57,863 nucleotides of DNA from the NCBI GenBank assembly GCA_030141605.1, contig JAQGDQ010001166.1:1-57863 (forward strand), written 5' to 3'. Made by a program: the position numbers and the translations under genes. Positions 1 through 57,863 of the stretch are shown one piece after another; position 1 is the stretch's first letter, and the number at the start of each line of letters is the position of its first letter. Origin of the DNA: Tubiluchus corallicola. Lineage: Eukaryota; Priapulida; Priapulimorpha; Priapulimorphida; Tubiluchidae. The notes beneath the pieces are model-generated. The model was given only the letters and a program-made list of their open reading frames with translations. It had not been told where the DNA came from and searched no databases.

Positions 1-968
1 CATTAAACAGTTACATGGTTAATGATACGATAAGACAGGTTTCCTATATACATACTTGCACAATAGCACTACAGAAGTAATTATGCACTCTTTCTTTCAA
101 GTACTTCGTACAGTTATTTATACAGAGCAAATAGTTATTTTACGTACTTCGGAAATGCGCAATTTAAAACTGCATGTCAGCGCGGTCGGCTTTGGTACAC
201 CAGTAAAATTGCATGTGTGCCCGGAGCCTATGACTCTATTCACACCACACCCGGAGTACTTAGGAGGAACCGGACCATGATTCTGATTTCGACCGCTTCT
301 CTTCAGCTGTTTAACTGTCTGAAGTTTAAAGTTAACACAATTCTCAATTTAACTTTATCAATTCAGCTCAGTTCAAATCCGCTTAACTTGACTTTAAATG
401 TCAATTCTCAACTGAGCTCAGTTCATCTTTCCCCCAGGCTGAAGTTGCCAAACTCTCTGTGCAACACTTCATTTATTACTGAGCAAGTTTTGATTTGAGG
501 CAACGTAAGTGATGCCTACTTATACTGCTTCACATGCAATGGTTATTTTGCAGTTCTGAAAATTGGTTTTTAGCAAAGCTTCATCCACAAATATTTTTCT
601 GCTTTTCTGAACTAAACAGCTATGTGTGAAGACATCCTTGTAACGCTATGTTCAAATGCCCCTGTGTACAAAGCGGTTTTGGGGGTGGGGGCGGGGAGGG
701 GGTTAATTTGTGTGAACTTAAGCACGGATTACAGGCAGTAGGCAAAAAATTGACCGCACAGCGCAGCAAGCATTAGTAAGCAGACAGTCAGACGGTCGTG
801 CTGCCGGATACGTAATCACGCAGGCAAGTGATGAGGTACTGTGTAAGATGAATAAAGAAGCAAAGAAGGTACGCCAGTGTGGTTTGGTTAGATACAGATG
901 GACAGATGGACAATCACTGATGAATGTTAATCATCAAAGTCAATCACTTAAAAAAAGTTTTAAGTGAC
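1..968. other. No gene recognised; short G-rich tract
   Basis: Open frames here are under 95 codons with no recognisable family. The only distinct feature is a G-rich stretch near 676-703. It is likely part of an intron or intergenic DNA upstream of the receptor exons at 7.28 kb. Confidence 0.5.
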
Positions 969-1575
969 TTAAAGTAAAACCTGACCCAATCTTAAACTGT
1001 AGGTCTAAACAATCTACTCTTTAAAATATTGAAAGGAAACATACTATTTTTTTCAAAACTTACGTGAAAGAATTATAACCACACGAACACAATTTCACGT
1101 TCGCACCACTAGTTCTTCGCTGTTACATGCATTTTGCCATTCGCTAGTTACACGGACACTAGTGCCTGCATTTCGGAAAAAATCGGTGTTGTGCCTCTCA
1201 GTTCAGATGTGTTAGTTTGTGGCGAACTGCACACGTTCGGCAGCTCATGCATGAACGCAGCGGTAAATTTAAAATTTGAATTTTTATCTTTAAAACTTGC
1301 CTAGTTTTAGTACAACACACTAAATATCTTGCAGTAGCACTGTACTTCAGTTTTCGCTTTCGCAAACACATGCAACATGATTGTGCAATATCTTTGCTGT
1401 TAAAAATTATGTTAGTTTGTGATGTCATCAATAGGTGGGCTCGCCCGCCGTTAATTAGTATTTTAATCTATTATTTACGTATCAGAAACGCTTTTGCAGT
1501 GTTAATTGTGTTAAAATGTATATTTTATCGGACTTGAAAATGTGGCATATGAAAAATCATGCAGTTTTCCTTTAA
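969..1575 (-). mobile_element. TTAA-flanked MITE, full-length copy 1 (about 607 bp)
   Basis: This segment starts and ends at TTAA and is the reverse complement of the copy at 43479-44084, which has almost the same length. Further partial copies lie at 6043, 6590 and 38840. The ends are imperfect inverted repeats of the form TTAAAG(A/T)AA(G/A)AC. The core carries recognisable shared blocks, for example the 'gatgtcatca' block and the 'gggcgagccca' block. There is no transposase. A TTAA target is typical of piggyBac-superfamily elements, so a non-autonomous piggyBac-like element is the best guess. Confidence 0.65.
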
Positions 1576-1710
1576 TTCGAAATTTTCATATAAGCATATT
1601 GTCTGTTCTCAAGAGGGTTGAATATTTCGGTCAGCAGCTGTACACTACTATTGTTGCGCTTGAATCAGCAGTAATCAGACTAATTGACAGGTCGATGTAA
1701 TTGATGCTTT

Positions 1711-2217
1711 GATATATAAAATGATGCAATTTTTGGTCTTAAAATGCACATCGAGTTGCACACAGGTAATATATAAAATGATGCAATTTTTGGTCCTAAA
1801 ATGCACATCGACTTGTACACAGGTAATATATAAAATGATGCAATTTTTGGTCTTAAAATGCACATCGAGTTGCACACAGGTAATATATAAAATGATGCAA
1901 TTTTTGGTCCTAAAATGCACATCGACTTGTACACAGGTAATATATAAAATGATGCAATTTTTGGTCTTAAAATGCACATCGACTTGTACACAGGTAATAT
2001 ATAAAATGATGCAATTTTTGGTCTTAAAATGCACATCGACTTGTACACAGGTAATATATAAAATGATGCAATTTTTGGTCTTAAAATGCACATCGACTTG
2101 TACACAGGTAATATATAAAATGATGCAATTTTTGGTCTTAAAATGCACATCGACTTGTACACAGGTAATATATAAAATGATGCAATTTTTGGTCTTAAAA
2201 TGCACATCGACTTGTAC
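1711..2217. repeat. 57-bp minisatellite, about 9 copies
   Basis: Units of 57 bp carry the blocks 'aatatataaaatgatgcaa' and 'cacatcgacttgtacacagg'. Copies differ by few substitutions (cct/ctt; gagttgc/gacttgt). Because 57 is divisible by three, open frames of 170-205 codons appear on both strands, but they carry no gene-like composition. Confidence 0.9.
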
Positions 2218-2478
2218 ATAAGATCGACTTGTACACACGTATATACGGCAAGCAAAAAAATCTCAGAGGATATCAACAACGCAGTCTCTCCACTCAAATA
2301 CAGATTCAGCTTGATCGATAATAATGTTTCACTTTGAAAACAGCAAATTTGCCAATTATGGTTAATATAACATCATTGCGACACTGACTTGACTCGTTAA
2401 CGAACGCACTGACACCATTAACTATAATTTTCCCTTGATGTTGGGGATGCATTTGCCAATTAATGAAAACATATAAAG

Positions 2479-3180
2479 ATCCCTAATTATATTAGCAACC
2501 GCGGTGTACGTGCCGCATTCACACATGAACATAATGAAGCCAAATGCATTAATTTACCTGGATACTCTAACAAGAATATACCTGTAAGGTCGTATACGAT
2601 GAGTAATCAGTATTTCTTGATATTATAAAACAAATTTCTGTCAAATTTCGATTCATCGTTTTGTTGGATAGATTTCTGCTGATATAACTATGACATAATA
2701 TTGTTGCGGGCACGCTTAGTCAGGGTTGGCTTTGCGCATGCGCGTCATTTGCTATAAAAATCAGTGAGCACGTAGTTTTCTACGTCTCTGTCGTGGTTGT
2801 CACGTCCACCATATGTGCTGCTCTTTCCAGTGCCTAGCAGTGATTGTCATTTTGGTAGGTACGGCATAGTTTGAACGTAATTAATTATCTTTTGTCTTTC
2901 TCTCTTGTGCACTCCTTCCTGGTAGGATGCAAAGCGGTCACGCGAAGTCTGACTGCTCAGCTGTCTTCGCGTCCCTCGACCCCCTGGTGGCTCCCAGGAG
3001 AGGGCTCCGCAACAATATATAGGTCCCTAATTATATTAGCAACCGCTGTTTACGTGCCGCGCTCGTACATTAACATAATGAAGCCAAATGCATTAATTAA
3101 CCTGGATAATTTAAAAAGAATATACCTGTAAGCTCATATACGATGAGTAGTCATTATTTCTCGCATATTGTTAAAGAAAT
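2479..3180. repeat. Direct-repeat pair (about 140-165 bp) flanking about 400 bp
   Basis: The segments at about 2479-2620 and 3021-3180 are near copies in the same orientation, sharing the block 'tccctaattatattagcaac' and a 'cgatgagtaatcagtatttc'-like block. The stretch between them has a TATAAAAAT motif near 2752 and a moderately GC-rich part at 2935-3015. It could be a small LTR-type or terminal-repeat element, or a local duplication. No coding capacity is recognised. Confidence 0.5.
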
Positions 3181-3254
3181 TTCGTTTTATCTTTTTGTTT
3201 GATAGATTCTTCGCGCGGTAAAGGTAGCAGCGATGTACAAATTTTATTTTTTTA

Positions 3255-4290
3255 TGTGGATTAACTAAATAGTAACATAACTGATTAGTCACTCCACTGT
3301 GGATTAACTAAATAGTAACATAACTGATTAGTCATTCCACTGTGGTTTAACTAAATAGTAACATAACTGATTAGTCACTCCACTGTGAATTAACTAAATA
3401 GTAACATAACTGATTAGTCATTCCACTGTGGTTTAACTAAATAGTAACATAACTGATTAGTCACTCCACTGTGGATTAACTAAATAGTAACATAACTGAT
3501 TAGTCACTCCACTGTGGATTAACTAAATAGTAACATAACTGATTAGTCATTCCACTGTGGTTTAACTAAATAGTAACATAACTGATTAGTCACTCCACTG
3601 TGAATTAGCTAAATAGTAACATAACTGATTAGTCATTCCACTGTGGATTAACTACATAGTAACATAACTGATTAGTCACTCCACTGTGGATTAACTAAAT
3701 AGTAACATAACTGATTAGTCACTCCACTGTGAATTAGCTAAATAGTAACATAACTGATTAGTCACTCCATTGTGGATTAACTAAATAGTAACATAACTGA
3801 TTAGTCACCCCACTGTGGATTAACTAAATAGTAACATAACTGATTAGTCACTCCACTGTGGATTAACTAAATAGTAACATAACTGATTAGTCATTCCACT
3901 GTGGTTTAACTAAATAGTAACATAACTGATTAGTCACTCCACTGTGAATTAGCTAAATAGTAACATAACTGATTAGTCATTCCACTGTGGATTAACTAAA
4001 TAGTAACATAACTGATTAGTCATTCCACTGTGGATTAACTAAATAGTGACATAACTGATTAGTCACTCCACTATGGATTAACTAAATAGTAACATAACTG
4101 ATTAGTCACTCCACTGTGGATTAACTAAATAGTAACATAACTGATTAGTCACTCCACTGTGGATTAACTAAATAGTAACATAACTGATTAGTCACTCCAC
4201 TGTGGATTAACTAAATAGTAACATAACTGATTAGTCACTCCACTGTGGATTAACTAAATAGTAACATAACTGATTAGTCACTCCACTGTG
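3255..4290. repeat. 43-bp minisatellite, about 24 copies
   Basis: A 43-bp unit contains 'taactaaatagtaacataac' followed by 'tgattagtcactccactgtg'. Variants (CACT/CATT, GGATTAAC/GAATTAGC) recur in alternating order, which suggests that higher-order blocks of several units were duplicated. Confidence 0.9.
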
Positions 4291-4673
4291 TAAGTGCATT
4301 ATGTAAAACTGTGTTTACGATACCGAAATCTTTATGAACAAACTGTACACGTGGTATCTCCAATTCCGTAATAATTACTAGGTAATTTCACACCTTATTG
4401 TCCAATAGATTTATCTGATTAAGAAATTCAACTGAGTAAAATGTAACAAAAGACGTGATTTCAATAATTTCCATACAAAAACTTTCGATCCTGTATCACA
4501 GGTCATTATCAGCTGTCTTTAAACCAGATTACAAAATGCAAAATACGACATTAAAACAATTTTTGTAAATTCATATTTGCTTAGAAACTATCATAGTACC
4601 TCATCACATATTTTTCCAACAAATGCTTATGGGAAATAATATAAGTTAAAATAACTCACTACCTTTTCGACTA

Positions 4674-4675
4674 AT

Positions 4676-4737
<62 letters not shown>

Positions 4738-4738
4738 T
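4674..4738. repeat. (AT)n microsatellite
   Basis: An almost pure AT dinucleotide tract. The surrounding 4291-5158 holds nothing else recognisable apart from AT-rich sequence. Confidence 0.9.
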
Positions 4739-5158
4739 AATTCCTTATTTGTCATTAAAATGGTTCACTCATTATAATGAAATTGAGTAAGCCTCAGCGT
4801 AATGTTAAAATAACAACACTGTTCAAGACAAATCCGTCCAGTGCTGACTAAAAAAAACTAAAGTGCAAAACTAAGGCCTAATTATATACAATAAATGAAC
4901 ATATTTACAAACACCATATTAAAATATTTTTACAAAACAATATTACAAAAGTACATTAAATTTTACATGACATATTTTACACAATATACATTTGACATGA
5001 CACAATCAACATAACACGTATTACATTACATAATTTTTTTAAAAAAATTCATCTTTAATCGTTTTATGGAGTCAGGGGCGGGGGTAGATGGAAGCTGAGT
5101 CTGTGTTATTAGTATCAGATGCACAATGTGGAAGTTGAAACCTGTTATATTGATATTC

Positions 5159-5430
5159 TTATAATTTCTTTTTAAAGTGGTGGAGAGATTCTATTTGTTT
5201 TATTTCACTGGGTAGTAAGTTCCATAAATGTATGGGCTGCATTGATATATAGTTATTTCCAAATTTATTATTTACTGTAATTTGCTTTAAATTGTATGTT
5301 CTAGTGTTCATTGTGGTATCAGGAATAAATGCTAAGGGATTGTTTATAAATGGAATGCTCAGTTTATTGATATATTTATAAAGAAATATCAGTGTTTTGT
5401 AATCTCGATAGGCTTTGTAAGTTCAAAAAT
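5159..5430 (-). pseudogene. 3' end of a non-LTR retrotransposon (RT C-terminus)
   Basis: On the minus strand an open frame of about 85 codons ends at a stop at 5161-5159. It reads through 'NNKFGNNYISMQPIHLWNLL' and then 'PSEIKQIESLHHFKKKL'. The (Y/F)GN..I...(G)..LWN.LP..IK...S...FK..L pattern is the usual C-terminal tail of CR1/L2-like LINE reverse transcriptases. No start or catalytic RT domain is present, so this is a 5'-truncated insertion. Family assignment rests on the motif only. Confidence 0.65.
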
Positions 5431-5681
5431 TACTTTTAACTAGTTAAGATCATCTTTAAGTAAATTCTAATTTAGTTAGTTTAGTTTAAACATAATTTAG
5501 GATCCTCACCACAACAGACTTTATACACTATTTACAAGAACATTTACAGTAAGAATTGACTATAACTACACAAGCTGAGAAGTTTTACTACAAGAATACA
5601 TTAGACATTAGTAGAAAATGACGGTTAGAAAATATTAATGTACGATTATTTAAGACTGATGCATTTCATATCAGATAGAAA

Positions 5682-5940
5682 CTACTGAAAGCGTTTAGTA
5701 CGTAATATAAAGTCATGTATGCATTGGAATATTTTACAGTTAGCAACATAGTTAAATTCATCTTTTCCGAATAATAACAACTTCAACAGATCATTATTTC
5801 CTAAGGCAGCTATATTAAGGTTTTCGGGCAGAAGTATTTCATTTAATTTATCAAACATAACAACCCTAGTTTGTTGATACAATGGGCAGTGCAACAAAAA
5901 GTGTTCAACAGACTCAATTCTAGTTTTAAATTCTAATTTA
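5682..5940 (-). pseudogene. 3' end of another non-LTR retrotransposon
   Basis: The minus-strand frame reads 'RIESVEHFLLHCPLYQQTR' and continues with 'NDLLKLLLFGKDEF', ending at 5682. The E(T/S).EHFLL.CP.Y...R motif is the characteristic Cys/His tail downstream of the reverse transcriptase in many jockey/R1/CR1-type LINEs. Because its C-terminus differs from the fragment at 5159-5430, this is probably a different family. It is a 5'-truncated, dead fragment. Confidence 0.65.
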
Positions 5941-6042
5941 AAACTTCTCCGTTTTAAAATGTGTTAAACCACACACTAAAATGAAAGGCATTAATATAAT
6001 AGTCTGCGGTTTTGTATCCAAAGTTTTACAGTCAAGTTTATT

Positions 6043-6395
6043 TAAAGGAAGACAGGATGATTTTTCATATGCTACCCCATTTGCAAGTCCGATTATTTTA
6101 ATACAACTACTACTACAAAAGCGCTTTTGATAATTAAATAATAGATTAAAATCTTAATTAACGACGGGCGAGCACAACTATTGACGACATCACAAACTAG
6201 CATAATTTTCAAGAGCAAAAATATTCTATGAGCGTGTTGCACGTGTTTACGGAAGGGAAAATTGAAATACAGTGCTACCGTAAGATATTTAGTGCGCTGT
6301 GCTAAAATTAAGCAAGCTTTAAAAAATCATATTTCAAATTTACCGTTGTGCTCACGCATGAGTAGAACGTGTGCAGATAAACGTGTGATAAACCG
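6043..6395 (+). mobile_element. TTAA-flanked MITE, truncated copy 2
   Basis: It begins at TTAA (6043-6046) followed by AGGAAGACAGGATG and is collinear with the copy at 43479-44084, but stops near 6395 without the right terminus. Confidence 0.6.
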
Positions 6396-6589
6396 TAACG
6401 TCGGTAGAAAAGAATAAATCGGTTCCCACTTCCCAATGAACAGTGAATCACTAATTAGTTTTTAAAGTAATGCATTAGCACTGCATTAATGAATTAGTTT
6501 CTCTCAAGAAACATTGTTTATTTTAAGAATGTATTGTTTTCTTTAACAGTTCCAATGGTATGTATTTGCCATGTAAAACCTATACATTA

Positions 6590-6752
6590 GTTTGTGATGT
6601 CATCACTAGTTGGGTTAGCCCACCGTTAATTAAGTTTTTAATCTATTATTTAATTATCAGGAACGTTTTTGCAGTATTAATTGTGTTAAAATGTATCCTT
6701 TTATCGGACTTGAAAATGGGATAGTATATGAAAAATCATCCTGTCTCCTTTA
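6590..6752 (-). mobile_element. TTAA-flanked MITE, left-end fragment (copy 3)
   Basis: Reverse orientation. It ends at TTAA (6749-6752) and matches the left 160 bp of the family. Together with copy 2 it forms an inverted pair of left ends facing outward around about 200 bp of unrelated DNA. Confidence 0.6.
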
Positions 6753-6778
6753 AGTGCTTAAATAATACCCTCTGAACG

Positions 6779-7241
6779 TTAACCCTTTCATACCCGTTGT
6801 ATCCTATGGGATACGAGAATATTTTCTGCCTTTAAAATTAATAAAATTTTAAAACTGACAGTTATTTGATCTGTTAATAGTTATTTTGATTTAAGCCAAT
6901 AACAATAGTCTAAAAATAGCGATAAAATGGCGAACCAGAAAATCTACATAGCATAAAAAACTGTGCAAGGTACAGTACTTTAGAGACGACTTTGTACAGA
7001 TCAGCATTGCATGCATACTAAATGTCTTAAATACTTTAAAAAATTATCAGCAGTTGCAAAATGAAGCATATTTTATGCTTCCATTGAATCCCAATGTATC
7101 CCGTGGGATACAGGCTATATTTAGCACGCGGGCACAGGTAGAAAAAATAATTATGTGTAAACAAGATGGACATACTGAACAAAAGTACCAAGCCAAACAT
7201 TTTTTTCTTATTAAAAAATAATTTGGGGCTGAAAGGGTTAA
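6779..7241. mobile_element. piggyBac-like MITE (463 bp) next to the receptor exon
   Basis: The element is bounded by TTAA on both sides (6779-6782 and 7238-7241). Its ends are inverted repeats, TTAACCCTTTCAtaCCCG on the left and the reverse complement of a right end beginning TTAACCCTTTCAGCCCC. TTAA plus CCCTTT is the hallmark of piggyBac-type termini. There is no transposase. Internally the motif 'tatccyrtgggatac' occurs twice (about 6800 and 7097). It lies only 41 bp upstream of the receptor exon at 7283. Confidence 0.7.
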
Positions 7242-7282
7242 TGTGCACAAATCCTTCATATTGTTTTTTATATTGTTTACAG

Positions 7283-7971
7283 GTATTTCAGTCTGCGCTA
7301 GTATCTTTACCTTGACGATGATGGCGTTTGATCGCTATCTAGCCATCCGGCACCCGCTTACCGTCCGGAAGATATTGGGGAAACGTACCATTCTTCGTAT
7401 CATCATCATCATCTGGATCATCGCCCTGGTGTTTACGTCACCCATTCTCGTCGTCCAGGAAGTTACCGTACATGAAATACATCCAAACTTCAAGATGCAG
7501 TTTTGCTACGAAATGTGGGACGTTAAATACAGGCGAGCATACAGTCTGTTCTTGACGATATGCGTTTATTTGATACCAGGGAGCGCTGTAGTTGCCGCTT
7601 ACGTGCTCATGAGCTGCACGCTTTACCGCATGGAGGTGATACATCGGGAGAGTGTGGACCCCTTTGTGGACAGACTGGTGTTGCAGAGACGGAAGCTGGC
7701 GCGTGTGCTCATAGTACTTTCTGTGATGTTTGCTGTTTGTTGGCTGCCTTATCACATCATCCAATTGTCATTAGAATTTGGGTGTGACGTATACAATGAA
7801 CAACTCCAAAAGTACAGTGCAGCATTGCCGTTTGCATTGTTCATTGCTCATGCCAATAGTGCCATCAACCCGGTGCTGTACTGCACGCTAAATGCAACAT
7901 TCCGACAGTCAGTGGCAAAACAGTTCCATTGTGCCAGAACAGAGGCTCCAAACTCAGATGTAACGCAAAAG
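7283..7971 (+). CDS. Rhodopsin-class peptide-type GPCR, exon covering TM3 to the C-tail
   Basis: This exon encodes transmembrane helices 3-7 of a class A G-protein-coupled receptor. Visible hallmarks are a TM3 segment 'SIFTLTMMAFDRYLAIRHPL' with the DRY triad (7330-7338), the TM4 Trp, an extracellular Cys before TM5 ('FCYEMW'), a TM6 CWLPYH motif (7738-7755), a TM7 NPVLY motif (7867-7881) and a Cys-containing juxtamembrane tail. It starts at an acceptor after 'tattgtttacag'; a second in-frame acceptor lies 9 bases downstream (after 'tttcag', exon from 7292). It ends at the donor AAG|GTTAGT in phase 0 and continues at 16697. TM1-TM2 exons are not in the window. The DRYLAIRHP stretch and the short third loop resemble neuropeptide receptors of the galanin/opioid/QRFP/orexin type, but the ligand cannot be assigned. 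Reading through the donor would add only eight residues. Confidence 0.9.
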
Positions 7972-9055
7972 GTTAGTTATATTCTGCACAACTACTAAAC
8001 ATTTACATAGATACACAAAGAATAACAGTGTCTACATTGCATAACTATAATATAGACACGTAAATAGGATACACGGATACACGTAAGGATACACGGAGTA
8101 TACAGAGCTATTTAGATGCACAGAGGATGCATTGAGGATAACAGTGTACACAACTATTTAAACACGCATGTGTTAACAGTGCACACACTTGTGATACAAA
8201 GGACCTATTAAACATGAACCTACCATGTTCTTTTTTAAACCTTTTCCTACGTAAATTTTGTAACCTTTTCTTTTGTAACACCCTGTACATTTCAGGAAAA
8301 CTGTGCTGAGGCACTTTCGGGGTTTATCTATACGTTTAGTGTAGCTAGGCTTGTATAATAGCTAAGGTCTACGTAAAATGCGTAAACAGACTTTAACAAA
8401 GTGTAAAATGAACATAGCTCGTGTTGAAAATAACGTTTCCTTGACATTTTATAAACTACCTAGACATTGTGTGGAATGCACAAAATGACTTATCAATTAC
8501 TAAATTAATCAAGAAGTTTAACTAAGCTGGTAAGTTCATTGTTTTATTGACAACGGATGCAACAAGAGCATTTCTGAACCACTTTCCATGCCTTCAGAAA
8601 AGGGTGGAACAACGAATGGGAGTCTTTAACAGCAAAGATTTGAACCCAAGAGTGAATCTCATGGTTTATGAAGTTGTCGTCATCATAGCCTTGCTCTGAA
8701 CCGCGAAACGTGGATTTTCCGTTATCCTGGTATCAAAAAGCTTGAACAATTTCGTCGCAAAATCTTCCCTTCATCATGAACATCAAATACAACTAATCTT
8801 TTTTGGTCACAAAATGTCGTAATAATGCAGGAGACGTCCTCATCAAATTCTCTTCACGTAAATCGCAACAGACAAAAGACCGTCATGGCGCCATCTTTGT
8901 TGTTACAAGATATCTCTAGCATGTTACAAAGACCAACTGAAACCCACTCTCAACATATTTCACCAATAATTCTTACTTGAGTAATAATGCTACGAATAAT
9001 TATTACGTTTATACTTCTAGCCGTCATGAAGACTGTGTGTATCACCCAGGTGAAG
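7972..9055. other. First part of the receptor intron; nothing coding supported
   Basis: AT-rich intronic DNA. On the minus strand, 8726-8544 holds a 60-codon open stretch ('DNGKSTFRGSEQGYDDDNFI' near its beginning, 'WVQIFAVKDSHSLF' in the middle) preceded by an AG acceptor-like sequence. No family is recognised, and it could be chance or a decayed gene fragment. Confidence 0.4.
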
Positions 9056-12000
9056 GGAACACAGCCTGTCAGGGTCAGGTAGAAACAAGAGACTAGCCTG
9101 TCAGTGTCAGGTAGAGACAAGAGACTAGCCTGTCAGTGTCTGGTAGAGACAAGAGACTAGCCTGTCAGTGTCAGGTAGAGACAAGTCTCTAGCCTGTCAG
9201 TGTCAGGTAGAGACAAGAGACTAGCCTGTCAGTGTCTGGTAGAGACAAGAGACTAGCCTGTCAGTGTCAGGTAGAGACAAGGAACTAGCCTGTCAGTGTC
9301 AGGTAGAGACAAGAGACTAGCCTGTCAGTATCAGGTAGAGACAAGAGACTAGCCTGTCAGTGTCAGGTAGAGACAAGGAACTAGCCTGTCAGTGTCAGGT
9401 AGAGACAAGGAACTAGCCTGTCAGTGTCAGGTAGAGACAAGAGACTAGCCTGTCAGGGTCAGGTAGAGACAAGAGACTAGCCTGGCAGTGTCAGGTAGAG
9501 ACAAGAGACTAGCCTGTCAGTGTCAGGTAGAGACAAGAGACTAGCCTGTCAGTGTCTGGTAGAGACAAGAGACTAGCCTGTCAGTGTCAGGTAGAGACAA
9601 GGAACTAGCCTGTCAGTGTCAGGTAGAGACAAGAGACTAGCCTGTCAGTGTCAGGTAGAGACAAGAGACTAGCCTGTCAGGGTCAGGTAGAGACAAGAGA
9701 CTAGCCTGGCAGTGTCAGGTAGAGACAAGAGACTAGCCTGTCAGTGTCAGGTAGAGACAAGAGACTAGCCTGTCAGGGTCAGGTAGAAACAAGGAACTAG
9801 CCTGTCAGTGTCGGGTAGAGACAAGAGACTAGCCTGTCAGTGTCAGGTAGAGACAAGGAACTAGCCTGTCAGTATCAGGTAGAGACAAGGAACTAGCCTG
9901 TCAGTGTCAGGTAGAGACAAGGAACTAGCCTGTCAGTGTCAGGTAGAGACAAGGAACTAGCCTGTCAGTGTCAGGTAGAGACAAGGAACTAGCCTGTCAG
10001 TGTCAGGTAGAGACAAGAGATTAGCCTGGCAGTGTCGGGTAGAGACAAGGAACTAGCCTGTCAGTGTCAGGTAGAGACAAGAGACTAGCCTGTCAGTGTC
10101 AGATAGAGACAAGAGACTAGCCTGGCAGTGTCGGGTAGAGACAAGAGATTAGCCTGTCAGTGTCAGGTAGAGACAAGAGACTAGCCTGTCAGTGTCAGGT
10201 AGAGACAAGAGACTAGCCTGTCAGTGTCAGGTAGAGACAAGAGACTAGCTTGTCAGTGTCAGGTAGAGACAAGAGACTAGCCTGTCAGTGTCAGGTAGAG
10301 ACAAGAGACTAGCCTGGCAGTGTCGGGTAGAGACAAGGAACTTGCCTGTCAGTGTCAGGTAGAGACAAGAGACTAGCCTGGCAGTGTCAGGTAGAGACAA
10401 GAGACTAGCCTGTCAGTGTCAGGTAGAGACAAGGAACTAGCCTGTCAGTGTCAGGTAGAGACAAGGAACTAGCCTGTCAGTGTCAGATAGAGACAAGAGA
10501 CTAGCCTGGCAGTGTCGGGTAGAGACAAGAGATTAGCCTGTCAGTGTCAGGTAGAGACAAGAGATTAGCCTGTCAGTGTCAGGTAGAGACAAGAGATTAT
10601 CCTGGCAGTGTCAGGTAGAGACAAGAGACTAGCCTGTCAGTGTCAGGTAGAGACAAGGAACTAGCCTGTCAGTGTCAGGTAGAGACAAGGAACTAGCCTG
10701 TCAGTGTCAGATAGAGACAAGAGACTAGCCTGGCAGTGTCGGGTAGAGACAAGAGATTAGCCTGTCAGTGTCAGGTAGAGACAAGAGATTAGCCTGTCAG
10801 TGTCAGGTAGAGACAAGAGATTATCCTGTCAGTGTCAGGTAGAGACAAGAGACAAGCCTGTCAGTGTCAGGTAGAGACAAGAGACAAGCCTGTCAGTGTC
10901 AGGTAGAGACAAGAGACTAGCCTGTCAGTGTCAGGTAGAGACAAGAGACTAGCCTGTCAGTGTCAGGTAGAGACAAGGAACTAGCTTGTCAGTGTCAGGT
11001 AGAGACAAGGAACTAGCTTGTCAGTGTCAGGTAGAGACAAGGAACTAGCCTGTCAGTGTCAGGTAGAGACAAGAGACTAACCTGTCAGTGTCAGGTAGAG
11101 ACAAGAGATTAGCCTGTCAGTGTCAGGTAGAGACAAGAGACTAGCCTGTCAGTGTCAGGTAGAGACAAGGAACTAGCCTGTCAGTGTCGGGTAGAGACAA
11201 GAGACTAGCCTGTCAGTGTCAGGTAGAGACAAGAGATTAGCCTGTCAGTGTCAGGTAGAGACAAGAGACTAGCCTGTCAGTGTCAGGTAGAGACAAGAGA
11301 CTAGCCTGTCAGTGTCTGGTAGAGACAAGAGACTAGCCTGTCAGTGTCAGGTAGAGACAAGAGACTAGCCTGTCAGTGTCTGGTAGAGACAAGAGACTAG
11401 CCTGTCAGTGTCAGGTAGAGACAAGAGACTAGCCTGTCAGTGTCAGGTAGAGACAAGAGACTAGCCTGTCAGTGTCAGGTAGAGACAAGGAACTAGCCTG
11501 TCAGTGTCAGGTAGAGACAAGGAACTAGCCTGTCAGTGTCAGGTAGAGACAAGAGACTAGCCTGTCAGTGTCAGGTAGAGACAAGGAACTAGCCTGTCAG
11601 TGTCAGGTAGAGACAAGGAACTAGCCTGTCAGTGTCAGGTAGAGACAAGGAACTAGCCTGTCAGTATCAGGTAGAGACAAGAGACTAGCCTGTCAGTGTC
11701 TGGTAGAGACAAGAGACTAGCCTGTCAGTATCAGGTAGAGACAAGGAACTAGCCTGGCAGTGTCAGGTAGAGACAAGAGACTAGCCTGTCAGTGTCAGGT
11801 AGAGACAAGGAACTAGCCTGTCAGTGTCAGGTAGAGACAAGGAACTAGCCTGTCAGTGTCAGGTAGAGACAAGAGACTAGCCTGTCAGTGTCAGGTAGAG
11901 ACAAGAGACTAGCCTGTCAGTGTCAGGTAGAGACAAGAGACTAGCCTGTCAGTGTCAGGTAGAGACAAGAGACTAGCCTGTCAGTGTCTGGTAGAGACAA

Positions 12001-12560
12001 GAGACTAGCCTGTCAGTATCAGGTAGAGACAAGGAACTAGCCTGTCAGTGTCAGGTAGAGACAAGGAACTAGCCTGGCAGTGTCAGGTAGAGACAAGAGA
12101 CAAGCCTGTCAGTGTCTGGTAGAGACAAGGAACTAGCTTGTCAGTGTCAGGTAGAGACAAGGAACTAGCCTGTCAGTATCGGGTAGAGACAAGGAACTAG
12201 CCTGTCAGTGTCAGGTAGAGACAAGGAACTAGCCTGGCAGTGTCAGGTAGAGACAAGAGACTAGCCTGTCAGTGTCAGGTAGAGACAAGAGACAAGCCTG
12301 TCAGTGTCTGGTAGAGACAAGGAACTAGCTTGTCAGTGTCAGGTAGAGACAAGGAACTAGCCTGTCAGTGTCAGGTAGAGACAAGGAACTAGCCTGTCAG
12401 TATCAGGTAGAGACAAGAGACTAGCCTGTCAGTGTCAGGTAGAGACAAGGAACTAGCCTGGCAGTGTCTGGTAGAGACAAGAGACTAGCCTGTCAGTATC
12501 AGATAGAGACAAGGAACTAGCCTGTCAGTGTCAGGTAGAGACAAGGAACTAGCCTGTCAG
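9056..12560. repeat. 32-bp minisatellite, about 110 copies (3.5 kb)
   Basis: The unit is 32 bp and includes 'ctagcctgtcagtgtcaggt' plus 'agagacaagaga'. The main variable sites are agagac/aggaac, gtcagt/ggcagt/gtcagg, tcagg/tctgg/tcggg and ctag/ttag/caag. Multi-unit blocks recur, for example around 10500-10600 and 10730-10830. Units abut with no unique spacers, so it is not CRISPR-like. It lies wholly inside the receptor intron. Confidence 0.95.
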
Positions 12561-13900
12561 ACAAAGAGAAAGAAAAACGGATCCATCCACAATGGAACCG
12601 TCAAGTCAACAATCCTGAATCGAAGTCAGAACATTCAGAAGCCAAGCCCAGCAACATTCCAAGCTTTTCATTAAAGTTTGGCATCGGACCATTCACAACA
12701 ATGGAACCCAGCATTTCGAAATTGCAAAAAGAGAAAAAAAGTCGCAACGATGGCAAAATCGAGATTCGCTAAACTCAGCTGCACTCACAAAAATCTCGCA
12801 AGCCGTCTCTGTTATGCAAGAATAATTATTGGTCTCCTGAATGACCAACGTGACCACCACAAAAGAGAAACAACGTTGGAAAATTTAAATTCTCGGACAC
12901 AAGAAAAGGTCAATTTGCCACACACATTTGTACGTACGCTGAAACACGATATATTCCAAAGTCACAAATGCTCCTTCCTCACCAAATAAAACTAGCATTA
13001 TATACAATGCTTAGAAAAATTGTGCCAGAACACTTGACCATTTGTTCTAGTTTTACTATACCTAAAATTAATTCAGCATTCTATAAAATGCCTAGGAAAA
13101 GTACATCAATTACCAAAGGATTACAAAATGTTGTATTATATATGCCTAGGAATGGTGTGGAAGAAATGATTTTAGATACTTTTCTAGTTTGTTTTTGGTA
13201 CTCCATAAAATTCCACAGGATTCACACTTTGCGTGTACCATATGCACCGTTGTCCTGTATAGAATAATGCAATGTTAGCAATGTTGATTCAAGCATTAAC
13301 TCGTGTGTACCCACGGCCATACGTCATCGCCGTATATTGTCACCTCATTCCCCTCCAACTAATTCAAAGTATGATTCTGGTACCCATAATTACTAAACAT
13401 TTAGGTAACTAAACATTGTGGATAAAAGGACACAACTGTTTTGAAGAAAGTGTGGCAAATTAAAATTGCTTCTGTTTTCTGTCAGACAAGCTACTGTCCT
13501 GTCTGTACCTGACACTGACAGACTGTGTTCGCTTTTACCTGAACGATACGCATAGTGTTCATGACGATTAGAAGTATGACGATTAAAAGCAATAATGATC
13601 CAAATATAATTATTCACATTTTGATGAATTTCTTTATTATGTACTGCAGGTAGGCCTTAGAGGCCACAGCTATAAGTTGTATGAAAATTATTGTAGTTTG
13701 AATATAATTCAATTTTCTTTTCGAAAAGAGTTGTGAAATTTGGAACTGCAACAAGAAATGGTAGATGCGAACTCTGTAAAAGTATTTGATTCAAAACTAA
13801 AAAATTAAGTATAATGAACTATTGCAAATTTAGTCACAACTGATAATTTTGAGGTGCTTTTAGCGTTGGTGTTAATCTATTAATTTATCTATTAAATATC
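12561..13900. other. Receptor intron, no gene recognised; inverted minisatellite relic
   Basis: Two plus-strand frames of about 100 codons (12678-12989, 12968-13267) show no recognisable domain and simple AT-rich codon use. At about 13507-13523, 'tacctgacactgacag' is the reverse complement of the core of the 32-bp minisatellite unit found 1 kb upstream. Confidence 0.4.
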
Positions 13901-13904
13901 TGTT

Positions 13905-14112
13905 AATTTATAATTATATATTTATATATCATATACATATATATATATATATATGTATATATATAATATTAGTTCTAATATATAAGATCTGTTATGTATT
14001 ATACATGTATGTATATATATATAGATAGATAGATAGATACAATAAATAAATAAATAAATATATATATAATATATATTATATATATAATATATAATATATA
14101 TTATATATTATA

Positions 14113-14173
<61 letters not shown>

Positions 14174-14331
14174 TTGTTTTTTGTTGTTTGTTTTCATGTA
14201 TGTATTGTATATGGATGGATGGATGGATGGATGGATGGATGGATGGATGGATAGACAGACAGACAGACAGATATAGATATAGATATAGATATAGATACAG
14301 ATACAGATACAGATACAGATACAGATATAAG

Positions 14332-14396
<65 letters not shown>

Positions 14397-14415
14397 GATA
14401 TAGATACAGATACAG

Positions 14416-14476
<61 letters not shown>

Positions 14477-14670
14477 TACAGATACAGATACAGATACAGA
14501 TACAGATACAGATACAGATACAGATACAGATACAGATACAGATACAGATACAGATACAGATACAGATACAGATACAGATACAGATACAGATACAGATACA
14601 GATATAAGATATAGATATAGATATAGATATAGATATAGATATAGATATAGATATAGATATAGATATAGAC
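13905..14670. repeat. Compound microsatellite (TA, GATA, TGGA, CAGA, GATACA, CATACA)
   Basis: Successive runs of (TA)n, (TAGA)n, (AATA)n, (TGGA)n, (CAGA)n, (GATACA)n, (CATATA)n and (CACATA)n abut each other. Open frames here (Tyr-Leu, Met-Cys and similar dipeptides) are artefacts of the repeat. Confidence 0.95.
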
Positions 14671-15424
14671 TATAATTACGATTTTATTTTTGTGCAGTTT
14701 TTTCTGTAATTGTATTTTTGTGTTGAAGGAATAAACACAAATACAATTACGAATTATTAATATCAAGTAAATAGAATTTTAATCATCTATTTACTAACAC
14801 GCGAAACATAACACTGAAATCTCGAAGGCGTGATATAAACCTTGTGAACGATAATGGTGGGAGACATACACGTGAAGCTGACATTATCCTGTTTATTGCT
14901 ATCTGCGCCCTACGAACAAACATGTAATTATTTTCACGGAAATGAACACACTTTTTAGCTAGTTTTCTTATCCTTCCATTATCGTCAGCAATTCGTGTGT
15001 GAATACGAGGAAAAGTGCAGGTGAAAAACATGGAAATTAAAGATTTCATAAAATTCACGCTGAGCTTCTCTCGCTCACTGTGACTGCATCAATTTTCGGT
15101 GACGTCTGCGAAATGTTCAAGAAAAATTTACACAGCGCGAGTTGCCGATACGACAAAATTAATGGCTGATTTCCTTAGCAGTCTGATAAATTAACGGAAA
15201 TAAAATCTTGAAAATCTTTTACTGTTATTACTGTTACTAATGACTAGATATTTCAGAGTCGAGTTTTGCATTAAGATTTTAGAGGAACTAACCCATCGCA
15301 ATGACGTTATGACCCCCATTATGACCGTACCATACCATCACATCAAAAACTATAAATGGTACAGATACAGTATAGGATGAAGTTGAACGTACCAATGTTT
15401 TGGTATCCATAGATTAGTTGCCTC
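14671..15424. other. Receptor intron, no gene recognised
   Basis: Only short open frames and no motif. The pair 'acaaatacaattacga' / 'tataattacgattttatttt' near 14670-14755 could form a weak hairpin. Confidence 0.4.
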
Positions 15425-15930
15425 AATGTCTCGTTCTTTTCTTCATTCCTTCCCACTTTTCTTTCTTTATTTCTTTATTATTTTCTTTCCTTCCTTCCTT
15501 TGTTTCTTTTTTCCTTCCCTTCATACCGTCATTCTTTACTGCTTTCATTATTTATTTTCTCTCTTTCTCCCGACCCCCCCCTCCCTCCATCTCTCTCTCT
15601 CCCTCCGTCTCTCTCTCTCTCTCTCTTGCTCTCTCTCTCTCTCTGTTTCTCTTTCTCTCTGTGTGTCTCTCTTTCTCCCTCCCTCTCTCTCTCTCCCCCT
15701 CTCCCTCCATCTCTCTCTCTTTGTCTCTCTCTCTCCCGCTCTCCCTCCATCTCTCTCTTTGTCTCTCTCTCTCCCGCTCTCCCTCCATCTCTCTCTCTGT
15801 CTCTCTCTCTCCCTCTCTCTCTCTCGCTCTCTCCCTCGCGCTCTCTCTGTTTCTCTTTCTCTCTCTCTTTCTCTTTCCCTCTTTCCTTCTCTCCCCTCTC
15901 GTCTCTTTCTCTCACTCACTCTATTTCCGT
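15425..15930. repeat. Pyrimidine-rich (CT)n/(CCCT)n tract
   Basis: About 500 bp of C/T-rich simple sequence with interruptions. All long frames (Ser/Leu-rich on plus, Arg/Glu-rich on minus) derive from the repeat. Confidence 0.95.
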
Positions 15931-16696
15931 CTTTGCTCAGTTTTACTTTGAGATTCAATCCTCCTGACGAATCTAAATGAAACACTTATATGGCAAGCTG
16001 AAAGCGCAACCACAATTTAATATTCGTTCATCAATCCATTAGCGCAGAGCGTCTCATATCATATGCGTGTATAGTGAACAGCCATATACAATCGTAAACT
16101 GTTTAATATTACAAAGGAAGACTAGCAACATCATCTATACCTTTGTGAAGAAGGCAGCTGCTGGCGGTATTCTCTTATTGAATTAAACTGATACATATCA
16201 TATTCCTGCTAACCCCCCCCCCTGGACTGAAGTTCGCCATTGATGACGACAGAGGTAGCTTCACGTGACACAATGCTGAAGAAATATAGTGGTTTGACCG
16301 GAATATGATTCAGGATGACAACGGTGGTTTGATCCAAGTCAATTTGAGGAGCGTGTCAAACCATCATAGGAGGCAGCGCACAACGCCAGAAAGATTTGAT
16401 GCAGTAACTATGACCGAAAGAAGTCTCGTGCTAAATGATGCATTCTGTTTATCAAAAGTAATTTACGAATTATGGAGGGGGTCATTTTTACCCCCCCCCC
16501 CCACGGTTACCAAAATCGGTTGTAAAAAATCGTGACGCTATAAGGGTTAAAAGCAGTATGGCTAAAAATATATAGTATTCCAAACCGCAATTATAATCCT
16601 AAAAAATCTCTAGTCCATCTAAAAATTTATTATTGATATTTAAATTAAAAGCGCTGATTTAAATTAAAACTACTCATTTAGACATTCTTGTTTCAG
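15931..16696. other. End of the receptor intron; poly-C tracts
   Basis: Contains C-homopolymers at about 16212-16221 and 16491-16502 and no recognisable gene. It ends in the polypyrimidine tract and acceptor 'cattcttgtttcag' at 16683-16696. Confidence 0.5.
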
Positions 16697-17050
16697 ATAT
16701 CAAGACTTTCAAAGACGCCTGTCAGACTAAGTGTTCTCTTTGGAAGACCTAGTTCACGTGACAACAAATCTACCAATTGTAAAAGCTCCCGTTCTCATTT
16801 AAGGAAAGCATTTCTAGACAACCGCTCAAAATCACTTCCGCTATCACCTTCAGGAACGTCGGGCGCTTTCAACGTGAAAAAGGCCAAAAGTCACAGTTTC
16901 GATCAACCCGTGGAACTAACTTCATTGACAAAAGTCAAAAGTGATACAGACCTAGATCCTCGATTATCCGGCATTATTAAAGCGGCTTTAGATATACCTA
17001 CCACAATCAGCGAAGAAAAATCCGGTTTTTCTTATCACGACTGTGACTGA
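16697..17050 (+). CDS. Peptide-type GPCR, last coding exon (cytoplasmic tail)
   Basis: After a good acceptor (ttgtttcag) the reading frame starts in phase 0, matching the phase-0 donor at 7971/7972. It runs for 117 codons to a TGA at 17048-17050. The product is Ser/Lys/Arg-rich and hydrophilic ('ISRLSKTPVRLSVLFGR' at its start, ending 'SGFSYHDCD'), as expected of a long cytoplasmic tail with many potential phosphorylation sites. No transmembrane segment is present. ATTAAA poly(A)-signal variants follow at 17133 and 17175. Linkage to the 7283 exon rests on phase, strand, order and composition; no cDNA evidence is available here. Confidence 0.7.
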   Translation: MSRLSKTPVRLSVLFGRPSSRDNKSTNCKSSRSHLRKAFLDNRSKSLPLSPSGTSGAFNVKKAKSHSFDQPVELTSLTKVKSDTDLDPRLSGIIKAALDIPTTISEEKSGFSYHDCD

Positions 17051-17733
17051 CATCCGTGTGAAACTGATTCTATTAGTAAAGGATTTGACACGAGCTGTGG
17101 GCAAGGAAATAGGTGGAGAGAGCTGTTACTGAATTAAAGTTTGCCTACAATTATTAAGCCTGTCAGCTTTTACAATTAAAGAATCAAACAACACAATCAT
17201 TAACAAGTCACCAGGAATTATATTATAATAACTATACTAGCGGGTACAATCACAGAATCAAATAACATAATTATTATCAATACTAAAATACCACTATACT
17301 AAAACACAGCGGAGCAATTAGCCTGACTAACCCACAGGTCTAAATGTTCAAGGTAGACCTGTCATACACAGCTTAAATACAGAAAACTAGAACAATACGT
17401 ACAGTAAGATTAGAGGGAAATACAAAGCCTACTATTGCTGTAGTTCTTATCAGAGTTTCGTCTAATTCGACTAAAAGAATTGTCCAAGGTTTTACATCAT
17501 CTGTACCAATTTTCAAGCATTTTGCTTTATTTGTTAGAAAAACCTAGAAAAAGGAAAGTGTATAGTGACGTAAACACCTTGTATTTCGCTGTTTTCATTT
17601 TTTACGATACGGTCATAACTGCTAGTGCAACTTATTCACAAACCTTTTGTTGTAAATCTAAAGACGTTTTCTGTTTTGCTCTGCAGATTTTTATATGAGT
17701 ACTGTGTTGACTGTTTTTCTAGGCATTGGCTGG
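17051..17733. other. Probable receptor 3' UTR and intergenic DNA
   Basis: Holds the two ATTAAA signals (17133-17138, 17175-17180) and then AT-rich sequence without a recognisable gene. Confidence 0.4.
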
Positions 17734-18043
<310 letters not shown>

Positions 18044-18051
18044 TTGGCTGT

Positions 18052-18926
18052 AATAAGATAAGAATATTTTGAGGCTTTCGACCAAGTGGCAACTGTAAAA
18101 TGCAGCCAAAGAGATTAATTGTAGTAAAAATCGGTTATATTATCGCTAGTCGCAAGTGAGCCTGTAATATGATGCATGGTTTTACCATACCTGAGACTGT
18201 TTAACGATTTCCCAATAAATGGGGCGCTTACTAATTGAATTTTTGTGTTACTTAGCCATTGCTTGAACGGTTTGTGACAATAAGGTTGTCGATAATATTT
18301 GTAATTTTACAATGTATGTTACAACATATTAGTCCAATAAATATTACTTTCGTATTGGAACTCGAAGGCGTGATTTAATAGCAGAGAGAAATTGGTTTAT
18401 TTTAGGTTATTCAGTGGGCAGTTTTTAAGTTATGCGTTGCTGACTTTGGCTAGTGTTTAGGAGGGTGATGGGTGGAAATCCTGGAGCGAAAACAAAGAAT
18501 ATGTTCAATTGCCAATCAACTGGATGACGTTCATCTAATCAAAACAAAACGGAAGTAGGACTGTAAAAACCTGTTTAAGAACGACGTCCATTTTTTGCTA
18601 CGACATATCATTTTTCATATATTAATTTCATTCAGGGATACAGGATTAGCTGCTAAATTTCAGGGCATTTCCTGGAATTACATGAACGTGTACAAACACG
18701 CGGCAAAGAGGCACCTTTTTTACCATAGATGTGCAAGGTCTATAGCAGAAACAGAAGTTTGAAATGCATTTACACGGCGTGCTACGTTTTATTTTTACAC
18801 TGGGGAGTGTGAACTATTTCTATAAATTTTTCTGTCACTAAAACTAACTTCCTGTAATAAACGTAAAACTGTAATCTTTGTAATAAAATTAAAAAAAATA
18901 ATGATGTCAGAACAAGTATATATATA
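18052..18926. other. No gene recognised
   Basis: AT-rich sequence with several AATAAA-like motifs (for example near 18211 and 18338) and no convincing open frame. Confidence 0.4.
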
Positions 18927-19386
18927 CCGTATTTTCCCGTGTATAAGAGACCCTTGTGTATAAGAGACCCCTTCAATTTTTAGGCAAAAATTCTGGAAAA
19001 AAGTTTTTTGGTAATGAATAACTTTATTCATCATAGAAATCATTAAATTCCTCATCACTCTCATCAAAAATATCAACTGGAGTCAGACCTTCAGCAATTC
19101 CAGCCAGTTCATCATCAGAGGAGTCACTCTGCTCAAAAATGGCATTGTCCTCTGTGCCGTCCATGGCATTGGAGATGCCACACTTCTTGAAAGATTTAAT
19201 AATGACCTCTGGCTTTACACCATTCCATGCCTTGAGGCACTTGTAGAGCACTTATTTCTTTAAAATCATTAGTGTCACAATTTATGCATCTTATTGAAAA
19301 GACTTACTCCCATGTATAAGAGACCCCCTATTTTTAAAGTGAAAATTCTGAGCAAAAAAGGGTCTCTTATACACGGGAAAATACGG
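18927..19386. mobile_element. pogo/Tigger-like DNA transposon, internally deleted (460 bp)
   Basis: It has perfect 27-bp terminal inverted repeats (18927-18953 and 19360-19386), beginning CCGTATTTTCCCGTGTATAA. TA dinucleotides flank both ends (18925-18926, 19387-19388), as expected for Tc1/mariner-pogo insertions. The interior holds a minus-strand remnant of a transposase C-terminus (19251-19024). Perfect terminal repeats suggest fairly recent activity driven by a full-length relative elsewhere. Confidence 0.85.
19024..19251 (-). pseudogene. pogo/Tigger-type transposase C-terminal remnant
   Basis: The frame includes 'IKSFKKCGISNAMDGTEDNA' followed by an Asp/Glu/Ser-rich tail. The motif I..SFKKCGISNA.DGTED is the familiar end of pogo/Tigger/jerky-type DDE transposases, with its acidic tail. 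All of the catalytic DDE region is missing, so it is not functional. Confidence 0.75.
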
Positions 19387-20276
19387 TATATATGTGTGTG
19401 TGTAATTTCATAACATTTAATATCTAGTTTTTCTAAAATGCTATTATAAAACTCAGATGTTTTATAATACGTTCTACCCATAATACATGTAATAATAGAT
19501 TTAGCAGCATAAGCTTTCATTAAAATACACTGTCGAGCACTCGCTGAAAGCTAGTGGCGCCATCAATTGGCAAACAAGGAACTAAACGTACACTAATATC
19601 TCAATACCCATGAAAGAAGAAAACTAAAAGAGTTAATCGCCTTTCATCAAACAGGAGCATGTAGATTTTTGCAGATTTTTGTGAAACTGGGTCTAGGTTA
19701 AAAAGTTTGCATTTATATTATATTGCCAACTTGATTTTAAAAAGAATAATTTTTCTGTGATTGTCAATAATCATGTCCAACAAAATTTTCTAAAATTATA
19801 TACATTCTGTGCTCCAAGTACTGCAATACCCCGTTTAATATGAACGTAAAAGAGAGAAAAACAAAATTTTAAATTTATGTTATGCTGTATTTGTGAGCTG
19901 TGCGTGTTTGTGAGCTGTGCGTGTTTGTAAGCTGTGCGTGTTTGTGAGCGTACGTGCGTGTGTGCGTGTTTGTGAGCTGATAACAAAGCTACCTGTAGGC
20001 CTAGTATGATTTTATTTTGCAAGGAGACCTGGATCAGTGCATACCTGCTGCTCTTTTCACTGCACAAACAACAGAGCTGCTGTGCTGTAAACCTGTAAGA
20101 TGTATACCCTAGGAATCTAGGTATTTAAATCTTCTTATGGCTAAACCCTAAAAGCTCAGTCAGAAAGAAGTAATCTTCATGTCGTCGTGAACACATTAAA
20201 TGTGGGTTTTTAGATACTATCATTTTTAATTAGGAATCATAACTTTTCTCGCTGATGTGTCTCATTTTCCTGCATA
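19387..20276. other. No gene; short G/T-rich repeat
   Basis: A 17-bp repeat (gagctgtgcgtgtttgt and variants, about four copies, 19894-19980) is the only structure seen. A minus-strand frame over it (His/Thr-rich) is a repeat artefact. Confidence 0.5.
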
Positions 20277-21219
20277 TCGCCGCTTAATAGACTCACGGTT
20301 AATAGACTCAATCACTTAATTGACTCAAAAATGTCTGGAACGGGCCGATTCTATTCAAATATAGATAAAAGTATCGGTAATTGACTCAAATAACTTCGCT
20401 TAATTGACTCAATATTTTTCCTTCCCTTACTTAGAATAAGATATTTGTATGTGCCCAAAGAGCCTTTCCTACTTTTATGTCATCTTTACTTCCCTTTTGT
20501 GCTCTATGTACGCAGAAACAATCATGTTAAGTACCGTTTTGTTTGTAAGCAGGTACGTTTATCATGCGCTAATACGCTAGCGTAGCAGTTTTGCTAATCT
20601 GTTACCAGCTCACCCACTGCAATTAACCTCGTTACCCAAAGAATTTCTGGAAGTTAAACTTGCCTAGCGGTTTCCTTTTGATGCTCTAGTTGCAAACCAC
20701 GCTTTCAGGCTTAATGAATTAACAGTCAAAGATGCAAGTACAGTCTAGTCAGCCAGTATTCCTTACAAGACTAAACTTCGTACAGCAAATAAGAGCAATG
20801 TAAGTGAGTAGACGATTCAGAACTGTTTTAGTCGCACAACAACAGATTTTCTACGTTTTTACAATCACGAGACTTTGTGGGCCAACTTCTTCGCGAGAAA
20901 ATGAAGCAGCCAACTCTGAAGGGTTTTTTTTATTTTTGCAAATAAACAGACTTGTGTGATGTAGAACCGTACACTTTTTAATTTATTGCTAATTCACTTA
21001 TACAAATTAATATTTTAAAATATTTTTTCTAATTTTTAACTACACGAAGTAATTTAGGCATTACTTCGTTTCTAAAATTGATTAAAAGCCTTTGCAGTGC
21101 AATGTAAGCTGATGACTCACACTTCTATACCTGTAATGCTACTACAGCCATCGGTTAATAGGTTCAGTCTGTTAATTGGGTCAAAACACGGTCCCAAGGT
21201 GAGTCTAATAAGCGGCGAC
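20277..21219. mobile_element. TA-flanked DNA element with CGCCGCTTA termini (about 943 bp)
   Basis: The left end, TCGCCGCTTAATAGACTCAC (20277-20296), is mirrored on the right (GTGAGTCTAATAAGCGGCGA, 21199-21218) with one mismatch, and TA lies outside both ends. The arms continue imperfectly inward with repeated 'aatwgactca' motifs (left 20300-20415, right 21150-21185). No transposase frame is visible. This fits a non-autonomous Tc1/mariner-like or similar element. Confidence 0.7.
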
Positions 21220-21635
21220 TACTGTGTTTCGCAATCCATTGAAAACCTGAAACTTTCGTCTCTAAATTTAAGGCCTGATGATTCGTCGCAAACGTGAGTC
21301 AGTGATACGCAAAAGTTCGAATGACAGCTTTGCGTGATACCCATGAAATTTAACTTTTTTTCCTGCTTCTTTATGATTTACCTTATCACAGTCTGAGAGT
21401 CTCCATTTCTTCTCACGTGACCGCTGCTTTTGCTTCAGAGCTTCGTTACTTTTCATCGGCAAAATGTGATAGTCTAGATACAGTATTGTCGCAAGCGATG
21501 CAAACTTGTAATCAGGTCACAGTACAAAGATTTCGGTGATTGAAAGGTAGAATAAATGATGGATGATGCAATCAGGAGTTGCGTGTTTAATTTTATACAA
21601 TGTAACCAAAGTTAAATTGACATAAGTCGTTAAAT
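21220..21635. other. No gene recognised
   Basis: AT-rich unique sequence with no supported feature. Confidence 0.4.
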
Positions 21636-21639
21636 GCGA

Positions 21640-22143
21640 CATGTACACTCATACGAGATGCGTGTTGTAATAATAATAATAATAAATCGACCAGTAATCA
21701 AAAAATCAATAATCTTTAGCGTCATATGTAGTAAGTTTATTGATGAACAACACAGTATACAATACAATGTACATAAAAATCACGCATTCCACAAAAACGT
21801 CCCAACACTTGGCCATAATCCTCACATTAAATGTATCCCAATAATTCACTGCCTCATTTTCACGAAGAATTTTAAACAAACACGCACTAATAACAAATAT
21901 GGCAACAATTCTATCACTAAACAAGGAGTTCAACTTTGGAATACCCTGCCATCAAATTTAACACAAATCAAGTCTTTCGACGAATTCAAATCAAAATTAA
22001 AAATACATACATTAAATCGTTTTGAAAACCCTACATACGTTAATGATAATATATTCATTCGCAAATTTTATTTACCCACGCCCATTTTAAATTATATGTA
22101 TATATTGTATATAGTCTATTATAATTTCCGTGTAATACTATAA
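21640..22143 (+). pseudogene. Non-LTR retrotransposon, RT C-terminal fragment
   Basis: An open frame reads 'NNKYGNNSITKQGVQLWNTL' then 'PSNLTQIKSFDEFKSKLKIH' (about 21880-22010). This is the conserved YG..SI...G..LWN.LP..L...KS...FK..LK tail of CR1/L2-like LINE polymerases. The frame runs on to 22141 in low-complexity sequence. The catalytic RT domain is absent, so this is a 5'-truncated copy. Confidence 0.7.
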
Positions 22144-22369
22144 TGTATATTTTGTTTTAAATTTTTGGCACAGTAGTTTTTAGTTTGCACTGGACGCATT
22201 TGCCTTTAACAGTTGTGTGAATTTTATTCTCATGCTGCGATGTTCTTTTATGCTTTTATAGTTATGAATATCGATTTTTTATGGCAAATAGAGATTATTT
22301 TATATATATTATATATATATAAATATATATATATATATAATTAAGTGAATACTTAAGTAAAATCAACAA

Positions 22370-22910
22370 ATCGGGCAGAACCGGGTATATCTGTAGAGAC
22401 ATGAATACAGTACCAAAAGAAAGCATTTATAAGTGACCGTATAAATTCTCTAACCAATTTGTACCAATTATCACCCCTAATAATCTTGATACACCAATTT
22501 ACGCAAGTGTTACTCTTTACCAAGTTTCTGATCACCTTCCTATATTTGCTGTAACACAATCTGCTCACCTTTATAAACAACAATGCAGAACACCATTAGA
22601 TCCACAAGAAAGATTAACTGTCAGTTATTCAGATACAAGTGACGATGACTAGCTTAATGAATTTGCAGAACAGTTTTGCAAACAATGAACATCCATGCCC
22701 TGTTAAATTCTTTAAAAATCGAAAAAAACAAAATTTTAGTAAACTATGGATAACTACTGATATATGACAATTGATTAAAATGCACACTTCACACACTATG
22801 TAATTCACTATATAGAAAACATCAATACAATAACTATTCAAAAAAACTAAACCGCATCAAAGAACAATCCAAGAAAAATTACTACAATAAACCATATTTA
22901 CTATAAGTTA
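22370..22910 (+). pseudogene. Decayed non-LTR retrotransposon, endonuclease end and linker
   Basis: In broken plus-strand frames, 'IYASVTLYQVSDHLPIFAV' (about 22490-22555) matches the C-terminal SDH(L/F)P(I/V)F signature of LINE AP-endonuclease domains. Downstream, 'LYRKHQYNNYSKKLNRIKEQ' with 'KKNYYN' (about 22800-22890) resembles the linker that precedes the reverse transcriptase. Stops and frameshifts interrupt it. It lies downstream of the RT-tail fragment at 21640, so the two are not one collinear element. Confidence 0.6.
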
Positions 22911-23532
22911 ATATAATTATTATGAAAACGGATAATAATTATTATAATTCCGGATTGTTTCATCAGTGACGCGTCCTTCTTAAACTTATTGGTCATTTTA
23001 GTTCATATCCATATTAATAACATAATATAATAATAGTACCGTTATTTATTATTCATTTAGTTTAAAACCAGTATCACATTACAGGGGTTTGCAAATTACA
23101 GGGGGCTGCATAACCAGATTAATTAATTAGCTATTTTGCTGACATTTAGTTAGTATTACTCGTACAATTTTGCTTTATTAATTTTACCTCTTTTTATTAA
23201 ACCTGTTGTTAAACCTCTGCTAATTGTTTTGTCTCTCGCGTTATACATTTATGTTATCTCTCTAAAGTTGTTTCTCAAGTGCACGACTTAGTGATAAAAC
23301 TGCAAAAACCGCCTCGTAGTTGATAAAATCACTTCAAAGTCTTAGCTAATTTCGTGAATTTTTTGCACGAATATTTAGGTAAGTTGCAGAAATTTGAATT
23401 AGTTTAAGCGAGACGCGGCTTTAGGAAAGCCACGTTGCGCGTACGAAAAGTAACACGGTCCATCGTCACGTGAAATTTTCAAGTGAAAGGTGGCAACTAC
23501 CCTGCCCGAAAATTTTTGTATACTGATAGTAT
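22911..23532. other. No gene recognised
   Basis: AT-rich; nothing supported apart from short poly-purine runs. Confidence 0.4.
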
Positions 23533-23865
23533 TGTCACGAAGGTAGATTATGACCAACCCCCTAATGTTAGTAATGGGTATGGTCGAGAAGCCCAGTAAT
23601 GCAAATGTACCTGTATAAAACAGAATGCATGCCGTAATTTGACGATTCCAACCTGGCCTTTCTGTCTGTAAAGGTGAATGCTGTAGGTTTGATAATTTTT
23701 ATACAAAAGTCTGTTCACATGTCATGGAGCTAATGGTTGTGCATTAAAGTTTATTTTACATTCGTATTCTTTTTACTTTTCTCGTCTGCTGTAAAGTATT
23801 TCATAACTTGTATGCCGCTCTATACATCCTGAGACGGATTGGCGCTGGAACCCGAAGCCGTTACA
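23533..23865 (+). mobile_element. LTR of a gypsy-like retrotransposon (333 bp)
   Basis: It begins TGTCACGAAGG and ends CCGTTACA, giving TG...CA termini. Inside are a TATA-like 'tgtataaaac' near 23610 and ATTAAA near 23742. Immediately after the 3' end is 'tggtgtcagaagtgggatc' (23867-23885), the typical primer-binding-site region of many metazoan Ty3/gypsy elements. Only about 130 bp of possible internal sequence follows, with no gag or pol, so this is a solo or heavily truncated copy. Confidence 0.7.
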
Positions 23866-24499
23866 CTGGTGTCAGAAGTGGGATCCGAAATTACCGTCCG
23901 GAATGGAACCCGGATCCGTTACAATATTTTGAATTCATCTTAGAACTTCAAACAAAATTCAACATTGACAGAATCGTAATGACATGTGTAAAACATTTCA
24001 ATTCAGTTTGATGAAGATTTTGGCACTACGCGCTTAGATTTCAAGTGTCTTTTGATTTTTGCCTGTATAACACTGAGATAATACTTGCTGCAAATATGTA
24101 TTAACTTTTGGTTTACGCATATTTTACTAATAATTTCTTTCTTATATTTTTCTAGGTTTAAGTGATAATAGTAAAATAAACCCAACGTGCTAAGTGAGTT
24201 GTTCTTTCCTTATATAAGTTTCGACAGAAGACGTTTAGCAACCACTGTAGCAAATTTCAAGAATAACTTAAAGATTTTACTGTCAGGAATTTAGATTTAC
24301 GAGAAATCCTCAAGCAGCCGATAAATACAGTAAAAATGATATTAATAATTTGTATATTAGCAATTTGGAAATATAAGTGTCGCAACAGATATCTGCAGTT
24401 TGTATCCAGAATATTCCAGTTCCAGGAGGTAACAAGAAATCTGAGATTTTAGCCTGCACCTTTCTATCACTTCAAGGCATTTTTAATGACTTCCTGTAC

Positions 24500-24800
24500 A
24501 ATATTGTTTATGCAGATAATAATATGTGCCAGTGTTTAGAAGAGAGGCAGAATCCTCATCATTTGTTACTGGAATGTAAATTCGTAAATCGTATTAAAAG
24601 AGAAAATTTTGTAATCGTCTTACAGCATCAGGATGTTAATTATATGTTATATATTGTTTATGCAGATAATAATATGTGCCAGTGTTAAAAAGGGAGGCAG
24701 AATTCACATCATTTGCTATTTGAATGTAAATTCGTAAATCGTATTAAAAGAGAAAATTTTGTAAGCGTCTTACAGCATCAGGATGTTAATTATATATTAT
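24500..24800 (+). repeat. Tandem duplicate of a non-LTR RT tail fragment
   Basis: Two copies about 150 bp apart (24500-24645 and 24650-24800), plus a third at 40165-40312, share 'cgtaaatcgtattaaaagag' and neighbouring sequence. The first copy reads 'MCQCLEERQNPHHLLLECKF', the C..C......HHLL.EC motif found downstream of LINE reverse transcriptases. Later copies are frameshifted. Confidence 0.6.
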
Positions 24801-25790
24801 ACATTGTTAGGACTTGCCCGGAGCAATGTAGCTGCTGCACCCCTCTCTCCTTGGGCCTGTGTTTGGACATATGCAGGTCCTGACATGTAAATAAGTTGAC
24901 TTTTGCAGCACACTCCAGGCCAGGGAAGCAATATACCGGTGTCATCAGGACTCGGATTTCTCAAAGTGAAAAATGACAGATCCCGCAGCAGTAATAATTG
25001 TTTTTCCACATTTTTTCGAAGCGCAAACCATGTCATGACCTTGGTATGTTCATCAGCTTTTATTTGCGTCTCGAGTTTTAGGTATTTTTCTTTTTACTGT
25101 TTCAGGGACCTGACTAAACATTGAAACTTCGCCTTATTGCAGTCATCGCCTTAAACTCGTGATAAGTAATTTGTAGAATTCAGAGAACTCTGTTATGATT
25201 TGTAGTCTATAAGTATATTCACATCTATCAAGTAATAGTAAACCAAAAACTTTGATAACTTTGTGAAGGTACAAAGATTTACAAACTACCTTTTAGAATT
25301 AGCTCAAAGGCCTATCCGGTGAAAATAGGGTAAACTCGTTTCAACAACTAGACAATCAGAAATAATTACTTCATTTTAAACTAGGCCTGCTTAAATAAAA
25401 ATATTGTTGATTTTCATAAGATTGATTTAGGACCTGATGTAATTTCTAAAATGAAGTTGTTATTTCAAAAATTTAAAAAAATCATTAACCAGATTTCGCA
25501 TAGGAACATGAAGAATATGAGTACCCTAAAGGCTATTTCCTCTTGCGCCGAGACACACACTTAATGTTCCCGCCAAACTGAAGCCATTTCCACTTATTCA
25601 TATTTGATGCGCGTCATAACTAAACATCTGTGAACATTTGTAGAAAAATCTCTTGTTAGATAAGATCGTGTGTGAATCTTAAACATCCTCAAAATGACTG
25701 TGCAAAGCCATTTATGATGTGAGATAATTCGAACAAAAGGCAGAGAAAATTGTGATAACAGAGTGGAGCAGTTTTCGGGATATATGTTTA
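24801..25790. other. No gene recognised
   Basis: Contains a moderately GC-rich stretch (24830-25030) open on both strands for about 75 codons, without a recognised family. Confidence 0.35.
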
Positions 25791-25794
25791 TGGC

Positions 25795-26050
25795 TTCGTC
25801 ATCATCATCATCGTCATCGTCATCATCGCCATCACTATCACCTTCATCATTGTCGTCGCCGTCATCATCATCACCATCATCATCGTCATCGTTATCGTCA
25901 TCATTGCTATCACCATCGTCATCGTCATTGTCGTCGCCGTCTTTATTATTATCATCATGATCATCATTATTGTCGTCTTCATCCTCGTCCTTATTGCGTT
26001 GTCGTCGTCGTCATCACAGTTGCCGTCATCAGCGTCGTCTGTCAACGTCA
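25795..26050. repeat. Degenerate (CAT/CGT)n microsatellite
   Basis: A run of TCATCA/TCGTCG/TTATTA triplets. Poly-Ser, poly-His and poly-Met frames are artefacts of it. Confidence 0.95.
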
Positions 26051-27124
26051 CTGCATCAGCAAAATTAAAACATCATAATCATTAATGCTACTCTCATTGC
26101 TGTTGTCGTCAACGATCGTCACTTCACTCTGACATCCATTCGATGAAAATTTTTTGCGTCGCATGTGTTTGTAATCGCACAGGGTACTAAACTGGTCCAA
26201 GGACAAGATGTCATGGTTGTTGAGATTTGTGCTGTCACATAATTATGTGATTTGTCTCTGGAGTTAGAATAGCATAGCTGCAAGCTGATCAGCAGCGTAC
26301 GGTGCAATTCATTGCTAAAAAACGGTTTCGTGACACAAACACAAGCAGGTAAGACCGTAATTCACATATTAACATTACTACATAACTGTTAATCTTTATA
26401 ATTATAGAAATATAATTTCATGTACATTAATTATGAAATATTCACCAAATGATTTATTGATAGATATTTCTATATATCGACCAGCTAACCAATTCAGTTT
26501 TGCGCAGTAAATCATTTCGTGAACCCATCTAACTATTTCAAGATTTTTTGGAAGGGTAACAGTACAACAATTAAATAGTTGCTATTATATATATTAAACA
26601 ATGTTTATTGAATTACTTATTTACATGAGAAGAGTTGAGAGAGGTGATTTATTAACGAAGACAAATTATATCAATGTAAGTTCTTTTTCTACGTTCTTTT
26701 AAGTACATAAAAAGTACTATAGAATAATAAACACAGCATAGTTAAAAAATCACAATTAAAAATACTTCTACAAGACAAATAAAATGAATATTTACACAAG
26801 GAACAGAAAATTAGTAAGCGAAATATGTAAAAAAGGGCTAGTGAGTGTGTATTTCCAATAGGCGAATATATTCCAAGTTAAACTGATACACCAGTATTAT
26901 GAATAAAACTCATTTGATTCATCATTGAATCAAATGATCATTCATTGATCATTTAAAACTCGTATGATTTCATTGCTTGAATTTAAAACTCGCTGACGAA
27001 GGCTAAACGTATTTTTACGTAAAATGACTTTAAAATGATTACAGCCAATTTCGGCGCATATTCTAGATGCTGTGGTAAACAAAAAACTTCGACAATGCAA
27101 AATAGTAAGCCGCTTGTGAAAGTT
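26051..27124. other. No gene recognised
   Basis: AT-rich. Near 26905-26950 there is a small cluster of 'atttgattcatcattgaatc'-type short inverted and direct repeats. Confidence 0.4.
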
Positions 27125-28270
27125 GTAACTGTATATTTTAGGTGCTGCCATCTATTGATTAGTCACTTTAACATTTTACTAGTTAAATTCACCCCGAGTA
27201 CAATTGTTCGGTCCAGTGAATATGCAAACTCACTGGATCTCCCCTATTTTTACTGTATGGGATATGTGAAGCCAAGTTTGTGCATAATTCTCTACCTATA
27301 TAAACTGGCTAGATTTCACTTCTAGCCACTGTCTAATTCTTCGTGATCAGTGCAGGACACTCTGGTCCTCAGTGTAGTTTAACAGTCATGTTACATATAT
27401 CTATGTAGTGTAATAAAAGTATTTCAGTTTTTATGCAAACATGTAGTATAGTGTTTAGTTGTTTTCTACAAGTGTTCAGTTCAACTTCATAAACTAACTT
27501 TCACACCGTTATTTCGCAATAGCACCAACATTAAAAGTGATCCAGAGGTGACCTAGGGTTCTGTGTTTGGCAACTCTTTTATCATTCTTTTATCATCCAT
27601 CATGCATGTGAATAACTCTTTTATCATTCTTTTATCATCTATCATGCATGTGAATAATTCGCTGAGCAGTTCCTTCAACCAATCGGATAATTTACCAAGC
27701 TCTGTGATCAGAGTTAAACAGGTAATAATTATTGACCTGTGTGGAAATTGTAACTGTATATTTTTAGGTGCTGCCATCTATGAACTAATCCTTTTACATT
27801 TTACTAGCGAAACTCACCCCTGGTATAATTGTACGGTCCAGTGAATGCATATTCACTGCATCTCTCCCTATTTTACAGTGATGGTTTTTGTGAAGCCAAG
27901 TTTGCATAATCACCTATACCTGTATATCACCTATACCTATATATACTGACTGGATTTACTTTCTAGTCACTGTCTCACTCTCAATGCAGTGCAGCAGTCG
28001 TGCTATTCATAGTACTCACTGTCTCACTCTCAGTACAGTGCAGTGCAGCAGTCGTGCTATTCATGTTACTGTCTAACTCTCAGTGTTCAGTCTAATAAAC
28101 GCTTTTCAGTTTTGTGCAAATATCTAGTATAGTTGTTTATTCTTTTTCTACAAAGTGATTCATCTACAACCTCAAAAATGACTTTCACAATCTGGTTGTT
28201 TGTTAAGGTTTTGTGCAAATATCTAGTATAGTTGTTTATTCTTTTTCTACAAAGTGATTCATCTACAACC
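27125..28270 (+). repeat. Two related LTR-like units in tandem
   Basis: The segments at about 27125-27510 and 27745-28190 share, in order, 'tgtaactgtatattttaggt', 'gctgccatct', 'ggtccagtgaat', a TATA-like 'ctatataaactgg' / 'tatatatactgac', 'ctgtctaactctcagtg' and 'taataaa'. They end in a 'ttctacaa' block. The promoter-then-poly(A) order is LTR-like. The second copy has its own internal direct duplication (28120-28190 and 28210-28280). No retroviral-type genes lie between them. They sit just upstream of the peptide gene's first exon and might supply its promoter. Confidence 0.5.
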
Positions 28271-28465
28271 TCAAAAGTGACTTCACCAAAAGTTCATCAG
28301 AATCGCCGAGAGAATTTTAGTGTGCCGGAGTTAGACAGGTACTTCATGGGTCACGGGGCAATGTACCGGTTGAATGCCTTGGGCCTGCAGTTCACACCTC
28401 ACACTTAGTAACTCACAAAAAGGCTAATGAATTTTATTATAGGCTAATGAATTTTATTATTTTAG

Positions 28466-28541
28466 ATTAAGTTTAAATTTTGAAGAACTCTCTGAGAGAA
28501 TGGAATACAAAATATATTTCGCGCTGTTCTTGCTGCAACTC
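28466..28541 (+). CDS. Signal-peptide exon of a small secreted peptide gene (shared exon 1)
   Basis: The ATG at 28500 is in good initiation context (A at -3, G at +4). It opens 14 codons, 'MEYKIYFALFLLQL', ending at the strong donor CTC|GTAAGT (28541/28542) in phase 0. Charged start plus hydrophobic stretch is the first half of a signal peptide. All seven downstream modules begin with the second half (e.g. VFLLAQA or a variant). A pyrimidine-rich acceptor 'attttattattttag' at 28451-28465 suggests that a non-coding upstream exon is spliced on at 28466. Coding begins at 28500. No second copy of this exon was found in the duplicated units downstream. Confidence 0.7.
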
Positions 28542-28792
28542 GTAAGTACAATTCCATTGGTATATTTCTATTTTTTTATTTTAGTGCATTACAGTATTAT
28601 GATTTTTGTAAAAATCAAAATGCTCTTTCCCTGCAATTTTTTTGTTTTCAAATGGAAAACCAAACAAAGCCATTGGTATTATTTTTTTAACCGAGTTCCA
28701 AAAATGATATCACAGCATTTTCAAAAATATTAACATTTACTGAATTTATTCTCGAAATTGGCTCCTTTCTGGTACTTTGCAATTGAGACTTG

Positions 28793-28893
28793 TTCCCATC
28801 ATAGCTCAGGGTCACTGCATATGCTTGGAAACCGAAATTAAGCAACACTGAGCCTGGTTTGTAAACCGACGAGCAACTACCAAGGAAACTATG
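28793..28893 (+). pseudogene. 5S rRNA-derived pseudogene or 5S-type SINE head
   Basis: 'accgaaattaagcaac', 'gagcctggttt' and the following 'gtaaaccgacgagcaactac' line up in order and spacing with the second half of metazoan 5S rRNA (ACCGAAGTTAAGCAAC..GAGCCTGGTT.GTA..). The first half (from 'cccatcatagctcagg') is more diverged. It is about 15 bases shorter than a full 5S gene and carries many substitutions, so it is not functional. It lies in the intron between the signal exon and the first peptide module. Confidence 0.65.
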
Positions 28894-29202
28894 TCTGGAA
28901 AGTTAAATTTGCAACACGAATATTTATTTCGTCGAGCAAGAATGGGTTTTTAAACGTGGCTAAGACACTTCTGTTGGTTCAGTATCTCATTACTTGCACT
29001 CAAGGTAGGTAGAACTGACTTGGTCCAAGTCAAAACTAAAACTTGTGGGGTCATGAATGGGTCTTGTTCACTTTCGGAATGTTTTTCTACGTATGTATGA
29101 TTGATATTAGCACAAATTGTCCTTTTTTAAAAAATTGTTTAGGTGATTAAAATTTCGACAAATTTATGACGTAATTAGTAGAGCCAATGACGTTCCTTCT
29201 AG

Positions 29203-29292
29203 CTTTTTGTTGTTGCACAGGCAGGGTTTTCATGGGACGACTGTTTTCTCGATTTAGATCGTCGAATTTATGAAACTGAGAAAGAAGTATGA
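29203..29292 (+). CDS. Secreted peptide module A (alternative last exon 1)
   Basis: It follows the acceptor 'cgttccttctag' (29191-29202). From there phase-0 codons read 'LFVVAQA', then 'GFSWDDCFLDLDRRIYETEK', and stop at TGA 29290-29292. With exon 1 the product is 43 residues: a 21-residue signal peptide ending AQA and a 22-residue mature peptide. It is the most diverged intact member, with an extra Cys and no C-terminal Tyr run. Its downstream flank is homologous to those of the other modules, but the conserved AATAAA site reads AATACG (29494-29499), so this copy may terminate elsewhere or be losing function. Confidence 0.6.
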   Translation, partial: LFVVAQAGFSWDDCFLDLDRRIYETEKEV

Positions 29293-31971
29293 TTAAATGG
29301 GAGTGAATCAACATTAATAATTTTTATGACAATTTTAAATCAACCTGGATTATAATTTGGAATGTCTTGTTGATTTTTGTAAAATTTATAAATATCCTTC
29401 AATTATATTTTTGTGTGCACATTAAGCAAATTTTGTCAAGCAAACATTAAGTACAATGACGTTCCAGTTAATGAAGTATTAGGGATGAATTTGAATACGT
29501 AAATCTAATTTAGATGAACATGATTAATTTTTTACATTATAAACATAGAAGAATGGCTTTCTGTATATTAAATGATGATCAAACTTTCAAATTTCTGTAC
29601 CATCGTTGTCATTGTCTGGTCAATATATTGCTGCAACTACTGTACCACTGACATAATCCACAATAGGTAGGACACAAGAATGAGTTTCTTCAAAATTTTC
29701 ATCATCTTTTCGTTTTACTGATCGCCACATCTTGCACACTTTGACATACAGTGGGGGATTTAAGGGTGGCTCCTCAGTGGGGGATTTAAGGGTGGGCCTT
29801 AAATAGTAGCAGTTACAGCACACCAAGTGAATATTTTCTCTGGATTATAAGCTTTAGAACGTTTAGTGGTAGCTTTTATCGAGCAAAAAGTTCCGCATTA
29901 ATGATTTCAGTGTAAAAACGTTTGTGCCCTTTAAGTGATAATTGAAGTTTTTGGCAAAGATGTCGTTGTGCGCAATTATATGCTGTACCAGCGTGTATAC
30001 TAGTATACTGGTGTGTAATTAAGAGTCAAAAGTTTGAGGTGACATAATGAGTTTTAAACTATTGAATTTGCTTGAGGAAATAATAAGAAAAATGGTCTAA
30101 AATGCAGTAAAGTGTATTGCTAGCCGGGGTTCCCCAGACTCCCTAGCTGCTTTTTCATTGGGCCCACCCTTTTTCTAAGGCCTGTATCCGCCGCTGACAT
30201 ATGTATGTAGAATTGGAAGATAAAGTATGATTGGTATGTATACGTACCATACAAGCAAGTAAGTCATCTACATCGCCATATTCACGGACTTCTGAGAAAT
30301 TATATGCGGTATTAGTTGGCAAACTTCTGTCTCGGAAGACAATGTAGTGTGCGCCAAGAGAGTCAGTTATTGATCACATTGATGGAGCTGCAGTGTCGAC
30401 TGCAGATCCTTGAAGGTCTCCAGGGCGCACACCTGGGCAAGGTGTACGGAGATCCTGAGTTGCCCAGACCGCAGGAACCCCCTCTCTTCCTCCCTGGTGT
30501 AGTCCACAGGAAAGTGGAGCGATACGTTTGGCACCAGGTTGACTGCAGGAGCTGCCGGAGTCAGTGAGCATGCTGCACTGGTCCGCCTTCGGGGCTCCAC
30601 TCCTGATTTGGAAGGTTTACTGCTCTGCACATTGTCGTTGGGTCACTTGACCTCCTTTGACCTCCTTCGCCTTCTAGCCGTTGGCTGCTTTGTGCAGCTC
30701 CTCTGCCTAGTGTCGAGATACAATGTGGGATATGCGGTATTACACGTTTTGTTAGCCAAATTACCCACAACCACGTTTCAGATGGCCCTTGCCGTCGTAG
30801 ATAGTTTGCTTTCCCAACTGTTCTAAATTAAGACATTTGTAGTGAACTACTTAAATAATCCTATTCAAGTTGAGATTGTGATGTCAATGATAAGTTGCAT
30901 CTTAAAGATGTGAATCATAGAAATATATACAGACATCAATTTGTTACGTAATAATAATAGCAATCAAAACCTTATTATGAAGCAAACCTGGATGTTCCCC
31001 TCAGCCACCTATTGTGTAGCAGATGGGAATCTAAAAGGCTTATTTTTGCATTGACTAGTACAGAAAGAAAAAATATATTAAAAAAAGTATATCTTAGAAG
31101 CTGCGAATGACATAACCTAAGTTATGCATTTTGAACGTTAGCAACAACCTGGATGACTAATGCACAGGCAAATAATTTTTCTGCCACATTGTACACACAG
31201 AACAGAAATTATTTAAGCTATCATAAATTTTATCTCGATATATGCATTCAAAATGTATTCACGTTCAAGTGCTACCTAAACTTGCTCCTTAGTGACTAGT
31301 TTACCACTCCAGTTTTATCCCCGAATGTATACTGAGTTATACAAAAAACATTTTAAACGATGAGCATAGTTCATGTGACTTATGGTCACAGGGTCCTGCA
31401 TTGTCTAACGATCATGATATTCTAAGTGTTATCTCAATGTTCTTGGTTCAAATCCAGCCGCAATCCCGATTTTTTAATCATCGCTACATCAGGCACTGTG
31501 TAGAACTAATTCAATTATGATAGTTAAAACACTACCCTAAAATATGAAAACTATAAAAAATCTACTTAGATTTAAAAATTCTTATTGACATCTGTTAGTA
31601 CAATGCTCCAATTTCCAGCACTAATTAAACTGAAACTTATACTTTTCACTAGATGGGTGATGCGAGTTAAGTTAAGGAACCTGAGCCTAGTTAGTAAGCT
31701 TGACCATCAGACAAGCATTTCTGGGCAGTTTCGGCTGCTATATAGCCTCTAACTATTTATCTCAATGAGGGAGATAAATCTGAATGTTTGGCATCTCATC
31801 TTATTATTGATGCAAATCAAATTAGGAATGTTGTCATTCACTAATCAATAAACATTAGGTTTTTAATAGAGTATTACTAGTAAATTACTTATAAACTATA
31901 ATCACACAAAATTTAGCAACCACACTTCTAAGAAAAACATTTGTATAGCTAATGGCTCTTCCTTTTCTTTT
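29293..31971. other. Spacer between peptide modules A and B; GC-rich unknown island
   Basis: 29300-29760 is homologous to the flank downstream of the other modules (shared 'gtcatcttt...gttt' blocks). 30316-30830 is unusually GC-rich for this window, with overlapping frames on both strands (minus 30630-30367 contains 'VSLHFPVDYTREEERGFLRS'). No family is recognised; a decayed transposon or processed gene piece is possible. 30831-31971 is AT-rich. A faint tRNA-like A/B-box pair occurs at about 31400-31465 ('ggttcaaatcc'). Confidence 0.4.
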
Positions 31972-32073
31972 ATGTATTTCTTCTTGCTGCTCATCCGCCA
32001 TTATTTTCCCCCTTCTGATCGCGAAGTTTATAGAACTGACTTTTCCGATAGATTCTATTATTATGAATATTAA
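31972..32073 (+). pseudogene. Peptide module B, decayed copy
   Basis: It aligns with module C across the acceptor region and exon. The AG of the acceptor is replaced (ctttta-tg) and the signal half is out of register with the rest. The conserved half remains open: '(Y)FPPSDREVYRTDFSDRF' and then YYYEY and TAA at 32071-32073. An ATG at 31972 happens to be in frame with it. The lost splice site plus frame disruption make this a probable pseudo-exon. It stands only 350 bp upstream of module C. Confidence 0.65.
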
Positions 32074-32423
32074 AAGGGGCTAGTACCTTTGTCCTTGACA
32101 TCTTATACACGAGCATGACAGTTTTCCCACCAATCCATTCTTGAAAATAAGGGATGAAAACTTTTCCAAACGAATTAAGTTAACTGCTCTTGCTCGTTTT
32201 AAAATTGTTCTTTTTCCAATCATCTTGTACACAAACTTGCACGTGCCCAAACTCGCCAGCATTTAGGCTCCTGCACCTCAAAAGGTTCAGTCTTGGCTCA
32301 GCACCTTATACAGTCGCCCATACAGATTTACGCATTTTGATTTTAAACCTAAATAAAGTTTAGTTACTTAAAATCATGACATTTTTATGAAATAATTAGT
32401 ATAGCGAATGACTCTTCTTGTAG

Positions 32424-32534
32424 GTTTTTCTTCTTGCTCAAGCCGGGTTTCCATATATTGACTACTTTCCGGATTTTGATCGTCGAGTTTATGAAACTGA
32501 TTATTATGAAGAACCATATTACTACGTTATATAA
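32424..32534 (+). CDS. Secreted peptide module C (alternative last exon)
   Basis: The acceptor 'gactcttcttgtag' leads directly to phase-0 codons 'VFLLAQA', then 'GFPYIDYFPDFDRRVYETDY' and 'YEEPYYYVI', with TAA at 32532-32534. Joined to exon 1 this gives 50 residues: a signal peptide ending AQA and a 29-residue, strongly Tyr-rich, acidic mature peptide with one dibasic Arg-Arg. AATAAA lies 224 bp after the stop (32758-32763). No known family was recognised. A secreted structural, adhesive, defence or signalling peptide would all fit. Confidence 0.75.
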   Translation, partial: VFLLAQAGFPYIDYFPDFDRRVYETDYYEEPYYYVI

Positions 32535-33991
32535 ACAAGTCTGGAGAAAGAAGGATGATTAAATGGCAACAAATCAATATTAATGATTTTATGTCAATTT
32601 TAATTCACCTTAACTGTTTCACTAAGTTTTTCTAACTTTTTTAAACGTATATGAATGTATGCTAATTAATTACTAATCATACATTTGGGTACACAAATAA
32701 ACAAGTACGGTCAAGCAAATTTTAAATATAATAGGTGTCTTGTAAGTTTGAACTATGAATAAAATTGATGTCTAATTTGGATGAACAATGAATGATTTCT
32801 TTTACATTATAAATATATGCTTTTAGTAAGTTGGACTGGCTTTACCTTTTTTCTGATTAATCTTCGTTCATTAATATTTGCTGGTGAACAAACGTTCACC
32901 ATGTTGTATCATCAATGTTGTTGTCTGTATCATCATTGCTGTCACTTCGTCCATGACGTCATCAACAATATTTACCCAACAGGTTGATAAAAGACACCAA
33001 TAAATTACATTTTTTGAAGTTTTTTGTCATCTTTAAGTTTCAGTAATCTAGACGTCTAACACACTTTTCAATGTTAAATAGAATTCGTTTATTTTACATT
33101 GTATACATACAATAGATGTAACTAAATCATCAACAATGCAATAATTACAAATAAGAAGTAATATATGCTATTACAAGTTTCAGCACTTTAAACACAGGCA
33201 AGAATGCCGTTTCAGTGAATATAATTAGTTTTTAATCTCGCAAAATACAGATTTAAAAATGGTTTTACGTATATAGGTTGAATTAGCATTCTCATTGTCA
33301 TTGCAATACTTAACTTAACCATCACTGCTGAAGTCACCCTCTGTCACCACATAGGTTTATTAAAAGGCACGAGTAATCATGCTCTCCAAAATATAGCTCC
33401 CATGGTCAAGTGAAAGACAAACAACTTTGATGTAATATGCTAGAGTTTCATTCCAAGTCTGAGAAAAAAATTGTAGCATTTGAACTTAGTCGATCAGAAA
33501 GGAGAACAAAGTGTTGGTGCTACATCATGTGTCAATGGCTTTGTTCACAATAGTGGGCTCAGAAAAAATAGATTCAACAGCAGATTAGAGTAGGTTTGGG
33601 AACAATCTGTTCTGGAGAAAAAGGCGACAAAAACATTGGCTTTTGATTTTTTGTTCATCAGCATCACACTTTCTCGCTCAGTCAGTTCTGGGGTATAAAG
33701 AATGGGAATTGCCCCAAATAGGATAATATTACTACAGTTGCTTGTGTTAAACTTTTCAATATTCATTCGTTTTATGCCCAAATTTGCATGTGTCCATATG
33801 TCCAGTATTTAGGCTCGGGCGCCCCACAAATTTTAGTCTTAGCCCTTACACACTCATGCACTGGATTTGTGGGTTTTGGTTTTAAAAGTAACTAATGCTT
33901 AGCTACTTAAGATGATATTTATATATATATATATATATATATTATGATATTTTTGTGAAATAATTAGTATAGTGAATGACTCTTCTTCTAG
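32535..33991. repeat. Module flank, first copy of a 1.56-kb tandem duplication
   Basis: Non-coding spacer between modules C and D. Nearly all of it (about 32640-33990) recurs at about 34200-35550 with few differences. Minus-strand open frames of 78-94 codons (33781-33545 and 35394-35110) are conserved only because the duplication is recent; the older copies near 32080-32260 and 36300-36540 are frame-disrupted. Confidence 0.8.
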
Positions 33992-34102
33992 GTTCTTCTT
34001 GTTGCTCAAGCCGGGTATCCATTTGTTGAGTACTTTCCGGATTTTGATCGTCGAGTTTATGAAACTGTTTATTATGAAGAACCGTATTACTATATTATAT
34101 AA
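33992..34102 (+). CDS. Secreted peptide module D (alternative last exon)
   Basis: The acceptor 'gactcttcttctag' is followed by phase-0 'VLLVAQA', 'GYPFVEYFPDFDRRVYETVY' and 'YEEPYYYII', with stop TAA at 34100-34102. The full product with exon 1 is 50 residues. AATAAA lies 221 bp after the stop (34323-34328). It is nearly identical to module E, differing in the mature peptide by Glu/Asp at its sixth residue. Confidence 0.75.
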   Translation, partial: VLLVAQAGYPFVEYFPDFDRRVYETVYYEEPYYYII

Positions 34103-35550
34103 ATAAGTCTGGCGAAAGAAGGATAATTAAATGGGAACGAATCCATATTAATGATTTTATGTCAATTTTAATTCATCTTAACTGTTTTATTATTTTTCTA
34201 ACTTTTTTAAACGTGTATGAATGTATCTAATTAATTATTAATCATACATTTGGGTACACAAATAAACAAGTACGGTCAAGCAAATTTTAAATATAATAGG
34301 TGTCTTGTAAGTTTGAACTATGAATAAAATTGATGTCTAATTTGGATGAACAATGAATGATTTTTTTACATTATAAATATATGCCTTTAGAAAGTTGGAC
34401 TGGCTTTACCTTTTTTTCTGATTAATCATCGTTCATCAATATTTGCTGGTGAACAAACGTTCACCATGTTGTATCATCAATGTTGTTGTCTGTGTCATCA
34501 TTGCTGTCACTTCGTCCATGACGTCATCAACAATATTTACCCAACAGGTTGATAAAAGACACCAATAAATTACATTTTTTCAAGTTTTTTGTCATCTTTA
34601 AGTTTCAGTAATCTAGACGTCTAACACACTTTTCAATGTTAAATAGAATTCGTTTATTTTACATTGTATACATACAATAGATGTAACTAAATCATCAACA
34701 ATGCAATAATTACAAATAAGAAGTAATATATGCTATTACAAGTTTCAGCACTTTAAACACAGGCAAGAATGCCGTTTCAGTGAATATAATTAGTTTTTAA
34801 TCTCGCAAAATACAGATTTAAAAATGGTTTTACGTATATAGGTTGAATTAGCATTCTCATTGTCATTGCAATACTTAACTTAACCATCACTGCTGAAGTC
34901 ACCCTCTGTCACCACATAGGTTTATTAAAAGGCACGAGTAATCATGCTCTCCAAAATATAGCTCCCATGGTCAAGTGAAAGACAAACAACTTTGATGTAA
35001 TATGCTAGAGTTTCATCCCAAGTCTGAGAAAAAAATTGTAGCATTTGAACTTAGTCGATCAGAAAGGAGAACAAAGTGTTGGTGCTACATCATGTGTCAA
35101 TGGCTTTGTTCACAATAGTGGGCTCAGAAAAAATAGATTCAACAGCAGATTAGAGTAGGTTTGGGAACAATCTGTTCTGGAGAAAAAGGCGACAAAAACA
35201 TTGGCTTTTGATTTTTTGTTCATCAGCATCACACTTTCTCGCTCAGTCAGTTCTGGGGTATAAAGAATGGGAATTGCCCCAAATAGGATAATATTACTAC
35301 AGTTGCTTGTGTCAAACTTTTCAGTATTCATTCGTTTTATGTCCAAATTTGCATGTGTCCAAATGTGCCAGTATTTAGGCTCTGGCCCCCACAAATTTTA
35401 GTCTTAGCCCTTACACAATCATGCACTGGATTTATGGGTTTTGGTTTTAAAAGTAACTAATGCTTAGCTACTTAAGATGATATTTATATATATATATATA
35501 TTATGATATTTTTGTGAAATAATTAGTATAGTGAATGACTCTTCTTCTAG
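34103..35550. repeat. Module flank, second copy of the 1.56-kb tandem duplication
   Basis: Near-identical to 32535-33991, including a short (AT)n just before the next exon (33916-33940 and 35484-35502, of different lengths). No coding capacity is supported. Confidence 0.8.
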
Positions 35551-35661
35551 GTTCTTCTTGTTGCTCAAGCCGGGTATCCATTTGTTGACTACTTTCCGGA
35601 TTTTGATCGTCGAGTTTATGAAACTGTTTATTATGAAGAACCGTATTACTATATTATATAA
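35551..35661 (+). CDS. Secreted peptide module E (alternative last exon)
   Basis: It has the same acceptor as D. Codons read 'VLLVAQA', 'GYPFVDYFPDFDRRVYETVY' and 'YEEPYYYII', with stop at 35659-35661 and AATAAA 220 bp after the stop (35881-35886). It is the product of the most recent unit duplication. Confidence 0.75.
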   Translation, partial: VLLVAQAGYPFVDYFPDFDRRVYETVYYEEPYYYII

Positions 35662-36683
35662 ATAAGTCTGGCGAAAGAAGGATAATTAAATGGGAACGAA
35701 TCCATATTAATGATTTTATGTCAATTTTAATTCATCTTAACTGTTTTATTATTTTTCTAACTTTTTTAAACGTGTATGAATGTATCTAATTAATTATTAA
35801 TCATACATTTGGGTACACAATAAACAGGTACGGTCAAGCAAATTTTAATTACAATAGGTGTCTTGTAAATTTGAACTATGAATAAAATTGATGTGTAAAT
35901 CTAATTTAGATGAGTGATGAATGATTTTTTACATTATGAATATATGCTTTTAGTAAGTTGGACTGGCTTTACCTTATTCAGGTTCAATGTCATTGTTCAA
36001 CATTTTGGATCTTCGTTGTCATTGTTTTTAACATAGGTTATGGCACCATCACCTCTGTTACAGATCGGTGTTTTAACAACATCAGGAATTATGTTCTTGA
36101 AAATGTAGCTCCCTGGGTCAACTGGTAGCAACTTGAGTTTAAAATGCCAGAGCTTCATTTCAAGTCTCGAAAAAATTTGTAGAGTTTCAACTTAGTTTGA
36201 GCAGAAAGGAGGAGAATGATAGAAACTGTTGGTGCTACATCATGTGTCAATGACTCTGTTCATAAGTATCAGTTTAGAAAAAACAGATTCAACAGCAGAT
36301 TAGGGTAGATTTGGGAACAAATTTGTTCTAGAGAAAAAGGGGCAGGAACATTGGCCCTTGACAAGTCGTACATGGGCATCACACTTTCTCTCAGTCATCT
36401 CTGGAGAATAAAAGATGGGAAGTGTCTTCAAAGTGATTAATATATCAGTTCTTGCTCGTGTCATAAATGTTTGTTTCCAACAATTTTTTGACCAAATTTG
36501 ATTGTGTTCAAACATCGGACTAGTTAAGCCCTTGCACCCCACAAGTTTTAGTCTTGGCTCAGCCCCTTATACAATAATGTATTAGATTTGTTTATTTTGG
36601 CTTTAAAACTAACCAAGGTTTAACTAATTAAAATCACCACATTATTATGGAATAATTTGTATAGCTAATGACTCTTCTTCTAG

Positions 36684-36797
36684 GTTTTCCTTCTTGCTCA
36701 AGCCGGGTTTCCATTTACTGGCTACTTTCGAGATTTTGATCGTCGAGTTTATGAAACTGATTATTATGAAGAACCATATTATTACTATATTATATAA
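36684..36797 (+). CDS. Secreted peptide module F (alternative last exon)
   Basis: The acceptor 'gactcttcttctag' is followed by 'VFLLAQA', 'GFPFTGYFRDFDRRVYETDY' and 'YEEPYYYYII', with stop at 36795-36797. It is one codon longer than C-E through an extra Tyr. Its flank holds two successive copies of the downstream segment (about 36880-37020 and 37060-37200), and AATAAA appears in the second (37180-37185), 383 bp after the stop. Confidence 0.75.
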   Translation, partial: VFLLAQAGFPFTGYFRDFDRRVYETDYYEEPYYYYII

Positions 36798-38506
36798 GTA
36801 AGTCTATTGAAATAAGCACGATTAAATGGCAATAAATCAATATAAACGATTTTATGTCAATTTTAATTTGCCTTAACTGTTTTACTGATTACTTTTCACA
36901 TTTCTAAATGTATATTAATGTATGCTAATTAATTACTAATTATGCTTTTGAGTACACATTAAACAGATATGGTCAAGCAAACATTAATTGCAATAGACAT
37001 CATGTAAATGAGACATTCTAATCTCGTGTCTGTCTAATTCGCCTTAGATTCTTTTATTGATTTTTTCCACTTTTTTAATTGTGCATTAAGATGAAAGAAT
37101 TATGTTTTTCGGAACACAGTAATCAAACATTGTCAAACAAAAATTAATTACATCAGGTCTCCTGTAAATGTGAATTCTGAATAAAGTAAATATTTAACTC
37201 TAATTTAGTTGAATGTGATTGATTTTTACATTAGAACTATATGTCTCTAGACAGTTAGATGGCTGTACCTTTTTCTCTCATTCGTCATCAATCAAAAATA
37301 TTTATTAGTGATCAAACCTCCAAAATGTTGTGTCCCCGTATTCACCGTGTTTGTCATTATTGCTGTCACTGCTGAATACTAACGTTGTGCACTATTAACG
37401 CAGGTTAATAAAAAAACTTTAAGAATTATAATTCTCACAATTTTTATCGTCTTTCTCTTTCAATAACCTATACGTCTTGCACTTTTACATAATTATTTAT
37501 ACAGAATTTGACGATGTATACATTCAGCAATAGCAGATAAGAAGTTATATGTGCTCTTAGACGTTTCAATCCCCTAAACACAGACCACAACGCTGCTTAG
37601 ATGAAGATAATTCGTTAAAAATAACATTTCATATTGCAAATATGAGATCATATTTTATGACCTCATAAAATATAGATTTAAGAAAATGGCTTTACATATA
37701 TAGATTGGTATATGTTTCTGTACCATCGTTTTCATTGTCTTTATCACTGTTGCCTTTGTCATCACTACTGAAGTATCGTATATTATCACGTAGGTAGATT
37801 AAAAACACGATTAATTATATTCTTCAAAAATATAACTCCCGTGATCAAATGGTAGAAGAATGGCTACAAGATAATTTATACAAATAGTAATAAAGCAAAA
37901 TAACAATTGTAAAAAGGATTAATGAACCTAGTATTTCTGATAAAATATATGCGCTGTACAATTTCTGTCAAATCAAGATGTAACAATGTAATCTAGAATT
38001 GATTGCAGCTGTAGTGTGTTTAAAAAATGAAGATCATTGCAATTCTAGGCATTCGATACAGTCTCTAGCCATATTAACAATTACCTGTTGGTTTCCTTTC
38101 AAAGCCTTTTCTTCACTGATCTCCTTACCAAAGTATTATATCTATATACTAACTGATAATTACTACAGCTCAACGTATAACATATATGTCGTAAATTAAA
38201 ATGCATTGCTGATTTAACAGTAAACAGAGCTTGTTGTGTCACAAACTTAACAATAGTGTTAATACTTTGTTTACAAAAACGCTTGGCAAACTGTTGACTT
38301 GGATGGATAACATTGGCAATATAAGGTAATATATTAGTGTACTCTCGATATGGGAGGCAGCATAACTTACGCACGGCAATATTCCAGGAAATATCGATAA
38401 AGTTTCAATGACAATTATCACGGTTATACAGTCGCCTATTAGATTGGCTACTTAAAATCAGACATTTTTATGAAATAATTTGTATCGCGAATGACTTTTC
38501 TTCTAG
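36798..38506. other. Spacer between modules F and G
   Basis: Diverged flank sequence homologous to the other units ('caccatg/ccatcgt...tgtcattgtc' blocks at 37320-37380 and 37715-37780). No extra exon copy was found. Confidence 0.5.
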
Positions 38507-38617
38507 GGTTTTCTTGTTGCTCAAGCCGGGTATCTGTGGACGCAGTACTTTCCGGATTTTGATCGTGGAATTTATGAAGCTGATTTTGACGAACACCCAT
38601 ACTACTATATTATATAA
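38507..38617 (+). CDS. Secreted peptide module G (most downstream last exon)
   Basis: The acceptor 'gacttttcttctag' is followed by phase-0 'GFLVAQA', 'GYLWTQYFPDFDRGIYEADF' and 'DEHPYYYII', with stop at 38615-38617. AATAAA is 222 bp after the stop (38839-38844). It keeps the YFPDFDR core and the YYYII end, but the Arg-Arg pair of the others is Arg-Gly here, so dibasic cleavage cannot be a requirement shared by all members. Confidence 0.7.
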   Translation, partial: GFLVAQAGYLWTQYFPDFDRGIYEADFDEHPYYYII

Positions 38618-38839
38618 ACGTACCTCCGAAAAAAACATGATTAAAAGCAACAAATTAATATTAATGATTTATGTGTCAATTTTAATTTACCTTATACTGT
38701 TGTATTGATTTTCTTTAACTTTTCATTCCTATACAACTATGTTAAGGTGCCTTAATTATGTTTACTGTACACATTAACTAAACATTGTCAAGTAAACACA
38801 TATTACAATGCGTCGTGATTTTTAAAATGTGATTTATGA

Positions 38840-39392
38840 ATAAAAGGAAAACTCTGCGATTTTTCATATACTATCCCATTGTCCAGTATTGTGTAAAGAA
38901 GTATACATTTTGACACAATTAATACTGCAAGAGCTATATACTGCTGATAATTAAATAATAGATTAAAATCTTAATTAACAGCAGGCGAGCCCAACTATTG
39001 ATGACATCACAAATTAACATAACTTTCAACATCAAAATCATTCCACGAGCGTGTTGCACGTGTATGTGTGTTGTACTAAAACTAGGCAACTTTTAAGATA
39101 AAAATTCAAATTTCAAATTTACCGCTGTGCTCACGCGTAAGCTGTCGAACGTGTGCAGTTTGTCACAAACTAACACATGTGAACTGAGAGATGTAGCACA
39201 AGTGTTTTGAACAGTGCATTTCCGAATTGGGAAAATATGTAACAGTGAAGAACTAGTGGCGCGAGCGCAAAAATGTGTTTGTGTGGTAATAAATCTTTTA
39301 CGTAAGGAGTTCTTTAAAAAATAGTGTTTTCTTTCAATATTTTAAAGGTTACTTTGACCTACAGATTAACATTGAGCCCAGTTTTGCTTTAA
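38840..39392 (+). mobile_element. TTAA-flanked MITE, copy 4 (left end diverged)
   Basis: Collinear with 43479-44084 from about 38850 to the right terminus at TTAA (39389-39392). The left terminus is lost or diverged. It directly follows the AATAAA of peptide module G. Confidence 0.6.
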
Positions 39393-39536
39393 ACACGGAT
39401 ATCATTGTTTTTACATGTTCATTACAGACCAAGATTTACCTGATGCTCCATGTGTACATTGTTTTCTTCGACTTTTATCGAGGATTTCATTGATGAAAGT
39501 GGAGTTGACATTTGAATATTATTATAATAAGTTTAT

Positions 39537-40038
39537 ATAGGTTTTACATGTCAAATGTAGACCTGCGTTAACTCGAATGTAGACTTAGGCAGTTCAAATG
39601 TGTCTTGGTAACTCGAATGTAGACTTAGGTAGTTCAAATGTGTTAACAATGTTTTTCAACAAATCTTGAGCGGTTTTGGTAAATCAAATGTAGACACATG
39701 TCAAGTCAAATGTGATATTGGTATCTCAAATATGGACAGGTGGTAAAGCTTAAGGATGTTAAATTTAATCTTCTTTAATTTCAATTTAATAATTGCTCCT
39801 AAGTTAAAATAACAACGTTATAGGCCTACTAATAGATGCACTATCTTTGGTTTATCTTTTTCTAATTTGCACTTAAATAACTTAATTACCGATTTATTCA
39901 AAGTAATGCATCTACATTTGACTTACCTAAGTCACATTTGAGTTACCAAAACACATTCGAAATTCCTATATCTACATTTGACTTGCCTGAGTCACATTTG
40001 AACTTTCCTGTGTCTACATTTGACGTGTAAAACCTATA
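39537..40038. mobile_element. Palindromic MITE with repeated inner motifs (about 500 bp)
   Basis: The left arm (from 39537, 'ataggttttacatgtcaaat') and the right arm (ending about 40038, 'tgacgtgtaaaacctata') are inverted copies. Both arms contain several 'tcaaatgtagac' / 'gtctacatttga' units alternating with 'agttcaaatgtg' / 'cacatttgaact'. TA flanks both sides. No coding sequence. It is a foldback-type non-autonomous DNA element. Confidence 0.7.
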
Positions 40039-40164
40039 GTACTATTCAAGATGCGTAACGGTTAGCACACGTATGCATAGAACATTTATCGTTGTAGATA
40101 TTGTACAGTCTGTTCTAATGTAATTTCACTGTGCAATACGTAGGCTTTCTTACGGTTTCTTTCA

Positions 40165-40312
40165 GGTAATAATATGCAGGTAAGAATATGTGCCAGTGTT
40201 TAAAAGGGGAGCAGAATCCACATCATTTGCTATTTGAAGGTAAATTCGTAAATCGTATTAAAAGAGAAAATTTTGTAAGCATCTTACAGCATTAGGATGT
40301 TAATTATTTATT
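40165..40312 (+). pseudogene. Third copy of a non-LTR RT tail fragment
   Basis: It shares with 24500-24800 the blocks 'atatgtgccagtgttt' and 'cgtaaatcgtattaaaagag'. It is frameshifted and non-coding. Confidence 0.6.
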
Positions 40313-40634
40313 AACTTGTCGCAACAATTAATGTTTTCTAAGATAATTTTCTTTGCTCATTAACCTAACGGGATTAAATAATTTGGGTAATTAACATCAA
40401 TGTTAGTTAAGCAGATAATGATAATACAATGCTGTATAGATACTGTAACTTATTCAAAATGACACGTAAATACTGTTAACTATACATACCTGCAAATAGA
40501 GGGCGCATGTATATATATTTCTGCATGTATGGTTATACCATATAAAATTCAAGGCAGTTATTAGTTCTACAGCATTTAGAAATCCTATAGAAGTATATCA
40601 ATATTATTAATTAATTTCGCTGGCATGGGCTTAA

Positions 40635-40658
40635 TATATATATATATATTTAACATGA

Positions 40659-40705
<47 letters not shown>
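40635..40705. repeat. (TA)n microsatellite
   Basis: Two (TA)n runs separated by 'tttaacatgag'. The stretch 40706-41100 that follows is somewhat GC-richer, with a 68-codon plus frame and no recognised family. Confidence 0.9.
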
Positions 40706-40709
<4 letters not shown>

Positions 40710-41117
40710 GTTCGAGGCAACAGCTCCAACGACGGCACCATTTGTGGCGATCTATATGTCAAACAAAAGGTCTCGATCTAGTGTCGTGCCATTGAGGTTT
40801 ATTTTTCGAATCGGGTCCACCGGAAGAGACGGGGGGAAAAAACCTCCAAAAATGGCCATTTTTTGGCCGTTTTTTGCAAAAACTGCAAAACTTATGCCTT
40901 TTATTTCTGGAGAACGGGAACGGGCCGATGGAGGTGCTGGTTATGGATAGATAGCCCGTTCATATAAATACTAATATACACCACTGCAGAGTAATGAAAA
41001 ACAACTATTTCACTAGAACAAAAATGGAAAAATCTTGAGTAAAATGATTAACCTGGAAACATCTAAGTTAAAACGCATTTCTCTTTTCCGGTTCTCTAAG
41101 ATAGATTAAACTGCAGC

Positions 41118-42572
41118 ACTAGGAACAAGTAGGTGAAGCATAAGCCAAGTAACTGAAACAAAAACATAAGTACGTGAAGCATAAACCAAGTAACTGAAAC
41201 AAAAACATAAGTACGTGAAGCATAAACCAAGTAACTCAAACAAAAACATAAGTATGTGAAGCATAAACCAAGTAACTGAAACAAAAACATAAGTACGTGA
41301 AGCAAAAACCAAGTAACTGAAACAAAAACATAAGTACGTGAAGCATAAACCAAGTAACTAAAACAAAAACATAAGTACGTGAAGCATAAACCAAGTAACT
41401 GAAACAAAAACATAAGTACGTGAAGCATAAACCAAGTAACTGAAACAAAAACATAAGTACGTGAAGCATAAACCAAGTAACTGAAACAAAAACATAATTA
41501 CGTGAAGCATAAACCAAGTAACTGAAACAAAAACATAAGTACGTGAAGCAAAAACCAAGTAACTGAAACAAAAACATAAGTACGTGAAGCATAAACCAAG
41601 TAACTGAAACAAAAACATAAGTACGTGAAGCATAAACCAAGTAACTGAAACAAAAACATAAGTACGTGAAGCAAAAACCAAGTAACTGAAACAAAAACAT
41701 AATTACGTGAAGCATAAACCAAGTAACTCAAACAAAAACATAAGTACGTGTAGCAAAAACCAAGTAACTGAAACAAAAGCATAAGTACGTGAAGCATAAA
41801 CCAAGTAACTCAAACAAAAACATAAGTACGTGAAGCAAAAACCAAGTAACTGAAACAAAAACATAAGTACGTGAAGCATAAACCAAGTAACTCAAAGAAA
41901 AACATAAGTACGTGAAGCATAAACCAAGTAACTCAAAGAAAAACATAAGTACGTGAAGCATAAACCAAGTAACTCAAACAAAAACATAAGTACGTGAAGC
42001 ATAAACCAAGTAACTGAAACAAAAACATAAGTACGTGAAGCAAAAACCAAGTAACTGAAACAAAAACATAAGTACGTGAAGCATAAACCAAGTAACTCAA
42101 ACAAAAACATAAGTACGTGAAGCAAAAACCAAGTAACTCAAACAAAAACATAAGTACGTGAAGCATAAACCAAGTAACTCAAACAAAAACATAAGTACGT
42201 GTAGCATAAACCAAGTAACTGAAACGAAAAACATAAGTACGTGAAGCATAAACCAAGTAACTGAAACGAAAAACATAAGTACGTGAAGCATAAACCAAGC
42301 AACTGAAACGAAAAACATAAGTACGTGAAGCATAAACCAAGTAACTGAAACGAAAAACATAAGAACGTGAAGCATAAACCAAGTAACTGAAACAAAAAAC
42401 ACAAGTACGTGAAGCATAAACCAAGTAACTGAAACAAAAAACATAAGTACGTGAAGCATAAACCAAGTAACTGAAACAAAAACATAAGTACGTGAAGCAT
42501 AAACCAAGTAACTGAAACAAAAAACATAAGTACGTGAAGCATAAACCAAGTAACTGAAACAAAAACATAAGC
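41118..42572. repeat. 41/42-bp minisatellite, about 35 copies
   Basis: The unit is 'aagtacgtgaagcataaacc' followed by 'aagtaactgaaacaaaaacat'. A block of 42-bp variants (extra A, 'aaacgaaaaacat') lies at about 42220-42540. Because 41 is not a multiple of three, the frames on the minus strand cycle through three readings (F-V-S-V-T-W..., L-L-G-L-C-F...); these are artefacts. Confidence 0.95.
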
Positions 42573-42659
42573 ATGACTGGGAAAGATGCACTCCATAAAA
42601 TGTAAATATTATAATATGCCTTTAAAACACTAAAAAATCATTTTAAATGTACATTTCTG

Positions 42660-42800
42660 AGGCTTTAACTGGCCCAGTAACTGAGCTGTGTAGCGTAGAT
42701 CAATTGTAACGTGTTCGATTATCACACGTGAGGACGTGGGTTCAACTCTCGACCGAGTCATACCAAAGACTTGACAAATGGTACCGTTGGTTCTTCGGAC
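42660..42800 (+). mobile_element. tRNA-derived SINE-like fragment
   Basis: 'tgtagcgtagatcaattgta' resembles a pol III A box and 'gtgggttcaactctc' a B box about 35 bases later, as in a tRNA-derived SINE head. This is followed by 'ataccaaagacttgac aaatggtaccg', which is reminiscent of conserved SINE bodies. A second B-box-like 'gcctgggttcgattcacg' is on the minus strand near 43020-43040. Neither folds as an intact tRNA by eye. Confidence 0.45.
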
Positions 42801-43354
42801 GAATGAATAATGAGCACGCGGATGAATAATAATCCGGACCACCTTAGAAATAAGTATAGAGTTACGTAAGGTGTTATCCTTGGACAATTATTACAAAAAT
42901 GAATGCGAAGCCATGCGTTAATTTGGTTCCTGAATTTTAAATTAATTAACCAAGTTTTCGTGAAAGCAATTTGTCCACCCCCCACCCCCCCTCATAAGAC
43001 TTTTATCCATGGAGTTTCCACGTGAATCGAACCCAGGCAAGTTAAAAACTGTATTAGTCTAGGCTAAAATACTTACGGTTAAAATGATTTCTTTTGTTAT
43101 AACGAACATGTCCAAGAAGGTAAAGCCGATGTCCGGTCCACTCAGTTTGGCCAAAAATAGATTAAGCTGCGCAAAAATTTGTAGAATTAATTTGTAGTAT
43201 ACGAGTAAAAATGCTGAAAAAGTCCAGTTTTGTGAAAAGTACAGTGTAGTTAAATAAACACATTTATTGTTCTAAACATAAACAATATCGACTGCAGTAA
43301 GGTGTCTGAAACATTGCAATATCTAGTTGCTAAATGAATGACAGTCTGTCTTAC

Positions 43355-43453
43355 CTGTAAAACATAACTATTAGGTAACTCATTCGATGTTTTTTCGCCA
43401 GTAAAACTTTGCAAGGTTCTTGCATCAAACATATCATCAAGTAGTTCATGAGC
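43355..43453 (-). CDS. Gustatory-receptor-like protein, exon 2
   Basis: On the minus strand the acceptor 'tgtgttttttttgtag' is followed by exactly 33 codons, starting 'AHELLDDMFDARTLQSF' and ending YVLQ, then the donor CAG|GTAAGA. Both borders are phase 0, matching the phase-0 donor of the exon at 46284-45223. Joined, the junction becomes A-A-A-R-V-N-S-T then A-H-E-L-L-D, the (A)..(V)N..AH..LD pattern that insect-type gustatory receptors and their invertebrate homologues (GRLs) show between TM6 and TM7. The final exon with TM7 and the TY.....QF motif should follow on the minus strand below 43355; it was not found in 42.6-43.35 kb. Confidence 0.75.
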
Positions 43454-43478
43454 CTACAAAAAAAACACATACCACTGT

Positions 43479-44084
43479 TTAAAGAAAGACAGGATGATTT
43501 TTTATATAGTACCCCACTCTCAAGCCCGATAAAAAGTACACATTTTAACACAGTTAATATTGCAAAAGCGTTTCTGTCCATTCGATAATAGATTAAAACT
43601 TAATTAACCGCGGGCGAGCCCAACTGTTGATGACATCACAAATTAACATAATTTTCAACAGAAAAAATATTCCACCAGCGTGTTTGCGAAAGCGAAAATT
43701 GAAATACAGTCCTAGTTTAGGAGATTCGGTTTGGTTAAAACTAAGCAAGTTTTAAGATAAAAATTCAAATTTCAAATTTACCGCTGTGCTCACGCATGAG
43801 CTGTCAAACTTGTGTAGTTCGTCACAAACTAACACATCTGAACTAAGAGGTACAGCACCTGTTTTTGTCCAATGCGTTTCCGAAATGCAGGCGCTAGTAT
43901 AGTAGCGAATGGCGAAATGCATGTAACAGCGAAGTGCTAGTGGCGCGAACGTGAAATTGGGTTGATGTGGTAATAATTCTTTTACGTAAGTCATTTTGAA
44001 AAAAAAGTGATATGGTTCCTTTCAATATTTTAAAGAATAGGTTGTTTTACCTACAGTTTAAGATTGGGTCCAGTTTTACTTTAA
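43479..44084 (+). mobile_element. TTAA-flanked MITE, full-length copy 5 (606 bp)
   Basis: It runs from TTAAAGAAAGACAGG (43479) to CAGTTTTACTTTAA (ending 44084) and is the best-preserved member with copy 1. It lies inside the intron of the gustatory-receptor-like gene, its left end only about 25 bp upstream of exon 2 on that gene's strand. Confidence 0.7.
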
Positions 44085-44855
44085 CCATTCATAGCTGTTT
44101 CACATATCGCAGAATTCAACGACTCATAACCACCTGAACTTCCTTCTAAAATCTGACTCTCCATCTCACTCGGCTCAACTAATACAAGCAAGATTCGACT
44201 AGGTCAACCACAGCATTGTGACAATATGCACGTTATTACAAAGCTTATTTTACTGGTAATAAAGTCACAGCAAAAAAGTCATAGAAGCAAGACACGGTTT
44301 TGGCTAAGAAAAAGACACAGGAAAAAAGCACACCCACTCTGTCCTCATTCAACTCGTGCAATCAGACCACACTATAGCCAAACAAACCAAATCACTAGCC
44401 ATACCAGACCTCAGAAGCCCGGCTAGGTCTCGCCTGGACGCAGACCCACATCTGGAACAGAGAGAAACTAACGACTGACTGACTGACTAATGTAACCTGC
44501 ATCTCTATATATATGAAAGGCAATTTATAATGGGATTAACATTACTTTACATCAAAGTACGTCGTAGCACTCCTATAGAGGGCACTTTACTTAGAATCGG
44601 AAGTGTTTAAGACGTCATAACATCGGTTATAATGGGGGTTGAAACATCGGGCTTCTGAAAAATAGGGCGTACCAATTCTGTCAGCAGGAACCAATAGTTT
44701 CATTCGCTTCGTACGATCAGACCTCACCATAGCCATTCACGACTCTAGCCACACCAGACTTCAGACAGACCAGGCCCCAGCTGGGCCCAGATTCTTATAT
44801 AAAACAGAAAAAAATTCCCTTTCGACGTAACTTCCCCGACATTATCACTATTTTT
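44085..44855. other. Gustatory-receptor-like gene intron; no gene recognised
   Basis: Two loosely similar stretches (44320-44460 and 44700-44800, sharing 'cgatcagacc.cac.atagcca' and 'cacaccagac.tcaga' motifs) suggest a small degenerate duplication. Confidence 0.4.
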
Positions 44856-45089
44856 ACATATCATATCATATCATATCATATCATATCATATCATATCATA
44901 TCATATCATATCATATCATATCATATCATATCATATCATATCATATCATATCATATCATATCATATCATATCATATCATATCATATCATATCATATCATA
45001 TCTTATCATAGCATATCATACCATATCATATCACATCACATCACATCACATCACATCACATCACATCACATCACATCACATCACATCAT
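44856..45089. repeat. (ATATC)n changing to (ACATC)n pentanucleotide tract
   Basis: About 30 units of TCATA followed by about 11 units of TCACA, with a short transition of single variants between. Confidence 0.95.
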
Positions 45090-45222
45090 ATTATAAAAGC
45101 AATGTTGATAAAATTAGAAGTTTTTTTAAAAATATAACAAAAGTCTACAGTTATCACTAAAAATTTTAAAACATTAACTTCCCCGACATTATCACTATTT
45201 TTACACATCACAGGCAACTTAC

Positions 45223-46284
45223 CGTGGAGTTAACTCGTGCTGCAGCAAGGGACAGTGTCAGAAATACAAGAGACCCCAAAGAGAAGACCCACACAGCGTC
45301 AATACACTCGGTAAATGTCAGGTCTTTGTTCCCTAAATAACGAAGCAGCTTGTAGACGTTGAAAACAACCGCTGGCATATTGGCGATGTAGTGGACAAAG
45401 ATGATCTTGCTGAGATCTCTGTCCAAAAAGGACACGCATCGACAAAGTGATAGGTGATCTTTCCTGTGTCTTTCCAAGTGGTACGTATGCGGCGAGATTT
45501 CTGCTGTTTTCATGCTTTTTGATACTTTTGCGAATAAAGATCTCATTACGTAGCTTACCGTTGTGAAAAACATAACGTTAAGAAACGCAACCGATGCTTC
45601 GAAAAAAGCAACGACAGCCCAGAAATAAGGTAAGGCGCTAACGAAAGCGTGATTCTGTTTCTGAAGTAGCAGGTCGTCCACACTTCTGTTTTCAGATGCA
45701 GAGTGCATAGTAGCAAGGAAATTGTTCGCTTTGAATAGTTCCATTGTACCGCTTCCCAAAATTGCAAAACAGCCCAGGAAAATGTGCAATTTGGCATGCT
45801 TCGAGAAGCTTTCTTCCTCTTTCTTGTTGAAGTTGCAAACGTGGTTTGGGTCGCCTTGCACGTTTTCGCGCCAAAATTTTAAAAACTGCTTCACTCCAGG
45901 CAGGGGATTAAAGAACAAGATGGCTGCCAACGTTACGGCTTGAATGCTTAATATGGTGTAGACTACAGAAGCAGTAATGCTTTCATATTTTTGATTATTT
46001 TCAAAAAAGAAAACCAAGTATGCGACTTTACACAAAAACATCGCCAACACGAACGAATTGTACACCTTCATACATCGTCTAGCGTGAACAGAATAGCCAC
46101 TTGTTTGCTCTGACAATATGTCAAGATCTGCCAAGATCCCTACCAGATGCAAAGCCCAAAAATATGGCTTCAGCACCTTATGCATCGAACCTACTTCATC
46201 TCGCTTTGCCTTTTCATGCGTTTTGGTGCTTTCCATTCCACTAACTTGAATAGCTTGCACTTTCGGTATCACAACCTTACTCAT
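45223..46284 (-). CDS. Gustatory-receptor-like 7TM protein, exon 1 (354 codons)
   Basis: The frame opens at ATG 46284 (context aaaacATGa) and reaches the donor CCACG|GTAAGT at 45223/45222 in phase 0; read-through would stop after four codons. Hydrophobic helices lie roughly at residues 76-94, 103-125, 166-185, 218-246, 293-313 and 328-350. The piece 'LCRCVSFLDRDLSKIIFVHY' (280-299) corresponds to the L...(V)..LD..(F/L)...I.... element before TM5 of gustatory-type receptors, and the end 'LSLAAARVNST' fits the region before the conserved phase-0 intron. These receptors are inverted-topology ligand-gated channel-like chemoreceptors in insects; in other invertebrates their roles are largely unknown. 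It continues at 43453. The last exon is missing from what I could identify. Confidence 0.8.
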
Positions 46285-46914
46285 GTTTTACGGATCACAT
46301 CTATATGCAATGACTCTCCCGCTGGGTAGTTTCTCAGACAAGACCAGCCTATTAAACGACCTGCACGTATTTAGATGACAGTTCATCTAGTTGTCCTTGT
46401 ACATTAACTCATATATCCATCATACTTTGGCAAACTTGTCCATTAATTCATAGTTTACCGTGTAATCAGTAATAGTGGCGCGATTTTTGTTAGTAGTCAT
46501 GCAACAATGTTATCGCTACATTATTTGTTGTTTGTACAGAAAACACAGAATAACTGAATGTGCTAATAACAATCAAAGTCGCTTTCATCAGTATGATTCC
46601 TGCCATCACGCACAGCATGCTTAACTATTTATCCATAAATGTTATGTCCGCCCGTTGAGTAAAACTAGTGCAATTTATTTTGCTACTAAATTTATGGATG
46701 AACACAGGTATTGTTGTTTATTAAAATTTTGTTTTCCAAACGTTTCATCCACTCACAGCTATGAAAATTTTTCAATCTCTCTAAAATTAATATTAAAATA
46801 TCGATATTATTATAATAATTGTAGAATAAGTTCTGTAACATATACAATTTTTTTCTGATGTTTCGTTTCTTTACAATTGTTTGTCTCTTGTATGCAATAA
46901 ATATATTGTATTGT
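46285..46914. other. 5' flank of the gustatory-receptor-like gene; LINE/SINE-like tail
   Basis: No promoter motif is clear. 46640-46914 ends in 'gcaataaatatattgtattg', which looks like the tail of a retroposon running into the pentanucleotide array. This is a weak inference. Confidence 0.35.
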
Positions 46915-47340
46915 ATCATATCGTATCGTATCGTATCGTATCGTATCGTATCGTATCGTATCGTATCGTATCGTACTGCACTGCACTGTACTGCACTGTA
47001 CTGTACTGTACTGTACTGTACTGTACTGTACTGTACTGTACTGTACTGTACTGTACTGTACTGTACTGTACTGTACTGTACTGTACTGTACTGTACTGTA
47101 CTGTACTGTACTGTACTGTACTGTACTGTACTGTACTGTACTGTACTGTACTGTACTGTACTGTACTGTACTGTACTGTACTGTACTGTACTGTACTGTA
47201 CTGTACTGTACTGTACTGTACTGTACTGTACTATACTATACTATACTATACTATACTATACTATACTATACTATACTATACTATACTATACTATACTATA
47301 CTATACTATACTATACTATACTATACTATATTGTATTATA
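46915..47340. repeat. Pentanucleotide array in three homogeneous blocks
   Basis: (TATCG)n at about 46918-46975 is followed, after a few mixed units, by (TACTG)n (about 46990-47230) and (TACTA)n (about 47230-47330). The Tyr/Cys/Leu/Ile-rich frames over it are artefacts. Confidence 0.95.
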
Positions 47341-47396
47341 TTATATTATACAATATTATATTTTTTATATTATATTATATTATTATGCTGAGATAC

Positions 47397-47517
<121 letters not shown>

Positions 47518-47885
47518 AAATAACATAATACCATTTCTCATTGTGTTTATACAAAGTAGAGTATGATGTCGCTAGAATCCTCTGTGGTCACATTTTTCTA
47601 TATTGTTTATGTTGCACGACTTTTTGTTGAGATTCATCAAACACAAGTTTTGTATTTCAGGTCTTACCTCATGGGTTTTTGTCGATCAAAAAATATAAGT
47701 CTATACTGAAGCGAATCAAAAGTTGAGATACAATCAACACTTAGGCCTACGTATACATCTACCATGAATGAATTTACACGACCTAAAGTCTAGAGAAGCT
47801 TATATCGGGAAGTTCGCGTACCGATAAATGTTTTATGTGCATGTATTATTTCTTGTTGTAGCATTAATGTTGTTGTTTACGGCAG

Positions 47886-48950
47886 TTGTTTCTGCAGCTG
47901 TCGTTGTTTCTGTTTCTTTTGCTGTCGCTGATGTAGACAGCATCGTCTGTCGTGATCAGTCATCAGTTGTTTCTGTAGCTGTCGTTGTTGCTGTTACTTT
48001 TGTTGTCGCTGATGTAGACAGCATCGTCTGTCGTGATGAGTCATCAGTTGTTTCTGTAGCTGTCGTTGCTGCTGTTACTTTTGTTGTCGCTGACGTAGAC
48101 AGCATCATCTGTCGTGATCAGTCATCAGTTGTTTCTGTAGCTGTCGTTGTTGCTGTTACTTTTGTTGTCGCTGATGTAGACAGCATCGTCTGTCGTGATC
48201 AGTCATCAGTTGTTTCTGTAGCTGTCGTTGTTGCTGTTACTTTTGTTGTCGCTGATGTACCCAGCATCGTCTGTCGTGATGAGTCATCAGTTGTTTCTGT
48301 AGCTGTCGTTGCTGCTGTTACTTTTGCTGTCGCTGATGTAGACAGCATTGTCTGTCGTGATGAGTCATCAGTTGTTTCTGTAGCTGTCGTTGTTGCTGTT
48401 ACTTTTGCTGTCGCTGATGTAGCCAGCATCGTCTGTCGTGATCAGTCATCAGTTGTTTCTGTAGCTGTCGTTGTTGCTGTTACTTTTGCTGTCGCTGATG
48501 TAGCCAGCATCGTCTGTCGTGATCAGTCATCAGTTGTTTCTGTAGCTGTCGTTGTTTCTGTTACTTTTGTTGTCGTTGATGTAGCCGGCATCGTCTGTCG
48601 TGATCAGTCATCAGTTGTTTCTGTAGCTGTCGTTGTTACTGTTACTTTTGCTGTCGCTGATGTAGCCAGCATCGTCTGTCGTGATGAGTCATTAGTAGTT
48701 TCTGTAGCTGTCGTTGTTGCTGTTACTTTTGTTGTCGCTGATGTAGCCAGCATCGTCTGTCGTGATGAGTCATCAGTAGTTTCTGTAGCTGTCGTTGCTG
48801 CTGTTTCTTTTGCTGTCGCTGATGTAGCCAGCATCGTCTGTCGTGATCAGTCATCAGTTGTTTCTGTAGCTGTCGTTGTTGCTGTTACTTTTGCTGTCGC
48901 TGATGTAGCCAGCATCGTTTGTCGTGATCAGTCATCAATTTGTTGAACTA
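47886..48950. repeat. 81-bp minisatellite, about 13 copies, open in frame
   Basis: An 81-bp unit (27 codons) repeats with scattered substitutions. It contains 'gtagctgtcgttgttgctgt' and 'catcgtctgtcgtgatcagt'. The plus strand is open for 372 codons, giving units such as 'VVSVAVVVAVTFVVADV' plus 'SIVCRDQSS'. The minus strand is broken by TGA where the unit has gatcag but not gatgag. Period divisibility by three explains the open frame. Alternating Val/Ala units with one Cys each are not a recognised protein, and neither a signal peptide with a clear cleavage site nor splice sites are evident, so I annotate it as a repeat. Confidence 0.8.
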
Positions 48951-49575
48951 GTTGGATAATTTTACGGGATGTTTGTTCCACTTTTCACGGTCATTCTTAA
49001 TTACACTTCGCCTCTTAATTATCATCAGCTGCTAATTGCGTTAATAACTCAAATTGTCTCAACAACCACGCTGTAACTGTTGCAGCTCATAGGCGTACGA
49101 GGCTAGAGAACTTGGTGGATGGGGTGGGGGTGGGGGTGGTTTGTTGGCACAGCTTACCCAGAGTAAATGAAAAGTAGTTGTGAAAAGCGCTCATCATCAC
49201 AATCTGAGGCAGCGTGAATGTATTTTAGCACCACGAGCTGATTATTTTTGTTGCTTCAAAATTGTTTATAGTTCATATCAAACACGTATTAATAGTTCTT
49301 ATGTCATAAGACTTATTAATATAAGCGAATAAAACTTATACTCTTTAAACTTAATGATTATTATACATTGTTCAAGTTAGACACATCACAGAAGAATCTT
49401 TATCCTTTCGTTAGAGCTCCCATAGATATTGCCTAGTTGTGAATTTCTAGTTGCACTTATAGTTTAGCTTGCAACAGACGTATTTGCCCAGAACAGTGTA
49501 TGTTTTTATATGAACTAACACTGATTGTCTGTCTTTTATTATGATGGTCAATGTTTTTAAAAAGGCAAAATAAGT
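48951..49575. other. No gene recognised
   Basis: Unique AT-rich DNA with a G-rich 'gggtgggggtgggggtgg' tract near 49121-49140. Confidence 0.4.
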
Positions 49576-49579
49576 ATTA

Positions 49580-49955
<376 letters not shown>

Positions 49956-50377
49956 CTTACTTTGTCTTAATTAGAGGGCAGCGGCTGCTGGTCAGTACCT
50001 GCTAGCTCGTCCAAGAACTTGGTCAGACCTAACTGACCTCTTTAGCCTGTCCTTATATGCACATGCCATTACAATGATTAATAAATAGCATTTATGTCGA
50101 GTTACAAAAGATGAGAAGCTAATGTTTATGCATATTTACTCAACTCACATTGCGATCACAGTTGTCATGAGGGGATTATTCAGCTCATTACGGTAGCGTA
50201 ATTACTTTAAAGTCGACTCGAGTGGCCCAGATAAGTTGCGTATTTATTAAAAGTGAAAGCCGCCATTGAAACAAAAGAGTCAGTGTTACTCGTGCCGTAT
50301 TGCTACAGTAATTAGCGTGCTGTTCAACGTGTGCGTTTAGTAATGATGAAACTGTGTCAAGATATCGTAATTACTCG

Positions 50378-50384
50378 TATAAAA
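50378..50384 (+). promoter_or_regulatory. TATA box, probable promoter of the Tyr-rich secreted protein gene
   Basis: TATAAAA lies about 1.08 kb upstream of the start codon at 51454. With an acceptor at 51418 it would fit a short non-coding first exon (roughly 50410-50460, possible donor GTAAAA at 50459) and an intron holding the 31-bp minisatellite. This is an inference from motif order. Confidence 0.4.
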
Positions 50385-50756
50385 CCAGCTTTATTTTTTG
50401 GCAGGTATAGAGACAGAAAGTAGACAATACTGACCGCTTCGTGCTCTTTTCAGTGACGGTAAAAAAAACGTAGAACAGAAAATGTTAGTGCGTGTGTTTG
50501 TGGTGATTCTTGATATTGGCTTTGTGCTGTGTTATTAGCAGAAAAATACGTGGCTTGTGACTCGGCTATTCGGTGCTTTCAAATTTTGATAACGCACGAA
50601 AACATGTCTAATAACTCTAATTAAAAAAAATTTGTTTGACAAATAACAAAATTATATAATAATATTAGAAATAAAATAAATGTTTTTTTATTTTGCCGAT
50701 ATATAGTGTTGATAATTTTCAAACTTATATGTCATCTCATGAAGAAACATTGAGAA

Positions 50757-51292
50757 TTTTTACAAACGTAAAGTCAAAGTTTATGTCTTTTTACAAACGT
50801 AAAGTCAAATTTTATGTCTTTTTACAAACGCAAAGTCAAAGTTTATGTCTTTTTACAAACGTAAAGTCAAATTTTATGTCTTTTTACAAACGCAAAGTCA
50901 AAGTTTATGTCTTTTTACAAACGCAAAGTCAAACTTTGTCTTTTTACAAGCGCAAAGTCAAACTTCATGTCTTTTTACAAACGCAAAGTCAAAGTTTATG
51001 TCTTTTTACAAACGCAAAGTCAAACTTTATGTCTTTTTACAAACGTAAAGTCAAATTTTATGTCTTTTTACAAACGCAAAGTCAAACTTTGTCTTTTTAC
51101 AAACGCAAAGTCAAACTTTATATCTTTTTACAAACGCAAAGTCAAACTTTATGTCTTTTTACAAACGTAAAGTCAAATTTTATGTCTTTTTACAAACGCA
51201 AAGTCAAAGTTTATGTCTTTTTACAAACGCAAAGTCAAACTTTATGTCTTTTTACAAACGCAAAGTCAAACTTTATGTCTTTTTACAAACGT
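50757..51292. repeat. 31-bp minisatellite, about 17 copies
   Basis: The unit 'acaaacgcaaagtcaaactt' + 'tatgtcttttt' is mostly 31 bp, with some 28-bp units missing 'tat'. It lies in the presumed 5' UTR intron of the gene starting at 51454. Lys/Phe/Gln-rich frames over it are artefacts. Confidence 0.9.
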
Positions 51293-51453
51293 CTTTTTCT
51301 TCTTCATTATTTACACTTTGAGTAAAAAGATAAAAACATTTTCCAATTCGCAAACATCCATCACATGTGTATTTCTTAATATTTCTAGACATTTCTCATT
51401 GCTATTATTTTTGCTCAGATCATAGAGGACCTCAACACAGAACTACTGTAAAA

Positions 51454-52910
51454 ATGAGAGTAATCGTCGTGATACTTGTGATAGTGGTTTCAGTGACGAG
51501 TCGTGAGTATACGCCGAGACAAACCTTCGCTGTTTATGGTACGTCCGTTTACGAAGAGCCGCCATACGAAGAAGCCCCCGTAAAGCCTGGCTTCTACATG
51601 GACGTGCTACCCAACTCTGCAACTTACGATCAACCATCTAGTAACGTGTACGACATACCACAAAGCTACACCAGTTACTCAAAAACTGGTTATCAAGATC
51701 CTCCAAAACCTCAAGGGTCCCTCCCGTCTTATGAACAAGTGCAAAATTACGAAGGACCGCAAACGTCTTATGATCTACAACCTTCTTATGAACAAAGTCA
51801 AGATTACGAAGGACCGCAAACATCTTATGATCTACAACCTTCTTATGAACAAAGTCAAAATTACGAACAGCCGCAAACGTCTTATGATCTACAACCTTCT
51901 TATGAACAAAGTCAAAATTACGAACAGCCGCAAACGTCTTATGATCTACAACCTTCTTACGGACAAAGTCAAAATTACGAACAGCCGCAAACGTCTTATG
52001 ATCTACAACCTTCTTACGGACAAAGTCAAAACTACGGTGATCGACAAACTTCTTACGGGACAGAGTTATCTTACGAGCAACCTCAACATCGGTCGATTTC
52101 CCACACTTATAAAGAACCTAGTTATGAGCCGCAGCAAGAATCTTATGGGATAAATCCCGTCTACAAACAACCCCAGGGTTATCACGAACAACAAAAATCT
52201 TACGTGCTACAAGGCACTTCTTATGAACAGCCCAGAAGACGTCAAGTAAATGTTTACGATAGCAGACCTTATGAGCAAAATTCTGTTCTACAAGATACAA
52301 GTTACGAAGTTGAGCTTGGCTATCAACCAGAAAGACAGACTTACTCAGATTATGACGATAATGCTGTTGATACGTACCAAGTCAAGTACTCAAAATCAAA
52401 ATCACCTTATACAAGGCCGAATTATTCTTATATCAAACCGAAAACTACAACGTACAGCTCTCAAATACATGCGCAAATTCCCCAAGACCTCAAGGCACAA
52501 CAGGCAACGTACTCAATAAAACCAAAGTATCCCCAACGAATTAACTCTGCTGCCAAACCACACTATAACAGTAACAAAGACAAATTTACGTATCCGTTAA
52601 CGCAATCCATTTCCGTCGCCGAAAAAGCAAAATATCCTTTAGCTCAGCAGCGCTCCTCCCCCTCCTCCTCCTCCTCCTCCTCCTCCTCGGGTGGTCACCA
52701 GCTGCCAGAAAAGTATACCAAAACACCGGAATACTTTACAACCACCAGCTATGGACCGATCAGAGTAGGAACCCTCGCCGGAAAAGGACAGAGAAGCAAC
52801 GGTAACAGCTTTCAGCGAAGTGGAAAAGCGAAGGGAAGTCTTTATGCTGTGGACACGGCCACGGCAGCGGAAACGGCTGCAAAACGGAGAGGATATGAAT
52901 ACTATTACAG
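51454..52910 (+). CDS. Secreted Tyr/Gln/Pro/Ser-rich repeat protein, main exon
   Basis: The ATG at 51454 (aaaaATGa) is chosen over the upstream in-frame ATG-like codon at 51367 because it opens a clear signal peptide, 'MRVIVVILVIVVSVTS', and because a 3' splice acceptor (ttatttttgctcag, ending 51418) separates the two. After an N-terminal region there are six 19-residue repeats of the type SYEQSQNYEQPQTSYDLQP (about 51724-52065), then a looser Tyr/Gln/Ser/Lys-rich region, a Ser run (52654-52689) and a basic C-terminal part. The exon ends with the donor AG|GTAAGA (52910/52911), leaving two bases of a codon, and is completed by 56121-56223 to give 519 residues. No Cys-rich or enzymatic domain is present. 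Extracellular matrix, cuticle/shell or adhesive proteins have such composition, but none is recognised by sequence. Confidence 0.85.
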
Positions 52911-53176
52911 GTAAGATTTAATCATGGGTTGAACTCGCGCCAAACAGCAGTTTTCATGGCCTTATTTTCTGCACTACTACCTATAGGAAACCAACCAACT
53001 AATGATAAAGAACAGCAGAATGTGTAATTGAAGGTTTCACAGTTAATGATATTAATGACATCTTCTACTAGCTACTAACAACATAATGAATGTACCAATG
53101 TAAATAGCACTGCTTACCCTATTATATTACATGTAATGCAATCATTGTGTGAATAAGGATGATATGTAGAAGGGAG

Positions 53177-53445
<269 letters not shown>

Positions 53446-53811
53446 AATAACGCTTATCTTAATATCTAGTACTGACGTTATTCGCAGCTTTGAGTCTAAT
53501 AACGGACTCGAATACGATTCATATTTATTTCTCGATAATAAAAGTGTCATGGCGCCCTTCATTAAGATCTTTGTTGATTCAGACTTTTGATAACAAGAAG
53601 TGAAAAAAATTAAAAAATACATTAGGTAAGAAATGTTACAATGATTAAAATATAAAAAATACGTTTACATCTACCTAATTTTTACAATCATGTCAAATAT
53701 ATTACCTGATTACGTACATTTTCTGTTATACTAAAATATTTAATAATTTCGTTTTCGGCAAAAGTAAGCAATTCCATTCTATTATGCTAACATTGGAAAA
53801 GCACTTTATTA

Positions 53812-54045
<234 letters not shown>

Positions 54046-54703
54046 ATTTTATTTCAGACATTTGCAGTCCACAGAAAAATAAAAATAATCTACAATTAAA
54101 AACATAGAGTTAGTTTACAGAAACATAGTAAGCTTATTTGCAAGGAAGGGTTAGTTAGAATGAGTAAATAAAATTCTTTGCAACGACTTAAAAATGTTCG
54201 ATCTAAACATTGCATCAGTATTGTACAGCAAGTTATTAATAACAGTAGCCTACTTCTGAGAGTAAAAGCAGCTTTCCTACGTATGCATGAAAAACTTGGA
54301 ACGTTGTAGCTAACATACAGCGACTAGGAAGATTAGAGAGTCCTCTAATGGCATTATTATAAGTAATAAGCATTCAATGTTTCCTTTATCGTGATTAAAC
54401 CAGAAACTATTGCAATAGAATTGTGAACAAAATCGTAGAAAAAGTCTTCTCCTTCACATCAGCAGAACAGTTTTTGAACCTCTTAATAATACAATTGGCT
54501 CTCTGCACGTAATAAACCACGTTGGTGTTTTAATAATTAAATGTCAGTAAATACCAGTCTGTAATTACAGGTTTATTCGATTGATTTATTTTGAATTTGT
54601 TTTTATTTATTTATTTCAATCGACTGAGGACACAATTAACATGACTGGTATTATAGAAAACAAAGTTTTACTAACTGTTAACGAATTTTTAAAATACAAT
54701 TTT

Positions 54704-54772
54704 TACGAGATTTGAACTCGTAACCATGTGATCTGCAGACCAAGACCTTACTCGTTGCGCTACCAAAACAAA
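54704..54772 (-). pseudogene. tRNA-like sequence (tRNA pseudogene or SINE head)
   Basis: On the minus strand, 'gtagcgcaacgagtaaggtc' (D-arm/A-box-like) is followed by 'tggtctgcagatcacatggt' and a perfect 5-bp T-arm, ACGAG-TTCAAAT-CTCGT. The acceptor stem does not pair well and no CCA-end context is visible, so it is likely a tRNA-derived retroposon head or pseudogene. Confidence 0.5.
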
Positions 54773-55599
54773 TGACGTCATCAGTTAGCAAAAAGCCTTA
54801 CCAATGTGAGCACAAATAGAACTTCACCTCAGAGATGTCGCCACATGAATAAAATTTCAAAATACGTAGCAACCAATACTAAGCAACTGTAATGCACCAC
54901 AAACAGTTCGGGAAATGTGAGTTTATATGTATATCGTGTCCAAGAGATGTCGCCACGTGAATAAAGTTTCAAATGCATGTAGAAAACAATGATAAACAAC
55001 TCTAACGTACCACAAACTGTTAGCGGGAAGTAAGTTTATATATAAATAAGTTTTCGGTTTTGTAATAAGCGGGGATAGCATCTCTGATAGAATAACTGGT
55101 CATACCACAGGGCTCTTGGTAGACACCTCCATCGGATGGAACTGTAGAGTACGCACAATACTAAGTACGATAGCCGATAGACGGTAGATATTGTATGATT
55201 AGTTATATGGCTGTACAGTATACCATAAAAATGCTGTATGGAGTAGCGAGCTCCGAGAAGCTTGTGGTATGACCCATCTGAAGGGACGAGTCCTTTTTTG
55301 CAAAATTAAAATTTTAGAAATTGGCACGAAGTTCTTTAGAAGAGAATAATATTACTAAGTTTTACTGCACTAAAAATCTGTGTAAAATCTCTTCAGCCTT
55401 ATCAAACCGTTCATAATCGACAATTAGCCTATAGCTACGCAAGATCGATAATTATTAATTAGCACATTACTGCCAACGTAAGTCCTGTATGCAAAAAGGC
55501 AGTATGTAGGTGGTATAAAATTTCAAAATGAATTTTTTAAGTTTGATGTAAGATGAGGGTTTTCGTGTGCTTTTGGGATTATCAATTTTATTTTAGCTT

Positions 55600-55623
55600 T
55601 GAGAGAGAGAGAGAGAGGGGGGG

Positions 55624-55702
<79 letters not shown>

Positions 55703-55859
55703 GGGAGAGAGAGAGGGGGGAGAAAGGGGAGAGAAAGAGATATAGATATATATATATATATATATATGTTAGATAGAGAGTGGGTATATGTTGTTTTTTT
55801 TTTTTTGTTTTTTTGTTTTTTTTATATATATATATATGTGAAGTGTATATGTATGTGTA

Positions 55860-55891
<32 letters not shown>

Positions 55892-55980
55892 GATATATAT
55901 ATGATGTGTATATATGAGAAGATATATATATATATATATATATAAAAGTTTGTATATATATATATATATATGTTTTTATG
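55600..55980. repeat. (GA)n then (TA)n and T-rich microsatellites
   Basis: (GA)n at 55600-55738, (TA)n from 55740, a T-rich run at 55793-55822 and further (TA)n to about 55970, all in the intron. Confidence 0.95.
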
Positions 55981-56120
55981 ATGTACAAAGACTACATAAA
56001 CAAGAGGTAAAGACTGTAGTGAAAGCATGGGAAAACGTAGAACAAAAGGGTGAAAATGTGGATGCGTGAATAAAAGGGACAATAAAACAAAAAAATCACA
56101 TTTTTGCATTGCTGTTTCAG

Positions 56121-56223
56121 GGATGGTCACGAGTACTACATGCCTAGGACATTATACAACTACGATATTGTCCAACCCATCATAGGATACGTCAACGATT
56201 ACAGCAGTTCCAAGACATATTAA
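56121..56223 (+). CDS. Secreted Tyr-rich protein, last coding exon
   Basis: After the acceptor gctgtttcag, one base completes the split Arg codon. 33 codons follow, starting 'DGHEYYMPRTLYNYD' and ending YSSSKTY, then TAA at 56221-56223. The Tyr-rich composition and the exact phase match (two bases + one) tie it to the exon ending at 52910. Confidence 0.8.
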
Positions 56224-56468
56224 ACGAACCGCAACTTGATTAAATTAAGCCTACTAACAACCGTAAGTGCAAAAGTTGCCATTGTGATATCCATGCGCAT
56301 TGACGGAGCAGACGGAACAATGTGAATTGAACGCTAGAAGGCACATATTTTAGTGATGATTATTGCTGACACACATTCAACACTGGCTGACCAATTGTAT
56401 GCGCAGTGACAAAATGTTTGTGCACCAATTTTGACAAAGTTGAGTATTATAGCTGATTTTAACAAACA

Positions 56469-56474
56469 AATAAA
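56469..56474 (+). terminator. Poly(A) signal AATAAA for the Tyr-rich protein gene
   Basis: Canonical AATAAA, 246 bp after the stop codon; another AATAAA occurs near 56544. Confidence 0.5.
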
Positions 56475-56559
56475 CATGCGCTTACAACAGCTTTCAGGCA
56501 CTCAATTGAAATAATGTTTTAAAGCACAAGAAAGCACTTCATTAATAAAGCTTAAAAAT

Positions 56560-57863
56560 AATGTTGAAATATTGTATCACTTACATGCTGTCTCATTGCA
56601 TGCAGAGCTTGCGTTGACAGTGACGCTGTATAATACTTGTAAATTTAAACTACCGCGATGACCGTTAGTCGCAGCCATTTTAAGGGTAAGTCGTTTGAAA
56701 CAAGTAGAAATAACATTGCATAAAGTTTGAAAAAATAACCAGATCATTCGTACTCTTCGCTCACTAAGAAAACGTTTAAAATACTCTATATCGTTCATGA
56801 CATCAATAATGTTTTTTTTTTTTTGGTTGACCACGTGGTGCAGAGTGGGATGGCGATGCAGTGCCATTCTACAGAGACGCGAATTTTTAAATTATTACGT
56901 CTTTCCTTTTCTAATCACATAAGTCTTTCAAAGAGGTAAGCATAATGCAAAGTAATATAACTTTGTGCGGGAATTTTTTGGGAACATACCTTTGAATAGA
57001 TTTTTCTTCTCCTGTAAAAATTTAGGCCTGCGTTGTGCGTCGGTGACGTCACGTAATGGCGCAATCGGAACAGTATTGCGGGAAATTCTAAATGAAAGGA
57101 AACAGGAATTTCTTTTAACGCGAGTAGGGTATACTCTTAAAATTGATATATGCTAATAACCTTCTTTAAGCGATTTTTATGAAAGCTTCTTTAAGGATCC
57201 CATTTCCTCCTTTTAAAAACGCAAGGGGTTGAAAAGTTACTGCAAATTTGCCCGCTTTCGGTTGGCTTGAGTTGAGGGTTAGTTTATTGAAGCTCTGCTT
57301 GTGCTTCAGTATTAGAGGCTAGTCTTTGTATTACTTTGTAATGTCGTATATTCTTATACTAACCAAAGTACATTACACCACTGTAGTTAATACTTTGCTG
57401 AGATCAACTGTAAGAGATTTTAATGTGTGCATGAACATTACAAACAGGTAGATCTGCAATAAGTGAACTTGTGAAGAGTTTTATTGGTCTGTACATTAGC
57501 TTACACCAGATCAATTATAGGTTTGCCGATGACGTCACCTGTGTTATTGACACTTTTACGTTATATCATGTATATATGTCACTGGCGAAATAAAAAAAAG
57601 GATTTATGTAAGTAAAAAAAACTTGTGAAATGTAAAAAACCTTTTGGCAACTACCTTAGATAAAAACTGCTTGGCAAAAAATACGAGATCATTTGGGACT
57701 TGCCAAACTTTGGGCAGTTTGACAACATAAGGAGATAAATTTATACAAAAGTACACATTTTATGCAAATAATACTGTACAAAGTGCAGCAGTGGTAAGGA
57801 ATCGTAGTAGGAAATGTCTCACATCAGGTCTTGCTGTTTAATCTATGGAAACTATGATGTCAA
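56560..57863. other. No gene recognised
   Basis: The longest frame (minus 56867-56577, 96 codons) has no recognised domain. Plus 56965-57156 is likewise unassigned. Other short frames are not gene-like. Confidence 0.4.

Follow-up and report, generated by a model that had tools for sequence, protein, structure and literature searches.

In Drosophila lola, many alternative 3' exons follow a set of common 5' exons, and both lola and mod(mdg4) encode variants of regulatory proteins with a long common part. Conotoxins are encoded by arrays of complete duplicated genes for secreted peptides, each copy with its own signal peptide. For mod(mdg4), common 5' exons and many alternative 3' exons with independent promoters are described (PMC12692577), and for the FMRFamide gene of the gastropods Lymnaea, Helix and Haliotis, a first exon common to alternative transcripts (PMC4208409). 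In the portions of the literature reached by our search, outside of which most subscription journals lie, we recognised no case in which homologous terminal exons for secreted peptides form an array.

Here, we analysed a stretch of 57,863 nucleotides (the window) of contig C711 from the 343.5-Mb assembly of Tubiluchus corallicola, and searched the organism's own genome as an independent test. We consider it likely that the array found in the window, like each of its counterparts elsewhere, represents one transcription unit with mutually exclusive terminal exons, whereby we infer splicing, secretion and function from the sequence. The features of the window array are as follows.

28395..28499, forward strand: conserved block directly 5' of the ATG, with aligned copies in the window, on C1899 and on C1884
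28500..28541, forward strand: coding part of exon 1, read from sequence as the start of a signal peptide (n-region and first half), MEYKIYFALFLLQL
28542..28547, forward strand: predicted 5' splice site GTAAGT, phase 0, identical in 3/3 exon-1 copies
29203..29292, forward strand: predicted terminal exon A1, LFVVAQA followed by a 22-residue peptide with one Cys; counterpart at C1899:3395
31975..32073, forward strand: dead terminal exon A2, frame open, acceptor AG changed to TG, AATGAC changed to AATGGC
32361..32423, forward strand: conserved acceptor block, given as the example 5' of module B, with an AT-rich element, AATGAC, pyrimidines and AG
32424..32534, forward strand: predicted terminal exon B, VFLLAQA followed by GFPYIDYFPDFDRRVYETDYYEEPYYYVI; AATAAA at 32758-32763
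33992..34102, forward strand: predicted terminal exon C, VLLVAQA followed by GYPFVEYFPDFDRRVYETVYYEEPYYYII; AATAAA at 34323-34328
35551..35661, forward strand: predicted terminal exon D, a near copy of C with 1 residue changed; AATAAA at 35881-35886
36684..36797, forward strand: predicted terminal exon E, VFLLAQA followed by GFPFTGYFRDFDRRVYETDYYEEPYYYYII; AATAAA at 37180-37185
38507..38617, forward strand: predicted terminal exon G, GFLVAQA followed by GYLWTQYFPDFDRGIYEADFDEHPYYYII; AATAAA at 38839-38844

The coordinates of exon 1 (28500-28541) and its phase-0 GTAAGT, as given by the original prediction, check in the sequence. The ATG has A at -3 and G at +4, and the exon bases before the donor are CTC (CTG on C1899), a poor match to CAG that counts against the proposed splicing. 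Exon-1 copies at the heads of two other arrays read MEYKIYFVLFLLQL and MEYKIIFVLFLLQL. The conserved block upstream of exon 1 includes an acceptor-like TTTTAG (28460-28465) kept in all three copies, so that exon 1 is perhaps preceded by a 5'UTR exon; a 5'UTR intron or a promoter may lie within 28395-28499. A conserved stretch common to the window and C1884 (27629-27719) was considered as a candidate 5'UTR exon.

All six phase-0 modules proposed originally (starting at 29203, 32424, 33992, 35551, 36684 and 38507) were found directly after an AG, at 661 (A1), 3882 (B), 5450 (C), 7009 (D), 8142 (E) and 9965 (G) bases past the exon-1 donor. Each has pyrimidines followed by the AG and continues in phase 0 with a predicted second signal-peptide half ending in AQA, a mature peptide (22, 29, 29, 29, 30 and 29 residues for A1, B, C, D, E and G) and a stop. 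A decayed seventh module, at 31975-32073, had been overlooked, and the description of the peptides as Tyr-rich fits five of the six modules and fails for the one at 29203 (A1), whose peptide has 1 Tyr in 22 residues. Module B with its flanks aligns with C, D, E and G at 81-93% DNA identity over 286-464 columns, indicating that the array is not a product of chance. The dead module A2, with an early stop in its C1899 copy and a shifted frame in its C1884 copy, appears to give the picture of an unused module.

Genome-wide, the module query gave 22 matches on C711 (6), C1899 (10) and C1884 (6), a lower bound since the matches were drawn from the best candidates; three A2 copies are missing from the 22 and turned up only by local search, showing that the first query misses some copies. 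Sequence was read for all of C1899 (43,917 bases) and for 40 kb of the 412 kb of C1884. Intact copies make up 17 of the 22 matches: six lie in the window, five and four in the plus and minus arrays of C1899, and two on C1884. The remaining five are broken, whether by tail replacement, acceptor loss, an internal stop, a frameshift or truncation, so that the broken modules number eight in total when the three A2 copies are included. A same-phase acceptor together with an own stop is present in 17 modules of the 22 matches and three A2 copies. A 191-base query covering the exon-1 region matched three places, namely the window, C1899:2588-2781 (plus) and C1884:125428-125611 (minus), in a search that very diverged copies could escape. 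The lack of a second exon 1, as originally claimed, holds in a scan of the window, with these three places being all in the genome search. In 3/3 arrays with an assembled 5' end, a single shared 5' exon with a donor lies upstream of all modules and on the same strand. The minus array of C1899 comprises four intact modules starting 1.03 kb from the contig end; its 5' end lies off the contig, and the assembly search found no exon 1 for it. The occurrence of exon 1 plus several modules on two other contigs supports the original prediction of a single unit choosing among terminal exons, and further support comes from most modules being open with their splice signals kept while some neighbours have died.

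The two arms of contig C1899, a near palindrome, agree at 95.7% over ~9.9 kb; the arrays on its plus and minus strands may thus be two alleles, for which reason we count three independent arrays. One could argue from this palindrome, possibly two alleles joined, and from the frequency of other repeats near the arrays that the whole pattern is an assembly artefact or a repeat family, the modules being transposable-element fragments or alleles that were joined. We regard this as highly improbable: module and exon-1 queries match three contigs only, and in order, similarity between the arrays of the window and of C1899 is mostly 83-89%, with largely different flanks, and in old pairs it is the coding and splice parts that are conserved. 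Matches between these two arrays do not extend upstream of ~28336 and become short and scattered after ~1.3 kb downstream, and the arrays look like paralogues, not alleles. Types A1, A2, E and G occur in both, each time with a single exon 1, and since these types are common to the two arrays, the multi-module plan would predate their split.

The sequence directly upstream of the modules bears on how they might be joined to exon 1. The motif AATGAC, a likely branch site, was found in 17/17 intact modules and is absent from 5/7 dead modules examined (the eighth, a truncated one, was excluded from the count), whereas the final AG in 17/17 is not an independent result, as intact modules were selected partly by AG and open frame. 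Between about -60 and -25, the modules have an AT-rich stretch in common that exceeds the needs of a bare acceptor. This excess would suit modules with own promoters and first exons unlike exon 1, or modules transcribed apart and trans-spliced to exon 1 as reported for mod(mdg4), whose alternative 3' exons have independent promoters (PMC12692577). A scan for rival first exons (ATG, short hydrophobic phase-0 frame, donor) returned, however, exon 1 and a few weaker candidates, at 29960 in the window, at 4516 and 6862 on C1899 and one more on C1884; none recurred between arrays and none lay inside the minus array of C1899. As exon 1 precedes the modules on their own strand, cis-splicing would suffice, and we judge independent promoters or trans-splicing to be improbable.

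Pairing of the Dscam type was examined for 13 modules against their intron 1. Compared with mononucleotide shuffles, PE paired ~4 SD better and PB ~2 SD better, and the rest were within 1.5 SD or worse. One value in 13 was strong (PE) and there was no consistent signal across modules, and Dscam-like docking and selector pairing did not enter the preferred reading.

Putative polyadenylation signals follow most of the window's modules at similar distances. The stop is separated from the start of AATAAA by 224 bases in B, 221 in C, 220 in D and 222 in G, and by 383 in E, in whose 3' region a 160-bp repeat (family D6) sits; the repeat apparently accounts for the shift (383 minus 160 = 223). The common position seems to reflect common descent of the modules. 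As to the proposed own poly(A) site per module, five modules have a candidate AATAAA (at 220-224 and 383); for the first the proposal is not borne out, since A1 has no AATAAA within 450 bases, neither in the window nor on C1899; the window copy has an ATTAAA at 275 bases (29567). Among all 17 intact modules, 13 have an AATAAA within 450 bases (the exceptions being WA1, PA1, MG and QB2), but since 0.7 are expected here by chance per 450 bases, its presence is weak evidence.

Are all of these modules used? The dead modules (five among the 22 matches, together with the three A2 copies) and the C1884 array, where two intact modules with an identical product stand amid broken ones, might suggest that only one module per array is used, for instance A1 as the nearest, with the rest being leftover duplicate exons in decay. 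The sequence comparisons speak on both sides. In the old window pairs B-G and E-G, the intron (-500 to -61) is 45% identical, compared with 88-92% for positions -60 to -1, 79-80% for the coding part and 64-65% for the 3' region. Among 13 pairs, nine have a coding part that is more similar than the intron stretch, one (PE-ME) has equal values and three (WB-PB, WG-PG, PC-MC2) have a less similar coding part; in WB-WC, similarity is higher for the 3' region than for the coding part. The intron stretches of these pairs contain 65 indels and the 3' regions 29, against four in coding sequence, all four of whole-codon length in the codon alignment. A codon tree of the 17 intact modules gave omega 0.437 (lnL -645.9), and fixing omega at 1 on the same tree (lnL -651.2; kappa fixed at 2.0 in this test) costs 5.4 log units. 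E exons have dN/dS values of 0.24-0.25. Several recent pairs lie near or above 1 (WB-PB 1.21, WG-PG 2.08, PC-MC2 1.01, PB-MB 2.18, from few changes), which favours a single used module, and these pairs appear to be under little constraint; gene conversion between modules could distort the identity, omega and dN/dS figures alike. Against a single used module stand the intact fractions (6/7 in the window, 5/6 in the plus array of C1899), the omega of 0.44 over 17 modules and the retention of coding part and acceptor, but not intron, in old pairs. In addition, when neutral evolution was simulated from module B with substitutions only at a pair distance of 0.49, about that of old 3' regions, both lineages stayed open in 3.4% of runs. 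Taken together, we think it unlikely that only one module per array is used. Within the modules, F15, D17 and E25 are invariant in 17/17 intact copies, and positions ~8-13, directly past the predicted cleavage site, vary most.

The predicted full products comprise 43-52 residues. Joining exon 1 to a module gives a strong hydrophobic core, with a best 12-mer of 2.5-3.1 on the Kyte-Doolittle scale (13 products), compared with a weaker 0.9-2.1 for the module alone. The mature peptides (22-31 residues) have a variable N-terminal stretch before a constant core, YFPDFDR..YE; they are acidic (pI 4.05-4.5) and their Tyr adjoins Asp and Glu. That no described family would be recognisable was a further claim of the original prediction, and it stood in the homologue searches and in a Pfam scan of the exon 1 + B product. 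A single-sequence search of an animal protein database, in which small two-exon genes are easily missed, gave no candidate, and an alignment search of this database gave 22 candidates with none at E<=10. Pfam yielded no family at E up to 1 for this one product, and Rfam at gathering thresholds gave no match in the window. Other genes of the sequence suit an animal: 22 GPCR hits at 29-40% identity carry names from molluscs in several cases and from insects and a coral in others. The Lottia NPF peptide given in PMC4208409 matched at two places (70% and 67%), which taken alone would suggest a lophotrochozoan other than Lottia. A repeat peptide modelled on the Lottia gigantea shell work (PMC3374290) gave no match, and a haemocyanin search was as empty here as in its 14 control genomes, so that neither carries weight. 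As to the role of the peptides, we can offer a guess: they might be secreted cues, or surface or adhesive peptides sulphated or oxidised on Tyr. Acidic peptides with Tyr next to Asp and Glu would suit such modifications, and a variable N-terminus beside a fixed core would suit a family of cues or surface peptides.

Under the preferred reading of one transcription unit per array, transcription would begin at exon 1 or upstream of it, exon 1 would supply half of the signal peptide and the pre-mRNA would span the whole array. The exon-1 donor would be cis-spliced to one of several terminal exons, the choice of one excluding the others, and the chosen exon would complete the signal peptide, with cleavage after AQA or its equivalent. 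It would then encode an acidic, mostly Tyr-rich peptide of 22-31 residues, followed by the stop and polyadenylation nearby. If this is true, the peptide family expands by duplication of last exons behind a single leader exon, and the choice of a copy is tied to splicing and polyadenylation, not to separate promoters. A more tentative extension, which we hold to be possible rather than probable, is that the array serves to diversify secreted peptides within one gene: fed by a single promoter and a single half-leader, its bank of terminal exons would grow, be copied and lose members through unequal exchange, one peptide would be made per cell or tissue at a time, and gene birth would take place at the level of the terminal exon in place of the whole gene. 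Since the products have 43-52 residues and are split inside the signal peptide, gene finders could easily call one small gene or none at such arrays. With live and dead copies adjacent, the array would then offer a compact system for studying how a cell selects one of six terminal exons.

Alternative last exons are known; what appears new here is that terminal exons in tandem would each encode a whole peptide while using one half of a signal peptide in common. Like conotoxins, the arrays combine a conserved leader, a variable mature part and birth and death of copies; unlike conotoxins, with a full gene per copy, the leader is not duplicated along with the copies. The products of lola and mod(mdg4) share a long part, whereas here the variable exon would hold nearly the whole product, and mod(mdg4) is reported to use trans-splicing, a mode in which alternative 3' exons would have independent promoters or lie on the opposite strand; the array modules are on the strand of exon 1. 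The peptides of 17/17 intact modules lack a C-terminal RFG (FMRFamide-type amidation), and a dibasic RR is lacking in five of 13 products. The closest arrangement met in our literature search is that of the FMRFamide gene, the likeness being the shared first exon (PMC4208409), and no sequence relation is claimed. That gene has two transcripts encoding multi-peptide precursors, whereas in the arrays the single-peptide terminal exons would be homologous, stand in tandem and number up to six, and the predicted intron splits the signal peptide itself.

The sequence in and around the array in the window contains the following further features.
27629-27719, +: stretch matching C1884, a contig of the same genome with a paralogous array, upstream of exon 1
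30312-30729, +: insertion between the first terminal exon A1 and the dead terminal exon A2, seen in comparison with the array of C1899, a second such contig
51454-52914, +: Tyr-rich, secreted-looking protein of 486 residues
7222-7998, +: peptide GPCR (Pfam 7tm_1, E 2.7e-36)
45208-46287, -: gustatory-receptor-like protein, matching Pfam Trehalose_recp at E 2.2e-7

The stretch at 27629-27719 is 80% identical to its C1884 counterpart, while the remaining upstream matches listed reach 68-69%; it is possibly a 5' exon or promoter. At 28800-28900 (+), the sequence looks by eye like a 5S rRNA-derived repeat; an Rfam search gave no match. The insertion, absent from the corresponding place of the C1899 array, matches C1899:27945-28376 at 84% and is likely a mobile repeat. 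C1899 (1-43917) is itself near-palindromic, with arms 95.7% identical across approximately 9.9 kb, a spacer of approximately 2 kb and one array at each end; it arose by inverted duplication, or else two alleles have been joined.

The 486-residue protein, 13 kb from the array, is a second Tyr-rich, secreted-looking product. Tyr and Ser each account for 13% of its residues and Gln for 12%; it contains about six 19-residue repeats (for example SYDLQPSYEQSQNYEQPQT) and had no match in a Pfam search. Named relatives of the GPCR include mollusc QRFP-like and neuropeptide FF receptors (35-36% identity).
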